Shown here one piece after another: positions 1 through 64,000 of a stretch of 64,000 nt of DNA. The stretch is from Lachnospiraceae bacterium oral taxon 500 (lineage in GTDB: Bacteria; Bacillota; Clostridia; Lachnospirales; Vallitaleaceae): the NCBI GenBank assembly GCA_002999035.1, contig CP027241.1, positions 3,114,195-3,178,194 of the forward strand. The letters run 5' to 3'. Every line of letters begins with the position of its first letter. Positions within the stretch are counted from its first letter, which is position 1. The position numbers were made by a program, and so were the translations under genes. The notes under the pieces are model-generated. The model saw only the letters and a list, made by a program, of their open reading frames with translations, was not told the origin of the DNA and did not search any database.

Positions 1-536
1 TTATTTGCTGCCTCCTCCCTAACCAGACCGGGCAAAGGCTCTGCATCCTTAAGGTACTGAGCCACTATCTCGCTGAGATTTTCAAGTTTGACGGAATACT
101 TCTCGGGATAAATCTGGGACGAAAATGACACGCTGTCTGTTTCAAAGTCGAAGCTGTAGCTATGGCTTGCACCGTCGGCAATAAACATGTTCGTAAACTT
201 CTTATTGTCCCAGTTTTTCATGTGGTATTTGACAAACACCGCCTTTAATTCATTCAGAATTTCCCCATTAACAAGATACTCTTTTACGGCGCCGTCATCG
301 CCGTGCCATTCGCTGCTCCGGATAGTGATTAGAGCGCTGTCACTGCTGTATTCCTGCACGGATTCTGAATATGAGTCGCCCAGCATACCACCACCGCAAC
401 TGTATTTATACTTTTTAAGTCCTTCTTTGTCTATTCCGAAAAACCGACCAAACAAATTGCTAAACATAAACACTCCCCCTATTAGAACCAGTACAGCAAG
501 TATAACTACACATACGATTTTTACATTTCTTTTCAT
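1..536 (-). CDS. N-terminally anchored hypothetical protein, C-terminus cut by window edge
   Basis: An open frame on the minus strand runs from ATG at 536 to the window edge without a stop, so the C-terminus is missing. An AGGAGG ribosome site sits 8 bases upstream of the start. The product begins with a short basic stretch and one hydrophobic segment (about residues 5-24, VKIVCVVILAVLVLIGGV), then a soluble polar domain of at least 150 residues, so it is probably membrane-anchored and faces outward. I do not recognise the family. It sits at the edge of an AT-rich accessory island and reads away from the restriction-modification genes. It could equally be an uncleaved secreted protein. Confidence 0.7.
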   Translation of the reverse strand, partial: MKRNVKIVCVVILAVLVLIGGVFMFSNLFGRFFGIDKEGLKKYKYSCGGGMLGDSYSESVQEYSSDSALITIRSSEWHGDDGAVKEYLVNGEILNELKAVFVKYHMKNWDNKKFTNMFIADGASHSYSFDFETDSVSFSSQIYPEKYSVKLENLSEIVAQYLKDAEPLPGLVREEAAN

Positions 537-697
537 CTTCTGTGCCTCCTCTGCATTATTAAGCCCATCAACCGCCTGCAGGCCAATATGCACAACATCT
601 GCCAGCAGCCGTAACGCTCGCCTTCAAGGCGAACGATTCTTTTGTTGGCGGAACAGGAAGATGCCACATACCTAAAAGTTTTGGAGCAGATGGCTTT

Positions 698-730
698 TTG
701 ATTGAAGTCGTTTGAAAATTATGATAAAAT
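698..730 (+). promoter_or_regulatory. Candidate promoter of the restriction-modification locus
   Basis: Two overlapping sigma-70-type options are visible: TTGATT (698-703) with TATGAT (720-725) and a 16-bp gap, or TTGAAG (702-707) with TAAAAT (725-730) and a 17-bp gap. Either would start transcription about 30 bases upstream of the methyltransferase start at 771. Confidence 0.5.
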
Positions 731-770
731 GTATTTGTGAGATTCTACCTAGAAAGAGAGTGTGCAAATT

Positions 771-1607
771 ATGCAAAAAAATCGTCTCGTTGCGCCTGTT
801 GTAAAATGGGTTGGCGGTAAACGACAACTTTTAGATGATTTAATACCATTATTTCCAAAACGTGTTATCTCCTATTGTGAACCATTTTTAGGCGGGGGTG
901 CCGTTTTATTTAAGTCACAGCCTAATATTGCATATGTTAATGATATTAATTCTGAACTCATTCAAATGTATGAGGTTATCCGAGATAATGTTGATGAACT
1001 AATTATCGCTTTAGGTGAACATCCAAATGAGGAAAATCATTTTTATAGTGTTCGAGATTGGGATAGAAATAAGGAACAGTATGGACAATTGACCAAAGTG
1101 CAGAAAGCTGCACGTATTATTTACTTGAACAAAACGTGCTATAATGGCCTTTTCAGAGTAAATAATGCTGGAGAGTTTAACGCTCCCTTTGGGCACTATA
1201 AAAATCCCAATATTGTAAATGCTCCTACGTTAAAAGCCGTTAGTTCCTACTTTCAGAAAGCACAATTGACTTTTAGCAGTGTTGATTATGCCGAAGTACT
1301 CGCCAATGTAGCAAAAGGAACTTTTGTCTATTTGGATCCGCCATATGATCCGGTTTCTGATACAGCTAATTTTACGGGCTATGCAAAGGGCGGCTTTGAC
1401 CGCTCAGAACAAATCCGTCTGAGACAATGTTGTGACGAACTTGATCGGCGTGGAATCAAATTTATGCTTTCAAATTCTGCAACGGATTTTATTAGAGAAC
1501 AATATGCTGCTTATAATGTTACCATAGTAAAAGCGAAACGTGCTATTAACTCAAATGCTGCAAAGCGGAGTCAAGTGGATGAAGTGGTGGTAAGAAATTA
1601 TGAGTGA
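771..1607 (+). CDS. D12-class DNA adenine-N6 methyltransferase (Dam/DpnM-like)
   Basis: Predicted to transfer a methyl group from S-adenosylmethionine to adenine N6 in duplex DNA. Visible family marks are KWVGGKRQLL near the N-terminus (about residues 12-21), the FLGGGAV AdoMet loop (about 39-45) and the catalytic DPPY motif (about 189-192). The length of 278 aa is normal for D12 enzymes. ATG at 771 is preferred over an in-frame GTG at 762 because AAAGAGAG lies 10 bases before the ATG but would overlap the GTG. It overlaps the downstream restriction endonuclease by 8 bp, so the two are translationally coupled and the protective enzyme is made first. The recognition sequence cannot be read from the sequence; GATC is only a guess from the class. 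Confidence 0.9.
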   Translation: MQKNRLVAPVVKWVGGKRQLLDDLIPLFPKRVISYCEPFLGGGAVLFKSQPNIAYVNDINSELIQMYEVIRDNVDELIIALGEHPNEENHFYSVRDWDRNKEQYGQLTKVQKAARIIYLNKTCYNGLFRVNNAGEFNAPFGHYKNPNIVNAPTLKAVSSYFQKAQLTFSSVDYAEVLANVAKGTFVYLDPPYDPVSDTANFTGYAKGGFDRSEQIRLRQCCDELDRRGIKFMLSNSATDFIREQYAAYNVTIVKAKRAINSNAAKRSQVDEVVVRNYE

Positions 1608-2895
1608 ACAAACAAAAAGCCAAAATGACAAAGCATGGGAATCTTTGTTTGAAAAGTATGATATTCTGTCGCATATTGAATCAGAGGGAAAATTTATTAT
1701 CTCTGCGTCCCAAATAAAAAAGTATCGTGAACCTCGGTTGATGGCAAAGTTTGATCACAATATCAATCTGCCGCAAATTTTTGCTAAGAATAACCTTGCT
1801 ATCTTGCCAATTTCCCGTGGAGATTACATTATTTCTCATTTTGAGGCTTATCAACCATTTGAAGTATTGGATAAATCTATTACTCAGGCTTCTTTACCGA
1901 CTAATCTTCAAAGCCTTGATGCAAATAACATTCCAAGTGAAACTATCGCCATAAATTGTGCTTTGGCTTCAGGTATGCTCTCGGATTTTTTAGAGGAAGA
2001 TATCCTTTATTCTACTGTATCAGGCCGTATGGGATCAGGACGATTTGATTTTAGTATTCAGAACTCTTGTACAAAAGCTCCGACATCAGTTTCAGTGAAC
2101 AATTCTCAAATTGAAATAGATGCCGCTTTTGAAGGTGTTCATAGTCTTTCGTTGCTCGAAGCCAAACGAGATTTATCGGAAGATTTTCTTGTGCGGCAGT
2201 TATATTATCCGTATCGAGTATGGAGCAATCGTGTGACAAAGAAAGTTAAACCAATTTTTCTTGTTTATTCAAACGGAATATTTAGCTTGTATGAGTACGA
2301 ATTTCAAAATCCTGATTCCTATAATTCACTGGTGCTTGTAAAACACAAAAATTATTCTATTGAAGATACAGCAATAGAGCTTTCGGAGATACAAGATGTT
2401 GCTTTACGTACAAAAATTGTTTCTGAACCTAATATCTCTTTTCCTCAAGCAAATAGTTTTGAGCGAGTTATCAATATATGCGAATTACTAAATGCTCAGG
2501 AATTGAGTCGTGAACAAGTTACAGAAGAATATGCTTTTGATATTCGACAAACAAATTATTATACAGATGCTGCAAGATATTTAGGATTACTTGAAAAACA
2601 TTATGAAGATGGTCGCAAATCAATATATTCCTTAAGCACATCGGGCAAGCGTATAATGAATTTAAATTATAAACAACGGCAATTGGCACTTTGCGAAGTC
2701 ATTTTGCAGCATCGTGCTTTTAAAGAAACATTCAATCATTGTATGGAAATAGGCTCAATGCCCGATACGTCAGCAATTGTTTCTATTATGCAGGAATCTA
2801 ATCTTTATAAGGTTGGAAGCATGAGCACATATGTACGACGTTCCTCTACAATCAGTGGTTGGATAAATTGGATGCTCGGATTAATAGAGGGGTAA
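1600..2895 (+). CDS. Probable type II restriction endonuclease (DUF6996/6997-like)
   Basis: A 431-aa protein directly behind and overlapping the Dam-like gene. It carries a plausible PD-(D/E)XK core: D174 in EIDAAFEG followed by E187-A-K189 and a helix with QLYYPYR (about 200-206). The N-terminal part (about 35-90), with REPRLMAKFDH and LPISRGDYI, matches what I recall of type II restriction enzymes annotated as DUF6996/DUF6997. The last 150 residues resemble a winged-helix-rich specificity or dimerisation region, but I cannot prove this. The frame is intact, so an active enzyme is possible. A second methyltransferase immediately downstream suggests an asymmetric recognition site needing two methylases (inference). 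Confidence 0.75.
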   Translation: MSEQTKSQNDKAWESLFEKYDILSHIESEGKFIISASQIKKYREPRLMAKFDHNINLPQIFAKNNLAILPISRGDYIISHFEAYQPFEVLDKSITQASLPTNLQSLDANNIPSETIAINCALASGMLSDFLEEDILYSTVSGRMGSGRFDFSIQNSCTKAPTSVSVNNSQIEIDAAFEGVHSLSLLEAKRDLSEDFLVRQLYYPYRVWSNRVTKKVKPIFLVYSNGIFSLYEYEFQNPDSYNSLVLVKHKNYSIEDTAIELSEIQDVALRTKIVSEPNISFPQANSFERVINICELLNAQELSREQVTEEYAFDIRQTNYYTDAARYLGLLEKHYEDGRKSIYSLSTSGKRIMNLNYKQRQLALCEVILQHRAFKETFNHCMEIGSMPDTSAIVSIMQESNLYKVGSMSTYVRRSSTISGWINWMLGLIEG

Positions 2896-2897
2896 GA

Positions 2898-3392
2898 TTG
2901 CAGAATATTAAATTGGAACCTGATAACTTTGAGTTACAAACAACAAGTGTTTGGGATTTTCCGGATAGAGGAAAATGGGCAACTCATGATGCGTCATATC
3001 GTGGGAATTGGTCACCGTACATCCCTAGAAATATTATCCTTCGTTATTCAAGTGAACAAGAGTTAATTTTAGACCAATTTACTGGCAGTGGAACAACATT
3101 GGTGGAAGCCAAACTCTTGAATAGAAATGCTATTGGCGTGGATATCAATTCAAGCGCTTTGGCTATTGCGACTAAGAAGTGTGATTTTACTCTCAGAAAA
3201 GGAGGAAACGTATATTTTAAGGCTGGCGATGCAAGAGATTTATCATTTATTCCGGATAAAAGTATCGATCTAATCTGTACGCATCCTCCTTATGCAAACA
3301 TAATTAAATACAGTGCCAATATAAATGAAGATATTTCGAGAATTCCAGTTGGACAGTTTTTGTCAGAAATGAGGTGGATTTATGCTATGTAA
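2898..3392 (+). pseudogene. Truncated site-specific DNA methyltransferase (second methylase of the R-M locus)
   Basis: The best start is TTG at 2898, because AGAGGGG lies 5 bases before it; the in-frame ATG at 2859 lies inside the endonuclease gene. The 164-aa product shows a motif X-like stretch NWSPYIPRN (about 38-45), motif I FTGSGTT (61-67) and catalytic THPPY (128-132). Relatives continue for roughly 100 more residues after this point with motifs V-VIII; here the frame ends at IYAM. The reading frame that follows encodes an unrelated zinc ribbon, so this is a recombination or deletion joint rather than a simple frameshift. Catalysis by the fragment is unlikely. Confidence 0.7.
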
Positions 3393-3636
3393 GCATTGTG
3401 GATTACCATTAGAAAATGCCCAAGAACGTGGAGGTTATAAATCATGCCCCCATTGTTCCCAGAATTGCGAGGAACATATTTTCTATTCCAAAGCCATGTT
3501 TGGATGGACAGAAAAACGGGTAACTTCCAATAATCCAACCGGCATTCAAAGTTGGTGCACTCGTTGTCGTGGGAATGATAATGGTGGACCATATGCTGAC
3601 GGTATAAAATGTAGTGACATGCAAACAATCGAGTAG
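3382..3636 (+). CDS. Small zinc-ribbon-like protein, possibly 3'-truncated
   Basis: An 84-aa product with paired cysteines: CKHCG at the start, CPHCSQNC in the middle and CTRCRG near the end, enough for one or two zinc knuckles. A GAGGTGG ribosome site sits 4 bases before the ATG. It overlaps the end of the truncated methyltransferase, so it arrived with the DNA that cut that gene. The stop codon lies at the junction with the group II intron tail on the other strand, so the original protein may have been longer. I do not recognise a named family; a role in the restriction locus is unproven. Confidence 0.45.
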   Translation: MLCKHCGLPLENAQERGGYKSCPHCSQNCEEHIFYSKAMFGWTEKRVTSNNPTGIQSWCTRCRGNDNGGPYADGIKCSDMQTIE

Positions 3637-3694
3637 GAGGGGGTGATTAGCCCCCGTCCTCTCACACCACCGTACATACCGTCCATTTGGCTCT
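3636..3694 (-). mobile_element. Group II intron 3' tail (domains V-VI remnant)
   Basis: Read on the minus strand, the segment gives AGAGCC followed by GACGGTATGTACGGTGGTG, then a GGGGG...CCCCC hairpin and CTCCTAC. This is the domain V and domain VI arrangement found behind the reverse-transcriptase gene of bacterial group II introns. Only about 60 bases remain; no maturase frame and no 5' intron end are present. The exact 3' splice junction near 3636 is uncertain. Confidence 0.65.
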
Positions 3695-3718
3695 AAAGGA
3701 TAATCCAAGACTATTTAA

Positions 3719-3841
3719 AACCCGCCAAGAAGCAGTAAAGAATGGAAACAGCAATACAATGCAAGAACATCCGTGGAGCGTTCAAACAAACGTCAGAAAT
3801 TAGACTTTGAGAAACTGGCATCATCTCTCCATTTCAAATAA
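3719..3841 (+). pseudogene. Transposase C-terminal fragment
   Basis: An open stretch ending at the stop at 3839-3841 reads NPPRSSKEWKQQYNARTSVE followed by RSNKRQKLDFEKL. The signature W(K)xxYNxRTSVERxNKRxK is typical of the C-terminal part of DDE transposases of the IS1182/IS5 type. There is no start and no catalytic core, so it is a scrap of an insertion sequence. It abuts the group II intron tail, which suggests an intron-in-IS insertion followed by deletion (inference). Confidence 0.55.
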
Positions 3842-3856
3842 TCTAACGGCACCATT

Positions 3857-4573
3857 TTATTTTTTCCATTTTGAATCACGCATTGCCTTAATTATCTTAG
3901 CTGCAATCATATTCTGCGATTCCTTCATCTTAAAAGAAGCAATCCTGCTTAATGTTCTGCCATATAATTTACTATGTCTTTCAAAAAGTTTATCAACTTC
4001 CTCCGTCATTTTACTTTGGAAAGCCTTTTCCATTTCGTCAATGTTCCTTTGAAAATCAGTTAAGTGAGAAACGGTAAGTGTAAAATCCGAAGAATGTAAT
4101 GCCACCAAAATAACGCAAAGAACAGCGATAATAATATCCGGTATCATGACTAAAGTTTGTTCATAAAATGGCAGCAAACACTTCATAATGATAATTGCCC
4201 CTATGCCAAAGCCTATAGAAGTAATCACGCTTGTCCTTCCGTTTATATTAAGCGGCAAATTACTATAATCCCACCATCTTGCATGAAATTTCTTTTCAAG
4301 TATATATGATGTCGGATATTCCAATATCATACTAAAGAAAAAACCTATAATTAATATCATCCACCATGAAAGCTGATGGATCATACCAAGCGAAATAAGA
4401 TCATAAACCGACAGCGCGGCAATTGAGCCAAAACCATATATAGGACACAAGGGACCGTATAAAAAGCCACGATTTTTCCATTTCCTTTCTTTAACGGTAC
4501 AATATATACTTTCCCATATCCAGCCTAAAACGCTAAAAGCAAAGTATGCCACTAAGTATCTGTTTAACTCCAT
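3857..4573 (-). CDS. Putative ABC-transporter type IV membrane protein (CmpB/PF06541 family)
   Basis: A 238-aa membrane protein with about five hydrophobic segments in the first 160 residues and a charged, probably coiled C-terminal tail (about 170-238). The family signature is visible as GFLYGPLCPIYGFG (about 36-49), LEYPTSYILE (about 84-93) and RWWDYSNLPLNINGRTSV (about 98-115). An AAAGGA site sits 7 bases before the ATG. No ATPase partner lies nearby and the role is unknown. Flanked by mobile-element remains on both sides, it is part of the accessory island. Confidence 0.75.
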   Translation of the reverse strand: MELNRYLVAYFAFSVLGWIWESIYCTVKERKWKNRGFLYGPLCPIYGFGSIAALSVYDLISLGMIHQLSWWMILIIGFFFSMILEYPTSYILEKKFHARWWDYSNLPLNINGRTSVITSIGFGIGAIIIMKCLLPFYEQTLVMIPDIIIAVLCVILVALHSSDFTLTVSHLTDFQRNIDEMEKAFQSKMTEEVDKLFERHSKLYGRTLSRIASFKMKESQNMIAAKIIKAMRDSKWKK

Positions 4574-4689
4574 TAACTATCCTTTCCCAAATTCAAGCAA
4601 ACTATAACAAATGTCTCTGATATAAAATCCAATTCATTATGCCATAAATGTTTGATGAAAAAGTCTTATCTTTTATTGAAATTTTAATG

Positions 4690-4756
4690 AAAAAGCACCT
4701 GTCTCGGGTATATATGTGTAAACAAAAAACATATATTTCTTATCAGAAAGGTGCTT
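4690..4756. repeat. Imperfect long hairpin (AAGCACCT ... AGGTGCTT)
   Basis: AAGCACCT (4693-4700) pairs with AGGTGCTT (4749-4756), and an inner pair ATATATGT / ACATATAT strengthens the structure. The right arm doubles as the ribosome site of a 38-codon reading frame at 4757. It resembles the outer end of an insertion sequence or a regulatory hairpin; the rest of 4574-4801 shows nothing else I can name. Confidence 0.4.
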
Positions 4757-4873
4757 ATGCATATGATATCAAATATTTTCGATTTTGAAAAGACTAAATT
4801 CCTTGAGTTTCCGCAGATTTATCCACATATCCTCATTTTCAAGGTTCTCTTATCAACAAATTTCAAAAAATGA
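4757..4873 (+). pseudogene. 38-codon reading frame interrupted by the IS4 element end
   Basis: ATG at 4757 behind AAAGGTG opens a frame starting MHMISNIFDFEKTKFLEFPQ. The IS4-type left inverted repeat begins at 4802, inside codon 16, so only the first 15 codons predate the insertion. This looks like the 5' end of a gene, possibly another transposase, disrupted by the element. I cannot find its continuation after the right end at 6373. Confidence 0.3.
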
Positions 4874-6373
4874 CCAAAATATAAGGAATCTCATTCCTTT
4901 TTGATGTAAAATTAAGCTGTCAACCAAAAATCTCACTAAACAAAAAGAAAGGGGATTCCTTATGTCTCATTTTACATCAAATACCTACACTTTGAAAAGA
5001 AAAATTTTAGCCTTTACAAATAAAATTTCAAAAGACCTCTTAAGGCCCGAAAAAAAGTTTACCGCTGACATTACCTATGGGATGTTAGCTTCCGGAAGTT
5101 GCCTGCTTACCGACGTTTGCGACCAGCTTCATGAGCCTTCTAAAAAGATAAATGTTGTAGATCGCTTATCCCGGCATCTGGATAAAGGAACTCCGCTACC
5201 TTCTGTTTCCGCCTATCTGCAGCAGGTTAAAAAATGGGTGCCGGATCACCCCGTAATTCACATCGATGACAGTGATGTTGTTAAGCCGGCCGGCTATAAA
5301 TTTGAAGCTCTCGTAATTGTCCGGGATGGCTCGGAAAGTACTTCCACGAAAAATGTTTATAAAAAAGGCTATCATGTAACGGAAGCCTGTGTTCTTACTC
5401 GCGTCAATCATCCTGTTAGCATTTTTTCTCAAATCCATTCTTCTCAGAAAAAAGATTATAAATCTGCCAATACGATTACTTTTCAAGCCATAGAACGGGG
5501 AGCCGACCTCTTTGGAAAAGCAACGTTTGCCATGGATAGAGGCTATGATGATAATAAGATGTTTCTGAAACTGGATGACCTTAACCAGGATTACGTGATC
5601 CGCTTGAAATCCAATCGTAAGCTTTTCTACCACAACCAATGGACAACCACCACAGAACTTTGCAACCGCAGAAAAGGCAAAATTAAAACAAATGTCTTTT
5701 ACAAAGGCAAAGATCATCATGCTTATCTTTCCCATATCAAAGTACAGATCACGGCATCCAGAAAAGATATTTATCTGGTGCTTGTTTATGGCATTACCGA
5801 ACATCCAATGATGCTTGCCACTAATAAAGAAATCAAATCCAAAGACGATGTCATCCGGGTGGCCAGAACTTACTTCTCCCGTTGGAAAATCGAAGAATAT
5901 TTCCGCTGCAAAAAACAGATGTTCCAGTTTGAGAACTTTCGTGTGCGCAAGCTCAAAGCAATCAATGCTCTTAACTTTTATATCACCTTATGCATGGCCT
6001 TTCTGGCAATGATTTCCATGCAATCCGAGACTAGTGCTCTTAAGGTTTCTATCATAAAAGCTGCAAATCCTGTAAAGAAAAAGGTTTTCTTCTTCTATTA
6101 CCGATTAGCAAAAGGCATCTTGGGCATACTTTCTTATGCCAAAGAGGGCGTCAGGCTCTGGTTCCGGACAAATCGTCCGGTATACCGTCAACTCTGCCTT
6201 AAGTTGGTCGCTTAAATAGATAACTGAATCGTTTTCCCAAAGTCCGGTTCCGGCGGGGCTTATTCAAGTGTCTCTATTTTCAGCACTGCCATTCTTAAAC
6301 TCTCAAAAAAACGGCAGATTGGCACTTCGGAACAGTATATTCTTTTTGAAATTACATTTTGCGGAAACTCAAG
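4802..6373. mobile_element. Complete IS4-family insertion sequence, about 1.57 kb
   Basis: Perfect 14-bp terminal inverted repeats CTTGAGTTTCCGCA (4802-4815) and TGCGGAAACTCAAG (6360-6373) enclose one intact transposase gene. I do not see a clear direct target duplication outside the ends, so the original flanks may have rearranged. The element interrupts a small reading frame on the left. The right part (6216-6359) is non-coding. Confidence 0.75.
4962..6215 (+). CDS. IS4-family DDE transposase
   Basis: A 417-aa transposase. The acidic triad is visible: HIDDSD (about 100-105), MDRGYD (D192) and E311 in the IS4 signature Y(2)R(3)E(6)K, here Y304, R307, E311 and K318. AAAGGGG lies 7 bases before the ATG. 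The frame is full length with no internal stop, so the enzyme is probably functional. The late stretch KKKVFFFYYRLAKGILGIL is hydrophobic and basic, common in this family. Confidence 0.93.
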   Translation: MSHFTSNTYTLKRKILAFTNKISKDLLRPEKKFTADITYGMLASGSCLLTDVCDQLHEPSKKINVVDRLSRHLDKGTPLPSVSAYLQQVKKWVPDHPVIHIDDSDVVKPAGYKFEALVIVRDGSESTSTKNVYKKGYHVTEACVLTRVNHPVSIFSQIHSSQKKDYKSANTITFQAIERGADLFGKATFAMDRGYDDNKMFLKLDDLNQDYVIRLKSNRKLFYHNQWTTTTELCNRRKGKIKTNVFYKGKDHHAYLSHIKVQITASRKDIYLVLVYGITEHPMMLATNKEIKSKDDVIRVARTYFSRWKIEEYFRCKKQMFQFENFRVRKLKAINALNFYITLCMAFLAMISMQSETSALKVSIIKAANPVKKKVFFFYYRLAKGILGILSYAKEGVRLWFRTNRPVYRQLCLKLVA

Positions 6374-6441
6374 TTTTCTTCTTTTTGATGTTTTGGTAAA
6401 GTGAAAAAGAAGTGTTAAAAGAAATAACACAATAAAAAACG

Positions 6442-6579
6442 ATAGGCATTGTACTTCGTGCTGATAAGAGTGATTCTATTGTTAAATATACTCTTCCAAA
6501 AGATGAAAAACAAATAGCTGCACAAAATGTAAACTGTATTTACCAAGTGCAGAGAAACGGGTTAGACCTATACAGCTAA
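6442..6579 (+). pseudogene. C-terminal fragment of a YhcG/DUF1016-type nuclease
   Basis: A 45-codon open stretch begins IGIVLRADKSDSIVKYTLPK. Proteins of the YhcG (DUF1016, PD-(D/E)XK) family carry PTIGLxLCxDKxxxxVxYxLP near their C-terminus, which fits closely. A stop at 6433 cuts the frame upstream, and no start or catalytic domain remains. The fragment lies just right of the IS4 element, whose insertion may have removed the rest. Confidence 0.6.
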
Positions 6580-6604
6580 GCGAAAAAATGGTACAATACT
6601 ATAA

Positions 6605-6808
6605 ATGTTGAGCGAAAAAATCGAAGTTGTGGAGGAAGCTTTCCGCTGTAACTGCTGTTATTTGATGTTGGATTTTGACCCGGATGCAGCCGGGAAGAAA
6701 GGGCAGATAATTTGCTATATCCATGATCCTGACAGAATATTTTATGTAACATCGAGCATATCAGATTTGATTTCTAAAGTTATCAGGGATTTATATTCGA
6801 TAGACTAG
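6605..6808 (+). pseudogene. SUKH (SMI1/KNR4) domain C-terminal fragment
   Basis: The 67-aa stretch contains LMLDFDPDAAGKKGQII and YIHDPDRIFYV, the usual C-terminal half of SMI1/KNR4 immunity-type proteins (normally 130-180 aa). The start at 6605 lacks a convincing ribosome site. SUKH proteins often neutralise contact-dependent or polymorphic toxins, so this is probably a relic of an immunity gene. Confidence 0.6.
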
Positions 6809-6821
6809 CATAGGGAATATT

Positions 6822-6902
6822 GAAAAATTTGATGAGGATTTTATGTTCCGATTAACGGACGAGGAAGTATCTGAACTTTCAAGGTTACAAATAAAGTTTT
6901 AG
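6822..6902 (+). pseudogene. ORF6N-domain fragment
   Basis: An open stretch reads EKFDEDFMFRLTDEEVSELS and then stops. The motif (R/K)FPxDFMFxLTxxE is typical of ORF6N-type DNA-binding domains found in phage and mobile regions. Only about 26 codons remain. The stop TAG overlaps the ribosome site of the next gene. Confidence 0.45.
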
Positions 6903-6914
6903 GAGATCTGTCTT

Positions 6915-7469
6915 ATGAACGAATTTAATAAGTACAAACTACTAAGTGCGGGAAAGGCATTTGGACATAGGGCTAAAATTGCCTTATTATTGCTCGATAG
7001 CAGCACAGCTTATGAAGAACTTAAAGAGGAAGCGACACAAACTTCCGTTGCCGGAAGTTATGATTGTGTCGGTGGTTTTCCGGCCGAAATACTTGAAAGA
7101 ATAATAATGGAATTGATATGCCGTGATACATGGTATTTGCCTGACAATGTAAAATTTTGGGACAGGCGTTTTGGCAGTCTGTTTGAGACAAAGTTTTTTT
7201 GTTATGATGATGATGTAGAAACTTGGCGTAAGATACTGGATAAATTCTTTGTCAAGCTGCAGTGGATGCCGAAAAGAGAAGATTATAGTTCAACAAAAAG
7301 CTTCAATAATGCCTGGGGATATTTTGCAGAACTTTTAGCAGTTGTAAAAGAAAATAATCATCCTGAATTCAATGATTATTATGAGATTGCAATTAAAAAT
7401 GGCATGAATGAAGCGGTATTTGAAAAAAAGCTAAAAAAGTTGTTCGAAATAAAACAGTCATTTACTTAA
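6915..7469 (+). CDS. Hypothetical protein, 184 aa, possible immunity or accessory protein
   Basis: A soluble, acidic-to-neutral protein rich in aromatic residues (YDCVGGFPAEIL, RDTWYLPDNVKFWDRRFG), with no signal peptide or membrane segment. AGGAG lies 9 bases before the ATG. I do not recognise a family. Its setting, directly after SUKH and ORF6N relics, and its size resemble immunity proteins of polymorphic toxin systems; this is inference only. The stop codon coincides with the start of a dispersed repeat element. Confidence 0.6.
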   Translation: MNEFNKYKLLSAGKAFGHRAKIALLLLDSSTAYEELKEEATQTSVAGSYDCVGGFPAEILERIIMELICRDTWYLPDNVKFWDRRFGSLFETKFFCYDDDVETWRKILDKFFVKLQWMPKREDYSSTKSFNNAWGYFAELLAVVKENNHPEFNDYYEIAIKNGMNEAVFEKKLKKLFEIKQSFT

Positions 7470-7560
7470 CTTCCATGTTCTGCCAAACTAGAACCGTCTT
7501 TTTTAGGCAGACCACCCACTCGGGCAGAAGTGCGCAGCGCTTCGATCAGGGGAAAGTTGA
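7468..7560. repeat. MITE-like element, family A copy 1
   Basis: Starts with AACTTCCATGTTCTGCC and ends with ATCAGGGGAAAGTTGA. The core CTCGGGCAGAAGTGCGCAGC matches the other family A copies at 16264, 21403, 22583 and 47340. It carries no coding capacity and lies between a hypothetical gene and the regulator at 7669. Confidence 0.7.
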
Positions 7561-7668
7561 ATAAATTATTTGGCCGTATAGAATGAATCGCTTGTTTTAG
7601 AATGAAACGATGAAAATTGAAAAAAGTACTTGACATAAGTGTGAAATCTAAATGGAAAGGAGGATTTT

Positions 7669-9486
7669 ATGTTTACAGAAAGACTAAACCTTATCATGAA
7701 TGCTATTGAGGTAAAATCGCCGGATCTGGCCCGGGTCATCGGCTGCGACCGTTCCAATACAGACCGGATCTGTAAAGGCGGCCGGATTCCCCAAAAAGCA
7801 GGAAAAAGTGCTTTAAGAATTGTTAATGCCATTTATACTCTAGCCGATGACCATGGCAAAATGAATGAGCTGGTTCTGCGTCTTAACTGCGAACAGGCAG
7901 AAAGTGCCGAGCAAATAAAGACAGCCCTGATAAACTGGCTGTATGAAGGCGAAAACAATACTGCCATTAAACCCAAGCCAATGAAGGAACTTCACCCCTA
8001 CCGCTCATTCGGGCAAAAGCTCAATGCCATTATGCAGCTGGCCGAATTGTCCAATATTCGTTTAGGGAAATTACTGAATGTCGATGCTTCCTATATCAGC
8101 CGCTTCCGCAATGGTTTTTGTTCTCCGGCCGCCAATCCGGAGCTGATGAAAAACATCTGTCAAACTTTACTGAAAAGACTGCATGAGCAAAAGAAATTGT
8201 CACAGCTGGCAGCACTTATCCATGTGTCAAAAGCCGAGCTGACAAACGGAGAACAAAGCTTGGCTCTGTTTGGCAACTGGCTGTTTGATTTAGAAGGTGA
8301 AGATAGTTCCCCTTTTGTCGTTGAAATGATCGATCAATTCGGTTCTGTTTCCGCCGGCATCATAAAGCCGCCTCTTGCCTTTGAAGCCGCCGCCGGTAAA
8401 GAAATATTAAGTGACATGGCATCAATCTATTATGGCACGGAAGGGCTTAAACGTGCGGTTATCCGTTTTCTGGGAAATGTAGTGGCGCATAAGGAAAAGG
8501 AACTGTTTTTATATTCTGACCAGAATATGGACTGGATGCTATCAGATCCTGTATTTCTGGCTAAATGGACGACACTGATGATCCTATGCGTCAGCGGTGA
8601 AACAAAAATCAACATCATTCACAACATTAATCGTGACCTTTCAGAAATGGCAAATGCCATCAAAAGCTGGATGCCCCTGTATCCATCGGGAATGATCCGC
8701 TCCTATTACTGTAAAACCACCAACAAATCACGATTTTCAACAACTCTATTCTTTTGTCCCGGCTATGCCTGTATTTCCGGAGTCAATGTGATCGGGACAG
8801 AAAGTGAAAATGGGATATACCGCTATGATACAGAACCGGTTCAGCTTGATAAGCATATGGCCGCCTATCAGGCACTATTGGCACAATCCGGAGAATTGAT
8901 CCATATTTATAAATCCTTTGATCTCAGCCGACTCGGTATCACCGGTTCAGCGCCCTTTTCTTTTCTGGGCAATACCCTGTCACTGGCAACAATGCCGCCA
9001 GCCACACTCTCATCTGTCCTTACGAGAGCAGGCGTGGACAAAAAAACAAAGCAGCATCTGCTGGCTGTCCGGCAGGAACAGGCTAAACTGCTGGAGCTGG
9101 TTGCCGAAAAAGGCTTTTGGCATGAATACTTGCCGCTTCCCAGCGATGAAGCTTTGTTTGCCGGCCAAGTATTGATGGATCTGCCGGGACTGAGCCTGGC
9201 CTACACCCCCGGGGAATATGCCGAACATATCCGCAATATCATTGCCCTGTCCGACAAGCTCACCAACTATCGGCTTTTTCCTCTGACGGAAGCAGTTTTT
9301 GAGAATATCAAACTGCTGATTTCTGAAAATGCGGTTGCCGCTACCCGACTAAAATCACCCTATATTACCTTTTTACTTGAATATCCGATTTTCTGCCGTA
9401 TCTTTGTTGCCTATGCCGAACGCATCAAAGGACAATATAAGCAGGATCGGCTGACGATCCGGCAGATGCTGGAGAAATACTTATAA
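7669..9486 (+). CDS. Large transcriptional regulator-like protein with two HTH modules
   Basis: A 605-aa protein. Two helix-turn-helix units of the Xre type are visible: ARVIGCDRSNTDRICKGGR (about residues 21-39) and GKLLNVDASYISRFRNG (about 132-148). Each is preceded by a helix of the form F(T/G)xxLNxIM. The remaining 450 residues form a large domain with no motif I can name. AAAGGAGG lies 6 bases before the ATG. A TTGACA at 7631 is a possible -35 box, but the -10 is poor, so expression may need an activator. Such long double-HTH proteins recur in Clostridia as regulators of unknown targets; no adjacent operon reveals the target here. Confidence 0.75.
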   Translation: MFTERLNLIMNAIEVKSPDLARVIGCDRSNTDRICKGGRIPQKAGKSALRIVNAIYTLADDHGKMNELVLRLNCEQAESAEQIKTALINWLYEGENNTAIKPKPMKELHPYRSFGQKLNAIMQLAELSNIRLGKLLNVDASYISRFRNGFCSPAANPELMKNICQTLLKRLHEQKKLSQLAALIHVSKAELTNGEQSLALFGNWLFDLEGEDSSPFVVEMIDQFGSVSAGIIKPPLAFEAAAGKEILSDMASIYYGTEGLKRAVIRFLGNVVAHKEKELFLYSDQNMDWMLSDPVFLAKWTTLMILCVSGETKINIIHNINRDLSEMANAIKSWMPLYPSGMIRSYYCKTTNKSRFSTTLFFCPGYACISGVNVIGTESENGIYRYDTEPVQLDKHMAAYQALLAQSGELIHIYKSFDLSRLGITGSAPFSFLGNTLSLATMPPATLSSVLTRAGVDKKTKQHLLAVRQEQAKLLELVAEKGFWHEYLPLPSDEALFAGQVLMDLPGLSLAYTPGEYAEHIRNIIALSDKLTNYRLFPLTEAVFENIKLLISENAVAATRLKSPYITFLLEYPIFCRIFVAYAERIKGQYKQDRLTIRQMLEKYL

Positions 9487-9488
9487 AA

Positions 9489-9533
9489 AAGACCGCCATA
9501 TCTTTCTTCACTCAAAGATATGACGGTTTTTGA
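9489..9533 (+). terminator. Rho-independent terminator of the double-HTH gene
   Basis: The arms around CCGCCATATCTTT and AAAGATATGACGG form a stem followed by TTTTT, 5-45 bases behind the stop codon. Confidence 0.75.
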
Positions 9534-9563
9534 CTATAGTTCTCAATCCGGGGTTATGTTTTG

Positions 9564-10313
9564 TTAATCCATTTTGATTGGCGATTCTTCTTCCTCGGTT
9601 TCGCTCTCCTTACCCTTAGCAAACGGCAAATACTCCAGGCCAAACACCAGCAGGAAAACGGCGAAAACCATAACCTTATAGCCGAGGCTGCCGTCAAAAC
9701 CACCCATGTTTAAAGTCGGCGGTGCCGCTTCTAAATAATTATAATTTCCCTTTAAAAAGAAGTTGGCCAGCGCCGCCGCGCCGAAATACACGACCAGCGC
9801 CTGCACCGCTTTGCGTAAATCATTCCGCCCCGGATAATACTGATAAACCGCCAAAAAATAAATATTAACCAGCAAAATTATACCGTGCCCGACGAAAAAC
9901 GAAAAATACATGGCATGGGGAAAGGTATAACCGGAGGTATCAACCACGATCAGCGGCAGTACGCCGAAAATAATGCCAAAGTAATAAAAAAAGAAAACCC
10001 ACCTCCGGCGGCCGGTAAATAAAGTATATAAAATCGCTAAAATCACCAATCGGCAGGCATAGAGCGGCAAAACCTCTTTGACCCCGATTCCGTAGGTAAA
10101 GTAATACAGATACATCCCGCTTCTGGCTAAAAGAAGCAAAACTCCCGTCCCGATTTCCAGCCGCCGCCTTGTCCGCTCCGGCAGGGCTTGCAGCCGCTCC
10201 CGAAAAACAATCACCAGCACCGCCAATACCGCAATCAGACACAGCGCCGTGATATGCTCCGGTGAAAACAAGCGAAACTCAGCCGCATTTGGATTATAGT
10301 ACAAATATCTCAT
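9564..10313 (-). CDS. TIGR02206/YwaF-like (TMEM164-type) integral membrane protein
   Basis: A 249-aa protein with about seven membrane segments. It starts with FSPEHITALCLIAVL and contains LPLYACRLVILAIL (middle), PHAMYFSFFVGHGIILLVN with the conserved histidines, and a late NYNYLEAAPP stretch: the layout of YwaF/TMEM164-type intramembrane proteins. The chosen ATG at 10313 has AGAGGGG 5 bases upstream and overlaps the radical SAM stop codon as ATGA, so the two are co-translated. The C-terminal tail is acidic. Function is unknown in bacteria; human TMEM164 is reported as an acyltransferase in phospholipid metabolism, which need not carry over. Confidence 0.75.
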   Translation of the reverse strand: MRYLYYNPNAAEFRLFSPEHITALCLIAVLAVLVIVFRERLQALPERTRRRLEIGTGVLLLLARSGMYLYYFTYGIGVKEVLPLYACRLVILAILYTLFTGRRRWVFFFYYFGIIFGVLPLIVVDTSGYTFPHAMYFSFFVGHGIILLVNIYFLAVYQYYPGRNDLRKAVQALVVYFGAAALANFFLKGNYNYLEAAPPTLNMGGFDGSLGYKVMVFAVFLLVFGLEYLPFAKGKESETEEEESPIKMD

Positions 10314-11452
10314 TTTTCCCCTCTCATTTGTCCTCTGATCATTCTTTGCAGAATCGCTGCTGCCTGCTCCAATTCTTTTTCCCGACCGGCAAAAAAGCCC
10401 TTGACTGCCGGACAATAGTAGAGCTTAGCCGCTCCTTCGCCGGTCATCACCCGCTCCCGTTTACAGCCGTTGCGGCAAAGCTGGACATAGCGGCAGGTCC
10501 GGCACTCCTCCGGCAGAGGAATCGACTCGGCAATAAAGCGCTTGGCCTTGTCTGAGCCCTGCATTTCCGCCAGAGAAACTTCACCGATTTTACCCAGCAG
10601 CCATTCATCCAGCACATAAAAATCGCAGGGGTAAACCTCGCCATTGCCCTCAACCACAAACTGCACGCTGCACCGGCCCTGCATACTGCAAGCCTCCGGC
10701 GGCCGTCCCAAAAAGATACCCAGCCAGTTATCCAAATGCCGAATACTGATGTATTCGCCTTTTTTTAAATCCATGAACCACAAATCAAATATCTTGGTTA
10801 AAAAATGCTCATAATCACTGTTGGTCAGAGCATAGCCGGCCATGCCCTTTTCCTCGGCAAACGGCTCCAGACAAGGGATAAACTGCAAATACCGAAAACC
10901 CTGTTTACGGAAAAAGCGATAGCTGCTTTCAATATGCTTGGCATTTTGACCGGTCACCACCGACAGAATGTTATATTCTACTTTTTCCCGGTCAAACAGC
11001 CGCGCGGCCGCCATCACCCGCTGAAAGGTACCGCCGCCGCTTTTATCGTGGCGGTTGCGGTCATGCAGCTCTCTGGTTCCGTCCAAGGACAGCCCAACCA
11101 AAAAATGATGGCGATGCAAAAACTCCGCCCATTCCTGATTGATCGCAAAGCCGTTCGTCTGGATGGCGTTGTTAATCCGCAGCTTTTTATGATTGTACTT
11201 TTGCTGAAACTCAATCAGCTTTCGGTAAAAATCCAATCCCACCAAAGTCGGCTCACCGCCCTGAAAAGCAAAGCCGCACATACCGTCGGCATACTCCAGT
11301 GCCTCTTTCACCAGCTGCTCCAGCATCTCTACCTGCATAAAGCCCTTAAAGCCGCAGAGGCGGCTGGCTGCCACGTCATTGTAAAAACAGTATTCGCAGA
11401 CCATATTGCAGGCGGCCGAAGCAGGCTTAATCAATAAATTAATCGGCGGCAT
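10310..11452 (-). CDS. Radical SAM / SPASM enzyme of the anaerobic sulfatase-maturating (anSME) type
   Basis: The 380-aa product has CX3CX2C (C15, C19, C22 in CNMVCEYCFY) for the AdoMet-binding [4Fe-4S] cluster, FQGGEPTL and NAIQTNG typical of anSME, and a C-terminal SPASM region with CSMQGRC, YPCDFYV and CRTCRYVQLCRNGCKRE that would bind two auxiliary clusters. The start MPPINLLIKPA at 11452 fits family N-termini and has GGAGGA 8 bases upstream. Known anSMEs oxidise a Cys or Ser of sulfatases to formylglycine. No canonical sulfatase with a CXPXR motif is visible in the window, so the substrate may lie elsewhere. It overlaps the NUDIX gene by 14 bp and the membrane protein by 4 bp. Confidence 0.88.
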   Translation of the reverse strand: MPPINLLIKPASAACNMVCEYCFYNDVAASRLCGFKGFMQVEMLEQLVKEALEYADGMCGFAFQGGEPTLVGLDFYRKLIEFQQKYNHKKLRINNAIQTNGFAINQEWAEFLHRHHFLVGLSLDGTRELHDRNRHDKSGGGTFQRVMAAARLFDREKVEYNILSVVTGQNAKHIESSYRFFRKQGFRYLQFIPCLEPFAEEKGMAGYALTNSDYEHFLTKIFDLWFMDLKKGEYISIRHLDNWLGIFLGRPPEACSMQGRCSVQFVVEGNGEVYPCDFYVLDEWLLGKIGEVSLAEMQGSDKAKRFIAESIPLPEECRTCRYVQLCRNGCKRERVMTGEGAAKLYYCPAVKGFFAGREKELEQAAAILQRMIRGQMRGEK

Positions 11453-11939
11453 AGCCCAGTTCCTCCGCTTTCCGGCCGTCAATGATACATTCTGTCAGCT
11501 GATCGCCCTGATATACCATTTTCATGGAAAAGAAATCCTGCCGGCTTTCCAGCAAACGGTGAAAAATCCGATCACCCTGCCATAGCTCCAGTGCTTCCAG
11601 CTCGGCCTTGGGAATCCACTGCAAATCACCCTCATTGCACTCAATCTGCTCGCCGCTGAACCGATCGGCCGTAAAAAGAAACAAATACATAGCCGGTTCC
11701 TCATTATAGCAAAAAGTTAAAATCGCCCGGTAACGGTAGTTTTCCAAGGTATAGCCGGTTTCTTCCCTAACCTCTCTAATCACGCATTCTTCCGGTGACT
11801 CGCCGGCTTCGACATGACCACCGACACCGATCCATTTGCCGTGATTGACATCATTTTCTTTCTTGGTACGATGCAGCATCAAGATTTTATCATCTTTTTC
11901 CAGATAGCAAACTACCGTTACATTTCTCGGATCTTCCAT
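11439..11939 (-). CDS. NUDIX hydrolase (8-oxo-dGTP diphosphatase-like)
   Basis: A 166-aa protein. The NUDIX box GX5EX7REUXEEXGU is complete as GHVEAGESPEEC...REVREETGY (about 41-63). Predicted to hydrolyse a nucleoside diphosphate linked to another group with Mg2+. The N-terminal PRNVTVVCYLEKDDKIL and the later EGDLQWIPKAEL resemble MutT/YtkD-type 8-oxo-dGTP hydrolases, but the substrate cannot be fixed by sequence. It is the first gene of a three-gene overlapping unit with the radical SAM enzyme and the membrane protein. Confidence 0.88.
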   Translation of the reverse strand: MEDPRNVTVVCYLEKDDKILMLHRTKKENDVNHGKWIGVGGHVEAGESPEECVIREVREETGYTLENYRYRAILTFCYNEEPAMYLFLFTADRFSGEQIECNEGDLQWIPKAELEALELWQGDRIFHRLLESRQDFFSMKMVYQGDQLTECIIDGRKAEELGYAAD

Positions 11940-11972
11940 TTCCGCCTCCCAAACACAAAACCGATTCCGGCT

Positions 11973-12593
11973 TTACAGCCGGGTCGAATCCGCCGGCAAC
12001 CCTTTTTTTAAGCCCAGACCAATTCCGCAGGTAATGACCGCCGCTAAAAGCGCCTCCATTACACCGTTACTGGCAACTACACCCAAAAGCAAATAAATCA
12101 GCGCCTGCCGGTTCGACAGCTGCAAAGCCTGAAAGGCCGGCGAGTTTAAAAGCTCATTTCCATATAAAAAATAAAGCATTGACAGCACCAGGACGGTATT
12201 GGTTAAACTCCCGGCAATTCCGCCGATAATCAACGCCGGTGTCTGTTTGTGAAATAATTTTTTAATCAGCTGATACGCCCAAAACGACACTACACCGATA
12301 AAGGTACGCGGCAGCACCGACAGCAGCGGGTTGACAAATAAAGGGTCTAAAATCGTTACCGGCCGCATCAGGGCATGCAGCAAACTGACCACACCCATCG
12401 CTGTCCCCAAAGCCGCCCCGTAAACCGGCCCCAGCAGAATACCGCCTAAAATGACGGGCAGCATCGTAATCGTGGCGGACACACCGCCGATTGGTATGGC
12501 CCCCAGCGGGGTGACATCCAAAATAATGCCGATTGCCAACAGCACGCCTAAAATAACAAGATTTCTGGTTTTTTGATTTACTCTTACGTCCAT
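11973..12593 (-). CDS. ECF transporter substrate-binding S-component
   Basis: A 206-aa membrane protein with about six hydrophobic segments. The family look is clear from MLPVILGGILLGPVYGAALGT (about 43-63, part quoted) and PVTILDPLFVNPLLSVLPR. S-components bind a vitamin or cofactor precursor and share an EcfA-EcfA'-EcfT energising module encoded elsewhere; none is in this window. The ligand is unknown. A 62-bp palindromic repeat lies just upstream of its ribosome site (GGAGG), inside the likely 5' leader, where it could affect expression. Confidence 0.8.
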   Translation of the reverse strand: MDVRVNQKTRNLVILGVLLAIGIILDVTPLGAIPIGGVSATITMLPVILGGILLGPVYGAALGTAMGVVSLLHALMRPVTILDPLFVNPLLSVLPRTFIGVVSFWAYQLIKKLFHKQTPALIIGGIAGSLTNTVLVLSMLYFLYGNELLNSPAFQALQLSNRQALIYLLLGVVASNGVMEALLAAVITCGIGLGLKKGLPADSTRL

Positions 12594-12902
12594 TTTTTCC
12601 TCCGTTCTCGTTCCCTATGGATACAAGACTGTGCTACCGTTCAAACACGCGAGTAATTCACTTTCACCGAATTACGAGTGCCTTGTCTGAACGGTAACGT
12701 TTCTGTTTACCACTCATCAGTATATCATAAAATATTTCAACTGCCCAGAAAAATATTTTATAAGCCACTTATATTTTTCTTATATTTTCCTGAGAAAGTC
12801 TTTTCCGCCCCTGCCTGCCAAAGGCAAATTCTCCCGTCAAAAACACAATTTTGCGGCGTATGGGACAAACCGGCAAGCAGTCGCCTATCCTCTTTATTTT
12901 TC
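12594..12902. other. Non-coding stretch upstream of the ECF S-component gene
   Basis: Holds a family B palindrome (12635-12696) and an AT-rich inverted repeat (AGAAAAATAT / ATATTTTTCT when read on the minus strand, about 12755-12790). A TATACT lies on the minus strand near 12720 without a good -35 box. I see no gene and no riboswitch class I can name. Confidence 0.5.
12635..12696. repeat. Palindromic repeat, family B copy 1 (fullest copy)
   Basis: Outer arms TACCGTTCA (12635-12643) and TGAACGGTA (12688-12696) enclose inner arms GTAATTC (12653-12659) and GAATTAC (12669-12675). Related half or full copies occur at 28984, 34945, 54202 and 60998. Confidence 0.7.
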
Positions 12903-13247
12903 CTATCTGCCGCCGTTTGCTCCCTCTCCGTAAAGCGCAGCAAAATAAAGCTTCAACTTGGCAAAAAGTTCTTCCTTTTCTCTTTGATATTCTTTAATTA
13001 AAAGCTCCGCTCCGATTTCATCAAACAGGACATCATCCTCGGCGGTATGCACCTTTAGCTGCAAGCTGCCCTCAGGGGAAAAGCCCATCTCCAAAATACC
13101 GCCGGCTTCTTCGGCAAAGCGGACACACATCAAGCGCAGCTCACTTTTGATATCAGCCGGTAGGTTTTGATAGCGCGGATTAAAATAGTATTTTTGCTGA
13201 TAGGAATTGGCCGCCGCTAAAATTAGATTTTCTGCATTTTTTTTCAT
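12903..13247 (-). CDS. Small conserved protein, DUF6145-like
   Basis: A 114-aa soluble protein. The ATG at 13247 (MKKNAENLILAAANSYQQKY) is preferred over an upstream in-frame start because the extra N-terminal 46 residues are unlike the family and AAAGGAAAGAGAAG precedes the ATG. The pattern LPADIKSELRLMCVRFAEEAGG and DDVLFDEIGAELLIKEYQ matches what I recall as DUF6145 in Lachnospiraceae. Function is unknown. It has its own gap on both sides and no clear operon partner. Confidence 0.7.
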   Translation of the reverse strand: MKKNAENLILAAANSYQQKYYFNPRYQNLPADIKSELRLMCVRFAEEAGGILEMGFSPEGSLQLKVHTAEDDVLFDEIGAELLIKEYQREKEELFAKLKLYFAALYGEGANGGR

Positions 13248-13383
13248 AACTTCTCTTTCCTTTATTAATTTCTTTTTTTCGATGCTGCTCGCATACCATT
13301 CATATAAACTGCTAAAAAGCAAAATCATCAACTCTTGATAAAAGCCGATGCCGGCAAATTGCTGATATCGACAGACAAAAAAC

Positions 13384-13408
13384 AAGCCTTTTTACCGCAA
13401 AAAGGCTT
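13384..13408 (-). terminator. Rho-independent terminator of the papain-like protease gene
   Basis: AAGCCTTTTT and AAAAAGGCTT form a 10-bp stem; read on the minus strand it is followed by GTTTTTTG, 15 bases behind the stop codon at 13423. Confidence 0.75.
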
Positions 13409-13422
13409 AAAAGCGTTTTGAA

Positions 13423-15087
13423 TTAATAATTCGTAGTAAAGGCTTTCAGACAAACATTGGCTTCTAAGTACTCCTCTGCCCGCTTCCAGCTTTTCCCGTC
13501 ATAGCTGATATAGCCCTCACCGTCGGTCAAATCAACTCCGTCAGCCCATTTGGCCGCTCCCTTGGCTTCCGTCGCAATCGGATGCTTGGTTGCCGGCGAA
13601 TTAATCCGAACAACCACCGCAAACTTTTTATCGACCGGAATTCCCTGCCCCAGCTTGACCGTATAATAGCCGGCATAACTGAAGTTTCCTTTGGTCAGGC
13701 TCTCCATTCGCTGAAAATCCTGAACCCCGCTAAAATCGGTGACCACATAAATCTCATAACTGGTATTCGGCTCCAAAGCATAAAAAGAAACCGCTTTCAG
13801 CATTTCCGATCCGCCCGGCTCATAGCAATTGGCAAAATAAGCCGTTCCCTCACCGTAACCGGCCCGCAGCAAATACCCCAGCTTATCGCTTTGATAAATA
13901 TGCTGATAATTATTAACCGCTTCTATTTTGGTATAGGCAATCACATTCTGGCCGATATATTTATCCTCATAGGAAACATAAAAATAGCCGTCCTGACCGA
14001 ACGCACTGCCAAAACTGTTTTTGCAGAGAAATGCGCCGTCCCGCTTGGGTTTTTTCTTAAAATTATCACGGGCATAATGATCGTCCCAACCGATAATCAC
14101 CACATCATGATTAATCGGTCGGCTGCCGTCATAATAATACGACGCTGTTTGTTCATTATAATACTCACTGTTACCCCACTGCTGAACCTGATCCAGATAC
14201 AGAGAGGACTGTACACCGCCATACAGCAAAATTGCCCGCTTGATTCCCAACTCGCCTTCCTTCGGTAAAAAAATCGCCTCCTGCAAATGCTTGATTACTT
14301 TGGCATTGGGATTGACGGTATTATCCCCGAAAGGATCCTCCTGCTCCAGCACCGGCCCGGCCCAGCGGGTCAGATAGCTGAGAGCAATCATATAATCGCC
14401 GCCCTGCGCCTGCGAGAGATTATAGCCATGTCCCAGACTCATGTTATCTTCACTGAAATCATAATCCTCCCATGGCATCAGCGCGCTTTCCATCGCCCCC
14501 AAAGAAGCAAATGCCCAGCACGCGCCGGACTGCTGCTGATCCTTAACCGGCGTGACCCGGTTATATTCCCGCAGGTCAAAAGCCTTGGGAATCCGCTTGA
14601 CCGAAGTATCCTGCTTTTGATAGGTAATCCGGACGCTATCACCTGTCCAAACGCCCTTAGCCCCGATAGCTTCTATAATCGCCCGTACCGGAATATAGGT
14701 TTTGTTGTTAATCAGCCGTGCCGCCGAATCGTGATTCAAGACCTGTCCATTGCGGATAAAATAATATTTTTCCAACGGAATTTCAATCGTATTGCCGTCA
14801 AACTTAATCCGCACTGTCCGCGTTGCTCCCTCCCAGATCACCTTTGCTCCCATCGCCGTCATCGTCTGCCGCAAAGGAGCCAGAATCTGACTGTCCTCCA
14901 AAAAAGGCTCACCGGTTTCCGGTGAGTATTGAACTTTTTTATCATTAAAATAAATCGTCGCCTTGGGCAGCAATTCTTCCGCCGCCGGAGCAGTCGCCTG
15001 CACCGGCAGGCTGCTCAGCCAAATCCCCGCTGCCATCAGCAGATAAATCAAATAGTATTTCTTTCCGTTCCGCTTCATCTTTTTCAT
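13423..15087 (-). CDS. Exported papain-family (C1A) cysteine protease with copper-amine-oxidase-like N-domain
   Basis: A 554-aa protein. A signal peptide (about 1-31, ending PVQA-TA) is followed by a copper amine oxidase N-terminal-like domain (about 42-158: LAPLRQTMTAMGAKV and YIPVRAIIEAIGAKGVW). The C1A peptidase domain runs from about 166 to 375: PKAFDLREYNRVTPVKDQ, oxyanion Gln184, catalytic Cys190 in GACWAF, His325 in NHDVVIIGW and Asn355 in CKNSFGSAFG. A C-terminal beta-rich part (about 390-554) ends with a domain of unknown role. All catalytic residues are present, so it should be an active extracellular or wall-associated protease. The N-domain probably anchors or positions it rather than binding copper. 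Confidence 0.9.
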   Translation of the reverse strand: MKKMKRNGKKYYLIYLLMAAGIWLSSLPVQATAPAAEELLPKATIYFNDKKVQYSPETGEPFLEDSQILAPLRQTMTAMGAKVIWEGATRTVRIKFDGNTIEIPLEKYYFIRNGQVLNHDSAARLINNKTYIPVRAIIEAIGAKGVWTGDSVRITYQKQDTSVKRIPKAFDLREYNRVTPVKDQQQSGACWAFASLGAMESALMPWEDYDFSEDNMSLGHGYNLSQAQGGDYMIALSYLTRWAGPVLEQEDPFGDNTVNPNAKVIKHLQEAIFLPKEGELGIKRAILLYGGVQSSLYLDQVQQWGNSEYYNEQTASYYYDGSRPINHDVVIIGWDDHYARDNFKKKPKRDGAFLCKNSFGSAFGQDGYFYVSYEDKYIGQNVIAYTKIEAVNNYQHIYQSDKLGYLLRAGYGEGTAYFANCYEPGGSEMLKAVSFYALEPNTSYEIYVVTDFSGVQDFQRMESLTKGNFSYAGYYTVKLGQGIPVDKKFAVVVRINSPATKHPIATEAKGAAKWADGVDLTDGEGYISYDGKSWKRAEEYLEANVCLKAFTTNY

Positions 15088-15249
15088 CCTTATCTATCCC
15101 GATCCCACGTCGGGAAGTCTTTGCCTGATTGAATTCATTTTTATTATAGACCAAAAGACCGGCAAACTCAAGAATGGAGTTGTTACAGTTCCGTTACAAA
15201 TCAGGCAGGCTTTTTCGGCTTGGCCGGCACTTACTTTAAGAAATCTTAA

Positions 15250-15278
15250 TTGACAAATCCGGGGAAAGCACTTAGAAT
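15250..15278 (+). promoter_or_regulatory. Near-consensus sigma-A promoter for the DUF1189 gene
   Basis: TTGACA (15250-15255), a 17-bp spacer and TAGAAT (15273-15278). Transcription would begin near 15285, which excludes the longer in-frame start at 15250 and supports the ATG at 15316. Confidence 0.8.
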
Positions 15279-15315
15279 GGGGATAAATATTAAAAGAAAG
15301 GAACGGCTAAACAAT

Positions 15316-16164
15316 ATGCAGACTAACTCAGCTTTTCGCAATAATTTTTTTCAGCGTTTCTTTGCCAGTTTTTCATCGCCGGATTTCTACATTCAGGCTA
15401 TCCGCGAGCCGCTGAGCAAAGCCATCCGCTATACTCTGATGCTGGCCGCGATTCTCAGTATTTTGGGCGGAATTTATTTGTCCCTGCAAGTCAAACAGAC
15501 TTTTTCCTATATGAATGCTTTTATCAGCGATTCACACTTTCCGGATTTAGCCATTGCTGACGGCAGGCTGCAGCTGACCGCCGAAAATGACATGGAACTG
15601 ACCATCGGCAAAGACCGTGACTTTATTGCTATTATTGACTCCGGCGAGCAGAAAAATTACACTCACCTGAGCGGTTATGCTTACGGGGTTTTTATGAACT
15701 CGGACTATATCGCTTTGAAAAGGCTAAACGCCGCGCCCATGGTTATTAAGTTTGAGCAGGTCGGGAACTTTCGCCTGCCCAAAGCCTCGCTTCAGGATAT
15801 TTTAAAAACCTCGGAAATCGTCAGCTATGTTTTTACTTTTTTGTTTTACTATATCCGGATGCTGTCGCAGTACTTTTTTAAGGCCATGATTGTTTACGCC
15901 ATTTTGGCACTGACCTTTCCCCTGCTTCGGGTCAATGAATTAAAACTCAAGGGCAGTCAGGTTTTTTCCATTATTTTGTACTCTATGTCCTTTGCCACCA
16001 TTGCCTCGGAAGCGTTTAACTTTATCAATCCCAATCAGTGGATTGTATCCCTATTGATTATCTTGTTTTACATGATTACCCTGAAAATCGCCCGCACCGG
16101 CATTGTTGCCATTCTCCTGGACAAGGTCGGCGATAAGTTTCACAACCAAGACAGATATTTGTAA
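15316..16164 (+). CDS. DUF1189 family membrane protein
   Basis: A 282-aa protein with one membrane segment after a basic N-terminus (about 37-60), an extracytoplasmic domain of about 110 residues, and three to four membrane segments in the last 110 residues. The N-terminal FFQRFFASFSSPDFYIQAIR and the segments near the end fit DUF1189. The start at 15316 is chosen because the promoter overlaps the longer candidate; AAAGGA lies 14 bases upstream, rather far. Function is unknown; it is monocistronic between divergent and convergent neighbours. Confidence 0.75.
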   Translation: MQTNSAFRNNFFQRFFASFSSPDFYIQAIREPLSKAIRYTLMLAAILSILGGIYLSLQVKQTFSYMNAFISDSHFPDLAIADGRLQLTAENDMELTIGKDRDFIAIIDSGEQKNYTHLSGYAYGVFMNSDYIALKRLNAAPMVIKFEQVGNFRLPKASLQDILKTSEIVSYVFTFLFYYIRMLSQYFFKAMIVYAILALTFPLLRVNELKLKGSQVFSIILYSMSFATIASEAFNFINPNQWIVSLLIILFYMITLKIARTGIVAILLDKVGDKFHNQDRYL

Positions 16165-16205
16165 ACTCAAGCCGACTTTCGTCCAAGCAACGTACATCAG
16201 TTATA

Positions 16206-16252
16206 AAAAATGCTTTGTAATATTCTGATATAGGATATTACAAAGCATTTTG
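16206..16252. terminator. Strong bidirectional terminator between DUF1189 and glucokinase genes
   Basis: AAAATGCTTTGTAATAT (16207-16223) and ATATTACAAAGCATTTT (16235-16251) form a 17-bp perfect stem with A- and T-runs at the two ends. It serves the two convergent genes that end at 16164 and 16359. Confidence 0.85.
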
Positions 16253-16263
16253 AGTTATGGCGC

Positions 16264-16350
16264 AATCTTTTCCCTCTTCATCCCACCAACATTTTTAGGT
16301 AGGTCGCCCACCCGGGCAGACCGCAAAACTCCGAACAAAGAAAAGTTAAA
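16264..16350. repeat. MITE-like element, family A copy 2 (degenerate)
   Basis: Begins ATCTTTTCCCTCTTCATCC, contains TTAGGTAGGTCGCCCACCCG followed by GGCAGA, and ends AAAGAAAAGTT. It matches the family A layout with several mismatches. Confidence 0.55.
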
Positions 16351-16358
16351 TCACTATT

Positions 16359-17321
16359 CTATTTTTCATACTGCCGGTACAACTCGGCTGCCCCGACAAT
16401 CCCGGCATCATTGCCCAGCTCAGCAATTCGAACCTCGGTTTGCAGCGCTTCCCCGCCGCCGAATATCTCGTTTTTCATTTTCTCAATCAAAGGCTTCAGC
16501 AGATGATCTCCCTGCGCACTGACACCACCGCCGATTACAATAATCTCCGGCTGTAGAACATTAATAATATTGCCAATTCCGACCGCTAAATAATAAATAT
16601 AGCTGTCAATCACCGCCTGCGCAATCAAATCCCCCTGCTCGGCAGCGTCAAACGGAACTTTGGCGTTCATTTTATCCAGGTCATGATCGACCAGCACATT
16701 CAGCAGCGAATTGGGATTTTCCTCCGCCGCCGCTCTGGCCTGCTGAATCAAAGCATTGGCCGCCGAATAGCGTTCCCAGCAGCCTTTGCGGCCGCAGTTG
16801 CACTGCTCGCCGCCCACCACTATCACCATATGCCCCAGCTCAGCGCCGCCGTTAAAAGAGCCGCAAATCAGCTTACCACCCAAGACAACCCCGCCGCCCA
16901 GGCCCGTCCCCAGGGTAATTGCCACCAAATCCTGATACCGGCCGTGACCCGCACCGTAAACATACTCGCCATAAGCCGCTACATTGGCATCATTACCGAT
17001 ATACACCGGCAAACCCAAATGCTTGATAAACTCTTCCCGAATCGGAGCATGATTGAAATTTAAATTGTAGGCATGAACAATTTCGCCTTTTTCCTGATCA
17101 ATCGTTCCGGGGCTGCCGATACCGACCGAATGGATATCGCCCGGAGTCAGACCCGCTTCTTTGATTAAATCTCTGGACAGCTCGGCCATTGCCTTCACAA
17201 TCGCCTGAAAGCCCCGTTCCACTCTGGTTGGCGTGCTGCCCTTGCACACAATCCGGCCGCTGCCGTCAACAACAGCCGCCGCAATATTTGTTCCGCCCAA
17301 ATCAATTCCGATGTTATACAT
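16359..17321 (-). CDS. glk: ROK-family glucokinase
   Basis: A 320-aa sugar kinase that would phosphorylate glucose with ATP. The N-terminal phosphate loop is DLGGTNIAAAVV (about 6-17), the sugar-binding and ROK signature run from GTGLGGGVV to ELGHMVI (about 134-165), and the zinc motif CNCGRKGCWE (about 174-183) is complete. It lies 66 bp behind hprK in the same direction, a pairing frequent in Clostridia and consistent with carbohydrate control. AAAGGAG lies 7 bases before the ATG. Confidence 0.9.
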   Translation of the reverse strand: MYNIGIDLGGTNIAAAVVDGSGRIVCKGSTPTRVERGFQAIVKAMAELSRDLIKEAGLTPGDIHSVGIGSPGTIDQEKGEIVHAYNLNFNHAPIREEFIKHLGLPVYIGNDANVAAYGEYVYGAGHGRYQDLVAITLGTGLGGGVVLGGKLICGSFNGGAELGHMVIVVGGEQCNCGRKGCWERYSAANALIQQARAAAEENPNSLLNVLVDHDLDKMNAKVPFDAAEQGDLIAQAVIDSYIYYLAVGIGNIINVLQPEIIVIGGGVSAQGDHLLKPLIEKMKNEIFGGGEALQTEVRIAELGNDAGIVGAAELYRQYEK

Positions 17322-17387
17322 GCTTTTTCTCCTTTTCGTCTCTTGTTTATGGATGCAGCGGCCGCGCCGCCAGTTTTTTTAAACCGC

Positions 17388-18347
17388 TTATTTTTCTTCC
17401 CTTTTCTTATTCTTTTCCAGATTGCCCATTACCCGCTTATTGATTTCTTCGGCCGCGTTATAACCCATTTTCTTCTGCCGGTAATTGATAGCCGCCGATT
17501 CGACAATAATCGCCAGATTCCGGCCCGGCCGAATCGGCAGGGTATGGCTGGGCACTTCGATGTCCAAAATATTGGTATACTCCTCGATCAGCCCCAAACG
17601 GTCAAACTCGGTGTCCGCCTCCCATTCCTGGAGTTGAATCACCATATCAATCTCGTTTTCATCCTTAACTGACTGCACACCGAACAGCATCTTGCAGTCA
17701 ATAATGCCGATCCCCCGCAGTTCAATAAAATGCCGGATAATATCAGGCGAAGAACCGATCAACGTATCATCGGAAACTTTTTTAATTTCCACCACATCAT
17801 CCGCCACCAGCCGGTGCCCCCGCCGGATTAACTCCAGCGCTGTTTCGCTTTTACCGATTCCGCTTTCCCCGGTAATCAGCACGCCTTCGCCGTAAACATC
17901 CACCAGCACTCCGTGAATGGAAGTCCGCGGCGCCAGCTCTGATTTTAAGAAGCGGTTCAAATCCGAATTAAAGGCCGATGTCGTCATATTGGTTTGAAAA
18001 ACCGGCACCTGATATTCATACGCACATTCTAAGACCATCGGCGAAACTTCCAGCCCCCGGGTAAAAATCACGCAGGGGATGCCGGCCGAAAAAAGCTTTC
18101 TCAAAATTTCTTTTAATTCCGACGGAAACATATTTTGCATATAAGTATACTCAATCTTACCGATAATCTGTACCCGCTCGGCATCAAAATAGTCGAAAAA
18201 GCCGGCCAGCTGCAGTGCCGGACGATTTACGTCCGACTGATAAATCTTAATATGACCGGACGGAATATCCGGAGTCATATTTTTTAATTTCATGCGCCTG
18301 ATAATTGCCCATAATTCCACATAATAATCATGCTGATGACTATCCAT
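17388..18347 (-). CDS. hprK: HPr kinase/phosphorylase
   Basis: A bifunctional 319-aa enzyme that phosphorylates or dephosphorylates HPr at Ser46 and so controls carbon catabolite repression. The Walker A loop GESGIGKS (about 160-167) is followed by RGHRLVADDVV and the HprK signature ELRGIGIIDCKMLFG. The N-terminal domain (about 20-130) ends in the family helix region. The start at 18347 has AGAGGG 4-5 bases upstream and gives a length normal for the family (about 310). It lies about 200 bp behind uvrC, as in many Clostridia; the gap has no gene. Confidence 0.93.
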   Translation of the reverse strand: MDSHQHDYYVELWAIIRRMKLKNMTPDIPSGHIKIYQSDVNRPALQLAGFFDYFDAERVQIIGKIEYTYMQNMFPSELKEILRKLFSAGIPCVIFTRGLEVSPMVLECAYEYQVPVFQTNMTTSAFNSDLNRFLKSELAPRTSIHGVLVDVYGEGVLITGESGIGKSETALELIRRGHRLVADDVVEIKKVSDDTLIGSSPDIIRHFIELRGIGIIDCKMLFGVQSVKDENEIDMVIQLQEWEADTEFDRLGLIEEYTNILDIEVPSHTLPIRPGRNLAIIVESAAINYRQKKMGYNAAEEINKRVMGNLEKNKKREEK

Positions 18348-18549
18348 TTCTGCCCTCTTTCTTTCTAAAACCATAACTGTTTACCTGCGCCAAAAACTCC
18401 GCTTGTCGTGCGGCACCGGTATAAATCCCATTTTTTGCCGTCAGGGTTTTCTTCCCGCTCGCTTAAAAAGTTATTCCTCCGGGCAATTTCCCCGGCCGCC
18501 AGTTCCGCCAACCGCCTGCACATGGGTATTTATTTGAAGCCGCTTCCTG

Positions 18550-20460
18550 TCAGACTTTTTGCACTACCGCAGAATCCCCCGCCGGCTGCCCGGCATGAAA
18601 AAAATCATAGACTGTCTGCGCCAGTTTCCGATTCATTGCCGGAACCGCTGCAATTTCCTCGGCCGAAGCTGCTCCGACCTGCTCGGCTGAACCGAAATGC
18701 CGAAGCAGTGCTTTGCGTCTGGCCTCACCGATTCCCGGAATATCGTCCAGTACCGACCGCACCTGATCCTTTTGCCGGAGCTTGCGGTGATAGCTGATGG
18801 CAAACCGATGTGCCTCGTCCTGAATCCGGGTCACCAGTCGAAAGGCCTCCGGATTTTTTTCAAATTGATACTCTTTTTCCTCAAAAAACAGTCCTCTGGT
18901 GCTGTGGGTATCATCCTTGACCATGCCGCAGACCGGAATATTCAGCCCAAACTCCGCCAGCACCTTTTCGGCAGCATGAACCTGACCCTTGCCACCGTCC
19001 ATTAAGATCAAATCCGGCAGATTGATAAACTTTCCTTCCGGCCGCTCTTCCTGCAAAAAGAACTGCTTTTGTTCTTCCAGCGCCCGGTGAAAGCGGCGAC
19101 GCAAAATTTCCTCCAGCTGTGCATAATCATCCACCCCTCTGACCTGTTTGATTCGAAACTTGCGATAATCCGAGTTTTTGGCCCGGCCATCCACAAACAC
19201 CACCATTGAACCGACACTGTATGCGCCGGAAATATGACTGATATCATAGGCCTCAATCCGGTGAATTTCGCTTTTGCTTAAACCAATCGTCTGCAGCAGA
19301 GCGTTCATTGCCCCTCTGGCCGCTTCCTCCTGTTTACGGATGGTTGCTCCCATTTGCAGCAAAGCAATCTTCGCATTCTCCTTGGCCAGCTCCGCCAGCT
19401 TCTTTTTTTCACCCTTCTGCGGCAGAATTAACTGCACCTTCTGCCCCTTTTTCAGACTAAGCCATTCTTCCAATACCTCTTGGTCAGCCGTTTCTTCAGC
19501 CACCACAATCTCTTTGGCAATAAAGGCCGCACCCAAATAAAACTGCTTGATAAAGACCGCGTACAGCTCCGGCAGCGGCAGGTTTTCCGGATTGCCGATA
19601 TGAAAATGCTCCCGGCCGGTCAGCCTGCCCTCCCGGACAAAGAAAATCTGAGCCAGTGCCCGGTCGGACGTTTCTTCCAGCGCAATCACATCCCTGTCCT
19701 GCTTACCTTCCCGGGTAATAATCTGCTCCTCAAACGTCCGCTTCATCAACGCCAGCCGGTCGCGGATTTGGGCAGCCTTCTCAAACTCCATTCGGGCGGC
19801 TGCCTCTCTCATTTCCCGCTCCATTTCTTTAAACAGCTCCGCCCGGTCGCCATTTAAAAAAGCAATAATTTCATTAATCTTCTGACGGTGCTGAGCCGCA
19901 TCAATCTTATCAATACACAAACCGTCACATAGCTTCAAATGATAGGAAAAGCAGGCCCGGTTCCCGTGCTTATGCAGATTTTTATTCAAGCGGCACAGTT
20001 TCCAATGCTTTTGAATGAACGCAATCAGCTCCTGCGCTCCGTAAGCGGCTGTATAAGGACCGAAATACTTAGACTTATCCCGCCGCAGCTCCCGGGTGTA
20101 AATCACCCGCGGATATTCCTCTTCCACCGTAATCTTAATATAGGGATAGGACTTATCATCCTTGAGCATGGTATTGTATTTCGGCCGATGCTTTTTAATC
20201 AGATTCATTTCCAGAATCAGCGCCTCGACCTCGGTATCGGTAACAATCCACTCAAACGCCGCCACCAGCTCCACCATTTTCCGAATTTTGGGCATTAAAC
20301 CCTCCGGACTGCGAAAATACTGACGAACCCGATTTTTTAAAACCTTGGCCTTACCGACGTAAAGGATTTGCTCCTGCGCATCCTTCATCAGGTAGACGCC
20401 CGGTTTATCCGGCAGTTTTTTCAGATTTTCTTCCAAATCAAATGCGGAATCTTTAAGCAT
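18550..20460 (-). CDS. uvrC: Excinuclease ABC subunit C
   Basis: The dual-incision nuclease of nucleotide excision repair. At 636 aa it has the GIY-YIG domain at the start (KPGVYLMKDAQEQILYVGKA), the UVR motif for UvrB contact (AAARMEFEKAAQIRDRLALM, about 208-227), the UvrC RNase H-like endonuclease domain with LILMDGGKGQ, and two C-terminal helix-hairpin-helix units (DIPGIGEARRKALLRHFGS). The start overlaps the trxB stop by 8 bp. Confidence 0.95.
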   Translation of the reverse strand: MLKDSAFDLEENLKKLPDKPGVYLMKDAQEQILYVGKAKVLKNRVRQYFRSPEGLMPKIRKMVELVAAFEWIVTDTEVEALILEMNLIKKHRPKYNTMLKDDKSYPYIKITVEEEYPRVIYTRELRRDKSKYFGPYTAAYGAQELIAFIQKHWKLCRLNKNLHKHGNRACFSYHLKLCDGLCIDKIDAAQHRQKINEIIAFLNGDRAELFKEMEREMREAAARMEFEKAAQIRDRLALMKRTFEEQIITREGKQDRDVIALEETSDRALAQIFFVREGRLTGREHFHIGNPENLPLPELYAVFIKQFYLGAAFIAKEIVVAEETADQEVLEEWLSLKKGQKVQLILPQKGEKKKLAELAKENAKIALLQMGATIRKQEEAARGAMNALLQTIGLSKSEIHRIEAYDISHISGAYSVGSMVVFVDGRAKNSDYRKFRIKQVRGVDDYAQLEEILRRRFHRALEEQKQFFLQEERPEGKFINLPDLILMDGGKGQVHAAEKVLAEFGLNIPVCGMVKDDTHSTRGLFFEEKEYQFEKNPEAFRLVTRIQDEAHRFAISYHRKLRQKDQVRSVLDDIPGIGEARRKALLRHFGSAEQVGAASAEEIAAVPAMNRKLAQTVYDFFHAGQPAGDSAVVQKV

Positions 20461-21364
20461 TTTTATCCAAATCCATCACGGCCGTGACCGCGTCAGCGCA
20501 GGCCGCCATAATCTGCCGGACCGAACCGCTGCGCAAATCGCCCGCCGCGTAAATCCCCGGAACGCTGGTTCGGCAATACCGGTCGGTTATAACCGCCCCC
20601 TGGGCATCCTTTTCCACCAAATCGCCCAAAAATTCCGTGTTGGGCTTGGTGCCGACGGCTATAAACACGCCGTCAATCGCTAATTCCCGCGTTTCTCCGG
20701 TTTGATTGTGCACCAATGTAACGGCATTCACAAAATCGCCGCCCTTAATCTCCTGAACTTCGGTAAACCACAGAACTTCGACATTGGGCAGAGCCATCAG
20801 TCTGGTTTGCAGGGTTTTAGCCGCCCGGAATTGATCCCGGCGATGCACGATATAAACTTTCCGGCACATCCTTGCCAGATAAATCGCATCCTCGACTGCC
20901 ACATCGCCGCCGCCGGCCACCAGTACGGTTTTATCCCGGTAAAAAGCACCATCGCAGGTCGCGCAGTAAGATACCCCCCGGCCGGCAAACTCCTCTTCCC
21001 CCGGCTTGCCTAAAAGCCTCGGCGCCGCGCCGGTCGCCACGATAATATTTCGGGTCAGCAAAACACCGCTGTCCGTAACCACTTCTTTGCAGTCGTCCGC
21101 TGTCAGACGAATTTCCCTGACTTCGCCGGTTGTAATCTGTCCGCCCAAATACTGCAAATGTTCCTGCATTTTCTGAGCCAGGTCAAAACCGGAAATACTG
21201 CTGTAACCGGTATAATTTTCCACTTCATAGGTATTGATAATCTGTCCGCCGGGAAACGCTTTTTCCAGCAAAACATAATCAAGCTGCGCCCGGGTCGCAT
21301 AAATCCCGGCCGTAATCCCGGCCGGCCCTGCGCCGATAATAACCGCATCATATATTTTTTCCAT
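20453..21364 (-). CDS. trxB: Thioredoxin reductase
   Basis: A 303-aa flavoprotein that moves electrons from NADPH to thioredoxin. FAD site GAGPAGITAG (11-20), redox pair CATC (134-137), NADPH loop AGGGDVAVEDA, and the late FAD motif GIYAAGDLR are all present. AAAGGA sits 7 bases before the ATG. It is co-transcribed with uvrC, overlapping it by 8 bp. Confidence 0.93.
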   Translation of the reverse strand: MEKIYDAVIIGAGPAGITAGIYATRAQLDYVLLEKAFPGGQIINTYEVENYTGYSSISGFDLAQKMQEHLQYLGGQITTGEVREIRLTADDCKEVVTDSGVLLTRNIIVATGAAPRLLGKPGEEEFAGRGVSYCATCDGAFYRDKTVLVAGGGDVAVEDAIYLARMCRKVYIVHRRDQFRAAKTLQTRLMALPNVEVLWFTEVQEIKGGDFVNAVTLVHNQTGETRELAIDGVFIAVGTKPNTEFLGDLVEKDAQGAVITDRYCRTSVPGIYAAGDLRSGSVRQIMAACADAVTAVMDLDKNA

Positions 21365-21402
21365 CTGTCTATCCTTTTTCGTCGGTTTTCCTTGATTTTT
21401 AA

Positions 21403-21683
21403 CTCAACTTTCCCCTGATCGAAGTGCTTCGCACTTCTGCCCGGGTGGGCGACCTACCATAGTCTTTTTTGACTCTATCCCGCTCGGAGAGCGGGTGCCC
21501 CTGATCGAAGCGCTACGCACTTCTGCCCGGGCGGGCAGTCTGCCTGATCGAAAACTTCGCTTTCTGCCCGGGCGAGCAGTCTGCATGGACTCACTCTCGC
21601 GATTTGCTTTGCAAATCGCATTCCGTTCCTGTCCATGCAACGAGTCTAAAAAAGACTGTTCTGGCGAACATGGGAAAGTTGAG
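21403..21683. mobile_element. MITE-like element, family A copy 3 (compound, 281 bp)
   Basis: Perfect 12-bp terminal inverted repeats CTCAACTTTCCC (21403-21414) and GGGAAAGTTGAG (21672-21683). Inside are three diverged copies of a unit CCTGATCGAA...TTCTGCCCGGG(C/T)G (near 21414, 21499 and 21541) and a palindrome GCGATTTGCTTTGCAAATCGC with neighbouring pairs. There is no meaningful reading frame. This is the fullest member of a family with at least five copies in the window. Confidence 0.75.
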
Positions 21684-21691
21684 TTTTTAAG

Positions 21692-22546
21692 TTACAGTTC
21701 AGACTCGCCCTCTTTATTCGCTTTTCGTTTTTCCTCTGTCCGGCCAAAGGGCGGCAGGCCCTTCTTGACCAGAAACGGTTCCAGCAAAATTACGATAAAA
21801 AGAACCACAAATACATTGTAATAGCTTTCCAAAAGCTGTACCGCGCTCCGCATCAGACCGAACAAAAACATATCCTTATTCTTGTCCTTAAAGAAAATTT
21901 CCATCAGGATATAGGTATTAACCCAATTAAAAACCAGCCCCGGAATGGTAACCGCCAAAAACATTTGAAAGAAATATTCGCCAAAGCGCTTCATCTTCTG
22001 GCGCCGAACAATCGCGCTGTTAATAAAGTAAAGAATCACTCCCACCAGCCCGGAAACAATAATCACAATACTGCCGCCAACCTGCTTCGCTGCTTCCGGC
22101 CGGCCATAGGTCAGACCAAAGCTGACTATACCATATACCAGTAAAACCGCCATCGCTCCCAAATATTGAAGCTGAACCGTGCGCATGGTTTTAGTCTTAA
22201 AATACCGCCACAAAAGCCCTACGCCGATTCCGCTTAAAATCGCCGTAATCGTCAGCTGATACAAATAAAAATTACCGGATTTATCCATCAGCACATATCC
22301 CAAAAAGTCCGACAGCCCCGCCGCCAGTCCCCCGTAAAGCGGGCCGAACAACACGCCGACTATCTTCAGCGGCGGTCCGTTAAAGCCAATCCGCAAAATC
22401 GGAATCCCGACCGGCATAAACATATTAAAGGCTTTGAGCATCAGACTGAGCGCCAGACACAAAGCTGAAAAGACCAGCATAAAAATGGAATTGCTGTTTT
22501 TATTATTTAAGTTGCTTTCATCCTTTATTTTGTTTTCATGATTCAT
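21692..22546 (-). CDS. ECF transporter S-component, folate-type (FolT-like)
   Basis: A 284-aa membrane protein, longer than most S-components (about 180 aa). The folate-family look is PILRIGFNGPPLKIVGVLFG followed by PLYGGLAAGLSDFLGY (about 49-85). Further hydrophobic segments follow, with a charged N-terminal and C-terminal tail. It would hand its ligand to an EcfAA'T module encoded elsewhere. The C-terminus touches the MITE-like element (9 bp between stop and repeat). Confidence 0.75.
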   Translation of the reverse strand: MNHENKIKDESNLNNKNSNSIFMLVFSALCLALSLMLKAFNMFMPVGIPILRIGFNGPPLKIVGVLFGPLYGGLAAGLSDFLGYVLMDKSGNFYLYQLTITAILSGIGVGLLWRYFKTKTMRTVQLQYLGAMAVLLVYGIVSFGLTYGRPEAAKQVGGSIVIIVSGLVGVILYFINSAIVRRQKMKRFGEYFFQMFLAVTIPGLVFNWVNTYILMEIFFKDKNKDMFLFGLMRSAVQLLESYYNVFVVLFIVILLEPFLVKKGLPPFGRTEEKRKANKEGESEL

Positions 22547-22582
22547 TCTTTTCCTATTTGTTCCTTTTTCTTGTCAATACTC

Positions 22583-22684
22583 TAACTTATAGATTTCCCG
22601 TCTGAGCAAAAATACGCAGCACTTCAATCAGACAGACCGCCCGGGCAGAAGTGCGTAACGCTTCGATCAGGGAAAAATTGAGTT
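22583..22684. repeat. MITE-like element, family A copy 4
   Basis: Contains CACTTCAATCAGACAGACCG, CCCGGGCAGAAGTGCG and ends CGATCAGGGAAAAATTGAG. It occupies most of the gap between the ECF S-component start and the rsmI stop. Confidence 0.6.
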
Positions 22685-22719
22685 AATTTAAAAACTCGGC
22701 CTTACTTTCCCATTTCCGG

Positions 22720-23592
22720 CTATATCCCGCCGGTTTCAGCGCCTTCGCTTCGGCCGTGAAAATACCGGTATAATTCGCGTTTAGCCGTTCCCCTGTCTTT
22801 GGCCATTTGCTTAAGCGCCTGTTTCGGCTCGATCCCCTGCCGGACATAAAAATCCAAATGTTCCTCTAAACTCATTTCCGTCCATTGCTGCTTCTCCCGC
22901 GCCTGCAGCTCCCGGCGGTCTTTGCCGGCTACGATCAAAACATACTCGCCCTTAGGCGGAGTGCCTTGATAATAAGCCGCCGCTTCATCCAGAGAAAAAT
23001 GCCGAACTTCTTCATATTTTTTAGTCAGCTCTCTGGCCAGACTGATCCGGCGCTCCCCGCCAAAGGCCGCTGCCATTGCCGTCAGGGTCTTAACCAGACG
23101 ATGCGGCGCTTCGTAAAAAATGAGGGAATAGGGCAGTTCCGCCACTTCCTTCAGCTTTTCTTCCCTTTCCTTTTTCTCGGCCGGTAAGAAGCCAAAAAAT
23201 GCAAACTCCTGTAAAGCGTGTTCCGACAGAACCAGCGCGCTGACAAAGGCCGTCGGCCCGGGCACAGTCGTCACCGGAATTCCTCTTTCAATACAGGCCT
23301 TAACCAAATCTCCGCCGGGATCGGATATACCCGGCATACCGGCATCGGTGACCAGCGCAATCTTCTTGCCCTCAGCCAAAAGCCGCAAAAAATATTCCTG
23401 TTTTTCCCGCTTATTATGTTCATGATAACTGCTCAGCTTATTTTTAATCTGATAGTGCTGCAACAGCTTCTGCGTCTGCCGGGTATCCTCCGCCGCAATC
23501 AAATCGGCTTCCGTCAATATCCGAACACAGCGGTAACTGATATCTTCCAAATTGCCGATCGGCGTTCCGGTCAAATACAAACCTCCGTCCAT
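22720..23592 (-). CDS. rsmI: 16S rRNA (cytidine-1402-2'-O)-methyltransferase
   Basis: A 290-aa SAM-dependent enzyme that methylates the ribose of C1402 in the ribosomal P site. LYLTGTPIGNLEDISYR near the N-terminus, AAEDTRQTQKLLQHY, TDAGMPGISDPG and VPGPTAFVSALVLS are the TP-methylase signatures. The C-terminal part (about 225-290) with EPKQALKQMAKDRG is the usual RsmI tail. AAGGAG lies 7 bases before the ATG. It ends the conserved tmk-yaaR-holB-ricT-trmN6 block. Confidence 0.93.
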   Translation of the reverse strand: MDGGLYLTGTPIGNLEDISYRCVRILTEADLIAAEDTRQTQKLLQHYQIKNKLSSYHEHNKREKQEYFLRLLAEGKKIALVTDAGMPGISDPGGDLVKACIERGIPVTTVPGPTAFVSALVLSEHALQEFAFFGFLPAEKKEREEKLKEVAELPYSLIFYEAPHRLVKTLTAMAAAFGGERRISLARELTKKYEEVRHFSLDEAAAYYQGTPPKGEYVLIVAGKDRRELQAREKQQWTEMSLEEHLDFYVRQGIEPKQALKQMAKDRGTAKRELYRYFHGRSEGAETGGI

Positions 23593-23712
23593 CTGCTCAC
23601 TCCTTCAACTTTCCGGCCGCCAAAATCAATCCTGCTGTCGCCAGCAGCACCGTTCACCGCCGCTAAGCGCAGGAAACATCTGCGCCGCCATTCCCCATAT
23701 CCGGCCCGGCTT

Positions 23713-24444
23713 TTAATACCGGTAAATTTCGAACACTTCCGGCATATAGCTGCCGTCCGGTCGGTAAATCACCAGTGTCGGCTCAATCCGCAGGTAGGGT
23801 TTGGCCCCCCGCACCGCTTCCAGCAAAAACAAGTTCGGCTCCTCCTCCGCCTTGGGCTGCACCAGCCGCAGGCGTTTCGGCTCCAGGCCGTATTTTTTCA
23901 ACAAACAAATAACCTCCGGCAGACGGTTTGGCCGATGCACCATGCAAAGACTTCCCCGCGACTTTAAATGCTGAGCGGCCTTTTGGATAATCGTTTCCAA
24001 ATCACAGCAAATTTCATGCCGGGCAATCGCCTTATCTTCCTGAGCCGGAACCAGTCCGGCGTTCATATACGGCGGATTGACCGTAATCCGGTCAAAAAAG
24101 GACAACGGAAAGATTTTTTCCATTTCCCGCAAATCGCCCTGCCGAACCTCAATCCGCTCCTGCAAATGATTATAGCGGACGGAACGTCCGGCCATGTCAG
24201 CATATTTCGCCTGCAACTCAATCGCCCGGTAAGTCGTGTCCGGATAATAGGCCGCCATCAGAATCGGAATAATCCCCGTGCCCGTACCGATATCCAAAAT
24301 CATTTCCTCGGGCCTGGCCTTGGCAAAATGCACCAGCAAAACCGCGTCCAATCCGAAACAAAAACCGGCCGGATCCTGTATCAAATAATAGCCTTTCACA
24401 TTTAAGTCGTCCAGCCGCTCCCCGGCTCTGATTAAATCTTTCAT
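23713..24444 (-). CDS. tRNA1(Val) A37 N6-methyltransferase family protein
   Basis: A 243-aa Rossmann methyltransferase. It begins DDLNVKGYYLIQDPAGFCFG (about 12-31), has motif I DIGTGTGIIPIL (about 50-61) and the adenine-N6 motif NPPY (about 126-129). This is the YabB/TrmN6 type that follows ricT in Firmicutes. The start overlaps the ricT stop as ATGA. The usual target is an adenosine in tRNA, but this is inferred from family. Confidence 0.85.
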   Translation of the reverse strand: MKDLIRAGERLDDLNVKGYYLIQDPAGFCFGLDAVLLVHFAKARPEEMILDIGTGTGIIPILMAAYYPDTTYRAIELQAKYADMAGRSVRYNHLQERIEVRQGDLREMEKIFPLSFFDRITVNPPYMNAGLVPAQEDKAIARHEICCDLETIIQKAAQHLKSRGSLCMVHRPNRLPEVICLLKKYGLEPKRLRLVQPKAEEEPNLFLLEAVRGAKPYLRIEPTLVIYRPDGSYMPEVFEIYRY

Positions 24445-25379
24445 CCTTTTTTATTCGGCTGCCTTTTAAAGCCTTTAGCCCTGTCACGTTCCGACTTATC
24501 CGCTTCTTTGGCTGCGGACGGATCCGCTTTTTCCGGTTTGGCCTGCTTGTCCGCTGCCTTATGGTTTTTGGGCAAACGTTCCAGCTCTGCCACCGCATAT
24601 TGAACAATTTCCACATCTTCGCCCTGTTTGATTACGACTTTGACCTGCTGGCGCAAAAGATTAATATACTGAACTTCACCAATTACTCCGGTCGGCGTTT
24701 TCACCAGATCGCCAACCTTCGGCGAAATTTTATTCAGCTCCTCATAAGTTTCCTGTTCATATTGCAGACAGCACAAGAGCCGGCCGCAAATGCCGGAAAT
24801 CTTGCTGGGACTAAGCGATAGACTCTGATCCTTGGCCATCTTAATCGAAACCGGATGAAAATTACTTAAAAAACTGCCGCAGCAGAGCGGCCGGCCGCAG
24901 CCGCCGATACTGGGAATCATTTTAGATTCGTCACGCACACCGATTTGGCGCAACTCAATCCGAGTGCGGAAGATAGTCGCCAAATCCTTGACTAACTCCC
25001 GAAAATCGACCCGGTCATCCGACGTAAAATAAAACAACAGCTTATTGCGGTCAAAAGTATATTCCGCATCAACCAGCTTCATATCCAGTTCGCGCTCGAC
25101 AATCTTGGCTTTGCAAACCTGAAAGGCCTCCTTGCTTTTCTCTAAATTTTCCTGATAGATGGCCTCATCTTCCGGCGTCGCACAGCGAATTACCGGCTTC
25201 AGATCCTGAACAATTTCTTCCTCGGGTACTTCCTTATCGGCATAAACAACATGGCCGTATTCAATTCCCCTGGCCGTTTCCACGATCACATGGCGGCAGC
25301 CTTCATAATTTAGACCATTATCCGCAAAATAATAAATCTTTCCCGCTTTCCGGAAGCGGACACCGACGACCTTTATCAT
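24441..25379 (-). CDS. ricT: PSP1-domain protein RicT (YaaT)
   Basis: A 312-aa protein of the PSP1 family. In Bacillus, RicT joins RicA and RicF in a complex with iron-sulfur clusters that assists RNase Y. Conserved cysteines are visible in GGCGRPLCCGSFL and GRLLCCLQYE. The start at 25379 has AAAGGAG 5 bases upstream and overlaps the holB stop (ATGA). The last 45 residues are lysine-rich and acidic (KAADKQAKPEKADPSAAKEA), a low-complexity tail. Confidence 0.9.
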   Translation of the reverse strand: MIKVVGVRFRKAGKIYYFADNGLNYEGCRHVIVETARGIEYGHVVYADKEVPEEEIVQDLKPVIRCATPEDEAIYQENLEKSKEAFQVCKAKIVERELDMKLVDAEYTFDRNKLLFYFTSDDRVDFRELVKDLATIFRTRIELRQIGVRDESKMIPSIGGCGRPLCCGSFLSNFHPVSIKMAKDQSLSLSPSKISGICGRLLCCLQYEQETYEELNKISPKVGDLVKTPTGVIGEVQYINLLRQQVKVVIKQGEDVEIVQYAVAELERLPKNHKAADKQAKPEKADPSAAKEADKSERDRAKGFKRQPNKKG

Positions 25380-26317
25380 ATGTTCTCCTTTAACAAGAAT
25401 AAACTCCAAATAATTAAACTTTTATTAACATTAGCCTTTAACTGCCTTTTCGCCGCCAGCAGATTATGCGCCAAAAAATAGTATCGGTTCAGGCTCTGAG
25501 CAGAAGCTGCTCCCGCCGGCCGCCGGCAAATTCCCCGCAGCCGCTCTGTTAAAGCAATTTGCAGCGTGGTCAAGGCTTCTTCCAAGTTTTCGGCATATTT
25601 TTCCAAAACAGAAGTCAATTCTATTATATCATGTTCCGGCGTTTTTATAAACCTGTCCAGCAAATTTTCTATATCCCTTTTCATATCCCGGAACGCTTCC
25701 GAATCGGTCAACTGCAAAAGCCGGCCGGGGCTGCCCTCGGCAAAGGCAATCAAATCTTCCCGTTCCGCTCGTCCGTGCCGCTTCAGGAACTCGCGCATTT
25801 CAGCCGGCGATAAAGGCTGCAGCTGCAGCCGGATGCAGCGGGAAAGCACTGTTTCCAGGAGCCGGTCTTTATTTTCTGTCAATAAAAAAAAGAGAGCATA
25901 GGCCGGCGGCTCCTCGATTGTTTTGAGCAGCACATTTTGGGCCGGTACCGTCATCGACTCGGCCGCTTCGATAATATATATTTTATACCGGCTTTGATAA
26001 GGCCGGATTTCCAACTCCCGCAAAACCATCTCCCGGATATCATCCACACCGTATCCGGTTTTCTTTGACGGCTGTACATAAATGACATCCGGATGATTGC
26101 CGGAAGCAAACTGAAGGCAGTCCCGGCACCGGCCGCAGCTTTCTCCGCCGGTCGCTTCCCGGCACAGCAAAAAATTAGCCGCCGCTTCCGCCAGCATCCG
26201 CTTACCGCTCCCCCGGCTGCCCTCTACAATATAGGCATGAGCCAGTCTTTCGCCGGCATCCGCCCTGCGAAAATATTCTTTTAATTCCTGCTGTCCGATA
26301 ATTTCCGCAAACTTCAT
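25376..26317 (-). CDS. holB: DNA polymerase III subunit delta'
   Basis: A 313-aa clamp-loader subunit. IIGQQELKEYFRRA at the start, a degenerate Walker A (EGSRGSGKR), the zinc module C..CGRCRDC (about 72-81) and the sensor-like TIEEPPAYALFFLLTEN are present. The start at 26317 is set by AAAGGAG 6 bases upstream; an in-frame start further upstream would add 28 residues unlike the family. It overlaps ricT by 4 bp. Confidence 0.9.
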   Translation of the reverse strand: MKFAEIIGQQELKEYFRRADAGERLAHAYIVEGSRGSGKRMLAEAAANFLLCREATGGESCGRCRDCLQFASGNHPDVIYVQPSKKTGYGVDDIREMVLRELEIRPYQSRYKIYIIEAAESMTVPAQNVLLKTIEEPPAYALFFLLTENKDRLLETVLSRCIRLQLQPLSPAEMREFLKRHGRAEREDLIAFAEGSPGRLLQLTDSEAFRDMKRDIENLLDRFIKTPEHDIIELTSVLEKYAENLEEALTTLQIALTERLRGICRRPAGAASAQSLNRYYFLAHNLLAAKRQLKANVNKSLIIWSLFLLKENI

Positions 26318-26489
26318 TAGCTGCTCCTTTATCTCATCTTGCGCTCTTTCACGCCTCAAGCCGTCAGTATCGACGGGCACGCCCCAAACCCGAACCGGCA
26401 AAACTCTCCCGCCGGCCAGAGCCTAAGCCGCTTTATTTTATCTGACCGTGAAAAAAGCGATCCCTCTTAACAGGCACCGCCTTCTCTCT

Positions 26490-26927
26490 TCAAACAATCA
26501 TATCTAACAGCAAGCCTTTAATTTCATCGACCTTCGCCAAAATATTCAGCCCGCTTTTTTCTTCCTTCATCAACTCCTGCGCCAAATCATCCAGCTTTTT
26601 ATCGACCAGTTTAACCAAGCCGTAAACCCGATGCCGACCGCGCCGATCCAAAAAGTTTTCCCGGGAAAATTGATGCGAATTGGTGACCACCTCATTGACA
26701 AAATCCTTAATCAATTCGCGGTAACGCTTCATGTCCTTGATATCGACATGCTTGGCCAGTCTGTCTCCCTGCGCGGCGATATCCTCCATCATTTGCTTCA
26801 GTCTGTCATACAACTCCGCATTTTCCAGTTTGGAGGAAAGCACAAACTTAAAATCCGCTTCCGGTGCCTGTGTTTTTACCTGAACCGTCCCCAATGCCGA
26901 TGTCTGCTCTGTTCTTTCTACTTTCAT
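26490..26927 (-). CDS. YaaR/DUF327 family protein
   Basis: A 145-aa helical protein. The pattern [20 protein letters not shown] (about 78-97) followed by V(T)[10 protein letters not shown] and [17 protein letters not shown] is the DUF327 signature. It lies between tmk and holB, as in Bacillus (tmk-darA-yaaR-holB). The start overlaps the tmk stop by 4 bp. Function is unclear. Confidence 0.88.
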
Positions 26928-27547
26928 TGTCTTTCCTTCCCAAACTCCTGCTCCAGCCGCTGCCGGATTTCAGCATGCACCTGTGCCGGAGCCGCGTCTG
27001 CATCTATAATCATCCGGGGATAGGGATAGCTTTCCGCCAACTGCCGGAAACCCTGATTAACCTTAGCATGAAACGCCATGGATTCGGCCTCCAGCCGATC
27101 CAACTCTTTCTGTGCTTTTTTCCGGCGCAGTGCCTGTTCCTGACTGACAAACAAGAAAATAGTCAAATCCGGCACCCTGCCGTTTATCGCAAACTGATTG
27201 ATCCGCTCGACCGCTTCCAGTCCCAGCCCCCGGGCAATTCCCTGATAGACATAGGATGACACCACATAGCGGTCGGAAATCACAATCTTACCGGCTGCCA
27301 AAGCCGGTTCAATCAACTCAGCCACATGCTGCGCCCGGCTGGCCGCATATAGCAAAGCCTCTGTCCGGGCTGCCATCGCCTGGTTTTCCGGCCGCAGTAA
27401 AATTTCTCTGATTTGCTCGCCGATGTCCGTTCCGCCCGGCTCCCGGGTAATGACCGCTTCCTGATGCCGCTGTTCAAAATATTGGCGCAGCAATTCAATC
27501 TGCGTCGACTTGCCGGAACCGTCCATCCCTTCAATCGCAATAAACAT
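26924..27547 (-). CDS. tmk: Thymidylate kinase
   Basis: A 207-aa P-loop kinase that converts dTMP to dTDP. The Walker A loop [10 protein letters not shown] (about 6-15), the TREPGGT motif and the [12 protein letters not shown] motif are complete. GAGGTG lies 4 bases before the ATG. It opens a tightly overlapping unit with yaaR. Confidence 0.94.
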
Positions 27548-27567
27548 TTTTCACCTCATCTGCGCAG

Positions 27568-28809
27568 TTAGCTGAGAATAATCATCTTCTCCGACCATTC
27601 GACTGCCTGGAAATAAATTTCTGGCAAATCGTACTCGGCCAATTCATGAACTTCCTTCTTGTCAAAATCGCCTTTTTCATAGGCTAAAAGCGCTTTGTAA
27701 TCCTCCAGATACGGGCTCTCTTTTTCCATGAGCAGGGTGCTGATGATATTGCTGCTTAGCGGCAGCTCCTTCACAACCTCTTCCATCGGCTTGCCCAAAA
27801 TTACATCCATCGTTGACAGTACGCCAACCAGCATCATCTCATTTTTATCCTTGAGTGGGTAAGCCTGTTTATCATGGCTCTTTTCCCGAAGAAACTCATT
27901 TTTCTCACCCAACAGTTCAAAGAACTTGGCTCTTTGCATACTGACCTTAATCAATTCCTTAGGCTGATCCTTGGCCAGCTTATGCACCATGATTAATGTA
28001 AACCACTTACGCAGGGTATCAACGCCCAAAAGCGCCAGCGCCTGCAAAATAGAAGAAATCTGATAGGATTTGGTAAAGTTGGCATTGACCAGCTTGAGCA
28101 GCTTATAGGCCGTAATCGGCTCTCTTTCAATAATCAGTGCAATCTTCTTAAAGTCCGGATCTTTGGCTGACATTTCCTTTAAGATGGCAATGTCCTGCGG
28201 GCTGATATACTTAACTGCATGAGATTTCATCAGACTGGGCCGGCTGAAGAAATAACCCTGAAAATAATCAAAGCCCATATCCCTGGCCCATTCATAAACT
28301 TCCTGACTTTCGATTTTTTCGGCCAGCAGCACTTTTCCCGACTGGCGCATGGTATTATAAATATCCCGAATTTCCTGCTTGGTATTTTGCATAAAATCTA
28401 CTTTAATAATATCGACCATGTGAACCAGCCGCGGATATTTATAATCAACACAAAAATCATCCAACGCCAGGGTATAGTGATGCTGCTTCAGCTTTATCAG
28501 TACCTCGTACAACGCTTCATCCGGCTCGATTGTCTCCAAAAGTTCGACCACTACTTTTCTGGGATCCAGCAACAATGGCATCTCCTGTGTCAGCAGCGAC
28601 TTATTAAAATTAATAAAAGCTCTGCCTTTGCCAATCAGCTTTTCCATGCCAAAAGAAAAATAACTGTTGATCAATAATTCCGATGTCGCCTGTTCATCCG
28701 AAACACTGGGATCAAATGCATTCGTTTCGGAATTTCGATATAACAGCTCATATCCATAAACCTTGCTCTCCCGATCGAATATCGGCTGCCTTGCAACATA
28801 AATTTCCAT
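27568..28809 (-). CDS. EAL-HDOD domain protein (YuxH/CdgJ type)
   Basis: A 413-aa protein with an EAL-like domain first (VARQPIFDRESKVYGYELLY, about 5-24; LALDDFCVDY, about 124-133) and an HDOD domain second (about 200-390). The EAL motif reads VVELLET, and several metal ligands of active c-di-GMP phosphodiesterases seem altered, so it may be a sensor or adaptor rather than an enzyme. It is preceded by its own promoter (28876-28904), and an AGAGGAG site sits 3 bases before the ATG. It could act in motility or c-di-GMP signalling, but no such genes are adjacent. Confidence 0.88.
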   Translation of the reverse strand: MEIYVARQPIFDRESKVYGYELLYRNSETNAFDPSVSDEQATSELLINSYFSFGMEKLIGKGRAFINFNKSLLTQEMPLLLDPRKVVVELLETIEPDEALYEVLIKLKQHHYTLALDDFCVDYKYPRLVHMVDIIKVDFMQNTKQEIRDIYNTMRQSGKVLLAEKIESQEVYEWARDMGFDYFQGYFFSRPSLMKSHAVKYISPQDIAILKEMSAKDPDFKKIALIIEREPITAYKLLKLVNANFTKSYQISSILQALALLGVDTLRKWFTLIMVHKLAKDQPKELIKVSMQRAKFFELLGEKNEFLREKSHDKQAYPLKDKNEMMLVGVLSTMDVILGKPMEEVVKELPLSSNIISTLLMEKESPYLEDYKALLAYEKGDFDKKEVHELAEYDLPEIYFQAVEWSEKMIILS

Positions 28810-28875
28810 AATCTCCTCTTATTCTTCCAACTATCCATTTGCGTACATACTTGAATTCAACTTATCGCTTCCTTA

Positions 28876-28904
28876 ATATTATCGGAAATTAACCAAAAAA
28901 TCAA
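28876..28904 (-). promoter_or_regulatory. Promoter of the EAL-HDOD gene
   Basis: Minus strand TTGATT (28904-28899), 17-bp spacer, TAATAT (28881-28876), about 65 bases before the start codon. Confidence 0.65.
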
Positions 28905-28983
28905 TAGTCAAATTTATTTATTATTTCTTTTCGTCCAGATAATCAGATATTTATGTTTGCTGCGACCGGAAGGTTTGATTCCC

Positions 28984-29036
28984 GCTCAAACTTATAATTC
29001 GTCAAATATCAGCAAATTACGGGCGGTTTACCTGAC
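28984..29036. repeat. Palindromic repeat, family B copy 2
   Basis: TATAATTCGTCAAATATCAG is followed by CAAATTACGGGCGGTTTACC. The right half keeps the family order AATTACG-G-G-TTACCTGA. It sits between the two divergent promoters of the EAL-HDOD and antiporter genes. Confidence 0.55.
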
Positions 29037-29070
29037 TGTTGCGTTTTTTAAACGATTCGGTGAAAAGCGC

Positions 29071-29099
29071 TTGACAGACGGGCTGTTCTTTAGTAGTAT
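29071..29099 (+). promoter_or_regulatory. Promoter of the Ca/Na exchanger gene
   Basis: TTGACA (29071-29076), 17-bp spacer, TAGTAT (29094-29099). The predicted start of transcription lies about 40 bases before the ATG at 29148. Confidence 0.75.
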
Positions 29100-29147
29100 G
29101 AAAAAATATCAAAGCTTTCACTCGCTTTTCTCAGAAAGGATGTCTCT

Positions 29148-30161
29148 ATGGACGCAATACTGCACAGTTTTTTTGAAAGTCAATCTCTTTTTATTCTGCT
29201 TCTGATTATCGCTGCCTCCTTTTTTATATTAAGCAAAGGTGCCGATATTTTAGTTGATCAGGCAGTCAGTTTGTCGATTCGCTGGGGCATCCCCAAAATG
29301 GTCATCGGCGCAACCATCGTCAGCTTAGGCACAACCCTGCCGGAAGCGACGGTATCGGTTCTGGCCGCCATTAACGGCAATCCCGATATGGCACTGGGCA
29401 ACGCCATCGGCTCCATTATCTGCGATACCGGTCTGATCATCGGTATCGCCGCCTTAATCGGTACTTTACCGGTTGATAAAAAAACCATTGACCGTCAAGG
29501 CTGGATTCAAATCGCCGCCGCCATGCTGCTGTCTGTCATCGCCCTGCCCTTTTACCGCTCCGGCATCGGCGGGCATCTCCCGCAGTGGGTCGGCTTTCTG
29601 TTTCTCCTTTTGCTGGCCATTTATCTGTACACCATGATGAAATGGTCAATGACCTCGGGTGTTGATGAGGGCGCTTTGCTGGATGAAAAAAAATCACCGG
29701 TTATCCTCCAGCTTCTGAAATTGGTATTGGGCATTGCCATGGTCATTTTTTCTTCCAAAATCCTGATTGGCAGCGTGGAAGTAACCGCTTTGCGGCTGGG
29801 CGTTCCGCAGTCAATCATTGCCGCTACTTTGGTTGCTTTCGGCACCAGCCTGCCGGAACTGATGACGGCCATTACGTCCGTGCGCAAAGGTCACGGTGAG
29901 CTCGCCATCGGCAATATCATCGGCGCCGATATTTTAAATGTGCTGTTTGTAGTCGGTGCGTCCGCTGCCGCTACCAAAGGGGGACTGCTTGTCCCCAGTC
30001 ATTTTTACTATGTACAGATTCCGACCATGCTGATTATCCTCATTTTGTTCCGCATTTTTTCCAAAAACGCCAAGTATGTGATTACCAAAAAAGAAGGGCT
30101 TGCCCTGCTGCTGTTTTACGGCATTTATTTAATTTTAAACTTCACAGTTAAGCTGTCTTGA
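29148..30161 (+). CDS. Calcium/sodium antiporter (CaCA superfamily, YrbG-like)
   Basis: A 337-aa membrane protein with about ten hydrophobic segments. Both alpha repeats are plain: GATIVSLGTTLPEATVSVLA (about 63-82) and ATLVAFGTSLPELMTAITS (about 226-244), each followed by GN(A/I)IG. These form the ion-binding core of Na+/Ca2+ exchangers in the cytoplasmic membrane. AAAGGATG precedes the ATG. The gene is monocistronic, ending at a bidirectional terminator. Confidence 0.92.
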   Translation: MDAILHSFFESQSLFILLLIIAASFFILSKGADILVDQAVSLSIRWGIPKMVIGATIVSLGTTLPEATVSVLAAINGNPDMALGNAIGSIICDTGLIIGIAALIGTLPVDKKTIDRQGWIQIAAAMLLSVIALPFYRSGIGGHLPQWVGFLFLLLLAIYLYTMMKWSMTSGVDEGALLDEKKSPVILQLLKLVLGIAMVIFSSKILIGSVEVTALRLGVPQSIIAATLVAFGTSLPELMTAITSVRKGHGELAIGNIIGADILNVLFVVGASAAATKGGLLVPSHFYYVQIPTMLIILILFRIFSKNAKYVITKKEGLALLLFYGIYLILNFTVKLS

Positions 30162-30224
30162 CTTTGATTTTTCCTGACGGTCAAGCTTAAGGCAAACAGA
30201 GCAGATTATCTTAATGGTGATCTG

Positions 30225-30265
30225 TATTTGCCTATATGAAAGTTTACTTTCGATATAGGCAAATA
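30225..30265. terminator. Bidirectional terminator between antiporter and histidine kinase genes
   Basis: TATTTGCCTATATGAAAG (30225-30242) and CTTTCGATATAGGCAAATA (30247-30265) form an almost perfect 18-bp stem. The right arm ends one base before the kinase stop codon. Confidence 0.8.
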
Positions 30266-30266
30266 A

Positions 30267-31445
30267 TTAGCTAACTATCTTGGATACCTGTTTTAAATCG
30301 CGCGCCGCCGGCAGTTCCACGGTAAATACCGTGCCGGCCGGCGTGCTTTTTTCAATCCACACCCGGCCGCCGTGAAGCTTGACCGTTTCCCAAACCAGTG
30401 CTAAGCCAAGTCCCACGCCGCCCAGCGCCCGGCTGACCGACTTATCCACCCGGAAAAAAGGCTGAAAAATGCTTTTTTGATACTCCGGCGGAATGCCGCC
30501 GCCGGTATCAGCTACCCGAATCAGCACCTTGCTGCCGCTGCGCCCGGTTGATACCGTAACCCGGCCGCCGGGGCGATTGTACTTAATGGCGTTTTCCACC
30601 AGATTAAAAATCACCCGGTATATCAAAATATCGCTGCCAGTCAGCTCAACCTCCTCGCCGGCTTGCTCGAGCGTGATATTTTGCTTTTCCGCCACCGGCG
30701 ATAGATCAGCCAGTATTTCCTCAATCATCGGCACCAGCTCAATTCTGTCGGTCCGGCGCACGGTTTCCAATTCACTCATATCCAGCAAAGTCGTTACCAT
30801 CAGCGACAGTCTTTCCGTTTGTTCCTGAAGCGTGGTAATGATTTCCGTCATATCGGTCATCTTTCCCTGCTCCTTGGTATATAGATCCATTTGTGCCTGC
30901 ATCAGCGCCAAAGGCGTACGCAGTTCATGAGCGGCGTTGCCGGTAAACTGCCGCTGCGCCTCAAACGCCGTTGAAATTCGGCCTAACATCTGATTAAAGG
31001 ATTGACTAAGCATCCGAAACTCCGGAATCTCATTTTCATTAACCGCCGACTCAGTCAAGTTTTCCATTTGAATACGCTCTACCTGATTAGAAAACTCGCG
31101 CAGCGGCTTTAATGACCGGCCACTGACAAAATAAGCGATCACTCCGCTCAGAAGTGTAACCAGCGCTGTAATCAGCCAGCCGTTGATACTGAAACTGGTT
31201 TTGGTATCGTCAACCTGATCAGAAAAAGCCCCGAAAAACTCATCCATCTGTCCTTCCGGAATACTGATATAAAGCTGTTCCGGGTCTTTAAACGTATCGA
31301 TCTGATAGTCCAGTACCAAACCGCCCAGCGCATCAATATAGAAAGAACCGGAACTATACAGCAGCAGATTCATGGAAATACAGGCTGCCGCAATCAGCAG
31401 TGAGGTCATCAGCGTAATCCGCCATTGCAGGGATAATTTTCTCAT
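30267..31445 (-). CDS. HAMP-domain sensor histidine kinase
   Basis: A 392-aa kinase. Two membrane segments (about 10-30 and 88-107) flank a 55-residue extracytoplasmic loop, followed by HAMP (about 108-160), the phosphoacceptor H173 in NAAHELRTPL, and an HATPase domain with NLVENAIKYN (N box), VADTGGGIPPEY (G1) and GGVGLGLALV (G2). The sensing loop is small, so the signal is probably at the membrane. It overlaps the response regulator by 4 bp. The pair lies divergent to a thiol-redox module, a possible target (inference). Confidence 0.92.
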   Translation of the reverse strand: MRKLSLQWRITLMTSLLIAAACISMNLLLYSSGSFYIDALGGLVLDYQIDTFKDPEQLYISIPEGQMDEFFGAFSDQVDDTKTSFSINGWLITALVTLLSGVIAYFVSGRSLKPLREFSNQVERIQMENLTESAVNENEIPEFRMLSQSFNQMLGRISTAFEAQRQFTGNAAHELRTPLALMQAQMDLYTKEQGKMTDMTEIITTLQEQTERLSLMVTTLLDMSELETVRRTDRIELVPMIEEILADLSPVAEKQNITLEQAGEEVELTGSDILIYRVIFNLVENAIKYNRPGGRVTVSTGRSGSKVLIRVADTGGGIPPEYQKSIFQPFFRVDKSVSRALGGVGLGLALVWETVKLHGGRVWIEKSTPAGTVFTVELPAARDLKQVSKIVS

Positions 31446-32119
31446 TTCTCCGGCCCTCCGATCTGATAGCCCACGCCCACCCGATTTTGAATCGGATCAT
31501 AACCCAGCGCCGCTTTCAGCTTTTTACGGAGCGAAGAAATATGCACCCGAATGGAGTTGCTGAACAAATCAACGCTGCTGTCCCAGACATGATCAATCAG
31601 TTCCTCCTGACTGACCGGCCGCCCCTGATGCAGCAGGAGGTACTCCAATATCCCGCCTTCTTTTCGGGTCAGGGCAATGGTTTGCCCCTCCGCCGCCGCT
31701 TCCCGGCTTTTGGTGTCAAACGACAGCCGGCCGCACAAAAGGCAAGTATCGCTTTGAATAAACTTGCGCCGGGTCAGACTGCGCACCCGGGCTTCCAGTT
31801 CATCCAAATGAAACGGCTTGGCCAAATAGTCATTGGCTCCCGCATCCAGACCCTCAACCTTATCGGCAATTTGACTGCGGGCCGATAAAATCAACACTCC
31901 CGTCTCTTCATCCGCCGCCCGCAAAGAGCGCAGTACCTCCATACCGTCCATTTCCGGTAAGTTCAGGTCAAGCACCACCAAATCGTAATGTTCTACCTCC
32001 AAAATCTCCTTCGCCTCCCGGCCGTTATAGCAGGTATCCACCTCGTAGCCCGACTGGCGCAGGCTTTTCGCAATCGTATCACACAGCATTTTTTCATCTT
32101 CTACTATTAAAAGCCGCAT
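31442..32119 (-). CDS. OmpR-family response regulator
   Basis: A 225-aa regulator with receiver domain (E7-D8 pair, phosphoacceptor D51 in LDLNLPEMDG, K101-type lysine in LAKPFHLDEL) and a C-terminal winged helix (VHISSLRKKLKA). The start at 32119 has AAGGAGGAG 4-5 bases upstream; an earlier in-frame start would overlap that site. It forms one unit with the histidine kinase. Confidence 0.93.
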   Translation of the reverse strand: MRLLIVEDEKMLCDTIAKSLRQSGYEVDTCYNGREAKEILEVEHYDLVVLDLNLPEMDGMEVLRSLRAADEETGVLILSARSQIADKVEGLDAGANDYLAKPFHLDELEARVRSLTRRKFIQSDTCLLCGRLSFDTKSREAAAEGQTIALTRKEGGILEYLLLHQGRPVSQEELIDHVWDSSVDLFSNSIRVHISSLRKKLKAALGYDPIQNRVGVGYQIGGPEK

Positions 32120-32174
32120 TTGCTCCTCCTTCTTCATCCATTCTTACCGCCGCAGAAACATTTGAGTTGCTTCC

Positions 32175-32203
32175 ATTATAATATGTTTCCTCCCCGCCGG
32201 CAA
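32175..32203 (-). promoter_or_regulatory. Promoter of the two-component operon
   Basis: Minus strand TTGCCG (32203-32198), 17-bp spacer, TATAAT (32180-32175). Confidence 0.65.
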
Positions 32204-32232
32204 CATAGTTACTATACCAGATTAAAATAAAG

Positions 32233-32262
32233 TTTTTGTTAAATTACAGGGCTTAACAAAAA
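32233..32262. promoter_or_regulatory. Perfect 10-bp-arm palindrome, likely operator
   Basis: TTTTTGTTAA (32233-32242), 10-bp spacer, TTAACAAAAA (32253-32262). It lies between the divergent two-component operon and the redox module. A TATGAT at 32280-32285 lies 17 bases right of the palindrome's end, where a -35 box is missing, which would suit an activator-dependent promoter. It might also be bound by the response regulator itself. Confidence 0.5.
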
Positions 32263-32302
32263 TTTTACACCGCGTGGTGTATGATGGGTTCATCAAGCAG
32301 TT

Positions 32303-32530
32303 GAAGCGCGCAAGCACAAATGAATGCGACCGCAAAGCGGGCATATTCATTTTGCGGCGCTTCTCCAAGGACCGCGGCGAAAGCTTTCAAACGCAGCATT
32401 TGGTCTGCCGGGGAACAACCGGAAGCGCGCAAGCATAAATGAATGCGACCGCGAAGCGGGCATATTCATTTTGCGGCGCTTCTCCAGGGACCGCGGTGAA
32501 AGCTTTCAAACGCAGCATTTGGTCTGCCGG
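32303..32530. repeat. Family C hairpin repeat, two tandem copies
   Basis: Copies start at 32303 and 32422 (period 119 bp). Each begins GAAGCGCGCAAGCA, folds on itself through AATGAATGC...GCATATTCATT and CCGC/GCGG, closes with GCGCTTC, and ends CATTTGGTCTGCCGG. A third copy is at 34817. They precede the CXXC peptide gene, inside its likely 5' leader. Confidence 0.75.
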
Positions 32531-32582
32531 AGATAGTTAGACTTGCCTGAACGGTACGAACAAATAAGGAAGGTGATTGATA

Positions 32583-32729
32583 ATGAAATGGAAAACAAAA
32601 ACCAATGCACAGCTGTTTACGCTGGCATTCGGTGCCGCCATGCTTGGGTTAGGCATCTGGCGAAACGAAGTAAATGTAGTATTAACCAAAGCTGTCAAAA
32701 TATGTTTGGAGTGTGTGGGCATTGGATAA
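32583..32729 (+). CDS. CD1871A-family CXXC-motif membrane peptide (48 aa)
   Basis: A small gene: ATG at 32583 preceded by AAGGAAGGTG at 7 bases, ending at TAA 32727-32729. The product starts MKWKTKTNAQLFTLAFGAAM, has one membrane segment (about 9-25), then RNEVNVVLTKAVKICLECVG with the pair C-L-E-C close to the C-terminus. I recognise the pattern of CD1871A-family CXXC proteins. The stop overlaps the start region of the following polyferredoxin-like gene. A role as a membrane thiol carrier between the Fe-S protein and an outside thioredoxin is inference. Confidence 0.82.
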   Translation: MKWKTKTNAQLFTLAFGAAMLGLGIWRNEVNVVLTKAVKICLECVGIG

Positions 32730-33726
32730 GAAAAAGATGAAGTTTAAAACTATTTCGCATTATCTGGCTCGATTTCGACTGGGGCTTCAGGGTGTAGCGA
32801 CACTGCTGACCAATATCCACCTGCCGAACTTTTTAAAAGGAACCATTTACACCGGCAGGGGCAAAATCGCCTGCGTGCCGGGACTGAATTGTTATTCCTG
32901 TCCGGGGGCAGCCGGTGCCTGTCCGATCGGAGCGTTTCAGGCGGTGGTCGGGTCCTCAAAGTTTAGTTTTACCTATTATATTACCGGCTTCATGATTTTG
33001 CTGGGTGTACTGCTGGGACGGTTTATCTGCGGCTTTCTTTGCCCCTTCGGTTGGTTTCAGGATTTGCTGCATAAGATTCCAAGCAAAAAGTTTTCAACCA
33101 AAAAGTTAAAGCTCTTGCGCGGTCTCAAGTATGTTATCCTGTTGGTTATGGTGGTGCTCTTACCGGCACTGGTGACCAACGCAGTTGGTATGGGCAATCC
33201 TTTCTTCTGTAAATATGTTTGTCCGCAGGGCGTTCTAAGCGGAGCAATTCCTCTGGCAATTGCCAACCCCTCCGTTCGAGCGGCTTTGGGCAAGCTCTTT
33301 ACCTGGAAAGCATCCATCCTGCTGATCATAACGATATTAAGTGTTTTTGTCTACCGCCCGTTCTGTAAATGGATTTGCCCACTGGGTGCCATGTACGCCC
33401 TGTTTAATCGGGTATCGCTGTTTCAGATGAAGGTCAATGAACATAAATGCATTTCCTGCGGCCGCTGCGCCAAAGCCTGCAAAATGGACGTTGATGTAAC
33501 GAAAACACCGAATCATACCGAATGTATCCGCTGCGGCATGTGTATCAGTGCCTGCCCGACCGGCGCCATCAGTTATCGTTATGGGTTTGGCTCCGGCAAC
33601 AGTTGTGGCAGCAACTGCGGCGGCTGCAGCAGCAAAAAAGCCAAGCAGCCAGTTGAAGTAGCCAGCGAGCGTTTGTCCGCGGTCAAAGCGATAAAACCGG
33701 AAACCGTAAAACCAACGATCGTTTAA
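32722..33726 (+). CDS. NapH-like 4Fe-4S membrane protein
   Basis: A membrane protein of about 334 aa with about five hydrophobic segments. Cysteine groups occur as GLNCYSCPGAAGACPIGA, CGFLCPFGW, CKYVCPQG and CKWICPLG, and two ferredoxin motifs CISCGRCAKACKMD and CIRCGMCISACPTG follow near residues 235-280. The tail has a Gly/Ser/Cys-rich stretch (CGSNCGGCSS). TTG at 32722 is chosen because GGAG lies 10 bases before it; GTG 32713 or ATG 32737 remain possible. It probably carries electrons through the membrane to or from the CXXC peptide and the TlpA-like lipoprotein. Confidence 0.85.
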   Translation: MDKKKMKFKTISHYLARFRLGLQGVATLLTNIHLPNFLKGTIYTGRGKIACVPGLNCYSCPGAAGACPIGAFQAVVGSSKFSFTYYITGFMILLGVLLGRFICGFLCPFGWFQDLLHKIPSKKFSTKKLKLLRGLKYVILLVMVVLLPALVTNAVGMGNPFFCKYVCPQGVLSGAIPLAIANPSVRAALGKLFTWKASILLIITILSVFVYRPFCKWICPLGAMYALFNRVSLFQMKVNEHKCISCGRCAKACKMDVDVTKTPNHTECIRCGMCISACPTGAISYRYGFGSGNSCGSNCGGCSSKKAKQPVEVASERLSAVKAIKPETVKPTIV

Positions 33727-33857
33727 AAAACAATGAAAACCATCGGCAAAGAAAAGATGTATGTATTCGGCGCCGCTTTTAGCACAAACGGAAAAGGCTT
33801 ACTGCTTTTCCACAAACAACACCTTAATTAAAAAGACAAATAAAAGGAGAAAAACAA

Positions 33858-34817
33858 ATGAAAAACTTACAAAAATTATCGGCATTATTATTCGCTTTGG
33901 TACTTACTTTCAGTCTGGCTGCCTGCGGCCAGGCCCAAAACGGCAACGGCAATAAGCCTGCCGCTCCCTCTAAAAACGAAAGTTCGGAAAAACCTGCTGA
34001 CTCCGCAAAAACCGGAGAAAGCATCGAAGATTTAAAAGCCCAGATTGAAAAGCTGACCCAAGAAGAAAATGCAATTTTTGACAGCCATAAGGAACTTTGG
34101 GACAAGGTTTTCCTGAAGATGGACAAGCAAGTCACACCGTTAATTGACAAGGAAAACTTCAGCTATGTTGACGATGTTTTGCTGAAAACAATCAATGATA
34201 ATATTAAAGACTTTACCGAAGAAGAAGTAAAAATCTTAAAGGCTGACGCCGAAAAAATTCGGGAACTGGAAAACAAAATCAATGAATTAACGAAGAAAAT
34301 CAGCGAACTGGAAGCTGCCGGTGATTCTGAAAACACCGCTGATTCTGCATCCGACAAGACATTCCCGGCTTTTGAAGGCAAGGATTTAGACGGCAACAGC
34401 GTTGACAGCAGCATCTTCTCCAAGAACGCCGTGACCGTTGTCAACTACTGGTTCAGCGGCTGCGCTCCGTGCGTCGGCGAGTTGCCGGAATTAAATGCCT
34501 TGAACGAAGAATTAAAAGCCAAAGGCGGCGCCGTCATCGGCATCAATACCGAAACTTTAAACGGAGATGCCAGCGCAATTGCCGAAGCACAGGAAATCTT
34601 AAAGAAGCAGGGTGCATCCTATCAAAACATTTATTTTGATCCGGCCAGCGAAGCCGGAAAGATGGCTATGGACATCGTCAGCTTCCCGACGACGATCGTA
34701 GTTGACAGAAACGGCAACATCGTTGGCGAACCGCTGCTGGGTGCGATCAGCAATGAGCAGGTTTTAAAAGAACTGCAAGCCCGTATTGACAGTGTTTTAG
34801 CAAAAGACAAGAAATAG
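33858..34817 (+). CDS. TlpA-like thioredoxin-fold lipoprotein with an N-terminal helical domain
   Basis: A 319-aa lipoprotein: lipobox LAAC (C23), a Lys/Ser/Pro-rich linker, a helical domain (about 58-150) and a TlpA/AhpC-type thioredoxin domain (about 165-315) with WFSGCAPC (C202 and C205) and a cis-Pro region SFPTTIVVD. It should reduce or oxidise thiols on the outer face of the membrane. The helical domain, with KELWDKVF and DFTEEEVKILKADAEKIREL, recurs twice in the next secreted protein. AAAGGAG lies 6 bases before the ATG. It probably works with the CXXC peptide and Fe-S protein upstream. Confidence 0.87.
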   Translation: MKNLQKLSALLFALVLTFSLAACGQAQNGNGNKPAAPSKNESSEKPADSAKTGESIEDLKAQIEKLTQEENAIFDSHKELWDKVFLKMDKQVTPLIDKENFSYVDDVLLKTINDNIKDFTEEEVKILKADAEKIRELENKINELTKKISELEAAGDSENTADSASDKTFPAFEGKDLDGNSVDSSIFSKNAVTVVNYWFSGCAPCVGELPELNALNEELKAKGGAVIGINTETLNGDASAIAEAQEILKKQGASYQNIYFDPASEAGKMAMDIVSFPTTIVVDRNGNIVGEPLLGAISNEQVLKELQARIDSVLAKDKK

Positions 34818-34925
34818 AAGTGCGCAAGCATAAATGAATGCGGCCGCGAAGCGGGCATATTCATTTTGCGGCGCTTCCCCAATGACCGCGGCGAAAGCTT
34901 TCAAACGCAGCATTTGGTCTGCCGG
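34817..34925. repeat. Family C hairpin repeat, third copy
   Basis: Begins on the last base of the TlpA-like stop codon: GAAGTGCGCAAGCATAAATG, and ends CATTTGGTCTGCCGG. Same orientation as the tandem pair at 32303-32530. Its hairpin may also end transcription. Confidence 0.72.
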
Positions 34926-34944
34926 GAAAACTGACCGATAAACT

Positions 34945-34972
34945 GTAATTCGCTGAAATATCAACGAATTAC
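34945..34972. repeat. Palindromic repeat, family B copy 3
   Basis: GTAATTCG (34945-34952) and CGAATTAC (34965-34972) form a perfect 8-bp stem, followed by GGGTGACTTACCTAAAC as in other copies. The rest of 34926-35115 has no gene. Confidence 0.65.
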
Positions 34973-35115
34973 GGGTGACTTACCTAAACTTTTGTTTACT
35001 ATGTGAAGATCTGATCGGACTTCAGTAAATATATATTCAGCTCCCGCCGGCCGTCCTTTGGCGGCTGTGCGGCAAGGCTGAGCGCATTAAAATACCTGAA
35101 AAGGAGGACATCACT

Positions 35116-35865
35116 ATGAACAACAAAAAAATTTTAGGATTGACTTTAGCCTTTATGATGACTGCTTCTGTTATCGAAGCACCGGCTTCCGCTATGGCGG
35201 CTAATGCCGGCAGCGCACCGTCAACTCGAATCCTGACGGAATCCAAATTAAGCGAAGCCGAGATTTTTGATAAAATCGACGCTTTGGAAAGAAAAAGCAG
35301 CGCGCTGTACAAATCCCGTCAAAGTTTGTGGGAGAAGGTTGATGCCGCTTACAATGCACTGCCGGGAAACTATGATTATGAAAAACACGATGAAGCGGCT
35401 TTTATTCGCAGTCTCAAATCTTTGACCCAGTCAGAGAAAGAAGCCTTAATCGCTGATGGGGAAGCACTGGATAAGATTGACGCAGAGCTCGACAGTCTGT
35501 ATGCGCTGCTGCCGCAGGACAAAGGCGGTGAAATGCCGAATCTTCCTGAACTGCCTCTGCCTCTGAATGTTGACCCCAAGCTGGCTCAGGAAATGATTGA
35601 CCTCGAAGACAAATACGAGCAGCTTGCTCATAAGCATGATGAGCTCTGGGCCAAGGTCGACGAAGCCTACGCTAATCTGCCGGACAACTACAATTTTGAT
35701 AATTTCGTTGAGGCTGATTTTATTCGCGGCCTGACTACCTTAACCGCCGGCGAAAAGAAAACATTGCTGGATAATATCGCTGCCGTTGATGAGCTTCATG
35801 CCAAATTGGATGCGATTTATCAAACCATTTGGGGCGACGACCGCAATGATATGATGCCCCTGTAA
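35116..35865 (+). CDS. Secreted protein with two copies of a helical repeat domain
   Basis: A 249-aa protein with a signal peptide (about 1-29, ending ASAMA-AN). Two similar domains of about 80 residues follow: 52-132 (SLWEKVDAAYNALPGNYDYE) and 159-238 (ELWAKVDEAYANLPDNYNFD), each with F-I-R-(S/G)-L, L-T-x-x-E-K and a closing D-x-x-L-D-(S/A)-(L/I)-Y. A proline-rich linker joins them. The same domain occurs in the TlpA-like lipoprotein upstream, so the two are likely partners. I know no name for the domain. AAAGGAGG precedes the ATG. Confidence 0.75.
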   Translation: MNNKKILGLTLAFMMTASVIEAPASAMAANAGSAPSTRILTESKLSEAEIFDKIDALERKSSALYKSRQSLWEKVDAAYNALPGNYDYEKHDEAAFIRSLKSLTQSEKEALIADGEALDKIDAELDSLYALLPQDKGGEMPNLPELPLPLNVDPKLAQEMIDLEDKYEQLAHKHDELWAKVDEAYANLPDNYNFDNFVEADFIRGLTTLTAGEKKTLLDNIAAVDELHAKLDAIYQTIWGDDRNDMMPL

Positions 35866-35877
35866 AAAAAGGACCCA

Positions 35878-35955
35878 TTTTTCCTCTGCGTAACTTCCAC
35901 GTATCACATCCCATCTTTCCGCAAATAAAGCAGGAAAGATACACGCAGAGGAAAA
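35878..35955. terminator. Nested hairpin behind the repeat-domain protein gene
   Basis: TTTTTCCTCTGCGT (35878-35891) pairs with ACGCAGAGGAAAA (35943-35955), with an inner stem ATCTTTCC (35913-35920) / GGAAAGAT (35933-35940). It ends ATTGAG like family A elements, so it may be a relative of them as well as a terminator. Confidence 0.5.
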
Positions 35956-35991
35956 TTGAGTTATATTCCCTTCCTGAAAAAATCACTAAGA

Positions 35992-36025
35992 GAACGCACT
36001 GTGCCCTTTACACCGTGCGTTTTCT
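35992..36025. terminator. Terminator of the Cof-type HAD gene
   Basis: GAACGCAC ... GTGCGTTTTC forms an 8-bp stem just behind the minus-strand stop at 36032. T-rich on the plus side, it may act in both directions. Confidence 0.5.
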
Positions 36026-36031
36026 ATTTCA

Positions 36032-36823
36032 CTATATCCCGATCAGCCCCTGCGCCTGACAATAATGGTATACCCCATCTTCCGCCACATGGCCGCAAAT
36101 ATCGGCGGCAACAGCCTTTAACCGGTCAGAGGCATTCGTCATTGCAATCCCCGCTCCTACCGCCTGAAACATTTCAATATCATTGTCCCAATCACCAAAG
36201 GCCAGCGCCTGCGACCGGCTTAAATGATAATATTCCAGCACTTTTTTGACACCCGTTCCTTTTCCGCTGTCCGCGGGGACAACATCAATCACCCGCTCCC
36301 ACCAGGCAGTGATCTTGGCGGAATGAACGTTCCTCATCAGCGCCGCGTATTCGGTTTCCGCGCAGCCCAGCATGATTTGATAAACCTGATCGTGACTCAG
36401 CACTTCCGCAAAATCATCCGCCACCCTGACACTCAGCTTGGCGGCAGCGTAATACCCCGCCAAATCCTGATCCTTTCCATTGGCAATGATCTTCTCCTTG
36501 GTAGCGATCGCCGCCGGGCGACCGAGCGCCGTGGCGTTTTTAATGATTGTTTTGACATCGCCTGATGAAATGGAGCGGCTGAAAATATCCCGCTCCTTGC
36601 GATAACAGTACGAGCCGTTAAAAGTCAAAAACACATCCGCCTCGACCCCCTCAAAGTGCGGCAGGTTCCAAGGCGCTCTGCCCGTGGCCAGACAAATCAG
36701 AATCTTTCTTTCCTTTAATTTGGCCAGTGTTTCAAGGATCGCTGCAGAGGGATGTTTTCGGTTCCCGTCAAGCAGCGTGCCGTCAATATCAAAAAAAATA
36801 ATCTTTACATCACTTAAGTCCAT
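36032..36823 (-). CDS. Cof-type HAD-superfamily hydrolase
   Basis: A 263-aa phosphatase of the HAD IIB type. Motif I FFDIDGTLLDG (about 10-20), motif II as CLATGRAPW, and motifs III-IV around KGTGVKKVLE and FGDWDNDIEMFQAVG are present. It would remove phosphate from a sugar phosphate, flavin or nucleotide; the substrate is unknown. The gene is single and lies just downstream of the STM401x cluster in the same direction, without overlap. Confidence 0.88.
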   Translation of the reverse strand: MDLSDVKIIFFDIDGTLLDGNRKHPSAAILETLAKLKERKILICLATGRAPWNLPHFEGVEADVFLTFNGSYCYRKERDIFSRSISSGDVKTIIKNATALGRPAAIATKEKIIANGKDQDLAGYYAAAKLSVRVADDFAEVLSHDQVYQIMLGCAETEYAALMRNVHSAKITAWWERVIDVVPADSGKGTGVKKVLEYYHLSRSQALAFGDWDNDIEMFQAVGAGIAMTNASDRLKAVAADICGHVAEDGVYHYCQAQGLIGI

Positions 36824-36945
36824 GCTTATCTGCTCCTTCCTCCCCCGCGGCTGACTACATGTCCCCGGTCACATAATATCCCCCTGTAAGTCTTCTGGCA
36901 CAGACAACAACCTTTCCAAAAACAGCAAGCCTAAAAACGACTGCT

Positions 36946-38448
36946 TTATTGAGCATGGGAGAGTTTCGTGATCAGCGGCAGCTGCCCGGCGTTTAAGGCA
37001 TAATACGCCTGACTTGCCAATTCCGGCTGATGAAGCGGTACGGCTGTATAGGGAAAACTTTGCAGCAACTCTTTATCCTGCGGATTATCCGTCATAATCA
37101 AGATATCCTCTTTTGACCAGCCGCTTCCTGCCATAATCCTCTCAATCCCGCCGCACTTGGAAGCCGGCATCGCCTGAAAATAAGTACGGCTGCCATACTC
37201 CCGCCGCCGCAGCGGTGTTTCTCCCAGCTGCCGGGCGACTACCGTCGGCATTTGCAGCCGCAGCAGTTCGCCTTTAAAAAACTGCGGCTTTATTCTTCCG
37301 GCCATACTGATCCAGTTTTCTTCCGACATCGGCATTTGCTCTGTCCGGCTGACAATCGGCCATGTCATTTCCAGTCCGCTGTCCCGGTCAATGACGTATG
37401 CTCCGTCAAAAAACACGCCGCCACTGAAAAAGCGGTAAGTCCTGCCCAGTGCCCGCCGAACCGAAGAAACACTTCGCGCCGTTGCCAAATACAGACGGCA
37501 GCCGGCACTTAAAGCCGCAAGCAGTTCCGGCAATCCCGCCAGCAGGCGGCCGTTTTCCGTCAGCACCCCGTCAAAGTCCAAAAAAATCGCCTGCCATTGC
37601 CGCTTCTGCGGAATCCGAAACACTCTGTTTGCTCCGAAAAAGTGGGCCAGCGGATTACCGGCAAAATTAGAATAACCCAAATAGCAATCGCATAGCCGAT
37701 GATTATGACAGAGCTGCCCCTTCCTTTTTTCACCTTTTTGAAAAAAACAACCGGGCCTGACCATGCCCCTATCCAGATATTGATTTTCTGCCGCCAGACA
37801 GCGGCGAAAGCCCGCCCCGCCGGAGGCTTTTTGCCGGCACAAGGCAAACTCATAGCCAAACATTGGGTCAATCGCCCGCAAACGCTCGATTACTTCCCGG
37901 GAAAATGCTGCTTTGCGTCGATCCATAGCATTTAGCCATAAATAAATCGACGGCGGCAGCTCAGCTCGAAGCGCTCGAATTTCGTCCTCATTCTCAAGCG
38001 TTGCCACCATCCCGGCCGCAATTTCCACTTCCGCCGCCAACTGCTTAAGCCTATCCAAAAAGCCCGCCCGGCTGGTCATCTCCGGGTGATAGCTTGCCCA
38101 TAACCGAATTTTACCGGTATCGCCCCGCTGCCGCAGCAGCCGCAAAAAGTCCTCCGGCTCCCAGCTCAAATTGGTTTGAATCCCAACCGCCCGCACCTGC
38201 GGCAGCGCCGATAAATCCGCCAAAACCGCCTGATACATAGGATAAATCATCCCCTCGCCATAGGGCAAAAAGAAAATCTGAACCGCTTCTGTCTGCCGGC
38301 GAATTTGCTCATAAAACCGGCGCAGGCCGTCCTCCTCCCGCCGCATTTCCTCTCTGCTGCCGCTCCCTTTTGCAAACGCACAGTAAGAACAGCGGTAATT
38401 ACAGGACTTGATAAAACCTCGATAATAAATGGTCTTTATTTTTTCCAC
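36946..38448 (-). CDS. STM4011-family radical SAM protein fused to a HAD-like domain
   Basis: A 500-aa protein. Residues 1-280 match STM4011-family radical SAM proteins: YYRGFIKSCNYRCSYC with C16, C20 and C23 (CX3CX2C), PYGEGMIYPMY, and late cysteines C234, C247, C253 and C255 that may hold another cluster. Residues 285-490 form a HAD-type domain starting FLDFDGVLTENGR (D291, D293), with LYLATARSVSSVRRAL and a late TDNPQDKELL. Family members I know are about 290 aa, so the fusion is notable. The start codon is GTG with a weak ribosome site. It is the last gene of the STM4015-4011 unit, separated from STM4012 by a tandem repeat. Confidence 0.82.
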   Translation of the reverse strand: MEKIKTIYYRGFIKSCNYRCSYCAFAKGSGSREEMRREEDGLRRFYEQIRRQTEAVQIFFLPYGEGMIYPMYQAVLADLSALPQVRAVGIQTNLSWEPEDFLRLLRQRGDTGKIRLWASYHPEMTSRAGFLDRLKQLAAEVEIAAGMVATLENEDEIRALRAELPPSIYLWLNAMDRRKAAFSREVIERLRAIDPMFGYEFALCRQKASGGAGFRRCLAAENQYLDRGMVRPGCFFQKGEKRKGQLCHNHRLCDCYLGYSNFAGNPLAHFFGANRVFRIPQKRQWQAIFLDFDGVLTENGRLLAGLPELLAALSAGCRLYLATARSVSSVRRALGRTYRFFSGGVFFDGAYVIDRDSGLEMTWPIVSRTEQMPMSEENWISMAGRIKPQFFKGELLRLQMPTVVARQLGETPLRRREYGSRTYFQAMPASKCGGIERIMAGSGWSKEDILIMTDNPQDKELLQSFPYTAVPLHQPELASQAYYALNAGQLPLITKLSHAQ

Positions 38449-38484
38449 GACATTACTCTCAACTTTCTCAATCTATCTGCTGTC

Positions 38485-38643
38485 CTTGCTGCAATACCAC
38501 TTGCCCATCCATCTGCCGCCCTTGCTGCAATACCACTTACCCATCCATCTGCCGCCCTGCTGCAATGCCACTTGCCCATCCTGCCGCCCTTGCTGCAATG
38601 CCACTTACCCATCCATCTGCCGCCCTTACCGCAATGCCAACGG
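38485..38643. repeat. 36-bp minisatellite, about 4.5 units
   Basis: Units start at 38485, 38521, 38557 (shortened to 32 bp), 38589 and a partial one at 38625. Each has CTGCAAT(A/G)CCACTT(A/G/)CCC and ATCCATCTGCCGCC in part. Frame is lost in the short unit, so I treat it as non-coding. It fills the gap between the STM4012 stop and the STM4011 start. Confidence 0.85.
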
Positions 38644-38690
38644 AATTGGTTTTCTCTGCCTACGGTTTTAATGAACTTTTGGCTCTGATA

Positions 38691-39947
38691 TCATTGAAAC
38701 ATCGGTCCGATGTAATCAGACAGCGACATTCCCTGCTCGGTCAGGTAAAAACGGCCATTTTCCCGGCTGACCCATGCCCTCTCCTCTAAATCCCGAAGCA
38801 GCGGAAAATCGGCAGTCAGCTCCGCCGCAAACCGTCGCCGGTAGTCAGCCTCCGACAGGCCGGTATAATACAAAATATTTTTAATCACATAACGCCGCTT
38901 CTGTTGTATTTCCGACAGATGCGCCATTGATAAGCCCCTTAAAAAATCAGTTTTCTGTAAATATCGCTGATATTCGGCCGAACAAGCCGCCTGCCCGGCG
39001 ACATAGGGTTCACAAAAATGCAGTTCCTGAAAATAACTGCGGCCGCCGCAGCCCAGCGCCAGCGTGTTTTCAAAGCCGCAGTCGGCATGGTCATCCGTTT
39101 CCGCCAGCCGGCTGAAACAACGCATTGACTTTTGGCGGTAGCCGTTTGCCTTTAAAAACCGGCTGCCAATCCGGTACAACTCATATTTTTGGCGGCTGTG
39201 TGCCTCATCGATCGGAAACTTATGATAAAGGCCGGCATTTGGCTGATTATATAGGGGATAAAGAAAAATTTCCTGCGGTTGATACGCTTCCGCCCGCTCC
39301 AACGAATCGCGCCAGCTCGCCTCGGTCTGACCGGGAATGCCATAAATCAAATCCAGATTTAAAACCGGAAAATCCGCCTGCTTCGCCAGTCGAATCGCAT
39401 GATGCGCCAACTCCGGCTCCGCCCGCCGCTCAATCATTTTTAATTCTCCGGCCTGAAAGGACTGAATGCCAATGCTCAGCCGCTTTAGGTTTTTCGCCTT
39501 TAAAAAATCCAGCTTTTCCGGTGTAATCTCCGCCGGCGAACTTTCTATCACCGAAAAAACCTCCGTCGGCTCCACCTGATATTCCTCTTCGGCCAAAGCA
39601 AATAAAAGCGCCAGTTCCTTAACATCCAGCAGCAGCGGCGTACCGCCGCCGAAAACCAAGGAAGAAAAGCGCGTCCGGCTAAAATCAATCTCTGCTTTCA
39701 TTTGGGCGCTGTGCCGCCGAATGGCCTGAATATATTCCAGATAGCTTTCCGCCCGCACTCCGGTCAGCGAAAATAAGTTACAGTAGCCGCATTTGACCCG
39801 GCAAAAGGGAATATGAAAATACAGCCCCATATCCGTACCGGCAAAGGCATCGCGATAGGCCGCCAAATCCAGCCGCTCCACCGGCTGATATGTCGATTTA
39901 TGCGGATAGCTGTACATATATTGCTGATAAATTTCCGTGTAATTCAT
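38691..39947 (-). CDS. STM4012-family radical SAM protein (HemN-like)
   Basis: A 418-aa protein resembling coproporphyrinogen III oxidase-type radical SAM enzymes. YFHIPFCRVKCGYCN gives CX3CX2C (about C49, C53, C56), with FGGGTPLLL, SIGIQSF and LNLDLIYGIPGQT as in HemN-like proteins. A C-terminal winged-helix-like part ends RFYLTEQGMSLSDYIG. The order beside STM4011- and STM4013-like genes identifies the family. ATG at 39947 is chosen; a TTG 12 bases earlier would touch the ribosome site. It is unlikely to be a haem enzyme; the substrate is unknown. Confidence 0.87.
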   Translation of the reverse strand: MNYTEIYQQYMYSYPHKSTYQPVERLDLAAYRDAFAGTDMGLYFHIPFCRVKCGYCNLFSLTGVRAESYLEYIQAIRRHSAQMKAEIDFSRTRFSSLVFGGGTPLLLDVKELALLFALAEEEYQVEPTEVFSVIESSPAEITPEKLDFLKAKNLKRLSIGIQSFQAGELKMIERRAEPELAHHAIRLAKQADFPVLNLDLIYGIPGQTEASWRDSLERAEAYQPQEIFLYPLYNQPNAGLYHKFPIDEAHSRQKYELYRIGSRFLKANGYRQKSMRCFSRLAETDDHADCGFENTLALGCGGRSYFQELHFCEPYVAGQAACSAEYQRYLQKTDFLRGLSMAHLSEIQQKRRYVIKNILYYTGLSEADYRRRFAAELTADFPLLRDLEERAWVSRENGRFYLTEQGMSLSDYIGPMFQ

Positions 39948-40080
39948 ATTCAAACTCAACTCTCCAAGCGAAAAGGCGCAGCCTTTTTCGCGAACCTACC
40001 AAGCTTTCACGCGGCGCGCGACCGCTTAAAAGACTTGTTCTGTTCTTATCGTTACAAACTGCCAAAACATCCCCCTCGCA

Positions 40081-41031
40081 CTAAAGCTCCGTTTGCAGTT
40101 GCTTGCCATCAGGTAGTGATGCCGCATATCCATTGGGCGCAGCCCCACGGTCAGGCTGCCAGCTTCCCGCTTTGATCGTGCAATGCTTATACGGTACGGT
40201 ATAAACAATCTCATGCGACAGGCAATGGAAATGATAGCCATCCTCGCCGTAGCAAGTGCCATGATCCGAACAAATAATATAAAAGGTATCGCCCCGGCGG
40301 CCAAACACATCAAACAGCCGCGGCAGGCGGGCATCCACATAGCGAAGCGCCGCCGCATGGGTTTTGACATTATCTTCTTTGGCGCCCGGCAGATAAAAAG
40401 AATTGGGATAATGAATACTGTCAACATTGATATACAAAAATACTTTTTTATCCGGCTCTTGCCTCTCCAGCCGCTGTTCCAGCCAGTCCAGCTGATGGTC
40501 AAAACTTTCCTTGATATGACAGGAAAACGCCGTCCGCCAGACCGATTCCATAAAAAAACCGGGCAAAATCCGGTTAATTTCCGTGCGCTTATTAAAAAAG
40601 CCGACCCCGCCCAAACAAATCGTCTGATAGCCGACTTTTTCCAGGCCCCGGATAAAGCTGTCGCCTTCAAACACAAAGGAATAGGGGTGAATTTTACCCA
40701 AACTTTTATTTTCTCTGGCCACAAATAAACGCTCTCTTTCGTAGAGCGGAACCGGCTCGGCCGGTGAGGGGAGATTCCCGATAAACATCGCCATGTGCGA
40801 GGGAAAGGTATAATTACCGGGGGCGTGGCGCTTCTGCCAGCCGCCGCACCGGTTCAAATTGGGCGTACCGCCGTTTTCCTGCTCCTGCATCGCCACATCA
40901 TAGCGAAGCGTATCCAAACATAAAAAAACAATGTCATGGCTGCCCACAATCCGATTCATATCAACGCTCATCTGCGCTTTCTGCGGATCACCAATCACAA
41001 ACTTCGGCACCTCGGTTACTGTTCTATTCAT
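40081..41031 (-). CDS. STM4013/SEN3800-family sulfatase-fold hydrolase
   Basis: A 316-aa protein of the alkaline phosphatase/sulfatase superfamily. The metal ligand D40 in DIVFLCLDTLRYDVA, a likely nucleophile T75 in NYTFPSHMAMF, and the second metal group CSDHGTCYGEDGYHFH (D256, H257, H267, H269) are visible. With Thr rather than Cys/Ser in CXPXR it should not need formylglycine, so the anSME in this window is probably unrelated; phosphodiester or phosphonate chemistry is more likely. The start at 41031 has only a weak ribosome site; starts at 40971 or 40959 would fit the family N-terminus as well. Confidence 0.85.
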   Translation of the reverse strand: MNRTVTEVPKFVIGDPQKAQMSVDMNRIVGSHDIVFLCLDTLRYDVAMQEQENGGTPNLNRCGGWQKRHAPGNYTFPSHMAMFIGNLPSPAEPVPLYERERLFVARENKSLGKIHPYSFVFEGDSFIRGLEKVGYQTICLGGVGFFNKRTEINRILPGFFMESVWRTAFSCHIKESFDHQLDWLEQRLERQEPDKKVFLYINVDSIHYPNSFYLPGAKEDNVKTHAAALRYVDARLPRLFDVFGRRGDTFYIICSDHGTCYGEDGYHFHCLSHEIVYTVPYKHCTIKAGSWQPDRGAAPNGYAASLPDGKQLQTEL

Positions 41032-41078
41032 TGATTTTTCCCGCTGTCTTTCTTGTTTTCATCTGTTTTGCCTGTCTT

Positions 41079-42092
41079 TCAGCCCTTCCATGCTTCCAGT
41101 TCCTGTACCTGCCGGCGGTAAATCCGGTTTTCTGCATAAATATCCTGATACAGTAAATCGCCCTGCGCGTTGATTTCAATAATCATTGGCTTGCCGGCTT
41201 TGGTTAATAAAATGTCGAATCCGGCCGAGTGCAGCCCCGGAAAAAGAGCACAGGCCCGGCCGCACAAATTGGCAATTTCTTCTTTGAGCCCAGCTGTCAA
41301 AGCCACATCCGCCAAAGACAGCGGCAAGTTATTTAAATGCAGATTCGTAATCGCTCCGCCTCTTGCCCCGCGCGGCTGGATAAAATCCACCCGGCCGAAC
41401 TGATACATCACCCGCAGGTCATAAACCACGCCGTTTTGAGCTGCTTTGGGCACCCACTGCTCCACCAGCGCGCCGCCGGCCAGCAAAAAATCCGCTGTTT
41501 TTTGAATGACTGCTGCATCCGTTATCGTTCGGAGCTTTTTGGTATTAAAATATTCGCCGTTTTCTTCCAGCATAGCGGTTTGCGCCGTATAGCCCGCCCG
41601 CTGCGGATGCAGCTTTAAAGCCAGCACGCCGGCCGCACCCGAGCCGAAATTGGATTTAATAAAAACCTGAAAAATGCGCCTTTCTCTTAAATAAGAAATA
41701 AGCGCAGCAAATCCGCCGCCGGAAAACTCCAGCAGCGGAGTCGCGGCGATTCCCGCCGATAGGAGCCCCCGCTTACAAAGCCGCTTATCCAGCGTATCAC
41801 CAATCGCCGCCGGAGTATTCAGAAAGGAAAGCCCTTGCTCTTTGCCCCGACGGCTAAGTTCCTCTAATTTTTGATAATAATTTTTTATCAGCGGAGTCAG
41901 CGCCGCAATTCGGCTATCCGTCCACCTCGGCGGGTCAATCTTCAGCCGGTCGCCCGACTGCAGTGCCGCCAAGCCCTGCTCCCACTCGGCCTCAATATCA
42001 AAAAACCGAAGTGGAATCCCCGCCGCCTGACAGGCCTTGGCAAAATAAATCTGCCTTTTGCTACCGCTTTGGCCAAAAAGTATCAGCGCCAT
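41079..42092 (-). CDS. STM4014-family ATP-grasp-like protein
   Basis: A 337-aa protein. ATP-grasp features are seen in VFIKSNFGSGAAGVLAL (about 143-159, lysine and glycine-rich loop), VEQWVPKA and the late metal and phosphate site PMIIEINAQGDLLYQ. ATP-grasp enzymes join an acyl phosphate to an amine or thiol, so it may ligate the product of the cluster. The start overlaps the STM4015-like stop (TAATG), giving tight coupling. Confidence 0.82.
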   Translation of the reverse strand: MALILFGQSGSKRQIYFAKACQAAGIPLRFFDIEAEWEQGLAALQSGDRLKIDPPRWTDSRIAALTPLIKNYYQKLEELSRRGKEQGLSFLNTPAAIGDTLDKRLCKRGLLSAGIAATPLLEFSGGGFAALISYLRERRIFQVFIKSNFGSGAAGVLALKLHPQRAGYTAQTAMLEENGEYFNTKKLRTITDAAVIQKTADFLLAGGALVEQWVPKAAQNGVVYDLRVMYQFGRVDFIQPRGARGGAITNLHLNNLPLSLADVALTAGLKEEIANLCGRACALFPGLHSAGFDILLTKAGKPMIIEINAQGDLLYQDIYAENRIYRRQVQELEAWKG

Positions 42093-42955
42093 TACTCGGT
42101 CAGCATCGGAAAACGATAAATATAGCCATCATCCTCATCAATATCGGTTTCCTGCGGATCATCCAGCACAAACGGCAGACCGGTAGCTTTTAGGCGCTCC
42201 ATCATTTCATCACTTAAAAAATGATAGGTCAAGTCAATTTTTTTGAGGTTCTTCAGCTTATCCTTCGCATCCAGCAAAAGCTGACCACCCTGATCCGTCA
42301 GCGTGCCGTTGGAAAAATCCAAAACCTCCAAGCGCAGCAGCGGCAGCACTTCCAGTACTGCTTCGACCACCTCGTCCTGCCATTCGCTGTCGCCCAGCCC
42401 CAAATAAGTCAACTGCCGCATCAACGGACTATGCAGCAAGGTCTTAACATCTTCAATGCCGCCGTCAAAGCCGTATTCCTCGACTCCCAAATAAAGATTC
42501 AGCTTGGTCAGTGCCGGCAATTCTGCCGCAGCCAGTTCATGCAGCACATTTTTGGGCAGTCCCCCGCAAATAATCTCAATTTCCTGCAAAGCCGCATGGC
42601 GAACCTTACCCAGGCTCAAGCCCACGCTGCCCTTAATCGTCAGCTTCTCCAAACCCGGCAGCGCCGCCAGCAGTTCTTCATAATTCCCCTGCTCAATCCA
42701 GGAAACCTCACATTCCTCATAATCCATATCGCCGATAAACAGGCTTTTTAAATGCCGCAGCTTATCTGCGTTGGCCGTGAACTCATCCAGCAGGCTTTGA
42801 ACCGAATTATCATAGGATTCGCCCCAGCAGCCAATCACCAACTCATCCAAATCCGGCAGATCTGAATCAGCCAGCACCTCCTGTGCCAAAGTCAGCGCAT
42901 CCTTTTCTCCGCTCTCATAATCGTCATAATCATAAAAAAACTTTTCGCTTCTCAT
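42092..42955 (-). CDS. STM4015-family leucine-rich-repeat-like protein
   Basis: A protein of about 287 aa with repeated L-x-x-L-x-(I/L) segments, such as LPGLEKLTIKGSVGLSLG (about 100-117), LTKLNLYLG, LTYLGLGDSEW and LEVLDFSNGTLTDQG. An acidic N-terminal part and an acidic C-terminal tail (DIDEDDGY) flank the repeats. It matches STM4015 by repeat type and by position as the first gene of the cluster. It may be a scaffold for the enzymes. Of two adjacent ATGs the second (42955) has the better spacing to AAAGGA. Confidence 0.78.
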   Translation of the reverse strand: MRSEKFFYDYDDYESGEKDALTLAQEVLADSDLPDLDELVIGCWGESYDNSVQSLLDEFTANADKLRHLKSLFIGDMDYEECEVSWIEQGNYEELLAALPGLEKLTIKGSVGLSLGKVRHAALQEIEIICGGLPKNVLHELAAAELPALTKLNLYLGVEEYGFDGGIEDVKTLLHSPLMRQLTYLGLGDSEWQDEVVEAVLEVLPLLRLEVLDFSNGTLTDQGGQLLLDAKDKLKNLKKIDLTYHFLSDEMMERLKATGLPFVLDDPQETDIDEDDGYIYRFPMLTE

Positions 42956-43281
42956 CATTTTCCTTTCCGGCGAATCTGCCTGTCTGTCTTTGACTTAGCT
43001 TTCCCTTGCCCGAAAACCGTGCTTTCAGCCAGGGCGGGTATGTATGGTCTATGCTTTCGGCCGGCGGCATCGTAATTTCCCGTTGTCTCCCCGCCGACCT
43101 AATCATCCGCCATGTTTTATTTTCCCTACGAAAAAATATACCCTGCCGGACAGGCTTTGTCAATGAGTTCCTTACTCAATTTTTATTTTTTCTTTTTACC
43201 GAAAAGCTCAAAGCCCGTTTTGCTTTGAGCTGAAAGGTTTGTTAAAAATCATCGTTCATCGCCGGACCTTCTGTTAACAAT
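42956..43281. other. Non-coding gap upstream of the STM401x unit
   Basis: Contains a decayed family A-like stretch (TTAGCTTTCCCTTGCCCGAA, about 42996-43015) and a terminator at 43205-43231. I see no clear promoter for the STM401x unit on the minus strand, so it may start within this gap or upstream of the membrane protein. Confidence 0.4.
43205..43231 (-). terminator. Terminator behind the membrane protein gene
   Basis: AGCTCAAAGC and GCTTTGAGCT form a perfect 10-bp stem, followed by TTTTC when read on the minus strand; the stop codon at 43282 is 50 bases upstream. Confidence 0.65.
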
Positions 43282-43890
43282 CTACCGAATTTTGGCATTG
43301 GGACAATGCGCCAGAATATATTGCCAGACAAAGGAGTAATCCTCGGCCTCCACATAAATTTGATTTTTTTCAAGCAAAGAATTCACTTTAATGACATGAC
43401 GGTGCGGTAAACCAATCACTGATTTGACCGTTGACCACTGCGAGTAGGAAGATGCCTTGGTTCCGGCTAATATGCCCGCTCCCGCCACACCGGCTTTCCC
43501 GGTCAGAGCACCGACAAATATTGTCAAATTAGCAATTACCTGAGCCTTTTGATATTGACTGGGGAGCTGGGCATGCAAAATGCCCCGATCATCCATGATA
43601 AAGAGCACACAATATTTGCCGCCTAAAAAAGCAGCATACAAATAGTACCCAAGTCCGGTAAAGATCATCATTCCTACCAGAAACAAAGCAAAGACCTTGC
43701 TTGTTTCCAAGAATTTATACCAGCCAAAGCCAATATCGTTAATTGAGAGCAGACTGATAAACATCCAGATCCCCAAACAGATCACGCCGAATATTTTCCA
43801 CAGAACAAACAAAATGACTGGATTGGTAAATAAATTCAATTCATAAACCCATTGATAAACCCCATCCCGCTGCTCAATATTTGATTTCAT
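43282..43890 (-). CDS. Hypothetical membrane protein, 202 aa
   Basis: Two to three membrane segments occur in the first 105 residues (PVILFVLWKIFGVICLGIWM and FALFLVGMMIFTGLGYYLYA), followed by a soluble domain with GKYCVLFIMDDRGILHAQLP and HRHVIKVNSLLEKNQIYVEA. The last part suggests a PH-like or bPH-type fold, but I cannot prove it. The ATG at 43890 has GGAGG 8 bases upstream. It lies upstream of the STM401x unit in the same direction but is parted from it by a terminator, so membership is doubtful. Confidence 0.6.
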   Translation of the reverse strand: MKSNIEQRDGVYQWVYELNLFTNPVILFVLWKIFGVICLGIWMFISLLSINDIGFGWYKFLETSKVFALFLVGMMIFTGLGYYLYAAFLGGKYCVLFIMDDRGILHAQLPSQYQKAQVIANLTIFVGALTGKAGVAGAGILAGTKASSYSQWSTVKSVIGLPHRHVIKVNSLLEKNQIYVEAEDYSFVWQYILAHCPNAKIR

Positions 43891-43905
43891 CAACCATACC
43901 TCCAT

Positions 43906-44245
43906 CCCCGAAGTCAGTCAGGTCTCTATCTGTCTAAGTATTATTCTCCAAAGCAACATCCGCTCATGCCGCCGAGCGACTTGAGCCGCTCTTATTTGAC
44001 TGAGCAGATAGCCGAATAAACTTACTGCCCGGGATAATATCCTGCTGCTCACTCAAAACTCCTATCCTATATGTTATAGTATATCATACCCAAATACCGT
44101 CTTTCAATACTGACAAAAATATTGTCAGTGAAAAATTTATGTCAATTGTGTTTTGTATCTTTTCATGAGATCCCGTGCCCGCCGTCGAAAGACACAGCAA
44201 AGGGAAAACATGATAAAAAATAATTATAAAAACAATAAAGTCCTC
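43906..44245. other. Non-coding stretch upstream of the ridA-patB unit
   Basis: Holds a small perfect hairpin ACTGACAA...TTGTCAGT (about 44107-44130) and AT-rich DNA. It may carry the promoter of the membrane protein gene on the minus strand and regulator sites for the ridA unit. Confidence 0.4.
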
Positions 44246-44274
44246 TTTACTTTCGCTAAATAATTGTTTATAAT
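44246..44274 (+). promoter_or_regulatory. Strong promoter of the ridA-patB unit
   Basis: TTTACT (44246-44251), 17-bp spacer, TATAAT (44269-44274). Transcription would start near 44281, and GAGAGGAG at about 44301-44308 serves the ATG at 44317. Confidence 0.75.
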
Positions 44275-44316
44275 GTATTTGATAATAAAAAATTATTACA
44301 GAGAGGAGAAAAAATT

Positions 44317-44658
44317 ATGCTTTACCGTCCCTATGTCAAAGCTGCCCCCGGCCTTCTGGCTTTTACGTCCGGCCAACTGCCTGTTGTGCCGGGACAGGAA
44401 GAACTTCCGGCCAGCTTTGCCGAACAAGCTGCTGCTGCTTTGGAAAATGTTCTGAAGATAGTAGAAAGTGAAAACGGCTCAAAAAATAACTTTGTTAAAC
44501 TCACGATTTTTATGACGGATTTGTCTTATTTTGACGAATTCAATCAAATATACACCAAGTTCTTTGAAGGCTTCACTCCGCCGGCCCGAACCTGCATTGA
44601 GGTCAGCCGTCTGCCTCGAAACGCTATGCTCGAGATTGAAGCGATTTTTAGTCTTTAA
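44317..44658 (+). CDS. RidA family protein (enamine/imine deaminase)
   Basis: A 113-aa YjgF/RidA protein, slightly shorter than the usual 125. Family marks are FTSGQLPVVPG near the start, KLTIFMTDLSYFDEFNQIYT in the middle and the substrate-binding arginine in PPARTCIEVSRLPRNAMLEIE. RidA removes reactive 2-aminoacrylate and similar enamines made by PLP enzymes. The PLP enzyme directly behind it is a likely source, which gives the pair a clear logic. Confidence 0.9.
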   Translation: MLYRPYVKAAPGLLAFTSGQLPVVPGQEELPASFAEQAAAALENVLKIVESENGSKNNFVKLTIFMTDLSYFDEFNQIYTKFFEGFTPPARTCIEVSRLPRNAMLEIEAIFSL

Positions 44659-44714
44659 CTTTCCCCTGTCAACCAAGAAAAACGGAAAGATTTTGCCGAA
44701 AAAGGAGAATTCTT

Positions 44715-45935
44715 ATGAAATATGATTTTACTTCCATCTTAGACCGCCAAGGCAGAGATGCCATTGCTGTTGACGGCGTCGGCTCAATATCCGGCTTTGC
44801 GCCGGAGGGACCGAAAGATGGCTATGATCTCATCCCCATGTGGGTGGCCGATATGAACTTTGCAACTGTGCCTACCATACCGGAGGCCATCATTGAGCGG
44901 GCCAAACATCCGGTTTATGGTTATTTCCGGCCTACCGATGAATACTTCAATGCCATCATCAAATGGCATGAAACCCGCAACGGTGTCACCGGTCTGACCC
45001 GTGAATGTATCGGCTACGAAAACGGGGTTCTGGGCGGCGTAGTTTCTGCTCTCACCAGTTATGCCGCACCCGGCGATGCCGTGCTGCTGCATAGCCCTAC
45101 CTACATTGGCTTTACCATGTCCATCGGCAACAACGGCTATAAGATCATTCACAGTCCGCTGAAAAAAGACGAAAACGGGGTCTGGCGCATGGACTATGAG
45201 GACATGGATGCCAAAATTAAGGAAAATCGCATTCATGTCGCTGTTTTCTGCAGTCCTCACAATCCCTGCGGCCGCGTGTGGGAGCGTTGGGAAATCGAAA
45301 AAGCGATGGAAGTTTACAAGGCCAATGACTGCCTGGTAATTTCGGATGAAATCTGGTCCGATATTATTTTGGAAGGATACAAACATATCCCCACCCAGTC
45401 TGTCAGCGAAGATGCCCGGATGCGGACAGTGGCCCTTTACGCCCCCAGCAAAACTTTTAATCTGGCCGGTCTGGTTGGCAGCTATCACATTATTTATAAT
45501 CCTACCATCCGGGATCGCGTCACCGCCAAAAGCACAAAACCTCATTACAATGATATGAATGTGCTGTCCATGCACGCACTGATCGGTGCTTACAAGCCCG
45601 AAGGCTATGAATGGGTGGATGAACTGCGCCAGGTTATTACCGGCAATGTAAACTTTGCCTGTGACTATATTGCCAAACATTTCGAAGGTGTGGAGGTTTT
45701 TAAGCCTGAGGGTACTTATATGCTGTTCCTTGACTGCAGCAAATGGTGCGAAGCTCACGGCAAAACCATTGACCAGCTGGAAAAGGCCGGCTGGAACGTA
45801 GGTGTGGCATGGCAAGACGGACGGATGTTCCATGGCCCCTGCGCAATTCGGATAAATTTAGCTCTGCCTCTGTCCCGGGTACAGGAAGCTTTTGACCGGC
45901 TGAATAAATATGTGTTTAATGGAAAGTGGGTGTAA
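44715..45935 (+). CDS. MalY/PatB-type PLP-dependent cystathionine beta-lyase / aminotransferase
   Basis: A 406-aa fold-type I PLP enzyme. The MalY/PatB start IPMWVADMNFATVPTI, the ENGVLGGVVSAL phosphate region, D211 in VISDEIWSD and the Schiff-base lysine K246 in APSKTFNLAG are present. It probably splits cystathionine or cysteine to a keto acid, ammonia and a thiol. AAAGGAG lies 8 bases before the ATG. It is the second gene after ridA and precedes a peroxiredoxin-like gene by 2 bp. Confidence 0.92.
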   Translation: MKYDFTSILDRQGRDAIAVDGVGSISGFAPEGPKDGYDLIPMWVADMNFATVPTIPEAIIERAKHPVYGYFRPTDEYFNAIIKWHETRNGVTGLTRECIGYENGVLGGVVSALTSYAAPGDAVLLHSPTYIGFTMSIGNNGYKIIHSPLKKDENGVWRMDYEDMDAKIKENRIHVAVFCSPHNPCGRVWERWEIEKAMEVYKANDCLVISDEIWSDIILEGYKHIPTQSVSEDARMRTVALYAPSKTFNLAGLVGSYHIIYNPTIRDRVTAKSTKPHYNDMNVLSMHALIGAYKPEGYEWVDELRQVITGNVNFACDYIAKHFEGVEVFKPEGTYMLFLDCSKWCEAHGKTIDQLEKAGWNVGVAWQDGRMFHGPCAIRINLALPLSRVQEAFDRLNKYVFNGKWV

Positions 45936-45937
45936 TT

Positions 45938-46498
45938 ATGAGTCAGCAATCTTCAAATAAGCGCCTGGCAGTCGGCGATATCATGCCGGACTTCTCCTTT
46001 CATACGCCCTTTACCGCTAACCTGACTTTGGCTGACACCGTCCGGAAAGCCGCAAAGACCGTTTTGCTGTTCCTCCGCTACTATGGCTGCCCCGTGTGCC
46101 AGTACGATATCCACCGGTTAGCCGAAAACTATCAGCAGATCACCGCTGCCGGCGGTCAGGCGCTGGTGGTTTTACAGTCCGACCCTGCCGGTCTTGCCGC
46201 ACAGCTGCAGCCGGACAGCCTGCCCTTTGAGATTATCTGCGACCCAGACGCTCGGCTCTACAAAAGTTTTGACATCCGGCCGGCCGCTTCTAAGGCTCAA
46301 ATGATTGATGCCGACACAATGGTCAAAATCGCCAAAGCGAAAGCCGCCGGCTGCAAGCATGGCGCCTATGAAGGCGAAGAATTGCAGCTCCCCGCCGCTT
46401 TTATCCTCGATCAAGATCGTCATGTGCTCTACGCACACTACGGCAAAAGTGTCAGTGATACCCCGGATGCTCACTCTCTGGCTGAACTGCTGAAATAG
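45938..46498 (+). CDS. Peroxiredoxin-like (AhpC/TSA) protein
   Basis: A 186-aa redoxin. DIMPDFSFHTPFTANLTL is followed by LFLRYYGCPVCQYDIH with C51 and C54 at the thioredoxin-fold active site, and by AAFILDQDRHVLYAHYGK near the end. The CXXC makes it closer to PRX-like2 or AhpC/TSA-type proteins than to a classical 1-Cys enzyme. It starts 2 bp behind patB and so is co-translated. It could buffer thiols or H2S-related stress made by the lyase (inference). Confidence 0.85.
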   Translation: MSQQSSNKRLAVGDIMPDFSFHTPFTANLTLADTVRKAAKTVLLFLRYYGCPVCQYDIHRLAENYQQITAAGGQALVVLQSDPAGLAAQLQPDSLPFEIICDPDARLYKSFDIRPAASKAQMIDADTMVKIAKAKAAGCKHGAYEGEELQLPAAFILDQDRHVLYAHYGKSVSDTPDAHSLAELLK

Positions 46499-46614
46499 TT
46501 TATAGCCGCGAAAAAGAACGCCGGTTTGTCACTCAATCATTTCAAATTGCTGTTCATTCACAGGTTTTGATGATTGTACAAACAAGCTTTATTTCATTGA
46601 GAAAGGCTTAAACC

Positions 46615-47298
46615 ATGAAATTCAAAAAATCGGAACAGGAAAGCGCCAAAGAATATTTGCTGGAAAAGTATTTGCCTTTGCTTGACTTTTTGGCTGAGGT
46701 TCTGGGAAAAGATACTGAGATTGTGCTGCATAACGCCAAAGAGCTGGATCAGTCCATCATTGCTATCCGCAATGGCCATGTGACCGGCCGGCAGGTTGGC
46801 CACCCCGCCACCAATCTGGTTCTAAAGCTGATTAAACAAGGGCATAATCAAAAGACTCCCTATATCTGTAACTATACTTCCCGGAGCAAGCTGACCAGCG
46901 GCGGCAATCAGATCCGCTCCTCCAGCTATTTTATCAAAAAAGACGGCGATATCATCGGCATCCTCTGTATCAACCGGGATATTACCAAGTACCAGTTGTT
47001 ATTTGACAATATTGCCGAAATCCAAAAAGATTTTGCAATCGATGATTTTGCTTTCAGTGATGAAGTCAAAGAAACCTTTACTTCCAATATTCAGGATGTC
47101 ATCGCCAATGAACTGGCCGTCTTTCATAAAGACGTAACCACTGCTGCCCTGACTCAAGCCGAGAAAATGACGATTGTCAAAGAACTGCAAAAACAAGGGA
47201 TTTTCCTGCTAAAAGGTGCGGTTAAAGAAGTCGCCAAGACGCTGCAGACATCCGAACCCACTATTTACCGGTATTTGCAAAACCTCTCGCATAAATGA
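46615..47298 (+). CDS. YheO-type PAS/HTH transcriptional regulator
   Basis: A 227-aa regulator. The N-terminal YheO-like PAS domain (about 12-125) has YLPLLDFLAEVLGKDTEIVL and SSYFIKKDGDIIGILCINRD; a C-terminal helix-turn-helix of the DauR type (about 170-225) contains KEVAKTLQTSEPTIYRYLQN. Relatives control D-amino-acid or ridA-linked genes. The gene lies 116 bp behind the peroxiredoxin and may regulate the unit at 44246. A further promoter in the gap is not obvious. Confidence 0.88.
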   Translation: MKFKKSEQESAKEYLLEKYLPLLDFLAEVLGKDTEIVLHNAKELDQSIIAIRNGHVTGRQVGHPATNLVLKLIKQGHNQKTPYICNYTSRSKLTSGGNQIRSSSYFIKKDGDIIGILCINRDITKYQLLFDNIAEIQKDFAIDDFAFSDEVKETFTSNIQDVIANELAVFHKDVTTAALTQAEKMTIVKELQKQGIFLLKGAVKEVAKTLQTSEPTIYRYLQNLSHK

Positions 47299-47339
47299 AT
47301 TTATTTTTTCCATTTATGCTTTAGCCATGTAAATATCTA

Positions 47340-47427
47340 AACTTTCCCTTAATTGAAGTGCTACGCACTTTTGCCCGGGCGGGCTGCCTAAAAAAGGCTG
47401 TTCTAGTTTTGCAGAACATGGGAAAGC
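47340..47427. repeat. MITE-like element, family A copy 5
   Basis: AACTTTCCCTTAATTGAAGT at the left, core TGCCCGGGCGGGCTGCC, and CAGAACATGGGAAAG at the right. It contains the whole family layout in 88 bp, matching copy 1 in the opposite orientation. Confidence 0.7.
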
Positions 47428-47499
47428 CACGGAAATAACTAACCAGTTTTCAGAAAGGAGCAAAGCGACTGGATTAAACCGCAGCCGCTCACTAAAGTT

Positions 47500-48384
47500 A
47501 TGTATATCGGAGGAATTGAAGCCGGCGGCACCAAAGTGAACTGCGCAGTCGGCACCACAGACGGCCGGATTATTGACCAAACTCAGTTTCCAACCACTAC
47601 ACCACAGGAAACGATTGCCCAAATGCTGAATTATTTTGCCGATAAGGAAATCGGTTCGCTGGGGGTGGCCAGCTTTGGCCCGATTGACCCCAATCCCGCT
47701 TCTCCCACTTACGGCTATATCTTAGATACGCCCAAGCCCCATTGGTCGCACTATAATTTGCTGGCTGATATTAAGCGGGCGCTGCCGGTTCCGGTCTTTT
47801 TTGACACGGACGTCAACGGCGCCGCTTTGGCCGAGCATTACTGGGGGGCCGCTAAGGGGCTGTCCGCCTGCGTTTATCTGACTGTCGGCACCGGTATCGG
47901 CGGCGGTGCTTATGTTGACGGCAAACTGATACATGGCTTGCTCCACCCGGAAATGGGGCATATTTATGTCCGCCGTCATCAGCATGACAGCTTTGCCGGG
48001 GCTTGTCCTTTTCATGGTGACTGTTTAGAGGGCATGGCAGCCGGACCATCACTGCAAAAACGGTTGGGCGTGGCCGGGAAAGACCTGCCAGAGGATCATG
48101 AGGTTTGGGATTTTATCAGCTATTATTTGGCACAGGCACTGATTAACTATACCATGATTCTGTCGCCGGAAGTCATTCTCTTAGGCGGCGGCGTAATGAA
48201 ACAGCAGCAGCTTTTCCCCAAAATCCGAGCACAGTTTGCTAATCTTTTAGGCGGCTATATCAAGCGGGCGCCGCTGCCGGACAATTTGGACAAATATATC
48301 CGCTTCCCGGAACTGGGTGATTTTGCAGGGCTCTACGGCGCTTTGGCGCTGGCTGTGCCGGCGGAGGGGAAATCACAGCTTTGA
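47500..48384 (+). CDS. ROK-family fructokinase
   Basis: A 294-aa kinase that would make fructose 6-phosphate from fructose. The phosphate loop GGIEAGGTKVNCAVG (about 4-18), FDTDVNGAALAEHYWG, the glycine loop TVGTGIGGG, and a zinc-type group H...CPFHGDCLEGMAAGPSL are the GmuE/ScrK-type ROK marks. Upstream AGAAAGGAG lies rather far (about 45 bases before the ATG), so initiation may depend on GGAGG-like bases nearer or be weak. It ends in a strong terminator. Confidence 0.88.
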   Translation: MYIGGIEAGGTKVNCAVGTTDGRIIDQTQFPTTTPQETIAQMLNYFADKEIGSLGVASFGPIDPNPASPTYGYILDTPKPHWSHYNLLADIKRALPVPVFFDTDVNGAALAEHYWGAAKGLSACVYLTVGTGIGGGAYVDGKLIHGLLHPEMGHIYVRRHQHDSFAGACPFHGDCLEGMAAGPSLQKRLGVAGKDLPEDHEVWDFISYYLAQALINYTMILSPEVILLGGGVMKQQQLFPKIRAQFANLLGGYIKRAPLPDNLDKYIRFPELGDFAGLYGALALAVPAEGKSQL

Positions 48385-48386
48385 CT

Positions 48387-48427
48387 CAAAAGGCCTATGA
48401 CTTCTTTCTGCAAGTCATAGGCCTTTT
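48387..48427. terminator. Strong bidirectional terminator behind the fructokinase gene
   Basis: AAAAGGCCTATGACTT and AAGTCATAGGCCTTTT form a perfect 16-bp stem only a few bases behind the stop codon. Confidence 0.88.
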
Positions 48428-48506
48428 GGAAATTGCCCATCTAAAATCTGATCCGAACGCTCCCTTTCCCTTTTGCTCCGCTCTGATTCGTACATCGGCT
48501 TCTCCT

Positions 48507-48884
48507 TCACATTATCTCTCTGATTTCATTCAGATCATAGCTATCCGTGATTTGACCGTCGATAATCTCATAACCCATACCATTGGCAAAATCCTCAATA
48601 ATGGCTGAATAGCCTTGATCGCTTCTGGTCAGGATGATCCGGTAGTCTTTGGTGAAAACATCTTCCATCAACGTTCTGACCCCATCCGCTTCCCAAACAT
48701 CCTCTTCCCGGTGCAACACACCGTCAGTATCGCCCTGCTGGATTCTCTCCACTTCCGCCATCATCAGCCGCTCTTTTTCAGGCGAAACTGCATAATCCAC
48801 TTTCGCCGTAGCAGATGTCATCACTACTACCAGCAGCGCCAGCGCCAAAACGCCATGCGCTATCTTAAATATTCGGTTCTTCAT
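48507..48884 (-). CDS. Small secreted or membrane-anchored hypothetical protein, 125 aa
   Basis: The start MKNRIFKIAHGVLALALLVV at 48884 has GGAGG 8 bases before it; a longer in-frame extension to 49223 runs through a promoter and is rejected. An N-terminal signal or anchor (about 7-25) ends TSATA-KV. The rest is acidic and soluble (RLMMAEVERIQQGDTDGVLH; GYEIIDGQITDSYDLNEI). I do not recognise a family. A consensus promoter (49069-49097) leaves a leader of about 180 bases. Confidence 0.6.
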   Translation of the reverse strand: MKNRIFKIAHGVLALALLVVVMTSATAKVDYAVSPEKERLMMAEVERIQQGDTDGVLHREEDVWEADGVRTLMEDVFTKDYRIILTRSDQGYSAIIEDFANGMGYEIIDGQITDSYDLNEIREIM

Positions 48885-49062
48885 ACCCTTGCCTCCGTCC
48901 TTCCTTTTTATCGCAGCCGCCGGCCAAAGTTCAATAACGCTCTCCCGGGATAAGCCAAGGAGTTTGATACCCGGCGAAGCTTTCCGCTTTTTTCCCCTTT
49001 TGAAAGCAAAGCAATAGGATTTCAAACAATTAAATGTTTTTACGTTTAAAATATATCTTTTC
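48885..49062 (-). promoter_or_regulatory. Long 5' leader of the small secreted protein gene
   Basis: About 178 bases lie between the predicted start of transcription and the ATG. The leader contains GCGGAAAGCTTCGC and CCGGG...CCCGG pairs, so it may fold. It matches no riboswitch class I can name. Confidence 0.35.
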
Positions 49063-49068
49063 TCTTTT

Positions 49069-49097
49069 ATTATATTTCTTTCCTTTTGTTTTGTCAA
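49069..49097 (-). promoter_or_regulatory. Perfect consensus sigma-A promoter
   Basis: Minus strand TTGACA (49097-49092), 17-bp spacer, TATAAT (49074-49069). It reads toward the small secreted protein gene. Confidence 0.85.
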
Positions 49098-49158
49098 TAT
49101 TTCGGTTAAAATGTTTAATTTTGCGAAATAAAAGACGTCGATATTAGCTAAAGAGAAA

Positions 49159-49188
49159 CGACTCTTTGGAAATATAAACAAAGAGCCG
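49159..49188 (-). terminator. Likely terminator of ileS
   Basis: Read on the minus strand, CGGCTCTTTG and CAAAGAGTCG form a 10-bp stem with one mismatch, followed by TTTCTCTTT. It lies about 170 bases behind the ileS stop; the stretch between has no gene I can support. Confidence 0.55.
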
Positions 49189-49361
49189 ACGCAAGCTAAA
49201 GGCCGCGCCGGCCATAATCTCATTTGTCTTTTTTTCCTTGTAACCTATCCCTCCGCCACGATTGCCTCGGCATAAATCACTAATCCTTCTTCACCCGCGA
49301 AAGCACAGGCCACCGTGCGAGTTTTTCCCCGAACCTGAGAACACTGCTGTTATTCCCGGTT

Positions 49362-52300
49362 TCAGCGCCTTTCTACCGCAAACAGCACCGTTTCTCCATT
49401 GATATCCCATTCTTTCTGATATGCCGCCGGCGTGCCCGCGCCGGCTTTTAATTCATCGGCCAGCACTTCTTCCTGAATCAGCTCTGCATATTTTTGAACA
49501 ATGGCTGTCAGCTTGGCATTTTCCCCATAATAGAAAGTAATGTGATCGGTTACCTCAAAATCCGCTTCTTTCCGCATCGTTTGCACCTTGCTGATAATTT
49601 CGCGGACATAACCCTCTTCCACCAGTTCCGGCGTCAGCTTGGTATCGAGCACAACCGTCATCTCCTGATTTCCGGCCGACTCATAGCCCTCCTGCTTGAC
49701 TGACTCAATTAAGAGATCTTCCTCGGCCAGCTTTACTTCCTCGCCATCAAAGTCAAAACGCAAGCTGCCATTGGCTTTCAGCTCATCCATCGCGGCATTG
49801 CCGTCTACTTCTTTCAGCGCGTTTTGAATCTTACCAAGGAGCTTGCCGTATTTCGGGCCGACCGTCCGCAGCTGCGGCTTAAACTGATACGTTGTAAAAT
49901 CCCGCACTTCACTGGTAATGCAAATCTCCTTGACATTCAGCTCATCCTTAATGATGTCCAAAAACTCCGGCGCTAAGTTTTCTTTCAGCTTCAGATACAT
50001 CTTGGCTAACGGCTGCCGGTTCTTAATATTGGCATTATTGCGGCAGGCGCGGCTTAATACAACCGCGTTCAGCACAATCTCCATTTGCTGCTCAATATCC
50101 GGATGCAGCAGTCTTTGATCAACTGCCGGGAAATCGCACAAATGCACGCTGACCGGCGCGTTCGGGTCAAGACCTGCTACCAGATTGCAATAAATATCCT
50201 CAGCAATAAAAGGCACAAATGGTGCGGAGAGCTTCGCTAAGGTCACCAGCGTGGTGTATAAGGTCATATAGGCATCAATCTTATCCTGCGGCATATCCTT
50301 CTGCCAGAAGCGCTCACGGCTGCGGCGGACATACCAGTTGCTCAGTTCATCCACAAAATCCGTCATCGCCCGGGTGCATTCGGTGATCCGGTACTGCTCC
50401 ATCTGCTGATCGACATAGCTGACCAAGGTATTCAGCTTGGAGAGGAGCCACTTGTCCATGCAGCCGAGCGCCGTCTTATCCCAATTCGGATAATTCATCG
50501 GGTTGAACTGGTCAATTTCCGCATACAGTACATAAAAAGCATAGGTATTCCACAGCGTGCCCATAAACTTGCGCTGCCCTTCCGTCACTGCTTCGCCGCT
50601 GAACTTGTTGGGCAGCCAGGGCATGCTGTTATTGTAAAAATACCAGCGGATTGCGTCCGCGCCATAGGTGGCCAGCGCTTCAAACGGATCAACCGCGTTG
50701 CCCTTGGACTTGGACATCTTTTGCCCGTTTTCATCCTGAACATGGCCTAAAACAATTACGTTTTTATACGGCGCCTGATTAAAGACCAGCGTGGAAATCG
50801 CCAGCAGTGAATAAAACCAGCCTCTGGTCTGGTCGACCGCCTCGCTGATAAAATCCGCCGGGAAACTTTGCTTAAACTTTTCCTGATTTTCAAACGGATA
50901 ATGCCACTGGGCAAACGGCATAGCACCCGAATCATACCAACAGTCAATGACCGGCAGTACCCGAGTCATATCCTTTCCGCACTTTTCACAGGTAATATGC
51001 ACTTCGTCAATAAAAGGACGATGCAGTTCAATGTTGTCCGGGCAGTCCTTGCTCATACTCTTTAGCTCGGCAATACTGCCAATCGCGTGCCGATGGCCGC
51101 ATTCACATTCCCAAACCGGCAGCGGCGTACCCCAGAAGCGGTCACGGCTTAAGCCCCAGTCAACCACATTTTCCAGCCAGTCACCAAAGCGGCGCTTGCC
51201 GATATTTTCCGGAATCCAATTAATCGTATTGTTGTTGCGAATCAAATCTTCCCGCACCTTAGTCATGGCAATAAACCATGTGTCCTTGGCATAATACAGC
51301 AGCGGCGTATCGCAGCGCCAGCAGTGCGGATAGCTGTGCGTATGCTCCTGAGCCGACAGGAGCTTGCCCTCATCTTTCAGCTGCTGGATGATTAAGGGAT
51401 CGGCTTTTTTAACAAACATTCCCGTCCACGGCGTGCCCGCCGGAAACTCTCCTTTTTCCGTGACTAATTGGACAAAGGGCAAGCCATAGGCTCTGCCGAC
51501 CTTGGAGTCATCCTCACCGAACGCCGGTGCAATATGAACGATACCGGTACCGTCGGTCAGCGTAACAAAATCGGCACAGGTAACATAAAAGGCTTTTTCT
51601 TTAACCGCCGCATAGGTAAAAAGCGGTTCATACTGCCGATATTCCAGTTCCTTGCCGGTATACCGTTCCACCACCTTGGCGCTTTCACCCAGTACCGTCT
51701 CCAGCAGCGCTTCCGCCAAAATATAATAACTGCTGTCTTTTTCCGCTTTGACATAGCTTTCCGCCGGGTTGACCGCCAGCGCCACGTTGCTCGGCAGCGT
51801 CCACGGCGTAGTCGTCCACGCCAGAAAATAAGTATTTTCCTCGTCCTTGACCTTAAACTTGACGATTACCGTTTCTTCCGTTACATCCTTGTAACCAAGT
51901 GCCACCTCATGCGAAGACAGCGCCGTACCGCAACGCGGGCAGTAGGGCACAATCTTATGTCCTTTGTACAGCAAATCTTTTTCCCAGATCTGCTTGAGCG
52001 ACCACCACACGGATTCAATATATTCATTATGATAGGTAACATAGGGGTCTTCCATATCCGCCCAAAATCCAACGGTGCCACTGAAATCCTCCCACATGCC
52101 CTTATACTTCCACACGCTTTCCTTACATTTTTGAATAAACGGCTCCAGGCCATAGTCTAAAATCTGCTCTTTGCCGTCAATTCCCAGTTCTCTTTCTACT
52201 TCCAGTTCCACCGGCAAACCATGCGTATCCCAGCCGGCTTTGCGCGGAACGCACTGCCCTTTCATCGTCCGGTAACGGGGGATCAGGTCTTTGATTACTC

Positions 52301-52484
52301 TGGTCAGCACATGGCCGATATGGGGCTTGCCGTTGGCAGTCGGCGGGCCATCATAAAAAGTATAAATAGGATGCCCCTCTTTTTCTGCAATGCTCTTTTC
52401 AAAAATATGATTTTTCTGCCAAAAATCAAGAATCGCTTTTTCTCTGTCAACAAAGTTCAGCTTTGTTGAAACCTTTTGATACAT
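49362..52484 (-). CDS. ileS: Isoleucyl-tRNA synthetase
   Basis: A 1040-aa class I synthetase that charges tRNA-Ile. The HIGH motif PHIGHV (about 55), an editing domain with TTTPWTLPSN, zinc-type cysteines in the middle, and KMSKSKGNAV (about 590) are all visible. The length and C-terminal extension (about 950-1040) match the longer eukaryote-like IleS2 type common in Clostridia, which tends to be mupirocin-resistant by family knowledge. An Ile T-box leader lies upstream. AGGAGGAA precedes the ATG. Confidence 0.95.
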   Translation of the reverse strand: MYQKVSTKLNFVDREKAILDFWQKNHIFEKSIAEKEGHPIYTFYDGPPTANGKPHIGHVLTRVIKDLIPRYRTMKGQCVPRKAGWDTHGLPVELEVERELGIDGKEQILDYGLEPFIQKCKESVWKYKGMWEDFSGTVGFWADMEDPYVTYHNEYIESVWWSLKQIWEKDLLYKGHKIVPYCPRCGTALSSHEVALGYKDVTEETVIVKFKVKDEENTYFLAWTTTPWTLPSNVALAVNPAESYVKAEKDSSYYILAEALLETVLGESAKVVERYTGKELEYRQYEPLFTYAAVKEKAFYVTCADFVTLTDGTGIVHIAPAFGEDDSKVGRAYGLPFVQLVTEKGEFPAGTPWTGMFVKKADPLIIQQLKDEGKLLSAQEHTHSYPHCWRCDTPLLYYAKDTWFIAMTKVREDLIRNNNTINWIPENIGKRRFGDWLENVVDWGLSRDRFWGTPLPVWECECGHRHAIGSIAELKSMSKDCPDNIELHRPFIDEVHITCEKCGKDMTRVLPVIDCWYDSGAMPFAQWHYPFENQEKFKQSFPADFISEAVDQTRGWFYSLLAISTLVFNQAPYKNVIVLGHVQDENGQKMSKSKGNAVDPFEALATYGADAIRWYFYNNSMPWLPNKFSGEAVTEGQRKFMGTLWNTYAFYVLYAEIDQFNPMNYPNWDKTALGCMDKWLLSKLNTLVSYVDQQMEQYRITECTRAMTDFVDELSNWYVRRSRERFWQKDMPQDKIDAYMTLYTTLVTLAKLSAPFVPFIAEDIYCNLVAGLDPNAPVSVHLCDFPAVDQRLLHPDIEQQMEIVLNAVVLSRACRNNANIKNRQPLAKMYLKLKENLAPEFLDIIKDELNVKEICITSEVRDFTTYQFKPQLRTVGPKYGKLLGKIQNALKEVDGNAAMDELKANGSLRFDFDGEEVKLAEEDLLIESVKQEGYESAGNQEMTVVLDTKLTPELVEEGYVREIISKVQTMRKEADFEVTDHITFYYGENAKLTAIVQKYAELIQEEVLADELKAGAGTPAAYQKEWDINGETVLFAVERR

Positions 52485-52667
52485 TTCTTCCTCCTAAATT
52501 TGTCGTTTTCTAATTCTGTTTTCCATTTGTCTCAATCAAAATTCAAAAATCTTCTCCCGCTCCTAAGATAAGCCTTTCTAACCATGCCAAACGGCAAGCA
52601 GAAAGACTTTGACCTGCGGCTAACTGTTTCGCGGCAGCCGCCGGTTTCGCCTCGTTAGTACGGCCAT

Positions 52668-52960
52668 AAAAAAAGCGCCCCTCATATTGCTATGAAAAGG
52701 ACGATTGCTCGCGGTACCACCTTTTTTTCCGACCCTGTCGGCTCTGTCCCCACCCAATAGGCAAGGAATCCCGCTAACGGGGGATTAACCCGGAAACCCT
52801 TACTCCGCAGTATATTCTCCGGCCGCACCTGACTGGCGCCGCAGCAAATAACTGCTTTCAAGGCTTCTCCTAAAAGAGGATATCCCTTAAGTTCCCTGCA
52901 CGGCTTCTCAGCAGCGCCGCTCTCTGTAACAGTTTCCTTAGTTCATTTCTTTATCATCGG
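52668..52960 (-). promoter_or_regulatory. Isoleucine T-box leader of ileS
   Basis: The T-box core TGGTACCGCG (52719-52710, minus strand) precedes a terminator hairpin CGTCCTTTTCATA...TATGAGGGGCG and TTTTTTT (about 52703-52668). Stem I lies near 52860-52900, and ATC at 52881-52879 within GGATATCC is the likely specifier codon, matching isoleucine. Uncharged tRNA-Ile should stabilise the antiterminator and raise ileS expression. Confidence 0.85.
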
Positions 52961-53000
52961 AGTTCTTTTATCCGCCGCTTGAGCGGCTCGAATCTTTATT

Positions 53001-53029
53001 ATATTAATATACTTTCGCTGAATTGTCAA
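53001..53029 (-). promoter_or_regulatory. Promoter of the T-box/ileS unit
   Basis: Minus strand TTGACA (53029-53024), 17-bp spacer, TAATAT (53006-53001), about 40 bases before the T-box structure. Confidence 0.75.
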
Positions 53030-53181
53030 TGGTGGAGGGAAAAATTTAACGTTAAGCTATCCAAAATTTTCCCTGAAATTCCACAATTTGCGGACGACTT
53101 CTTTTCCCTTTTTTGCTAAAATATTTATAACAGCTGTATTGCCGAAAATAAAATAGTTTAGTATAATAAAAGGAGAAGAAA

Positions 53182-54048
53182 ATGGCCAAGCATAAAAAAA
53201 CGCAGCCGCAAAAGCCTGTTGAAATTATGGAAAACAAAAAAAGCATTGATAATATGCGGTTCACCGTCCGCAATGATTATGCCTTTAAAAAACTGTTCGG
53301 GCGGCAGGAAAATATCATTATTTTACAGGAATTCCTATCGGTGGTATTGGAACTGGATAAAAGCGAATTTCAAGATATCATAATTGAAAATCCGACAGTG
53401 GGCAATTATTATGCCGATGAAAAGCAAGGAATTTTGGACATTAAGGTAACTTTGCAGAGCGGCCAAAAAATCAGTATTGAAATGCAGAACCTGTGGGAAC
53501 CGCACTACGAAAAGCGAACCTATTTTTACTGGGCCAGCCGATATTTAGAATATTTTAAGCAGGGAGAACCCTATGAATATTTAAGCAAATGTATTCATAT
53601 CAGTATCTTAAATACCGTTTTTCCGCTGACATCGGAAATTCATTCGATTTATAAAGTGATAAATATTAAAGATTTTAGCAATTTCGGCGATGATTTAGAA
53701 TTTCATTTTTTGGATTTAACCAAGCTAAAAGCAGAAGATGCAACGGATTTAGAAAAATGGCTAAGGTTTATTCAAACCGATAACTTTAAAATCCGAGAAC
53801 AATTAGGAAAGGAGAATGCCGTTATGGAATATGCCAATGGAATTATGAATCAATTTTTCAGCAGCAAGGAGGAACGCCTAAAATATGAAGCCGCCTTTCG
53901 CTATGACTGCGATCGGGCTTCGCTGTTTGCCGCTGGGCAGGAAACAGGCAAACTCCAAACCGCCCGCAATATGAAAGCTAAAAACTTCGACTTAGAAACC
54001 ATTCAGGAAATTACCGGCCTGACGGCTAAGCAGATTGAGGCATTATAA
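53182..54048 (+). CDS. Rpn-family PD-(D/E)XK nuclease / putative transposase
   Basis: A 288-aa protein of the Rpn/PDDEXK_2 family. FTVRNDYAFKKLFG at about 27-40, then GILDIKV (D86) and SIEMQN (E100, Q102) form the nuclease core, and the ending DLETIQEITGLTAKQIEAL is the usual C-terminal helix pair. Rpn proteins promote recA-independent recombination in E. coli. AAAGGAGAAG precedes the ATG. A TTGCCG / TATAAT pair (53139-53167, 17-bp gap) would start RNA only about 8 bases before the ATG, so its use is doubtful. Confidence 0.88.
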   Translation: MAKHKKTQPQKPVEIMENKKSIDNMRFTVRNDYAFKKLFGRQENIIILQEFLSVVLELDKSEFQDIIIENPTVGNYYADEKQGILDIKVTLQSGQKISIEMQNLWEPHYEKRTYFYWASRYLEYFKQGEPYEYLSKCIHISILNTVFPLTSEIHSIYKVINIKDFSNFGDDLEFHFLDLTKLKAEDATDLEKWLRFIQTDNFKIREQLGKENAVMEYANGIMNQFFSSKEERLKYEAAFRYDCDRASLFAAGQETGKLQTARNMKAKNFDLETIQEITGLTAKQIEAL

Positions 54049-54102
54049 GTGTTTTTGCAAGAATTCGCAGCAGCAATCGAAGCAATGAAATAATCCTATA
54101 TC

Positions 54103-54129
54103 GTGGGTGTCAAATATTTTGACACCCAC
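54103..54129 (+). terminator. Terminator of the Rpn-family gene
   Basis: GTGGGTGTCAAA and TTTGACACCCAC form a perfect 12-bp stem followed by ATTTTATATT. Confidence 0.82.
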
Positions 54130-54201
54130 ATTTTATATTCTATGCTTTTCTCCCCTTTGCGCTTTAACCAGCCATTCCTGTTTATGCTCAACGCCCACAC
54201 T

Positions 54202-54232
54202 CGTAATTTGTCGGCACTTCAACGAATTACGA
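54202..54232. repeat. Palindromic repeat, family B copy 4, overlapping a gene end
   Basis: CGTAATTTGT and ACGAATTACGAG pair around a short loop, followed by CGCTTACCTGAACC. The right half contributes the last codon and stop of the permease gene (stop at 54227-54229). Confidence 0.55.
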
Positions 54233-55042
54233 GCGCTTACCTGAACCGATCCATCGTTTCACCGCCAAATCCAAAACTCCCACTAAAGCCACACAAATAA
54301 TGGCCCAGGCAAACACGCCGGCCGTGTTTAAATTGGCCTTTTCAATCTGAAAAGCGCTGCCGATGCCATACTGCGGCTGACACAGCACCTCCGCACCAAT
54401 GCAAACCTTAAAGCCCAGCCCCAATGCCGAGGATATGCCCGCCCAAACATAGGGCCGGGCCGTCGGCAAATAAATCTCAAATAACTGACGAAAAAAACCG
54501 ACCCGAAAAACCTTGGCCATTTGCAGGAGCTTCCTATCAGTTTCTTCCATTCCCGTTTTCCAGCTCCAATACAGCACCGGAAAGGAAATCAAAAACACAA
54601 CCAGTACCGGCGCGGCATTGGATTTCAGCCAAATAATCGCCAGTAAAATAATCGCCATAGTCGGAATTGCCTTAATCAACGCGATAAACGGCGAAAAAAG
54701 TGCCGCTATGCTCTGATGTAAGCCGGCCGCCGCCCCCAGCAGCATTGCCAGCAGCGCCGTCAGCCCAAAGCCCAGCAAAAAACGCCAGACCGTAGCTGCA
54801 ATCGTCCGTCCAAACGATGCTCCGCTGACAATCCGAACCAGCTCGCGGTAAGTTGCCGCCGGGCCCGGCACTAAAATCGGCTGGTTTAAGCAACAGGCAA
54901 TCAGGCTCCAGCTAAAAAGCAAGAGCCCGATTCCAAGCAGGAAAAAAACTTTATCTTTGCCGCCTGCTCCCGGCTTTTCAGCAAAACCCTCCGGCTGGTT
55001 CCGGGAAAAATTTTGCCTATTTTTGATAGTAAAAGGCTTCAT
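54227..55042 (-). CDS. ABC transporter permease (NitT/TauT type)
   Basis: A 271-aa membrane protein with about six hydrophobic segments. The EAA-type loop and the TauC/SsuC-like pattern are seen in LIKAIPTMAIILLAIIWL and EIYLPTARPYVWAGISSALG. It overlaps the substrate-binding protein gene by 26 bp. GGAGG lies about 11 bases before the ATG. The last codons lie within a family B repeat. Confidence 0.87.
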   Translation of the reverse strand: MKPFTIKNRQNFSRNQPEGFAEKPGAGGKDKVFFLLGIGLLLFSWSLIACCLNQPILVPGPAATYRELVRIVSGASFGRTIAATVWRFLLGFGLTALLAMLLGAAAGLHQSIAALFSPFIALIKAIPTMAIILLAIIWLKSNAAPVLVVFLISFPVLYWSWKTGMEETDRKLLQMAKVFRVGFFRQLFEIYLPTARPYVWAGISSALGLGFKVCIGAEVLCQPQYGIGSAFQIEKANLNTAGVFAWAIICVALVGVLDLAVKRWIGSGKRS

Positions 55043-56153
55043 CCGGCATCTTTCCTCCGATGTTTTCAGCGCCGAAGTTCATCAGTTCCGTATAGTATTT
55101 TTCCAGCGCCACTTTAGCCTCAGCTGCATCCTTATACATCAAATTACAATTCGGGATCGCCTTAGCCACCACCGGCGCTTTCAGGTTATCGCTTAACTCT
55201 TCCATGTAAGCGCCCACTGCCTGCGGATCCGTATTCGCAAATTCTATGCTTTCGGCAAGTTTGGCTAAAAATTCCTTGACTAATTCCGGGTAGTTCTCAG
55301 CCACCTCTTTTTTGACCAACACCGCTGTCTGCGGATAGCTGTCCTCGCTTCCGGTCGCTTTTTTCCATTCGGCCTGAATATCAAAGACCACCTTGGTTTC
55401 CGGCTTCTTGGTCAATACCTGCGTCAGCATCGGCTCCGGTAAGAGGGCAATCCCAGCCTTGCCCGATAAGAATAGCGGCGCCAGCTCCGTCGCGCCGGCC
55501 ACATATTCAAAGGTAACGTCCGTATCCGGGGTTAAGCCGTTTTTCGTCAGCAAATAACGCAGGGTTAAATCCGGCGTCAAGCCCCGGCCGATTAGCGTTA
55601 TCGTCTTGCCTTTCAAATCCGCCCAGTCCTTGACCGAGTCATCGGCCGCCGCCAAATAAAGCACGCCCCAAACCGTCGAGCCGGCATACTGATAGGCTGC
55701 GCCCTTATTATAGACTTTAATTGCCAAATTAGACGGCACCACCGCAAAATCCGCCTCGCCCGAAATTAACTTGGGCGCTAAGGTATCGGTTGCCACAACG
55801 CTATCATACGCCATCTTCGCTCCGTTTACTTCCGGACTTTCCTTGATCATCTTAGCTAAACCAATGGTCGGTACACCAGCCGGCATCACTACCTGAAACG
55901 TCCGGTCGCCGTAATTCTCAGCTGTATTTTCCGCCGGTTTTGTTTCGTCCGTCTTCGTGTCTTTTTGTTCCTCTACCGGCTTCGTTTCGTCCTTCTTTTC
56001 TTCGGGCTTTGTTTCGTCCTTCTTCTCCGCAGCCGGTGTCTGCTGATTGGCATATGCCGAATCAGTTGGCGTAGTTTTAGACGTACCGCAGGCAGTCATT
56101 AAAACCATTAAAACCAAACCTAAACTCATCATTTTTAAAAACTTTGTTTTCAT
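55017..56153 (-). CDS. ABC transporter substrate-binding lipoprotein (NMT1/SsuA-like)
   Basis: A 378-aa lipoprotein. The lipobox is LMTAC (C22). A Lys/Glu/Thr/Asp-rich linker follows (about 42-80), with repeated K-D-E-T-K-P units. The binding domain (about 85-378) has VMPAGVPTIGLAKMI, GEADFAVVPSNLAIKVYNKG and GRGLTPDLTLRYLL. The type binds nitrate, sulfonates, taurine or thiamine precursors; no riboswitch or neighbour settles the substrate. Confidence 0.88.
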   Translation of the reverse strand: MKTKFLKMMSLGLVLMVLMTACGTSKTTPTDSAYANQQTPAAEKKDETKPEEKKDETKPVEEQKDTKTDETKPAENTAENYGDRTFQVVMPAGVPTIGLAKMIKESPEVNGAKMAYDSVVATDTLAPKLISGEADFAVVPSNLAIKVYNKGAAYQYAGSTVWGVLYLAAADDSVKDWADLKGKTITLIGRGLTPDLTLRYLLTKNGLTPDTDVTFEYVAGATELAPLFLSGKAGIALLPEPMLTQVLTKKPETKVVFDIQAEWKKATGSEDSYPQTAVLVKKEVAENYPELVKEFLAKLAESIEFANTDPQAVGAYMEELSDNLKAPVVAKAIPNCNLMYKDAAEAKVALEKYYTELMNFGAENIGGKMPDEAFYYQK

Positions 56154-56244
56154 AGAATCCCCTTCTTTCGTTGCGTAAACTTTGCCTCGGCCGCGGATGC
56201 AAGCCTTATCAGCCGTTTTTTCCCCCGCGGCGCGGACAAAACTC

Positions 56245-56940
56245 TTATTCCAGTATAAACTCCGCTTCTATCTCCTTTTTTAGCCCCTTATATTCCTCTA
56301 ATAAGCGTTCCGACGGATCTTGCGAAACCGTAAACTCCTTTTTAACCCTGGCCGGTGCAGCTGATAAAACCAGTATCCGATGCCCCAGCAGAATCGCTTC
56401 CTCTAAATTGTGGGTCACAAAAAAAATGGTATTCCTTCTCACCTCCCATAATCCAATCAATTCCTTAATCAGACGCAATCTAAGTTCCATATCCAGCGAC
56501 TGAAACGGCTCGTCCATCAGCAGCAAATCGCCCCCGGCATAAAATGCCCGGGCAATCGCCGCCCGCTGACGCATACCGCCACTTAACTGCGCCGGATAAT
56601 AGTTCACAAAATCAATTAAGCCCAGTTTTTCAAGAATCGCCTTGGCTTTCTGGGCGTCCGGTTTGCCGCCCGGAAACATCACATTTTCCAAGACATTTTT
56701 CCAGGGCAAAAGCCGATCTTCCTGAAAAACATAGGACAACTTGCCGAAAACCCGACAACTTCCCGCCGATGGCGCACTTAAACCCGCCATAATATTGAGC
56801 AGTGTTGTCTTTCCCGCTCCCGACGGACCGAGCAAACAGACAATCTCGCCCTTTTTCAGGGTAAAATCAAGACCGGCTAAGACTTTTAAACCCTGATATT
56901 CTTTTTCCAGTTTATTTATTTCCACAATTATACCGCTCAT
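56245..56940 (-). CDS. ABC transporter ATP-binding protein (NitT/TauT type)
   Basis: A 231-aa ATPase. Walker A GPSGAGKTT (about 38-46), Q-loop FQEDRLLPW, signature LSGGMRQR, Walker B LLLMDEPFQSLD and the switch histidine in FVTHNLEEA are complete. It lies only 15 bp behind the YafQ toxin gene and is the first gene of the ABC unit, so it may be transcribed from the toxin-antitoxin promoter. Confidence 0.92.
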   Translation of the reverse strand: MSGIIVEINKLEKEYQGLKVLAGLDFTLKKGEIVCLLGPSGAGKTTLLNIMAGLSAPSAGSCRVFGKLSYVFQEDRLLPWKNVLENVMFPGGKPDAQKAKAILEKLGLIDFVNYYPAQLSGGMRQRAAIARAFYAGGDLLLMDEPFQSLDMELRLRLIKELIGLWEVRRNTIFFVTHNLEEAILLGHRILVLSAAPARVKKEFTVSQDPSERLLEEYKGLKKEIEAEFILE

Positions 56941-56955
56941 TGTTCGACCTTCTTA

Positions 56956-57228
56956 CTAAAATAAATCACTATGAGAGCCTGTCCGAGTTAAATATAAAAG
57001 CAACTCATCTTCATTTATTTCATAAATCAACAGCCAATCTGGAGTTATATGACATTCCCGGCAACCTGTATACCTACCCGATAAACCATGGTCACGATAT
57101 TTCTCAGGCAAAGGCTTCTGATTAGCTAAAAGCCTAATTACTATTTCCAATAAATTGACATCATATCCTCGTTTTACGATCCGCTTATAATCTTTCTTAA
57201 AACTAGCTTGATACTTAATCTTCAGCAT
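56956..57228 (-). CDS. YafQ-family type II toxin (mRNA interferase)
   Basis: A 90-aa RelE/YafQ-superfamily toxin that would cut mRNA on the ribosome. KYQASFKKDYKRIVKRGYD, LPEKYRDHGLSGRYTGCREC, HITPDWLLIYEI and the late TRTGSHSDLF are clear YafQ marks, including the catalytic histidines. It overlaps the antitoxin gene by 14 bp, the normal order antitoxin-toxin. Confidence 0.92.
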   Translation of the reverse strand: MLKIKYQASFKKDYKRIVKRGYDVNLLEIVIRLLANQKPLPEKYRDHGLSGRYTGCRECHITPDWLLIYEINEDELLLYLTRTGSHSDLF

Positions 57229-57487
57229 TTAAATCTTCCATCAATTCTTCTACCGTAGAAAAAGCCTGACTCATACCAATTCCGGCTCTTGCGTTTTTGA
57301 TTGCTTCTCTCGTTTCTAGATTCGGTATTTCCCCCCCGATTTCAAAGGGTATCCTGTATTCACGCACAACTTTTCTAGCATAGATATTAAAAGCGGTTGA
57401 CATCGTCATCCCCATATCTTCACAAAATAGCTCAAACTGCTGTTTTAAATCGCTGTCCATGCTAATATTGATATTCGTATTTGCCAT
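57215..57487 (-). CDS. RelB/DinJ-family antitoxin
   Basis: A 90-aa antitoxin. The ribbon-helix-helix N-terminus NTNINISMDSDLKQQFELF, then LGMTMSTAFNIYARKVVRE-like spacing (here MGMTMSTAFNIY) and a C-terminal arm that wraps the toxin. The start at 57487 is preferred because AAAGGA touches the ATG three codons earlier. As in other pairs it should repress its own promoter. Confidence 0.92.
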   Translation of the reverse strand: MANTNINISMDSDLKQQFELFCEDMGMTMSTAFNIYARKVVREYRIPFEIGGEIPNLETREAIKNARAGIGMSQAFSTVEELMEDLNAED

Positions 57488-57508
57488 AATATACATCCTT
57501 TCCTTCCT

Positions 57509-58183
57509 TTATTGCACCAGCAACAAATAATACACCAAAAAATTATATTGATACAAATATTTCGCCGCCACCGACTGCCGGATCAGTATCAAAATCTCCA
57601 AATGCTGGCCGGTGCTGAACCAGTAATTCAAAAACAGCATCCCCAGCCACATCAGCAGTACGCTGAAAATCCCCCCTAATACCGCTCCGACCGCCTTATT
57701 CAGCTGCCGGATAATCGGGAGTCTGGCCACGCCGGAAAGCAGCCGGCTAATCAGAGCAAATAAAATCAAAATCAGCACAAAGCCGATAAAAAACGATAAA
57801 ATCTGCATAGCAATTCCTGCCAGGTTCTGTCCGATCTGCATTCGGGCATTCTCCAGTACCCCGGTCCTGCCTAATTTCTTGCCCAAAAGTGCCAATATCT
57901 GCGGACTGATTTCCGGGCCGGCCGGTGCCGCCGACGGATCGGTCAGTTTTTCCGCCACCGCTGCCAAATCAACATTGCGTAAAATCAGCTTCAGCAAAGT
58001 GTCATACAGGGAGGTATATCGATTCAGTAAGGGCAGCAATATAGGCTGAACAAAGAAGGCCGCTACTACCGCCGCAAAAGAAGATAAAAGCGAAAGCACC
58101 ATCCGAATCGCTCCCAGCGCCGCTCCCAATCCAATCCCCAAAAGCAGCACCGCTATTACCACCAAATCTGCCATATTTATCAT
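57509..58183 (-). CDS. CvpA family membrane protein
   Basis: A 224-aa protein with four membrane segments. The CvpA order is MADLVVIAVLLLGIGLGAAL, an amphipathic loop, GFVLILILFALISRLL and LNKAVGAVLGGIFSVLLMWL. AGAGGG precedes the ATG. Relatives affect colicin V export and cell-envelope integrity; the exact role is open. It follows the DUF5711-like gene with an 84-bp gap. Confidence 0.85.
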   Translation of the reverse strand: MINMADLVVIAVLLLGIGLGAALGAIRMVLSLLSSFAAVVAAFFVQPILLPLLNRYTSLYDTLLKLILRNVDLAAVAEKLTDPSAAPAGPEISPQILALLGKKLGRTGVLENARMQIGQNLAGIAMQILSFFIGFVLILILFALISRLLSGVARLPIIRQLNKAVGAVLGGIFSVLLMWLGMLFLNYWFSTGQHLEILILIRQSVAAKYLYQYNFLVYYLLLVQ

Positions 58184-58267
58184 TATTTATTCCCTCTCTT
58201 ACATAAAAATTAAACTGCCGTCGGAATGATACCGCAGCTGTTTTCAACATCCGCCGTTCCGCCGGCT

Positions 58268-59407
58268 TTAGTCCAACTCCGTTTTTTCCCAAACGGTATA
58301 ACTCATTGGCTGAATCAGCAAATAGCGGTCAGACGCGACTTCATAAAAAGCATCCAGCCGCTCATGAAAGGGATACTGCCAAATCATCCGGCTGCCCCGA
58401 TACTTGGTAATTTTTTCCTGATCGGCCACAAAATACTCATCCGCCTGAGCGCTGATTAAATTGGGCTCCTGGGCAAAGAACAGTTCCTGAATCAGCTCAC
58501 CGCCCATGCGATACACCTTTAGCCGGTAACGGCGCTCACCGATTTCCTTGGTATCAGTATAGAGCAATGTTTCGTTTTTGGTATAATACACCGCCAAGAG
58601 GTCGCCGTCCACATCAAGCTTTAAAGGCGCAGAGTAAAGCTCTTTGCTGCCCGACATCGGATACAGATAAGCCGAACGATTGCCGATCACCCACAGCATT
58701 TTCTGACCGAAATAATGCAGCTCCGGCATCAATTCCCCCTCATAGGCATCCGCCCGAAGGATAAATTCATCCAAATCCTCATGATAATCAGCAAAGCCAA
58801 ACATGGTGATTTGAGAGTGAATACCGCCATTTAAAGCGTCCACATAGGAAGTCGTCAGATTGAGGCCATCGCCGGATAATGCCGCCGCAACCGGATAACC
58901 GTCCTGCCTTAAAACCGAACCCCGCTCAATCAGCGGCACGCCTTCCCGGCTGTAAACCTTAATCTTGTTTTCCAAATCCGCTTCCAGAACCAAAACCAAC
59001 TGTCCGCCTTCACTCAGCCAGGCACTGACAATCGGAAAGTTTTCCCGGATACCGGCCAAAAAACCATTCTTATCAAACAACAAAGCATCATGCCCCAAAA
59101 TATCGGCTACCACCAGATAATCGCCCGCCTGCTTCAGCAGAGGAGCCAGCATTTGAAAAGGCTTCGTCCACTGGCTGCTGCCGTCCAAGTTTCTTTTTTC
59201 CAAGCCCTCCCGACTGCAGAAATACAGCGCGTCCTCATAGGGCAAAATTTGCAAATACTGTCCCTGAATCAATTCCTGCCGAAGCTCCGGTGCAAACTCA
59301 ATCTTTCCGCCGTTAAACAAATAATAATGCGGCCGGATATAAAAAATATAAGCGGCCAAAAGCAACAGCGCAATTCCCGCCGCTGCTGCCGTCAATACTC
59401 TCTTCAC
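58268..59407 (-). CDS. DUF5711-like exported protein
   Basis: A 379-aa protein with an N-terminal membrane anchor (about 7-25) followed by a beta-rich domain (about 35-375), probably a propeller on the outer side: YFCSREGLEKRNLDGSSQWT, LLFDKNGFLAGIRENFPIVS and KYRGSRMIWQYPFHERLDAF. I recall this layout as DUF5711 in Lachnospiraceae. It lies 14 bp behind glgA in the same direction. Function is unknown. Confidence 0.7.
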   Translation of the reverse strand: MKRVLTAAAAGIALLLLAAYIFYIRPHYYLFNGGKIEFAPELRQELIQGQYLQILPYEDALYFCSREGLEKRNLDGSSQWTKPFQMLAPLLKQAGDYLVVADILGHDALLFDKNGFLAGIRENFPIVSAWLSEGGQLVLVLEADLENKIKVYSREGVPLIERGSVLRQDGYPVAAALSGDGLNLTTSYVDALNGGIHSQITMFGFADYHEDLDEFILRADAYEGELMPELHYFGQKMLWVIGNRSAYLYPMSGSKELYSAPLKLDVDGDLLAVYYTKNETLLYTDTKEIGERRYRLKVYRMGGELIQELFFAQEPNLISAQADEYFVADQEKITKYRGSRMIWQYPFHERLDAFYEVASDRYLLIQPMSYTVWEKTELD

Positions 59408-59421
59408 TGTTTTCTCCGTTC

Positions 59422-60873
59422 TTAGTGTTCATCTTCCTTTAAGATACTCTGGTACAAGGCCAAATATTCTTTGGCACTGCCATCCCAGGAAAATCGGGTT
59501 GCCATGCCCCGCTGCATAATCTCATTCCATACTTTCGGCTCCTTAAAGCAGCCAATCGCCCGCCGGATCGCCTCAATAAAATCATTGGAAAAATAATTGG
59601 AAAAACGAAAGCCGGTGGCTCGTTCCGGATCATCCTCATAGCCGATAATGGTATCGCTGAGGCCGCCGGTATTACGGACAATCGGCACCGCACCGTAGCG
59701 CAGGCTATACATCTGCGACAGACCGCAGGGCTCAAACAGCGACGGCATTAAAAACATATCAACCGAACCATAAATCTGCCGGGCAACCGCCGGATTAAAC
59801 TCGGTAATCACTACAATCTGGCCGGGATATTGATTGGCCATGTCCTTTAAAGCCGCTTCATAATAGGTTTCGCCCGAACCCAAAATCACAAACTGAACGC
59901 CTTCTCTGGCCAGTTTCTTCATGGCCGCCAAAATCAGGTCGATTCCCTTTTGCTCGGCGAGCCTTGTGACCACGCCCAGCATCGGCTCAGCCGACGGCGC
60001 CAGACCAATCTGCTCGCGAAAAGCTTTCTGCTGTTTACTTCTTTCTTTTTTATAATTCTTGGCATCAAACTGAAATGCCAGCGCTTCATCATTGGCCGGG
60101 TCATACTTATCATAATAAATCCCGTTGATGATACCGTAAATCTTATGCGAATATTTACGCAGCAGCCCATCCAGTCCATAGCCGAACTCCGGTGTCTGAA
60201 TTTCCTTGGCATAGGTTTGACTGACCGTCGTAATGGCATTGGAATAAACGATTCCCGCTTTCATAAAGCAAACCTTGCCGTAATACTCAACCGCTTCACT
60301 GTTAAAATATTTTGGCGACAGATTCAGTTTCTCCAGCACATCCCGCTCAAATACACCCTGATACTGCAAATTGTGAATGGTAAACACCATTTTAATATCC
60401 CGATAAAAATCCAGCGTCGCGTAGTCCTGCTTCAAAAAAATGCCAATCAGTGCCGTCTGCCAGTCATTGGCATGAATAACGTCCGGCTTTAACCCGATTG
60501 AAATCAGCATTTCCACTACCGCCTTGCTGAAAAAGCCAAAGCGAACGCTGTCATCCTCATAGCCGTACAGCTTTTCCCTTTCAAAAAAAGGGGCATTGCC
60601 GATAAAATACGTTTTGATTCCATCCAACTCATGCTGGTACACCGCAGCTACCATCGGCCGGTTGGTAATCTCAACGATAAACTCATGGAGCTTTGTCAGC
60701 TGATATTTTTCCTCAATTCCCCGGTATTTGGGCATGACCCTGACCATATTGACATTTTGCTTTCGAAATGCCACCGGCAGAGCCTCAGCGACATCAGCCA
60801 ACCCACCCGAAGCTTTATACGGTCCGCTTTCTGAGGTAACAAACAAAATAGTTTTCTCTGCTTTTTGCGCCAT
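59422..60873 (-). CDS. glgA: Glycogen synthase (GT5)
   Basis: A 483-aa glycosyltransferase that extends glycogen from ADP-glucose. FVTSESGPYKASGGLADVAE near the start differs from the usual KTGGL loop by one extra residue (K-A-S-G-G-L), so nucleotide-sugar binding there may differ. DVIHANDWQTAL, the GT-B C-domain with VTRLAEQKGIDLILAA and the FEPCGLSQMYSLRYG motif are intact. AAGGAGA lies 5 bases before the ATG. It opens a long minus-strand run with DUF5711 and CvpA genes. Confidence 0.92.
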   Translation of the reverse strand: MAQKAEKTILFVTSESGPYKASGGLADVAEALPVAFRKQNVNMVRVMPKYRGIEEKYQLTKLHEFIVEITNRPMVAAVYQHELDGIKTYFIGNAPFFEREKLYGYEDDSVRFGFFSKAVVEMLISIGLKPDVIHANDWQTALIGIFLKQDYATLDFYRDIKMVFTIHNLQYQGVFERDVLEKLNLSPKYFNSEAVEYYGKVCFMKAGIVYSNAITTVSQTYAKEIQTPEFGYGLDGLLRKYSHKIYGIINGIYYDKYDPANDEALAFQFDAKNYKKERSKQQKAFREQIGLAPSAEPMLGVVTRLAEQKGIDLILAAMKKLAREGVQFVILGSGETYYEAALKDMANQYPGQIVVITEFNPAVARQIYGSVDMFLMPSLFEPCGLSQMYSLRYGAVPIVRNTGGLSDTIIGYEDDPERATGFRFSNYFSNDFIEAIRRAIGCFKEPKVWNEIMQRGMATRFSWDGSAKEYLALYQSILKEDEH

Positions 60874-60997
60874 GATATTCTCCTTCCTGATAGTTTGTTA
60901 CAGTCCGGCAAGCTGTATTTCTGTTTGATACCGCTCGGAAAAACTCGCTTTCACAGACAGTATCATGTATAAATACCTATTTGCTTAACATCATATT

Positions 60998-61046
60998 CGG
61001 CGAAATTCATTTCAAGGAATTACAAATGTCTTGCCTGAACTGTAAT
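60998..61046. repeat. Palindromic repeat, family B copy 5 (degenerate)
   Basis: GGCGAAATTCATTTCAAGGA and ATTACAAATGTCTTGCCTGA, followed by ACTGTAATC, keep the family order with mismatches. It lies between the cca stop and the glgA start. Confidence 0.45.
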
Positions 61047-61066
61047 CATATTATAGTATCATTTAC

Positions 61067-62281
61067 TCAACTTTCCATCCGCTTTTCCGCTGCCAGCATC
61101 AGCAGCCGCTCCCTGGTATTTGCCGCCGGGTCACGCAGCACAATCTGTAAAAGCCGGTCTAAACACTCGCCCACCTGCCTGCCCTCACCGATGCCCAAAG
61201 CCATAATATCCCGGCCGTCCACTGCCAAATCCGCAATCCGCACCGGCTGACGCTGCGCCCTGGCCAAATATGCCTCCGTTTCGGCCGGAGAAAACCGGCC
61301 CTCAACTGCGGCCAATTGCAGCAGAATCGTAAAAACCTCTTCTCCCAGCCGAGAAAGCTGACAACGAAAAAAATAATCCTCTAAGTAAATTTCCAAATCC
61401 CGATTGGCAGCCACAGCTGTCACGATGTCCGTTGTCCGGTTATCAAAGGTCAAACGGCGTAAAATCCGTTTTACGTCCTGAGCCGGCAGTTTTTTTTCAC
61501 CGCCGCAGAATAAATAAGCCAGCCGGGCCATTCCCTCCGGCATCAGTGCTTTCAGCCGATTATAGAAAACAGCGTTTTCCTCGGCCGGTAGTTCCGGCTC
61601 GGGGATAAAATAAGCCGCCAAGCCGTAGCGGACAAAATAAGACAAATATTCAGGATGATTGCTGGCTAAGGTTTTAACAAACTCCACCCGAATCCTTTCC
61701 TGACTGACTGCCCGAAGCAGTTCCTTTTTCTGCCGAATCGCCTCCGCTGTAGCCGCTTCAATCTTAAAGTTCAGTGCCGCCGCAAAACGAACCGCCCGGA
61801 GCATCCGGAGCGCATCTTCCTCAAATCGCTCTTCCGCCCGACCGACACAGCGAATCAGACCCTTTTTTAAATCATCCTGACCACCAAAATAGTCAATCAC
61901 TCCCCGCTGCGGTGAATAGGCCATGGCGTTAACCGTAAAATCCCGCCGGGCCACATCCTCTTTTAACGATTCGCTAAAACTAACCGCTTTGGGGTGGCGA
62001 TGGTCTTCGTATTGACCGTCAACCCGAAAAGTTGTAACCTCAACGGCCTCCCGCCGGTGCAGCACCGTAACAGTGCCATGCTTAATGCCGGTATCAACCG
62101 TTCGCGGAAAAAGCTGCTTAACCCGCAGCGGCCGTGCTGAGGTGGTAATATCCCAATCTTTCGGCACCTGCCCCATGATGCTGTCCCGGACGCAGCCGCC
62201 GACAATATAAGCCTGCTCACCGCTGGCCTGCAAAATCTCCAGCACCTCGGCTACCACAGGCGGTATCTCAATCCTATTCAA
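61067..62281 (-). CDS. cca: CCA tRNA nucleotidyltransferase
   Basis: A 404-aa enzyme that adds or repairs the 3' CCA end of tRNA. GGCVRD (about 28-33), the metal pair D42-W-D44, RRDFTVNAMAYS, and EDALRMLRAVRFAA are complete class II marks. The C-terminal half is helical. The start overlaps the FAD oxidoreductase stop by 8 bp, and the shared promoter is at 63739-63767. Confidence 0.93.
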   Translation of the reverse strand: MNRIEIPPVVAEVLEILQASGEQAYIVGGCVRDSIMGQVPKDWDITTSARPLRVKQLFPRTVDTGIKHGTVTVLHRREAVEVTTFRVDGQYEDHRHPKAVSFSESLKEDVARRDFTVNAMAYSPQRGVIDYFGGQDDLKKGLIRCVGRAEERFEEDALRMLRAVRFAAALNFKIEAATAEAIRQKKELLRAVSQERIRVEFVKTLASNHPEYLSYFVRYGLAAYFIPEPELPAEENAVFYNRLKALMPEGMARLAYLFCGGEKKLPAQDVKRILRRLTFDNRTTDIVTAVAANRDLEIYLEDYFFRCQLSRLGEEVFTILLQLAAVEGRFSPAETEAYLARAQRQPVRIADLAVDGRDIMALGIGEGRQVGECLDRLLQIVLRDPAANTRERLLMLAAEKRMES

Positions 62282-63656
62282 AACTTTCGCCTTTCTGTTC
62301 TATTAATTCTCTGGCCACAAACAGTCCGCTGGCCGCCGCCTGGGAAAGCGAATGTGTCACGCCCGAGGTATCACCCAAAACATAAAGCCCCTTGACGCTG
62401 GTTTCCAAATGCTCATCCACCGCCACCCGGCAGTTGTAAAACTTGACTTCCACTCCGTAAAGCAAGGTGTCCTCATTGGCCGTACCGGGAGCAATCTTAT
62501 CCAGCGCATAAATCATGTCAATAATTCCGTCCAGCTGCCTTTTGGGAATAACTAAGCTCAAATCGCCGGGCGTAGCATCCAAAGTCGGCCGGGTAAAACA
62601 TTGGCGCATCCGGTGCTCATTGCTCCGCCGACCCCGCTCTAAATCGCCAAACCGCTGAACCAGCACCCCGCCGCCCAGCATATTACTGAGCCGAGCAATG
62701 GACGCGCCGTATTCATTACTGTCTTTAAAGGGCTTGGTAAAATGATTTGACACCAGCAGCGCAAAATTGGTATTTTCCGTATGTCTGGCCGAATCGGCAT
62801 AGCTATGACCGTTGACCGTCAAAATATCGCCGTAATTTTCCGTTACTACTTCTCCATACGGATTCATACAAAAAGTTCTGACCTGATCATTATATTTAGA
62901 GGTTTTATAAACAATTTTGCTTTCATAAACCTCGTCGGTAATATCCTTAAAAATCAAGGCCGGCAGTTCTACCCGCACACCGATGTCAACCCGATTGTTT
63001 TCCGTCTGAATACCAAAGCTTTCACACAAGCGATTGACCCAGCGGGAACCGACCCGGCCGGTAGCCACAATCACTTTGGCCGCTGTAAAACTTTCCCGTT
63101 CCGTCACCACTTCAAAAAAACCGTCTTTTTTCTTTACATCCAGCGCCGGCGTTTCAAAACGAATCTCAATCCGGTCCCGAATTGCCCGGTACATATTACC
63201 GGCAATGACCAGATTACGGTCCGTCCCCAAATGCCGCACCTGTGCATCCAGCAAATGCAAATCATGCCGCAGGGCTCTGGCCTTTAAATCGCCGGTCGAA
63301 GTAGAATAGAGCTTGGCATCTGCTCCACCCATCCGCATATTGATCGCGTCAACCTCCCACATCAGCTCCATTGCTTTGCCGACGCCGATATAGCTGTGCA
63401 GATCACCGCCAAAACTGGTAGTGATGTTATATTTGCCGTCGGAAAAACCGCCCGCGCCAAAAAAGCCTTCCATTACATTATAGCGGCTGCCCAAGGTTTT
63501 ATCTCCCTTGGCTCTGCTTTCTCCGGCAGCAATCCGGTCAGCCAAAGAAAGCCCTTTTTCAATCATTAAAACCTTAAGCGGCTTTTCTGCCCGGGCCAAT
63601 TCGTAAGCCGCAAACACTCCTGCCGCCCCCGCACCGATAATAATAACATCATACAT
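62274..63656 (-). CDS. FAD-dependent oxidoreductase (COG2509 type)
   Basis: A 460-aa flavoprotein. The dinucleotide fold YDVIIIGAGAAGVFAAYELA at the start, GFFGAGGFSDGKYN, NRVDIGVRVELP and the late GLYVLGDTSGVTHSLSQAAA match the uncharacterised FAD-dependent dehydrogenases of COG2509. The ATG at 63656 is preferred over the one at 63662 because GGGAGG lies 6 bases before it. Substrate is unknown. Confidence 0.87.
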   Translation of the reverse strand: MYDVIIIGAGAAGVFAAYELARAEKPLKVLMIEKGLSLADRIAAGESRAKGDKTLGSRYNVMEGFFGAGGFSDGKYNITTSFGGDLHSYIGVGKAMELMWEVDAINMRMGGADAKLYSTSTGDLKARALRHDLHLLDAQVRHLGTDRNLVIAGNMYRAIRDRIEIRFETPALDVKKKDGFFEVVTERESFTAAKVIVATGRVGSRWVNRLCESFGIQTENNRVDIGVRVELPALIFKDITDEVYESKIVYKTSKYNDQVRTFCMNPYGEVVTENYGDILTVNGHSYADSARHTENTNFALLVSNHFTKPFKDSNEYGASIARLSNMLGGGVLVQRFGDLERGRRSNEHRMRQCFTRPTLDATPGDLSLVIPKRQLDGIIDMIYALDKIAPGTANEDTLLYGVEVKFYNCRVAVDEHLETSVKGLYVLGDTSGVTHSLSQAAASGLFVARELIEQKGESFE

Positions 63657-63738
63657 TCCCATCCTCCCATTTGGCCGATCGTCATAAGGGTATCAAGTAC
63701 TGGCTGCCTCGCTCAGGCTGATGGTTCCTTCTCTATGC

Positions 63739-63767
63739 AGTATAACTAAAAATCCGGGCCTTGTCAA
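63739..63767 (-). promoter_or_regulatory. Near-consensus promoter of the FAD oxidoreductase-cca unit
   Basis: Minus strand TTGACA (63767-63762), 17-bp spacer, TATACT (63744-63739). Transcription would start near 63732, about 75 bases before the ATG. Confidence 0.8.
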
Positions 63768-63768
63768 C

Positions 63769-64000
63769 TTACTCGGTAATCACCAGCGCCTGCCGGCCAA
63801 ACGCTGCATATCCGGCTTCAAAGCTTGCCCTTGGGCTTTTTTCCACCCGACCGGTCAAAGGATCGGCATAATAAATAAAAGCGCCGTCAAAGCCAACCAC
63901 CACCACGCTGTGTTCCCGGTAGGTAATTTCCATATAGCCGTTTTCCGTCTGCCATGAAATTTTAAGCGCATCCGGCACCGCCGCCATATTCGAACTGATG
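63769..64000 (-). CDS. C39-like peptidase, C-terminal part, cut by window edge
   Basis: The frame is open to the right edge, so the N-terminus with the catalytic cysteine is missing. The visible 77 residues include YREHSVVVVGFDGAFIYYAD, with the likely catalytic His in EHSVVVVGFD and Asp in YYADPLTG, and AGYAAFGRQALVIT at the end, as in peptidase C39-like domains. Such proteins are usually exported. The ATG at 63987 is internal, not the start. Confidence 0.75.
   Translation of the reverse strand, partial: ISSNMAAVPDALKISWQTENGYMEITYREHSVVVVGFDGAFIYYADPLTGRVEKSPRASFEAGYAAFGRQALVITE

Follow-up and report, generated by a model that had tools for sequence, protein, structure and literature searches.

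Many genome annotations include STM401x proteins but give them no function. In Lachnospiraceae bacterium oral taxon 500, a cluster of these genes carries a HAD domain fused to STM4011, a radical SAM enzyme, which raises the questions of what the clustered proteins act on and what the fused domain contributes. The cluster lies in a window of 64,000 nucleotides (contig CP027241.1, positions 3,114,195 to 3,178,194), the whole stretch of DNA that was analysed, and the positions below refer to this window.

Gene order and family assignment

Five adjacent genes on the minus strand occupy positions 36946–42958 and are transcribed in the order STM4015, STM4014, STM4013, STM4012 and STM4011. An earlier note on this window had described this arrangement, and its coordinates, strand and order were all correct on re-reading. 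The family identities that it proposed were borne out by a profile scan, in which all five proteins of the locus exceeded the curated NCBIfam cut-offs. The TAATG coupling of the first two genes was likewise found, as an overlap of the STM4015 stop codon and the STM4014 start codon at 42092. The features of the locus are as follows.

42092–42958, minus strand: STM4015-family leucine-rich-repeat (LRR) protein, 288 aa, the proposed carrier or substrate (NF038076, 318.7 bits; cut-off 275)
42095–42118, minus strand: C-terminal tail of STM4015, YRFPMLTE, with the terminal Glu codon GAG at 42095–42097
41079–42092, minus strand: STM4014-family ATP-grasp protein, the proposed carrier ligase (NF038074, 275.4 bits; cut-off 175)
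40081–41031, minus strand: STM4013/SEN3800-family hydrolase of the sulfatase/alkaline-phosphatase superfamily (NF038075, 374.9 bits; cut-off 250; Pfam Sulfatase)
38691–39959, minus strand: STM4012-family HemN-like radical SAM enzyme (NF006067, 461.3 bits; cut-off 380)
37606–38448, minus strand: radical SAM part of STM4011 (NF038073, 229.9 bits; cut-off 200; the match covers residues 6–280 only)
36949–37605, minus strand: C-terminal HAD-IIB (Cof-type) domain of STM4011 (PF08282, 21.1 bits; matches to the HAD-IIB phosphatase fold)

The locus is the same as the STM4011–STM4015 cluster of NCBIfam (NF038073, NF006067, NF038075, NF038074 and NF038076), with its gene order kept. However, the NCBIfam model of STM4011 spans the radical SAM part only, whereas the source protein continues into the HAD-IIB domain, and neither a HAD protein as sixth member of the set nor the invariant STM4015 tail appears in the names of the models. 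The listed start codon of STM4012 is TTG, and the true start may be an ATG slightly inside it. A homologue of STM4015 (E value 1.3e-60) has a solved structure, the Bacteroides fragilis protein of PDB 2RA8.

The earlier note knew of no assigned pathway, and in the open literature, with subscription papers outside the coverage, we also found none, nor any functional study of the STM401x genes by locus names and gene combinations. A role in anti-phage defence was rejected, the only matches of that kind being weak ones to general radical SAM models. The locus also contains an intergenic repeat array that is unique in the genome; it was considered as a precursor gene and rejected, as it has no supported reading frame.

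The gene set is conserved as a unit

In a survey of 399 genomes of the phylum, the four families counted (STM4011, STM4013, STM4014 and STM4015; STM4012 was not among them) were each present in eight genomes, and these eight were identical, which supports a functional link among the STM401x genes. All members are kept even where the cluster is split. In two Eubacterium-like genomes, STM4014 and STM4015 have moved away from STM4013–STM4011, and in one further genome (G325) the genes are distributed over three contigs, with STM4011–STM4013 on the first (C14), STM4014 on the second (C77) and STM4015 on the third (C176). Among the neighbours of about 80 loci, we found no constant extra partner such as a precursor peptide, protease, exporter or regulator; the HAD protein is the only constant sixth neighbour.

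A long-standing HAD partner, fused or separate

STM4011 is 500 aa long, and its residues 282–500, beyond the end of the NCBIfam match, are HAD-IIB-like. The PF08282 score of this region is just above the gathering score of 20.9, while that of TIGR01484 is 24.0 against a cut-off of 41.8. In an AlphaFold2 model of the full-length protein (pLDDT 88.2), the best PDB matches of the predicted HAD fold are Cof-type/HAD-IIB sugar phosphatases, including PfHAD1. The HAD motifs are intact in the source protein, comprising D291 and D293 of motif I (DFDGVLT), T323 of motif II, K431 of motif III and D458 of motif IV, and both the nucleophile D291 and D458 are invariant in the 26 sequences compared. The earlier note had thus correctly seen a HAD domain at the C-terminus of STM4011. 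A frameshift or assembly artefact was rejected, because the same fusion is found in the nearest relatives (Filifactor, two Peptostreptococcaceae, Anaerovirgula and Anaerophilus).

To place the fusion among its homologues, we used loci obtained by one STM4013-alignment search of genome contigs, which gave 80 loci, together with added plasmid, viral and whole-genome loci. The HAD domain is fused to STM4011 in 71 of 93 loci, including Parabacteroides, B. finegoldii and Desulforamulus aeronauticus, a count in which a few genomes are entered twice and which is not a population frequency, as the 80 contig loci are those that match the window best and the sample is biased towards it. Viral contigs yielded a single locus, and STM4013 matches on Agrobacterium Ti plasmids, which are distant, and on Salmonella plasmids lie outside these counts. 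The fusion is therefore neither a rarity nor, despite its prominence in the earlier note, a distinctive feature, but the usual state in the surveyed clade. In a tree of STM4012 and STM4013, every fused locus falls into one clade (support 100/100), within which the HAD domain was later lost about eight times, in anaerobes. The sampled aerobes, with loci from Paenibacillus, Streptomyces, Deinococcus and Methylobacterium, lack the fusion. Substitution by another phosphatase was rejected as not consistent: a PHP protein and a histidine phosphatase each adjoin one of two HAD-less clusters (L026 and L059, respectively).

The enterobacterial version of the cluster carries the HAD protein as a separate gene. 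In E. coli RS571, the same five genes and a Cof-type HAD-IIB gene are located between ompL and typA; in this one inspected region, the HAD gene overlaps STM4011 by 4 bp and STM4014 starts 60 bp downstream of STM4015. STM4013, STM4015 and the Cof-type HAD are each present in 154 of 5,426 complete E. coli genomes. Similarly, in a Salmonella fragment catalogued among phage contigs (L152), a separate Cof-type HAD gene, which by position should be STM4010, overlaps STM4011 by 16 bp and is followed by typA. This fragment is placed inside the HAD-fusion clade of the tree. The description of the source cluster as complete therefore holds for the five genes, all of which are present, but the unit in Enterobacteriaceae has six, with a separate HAD gene overlapping STM4011. 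In this clade the HAD protein has therefore long been associated with the cluster, either as a separate gene or as a fused domain.

The fusion could nevertheless point to a phosphatase or phosphomutase reaction dedicated to this cluster, and so to an intermediate that carries phosphate, as the earlier note had suggested; this would concern the HAD domain only and be compatible with the other readings discussed below. The HAD-IIB fold, the nucleophile Asp, which is kept in 71 of 71 fusions, and the equal counts of STM4013 and the Cof-type HAD in E. coli, where the two reading frames of HAD and STM4011 overlap in the inspected region, are consistent with such a step. However, the second Asp of motif I, usually the general acid/base in HAD proteins, is replaced in 32 of the 71 fusions, by Glu, Met, Gln, Ala, Val or Asn. 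A classical phosphatase step is therefore not shared by all clusters that carry the domain. Taken together with the losses, these replacements make the phosphatase step look accessory to the system. Since the HAD domain is common, repeatedly lost, absent from the aerobic lineages sampled and often devoid of the second Asp, it says little about a required phosphorylated intermediate, and we regard a dedicated step as doubtful.

STM4015 ends in an invariant glutamate

The strongest lead to a mechanism, which the earlier note had missed, is the C-terminus of STM4015. The last residue is Glu in 98 of 98 sequences, 95 of them distinct (entropy 0), while the terminal residues of the other proteins from the same loci have entropies of 3.7 (STM4011), 3.3 (STM4012), 2.6 (STM4013) and 3.8 bits (STM4014). 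The terminal Glu is also present in four actinobacterial proteins (Nonomuraea and Embleya), in two E. coli alleles and in B. fragilis 2RA8, giving a total of 102 of 102 distinct STM4015 sequences from Bacillota, Bacteroidota, Actinomycetota, Deinococcota and Pseudomonadota, a set that does not include the Salmonella STM4015 itself.

We considered whether the Glu is a by-product of the overlapping STM4014 start codon, and rejected this. Of 94 loci, 20 lack a start codon overlapping the STM4015 stop codon, and all 20 proteins end in Glu. Both Glu codons (GAA and GAG), all three stop codons and several codons for Thr, Gly, Ser or Ala before the Glu are in use. Translational coupling is thus not the cause. 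Duplicated copies of STM4015 all keep the terminal Glu, and the G325 protein, which has no cluster gene beside it, still ends in FTE. The C-terminal Glu of STM4015 is therefore under selection at the protein level.

The Glu is the end of a longer conserved tail. Most of the aligned proteins end in [YW]xx[AP]M[LI]TE, with conservation over about eight residues, preceded by a variable and acidic linker; the last 25 residues contain 30% D/E and 5% K/R, as compared to 18% and 9% in the remainder of the protein. The two E. coli alleles have a common VYM[HT]PMFTE behind dissimilar linkers. The Tyr/Trp, Pro and Met of the tail are strongly conserved yet variable. The penultimate residue is Thr in 84 of the 98 sequences and Gly, Ser or Ala in the others; such replacements of the Thr occur in Actinomycetota, Deinococcota and Methylobacterium. 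Only the Glu is invariant.

Such a tail could serve as a docking or recognition motif only, in which case the enzymes would make a free small molecule, the ATP-grasp protein would join two metabolites in the manner of D-Ala ligases and STM4015 would hold the complex together. LRR proteins are commonly binding scaffolds, and D-Ala-D-Ala and D-cycloserine ligases match STM4014 almost as well as its best fold match, as described below. On the other hand, docking motifs seldom need an exact C-terminal carboxylate, while the stop codon directly follows the Glu in 102 of 102 sequences, and we consider this explanation unlikely.

STM4014 resembles ATP-grasp ligases, among them carrier-protein ligases

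STM4014 has the conserved residues of an ATP-grasp protein: the ATP-binding Lys residues K103 and K146 and the metal ligands of the D/E-x-N type, D293, E306 (Asp in six) and N308, are each conserved in at least 87 of 94 sequences, one of which is partial. By sequence, the best PDB match is a D-Ala ligase (2.3e-5), and RimK is a weak match. When an AlphaFold2 model (pLDDT 90.7) was compared with the PDB, ArgX took ranks 1, 2 and 4, the first two being structures of its complex with LysW, and the top match was the ArgX:LysW structure 3VPB (E value 6.5e-13). DdlB was at rank 3, and PsnB, MdnC, D-cycloserine synthetase, RimK and LysX were close behind in the top 50. The E values for Ddl (1.5e-12) and the graspetide ligases (6.3e-12) differ from that of ArgX by small margins, so that the search assigns STM4014 to a class but does not identify it. 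The predicted fold thus places STM4014 among ATP-grasp ligases of the ArgX/LysX/RimK structural class, and the idea of the earlier note, that an ATP-grasp enzyme and radical SAM enzymes cooperate in a modification, is supported.

In the LysW system, the ligase LysX or ArgX attaches an amino acid to the Glu that ends LysW (PMC10433800), and related carrier logic has been reviewed (PMC9303977). STM4015 likewise has a C-terminal Glu on an acidic extension, next to an ATP-grasp partner whose model matches ArgX in the ArgX:LysW complex best, by a small margin. The ends of the proteins differ, as LysW ends in EDWGE and STM4015 in MLTE, MFTE, LGE (e.g. VALGE) or VSE.

The resemblance of STM4014 to PsnB and MdnC, ATP-grasp ligases that act on ribosomal peptides, raises the alternative that the tail itself is a modified peptide of the graspetide kind. 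STM4014 would then close an ester or amide (e.g. from Thr to Glu or Asp), the radical SAM enzymes would alter the aromatic residue or the Pro/Met, and the repeat domain would act as the leader. This would account for the conservation of about eight tail residues. However, STM4015 lacks a multi-residue core of Thr/Lys and Asp/Glu and has one invariant acidic residue, the last Glu, while the Thr is replaced in several phyla and the other tail residues vary; moreover, the cluster has no protease or exporter. A modified tail peptide therefore seems quite unlikely.

Alternatively, STM4014 could work like RimK or a Pup ligase, adding glutamates to STM4015 or conjugating it to another protein as a regulatory tag. 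RimK is among both the sequence and the fold matches of STM4014, and Pup, like STM4015 under this explanation, is activated at a C-terminal Glu. Since it would leave two radical SAM enzymes and an ever-present sulfatase-fold hydrolase unexplained, we judge it highly improbable.

Active sites of the remaining enzymes

The CxxxCxxC motif is invariant in both radical SAM enzymes (STM4011, 93/93; STM4012, 94/94). Late in its radical SAM part, STM4011 has five further Cys residues (C217, C234, C247, C253 and C255 in the source protein), which are conserved in 92–93 of 93 sequences. A SPASM model gave no match, and the five residues are candidate ligands of an auxiliary Fe-S cluster.

In STM4013, D40, T75, H207, D256, H257 and H269 are invariant in 97 of 97 sequences, and they are the candidate metal and nucleophile residues by comparison with the alkaline-phosphatase superfamily. 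The formylglycine-type motif C/SxPxR is missing, and the candidate nucleophile is Thr75 (97/97), in the context T[YFW]x[AS]H. This residue pattern suggests a candidate Thr-nucleophile member of the alkaline-phosphatase superfamily, not a formylglycine sulfatase.

A carrier proposal for STM4015

An STM4015 that always ends in Glu, adjoined by an ArgX-class ligase, leads to the proposal that the cluster is a conserved modification system around STM4015, in which the Glu would be loaded by STM4014 and the attached group modified by the radical SAM enzymes. The constancy of the tail behind diverging linkers, the acidity of the last 25 residues, the retention of the Glu in duplicated copies and the joint occurrence of four of the families in the same eight genomes, even where their genes are dispersed, also favour it. 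We assign this reading a probability of roughly 0.4. With slightly less confidence, STM4015 might be an LRR carrier of a kind not known before, with the Glu loaded by the ATP-grasp enzyme and the tethered group remodelled by the two radical SAM enzymes. Our inferences on the loading of the Glu, the succession of reactions, their substrate and what becomes of the product are as follows. STM4015 would combine an LRR scaffold, an acidic flexible linker and the C-terminal Glu. STM4014 would phosphorylate the carboxylate of this Glu and join an amine, probably an amino acid. The HemN-like STM4012 and STM4011, with its probable auxiliary Fe-S cluster, would then modify the tethered group, and the sulfatase-fold STM4013 and, where present, HAD, as its own gene product in Enterobacteriaceae or as a fused domain in anaerobes, would remove or transfer a phospho- or sulfo-group. 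Finally, the product would be released by a housekeeping peptidase or retained on STM4015.

Several observations stand against the carrier proposal. STM4015 is a protein of about 290 aa without the LysW fold, much larger than and unrelated to LysW, which is a small Zn-binding protein, and the STM401x locus has two radical SAM enzymes in place of adjoining LysZ/Y/J/K enzymes. The proposal is thus an analogy in mechanism and not a claim of membership in the LysW system. The fold search fails to separate ArgX from Ddl or graspetide ligases, and the strong conservation of the Thr before the Glu, the aromatic residue, the Pro and the Met means that the tail could be a recognition motif. Furthermore, the LysW and pearlin routes require a release step, but the cluster contains no peptidase or constant exporter, so that a housekeeping peptidase would have to free the product, or else the product would remain on the protein. 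Pearlins (PMC9303977) resemble the proposal in concept, in that radical SAM enzymes act on a moiety borne by the C-terminal end of a ribosomally made carrier, whereas the STM401x cluster lacks a PEARL or protease and its ligase is an ATP-grasp enzyme.

Implications

Within its clade the HAD fusion is nothing unusual; the result that deserves pursuit is the C-terminal Glu of STM4015. Together, the invariant Glu and the ArgX-like ligase narrow an orphan system to the question of what is attached to STM4015. The six-gene block of E. coli between ompL and typA is a tractable source for addressing this question, and tagging STM4015 at its C-terminus would probably prevent the reaction. Should the carrier proposal be true, STM4015 would extend carrier-based biosynthesis by a new type of scaffold, in addition to LysW and the pearlin peptides, and the cluster would represent a carrier-based biosynthetic or protein-cofactor system distributed across at least five phyla, including those 154 of the 5,426 complete E. 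coli genomes.

The separate HAD gene and other features of the window cluster

Two features of the window lie outside the coding sequences of the STM4015-4014-4013-4012-4011 cluster itself:

36032-36823, minus strand: separate full-length Cof-type HAD-IIB gene
38471-38639, gap between STM4012 and STM4011: tandem array, 36-bp unit, about 4.8 copies

The separate HAD gene follows STM4011 on the minus strand after a gap of about 120 bp, and its likeness to the HAD domain fused to STM4011 is limited to the surroundings of motif I. Separate HADs are also found near the clusters of four other surveyed loci (L107, L110, L113 and L055). The tandem array between the two radical SAM genes is the sole occurrence of this repeat in the genome.

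At 40081-40180, the window STM4013 extends about 30 residues beyond the usual family end, VPYKHxxL, probably reflecting a small 3' change.

Neighbours and duplications in other lineages

The clusters of Methylobacterium, Streptomyces and Deinococcus are bordered by two proteins, one of the DUF6745 type (LRR-like) and one of about 100 amino acids, at the following loci:

L116, 2489-3814
L117, 1785-3407
L118, 9045-10342
L120, 9025-10334
L121, 1168-2632
L123, 9040-10361

The ~100-residue protein displays the sequence pattern GDVL[IV]...GEVTGH[SA]H...HEEH, and its L118 copy matched none of the Pfam and NCBIfam models. STM4015, the leucine-rich-repeat protein, is present in duplicate in several Actinomycetota and Deinococcota clusters (L118, L120, L121, L122 and L125), with the C-terminal Glu retained in all of the duplicated copies. 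A MATE-type efflux gene adjoins several gut-bacterial clusters, but is absent beside most:

L126, 8152-9516
L045, 5163-6527
L089, 5413-6762

Distant homologues of STM4013 were detected in S. albidoflavus (L119, 3860-7309; 35-37%), where the gene shares another operon with those for a radical SAM protein, a NUDIX hydrolase and a protein resembling thymidylate kinase, and in Kitasatospora (L124).

Distribution and probable transfer of the cluster

The cluster was also found in two records labelled as phage or viral, L152 (OR850900.1, a Salmonella fragment) and L114. The L152 record extends as far as typA and evidently represents a piece of bacterial chromosome, and the labelling therefore reflects contamination and not a gene set of a phage.

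Two surveyed genomes of the same family, G000 and G017, carry clusters that fall on different branches of the STM4012+STM4013 tree, one HAD-fused and the other HAD-free, while the remaining sampled genomes of this family lack the cluster. Given this branching and the absence from the other family members, the cluster has likely undergone horizontal transfer in this family.
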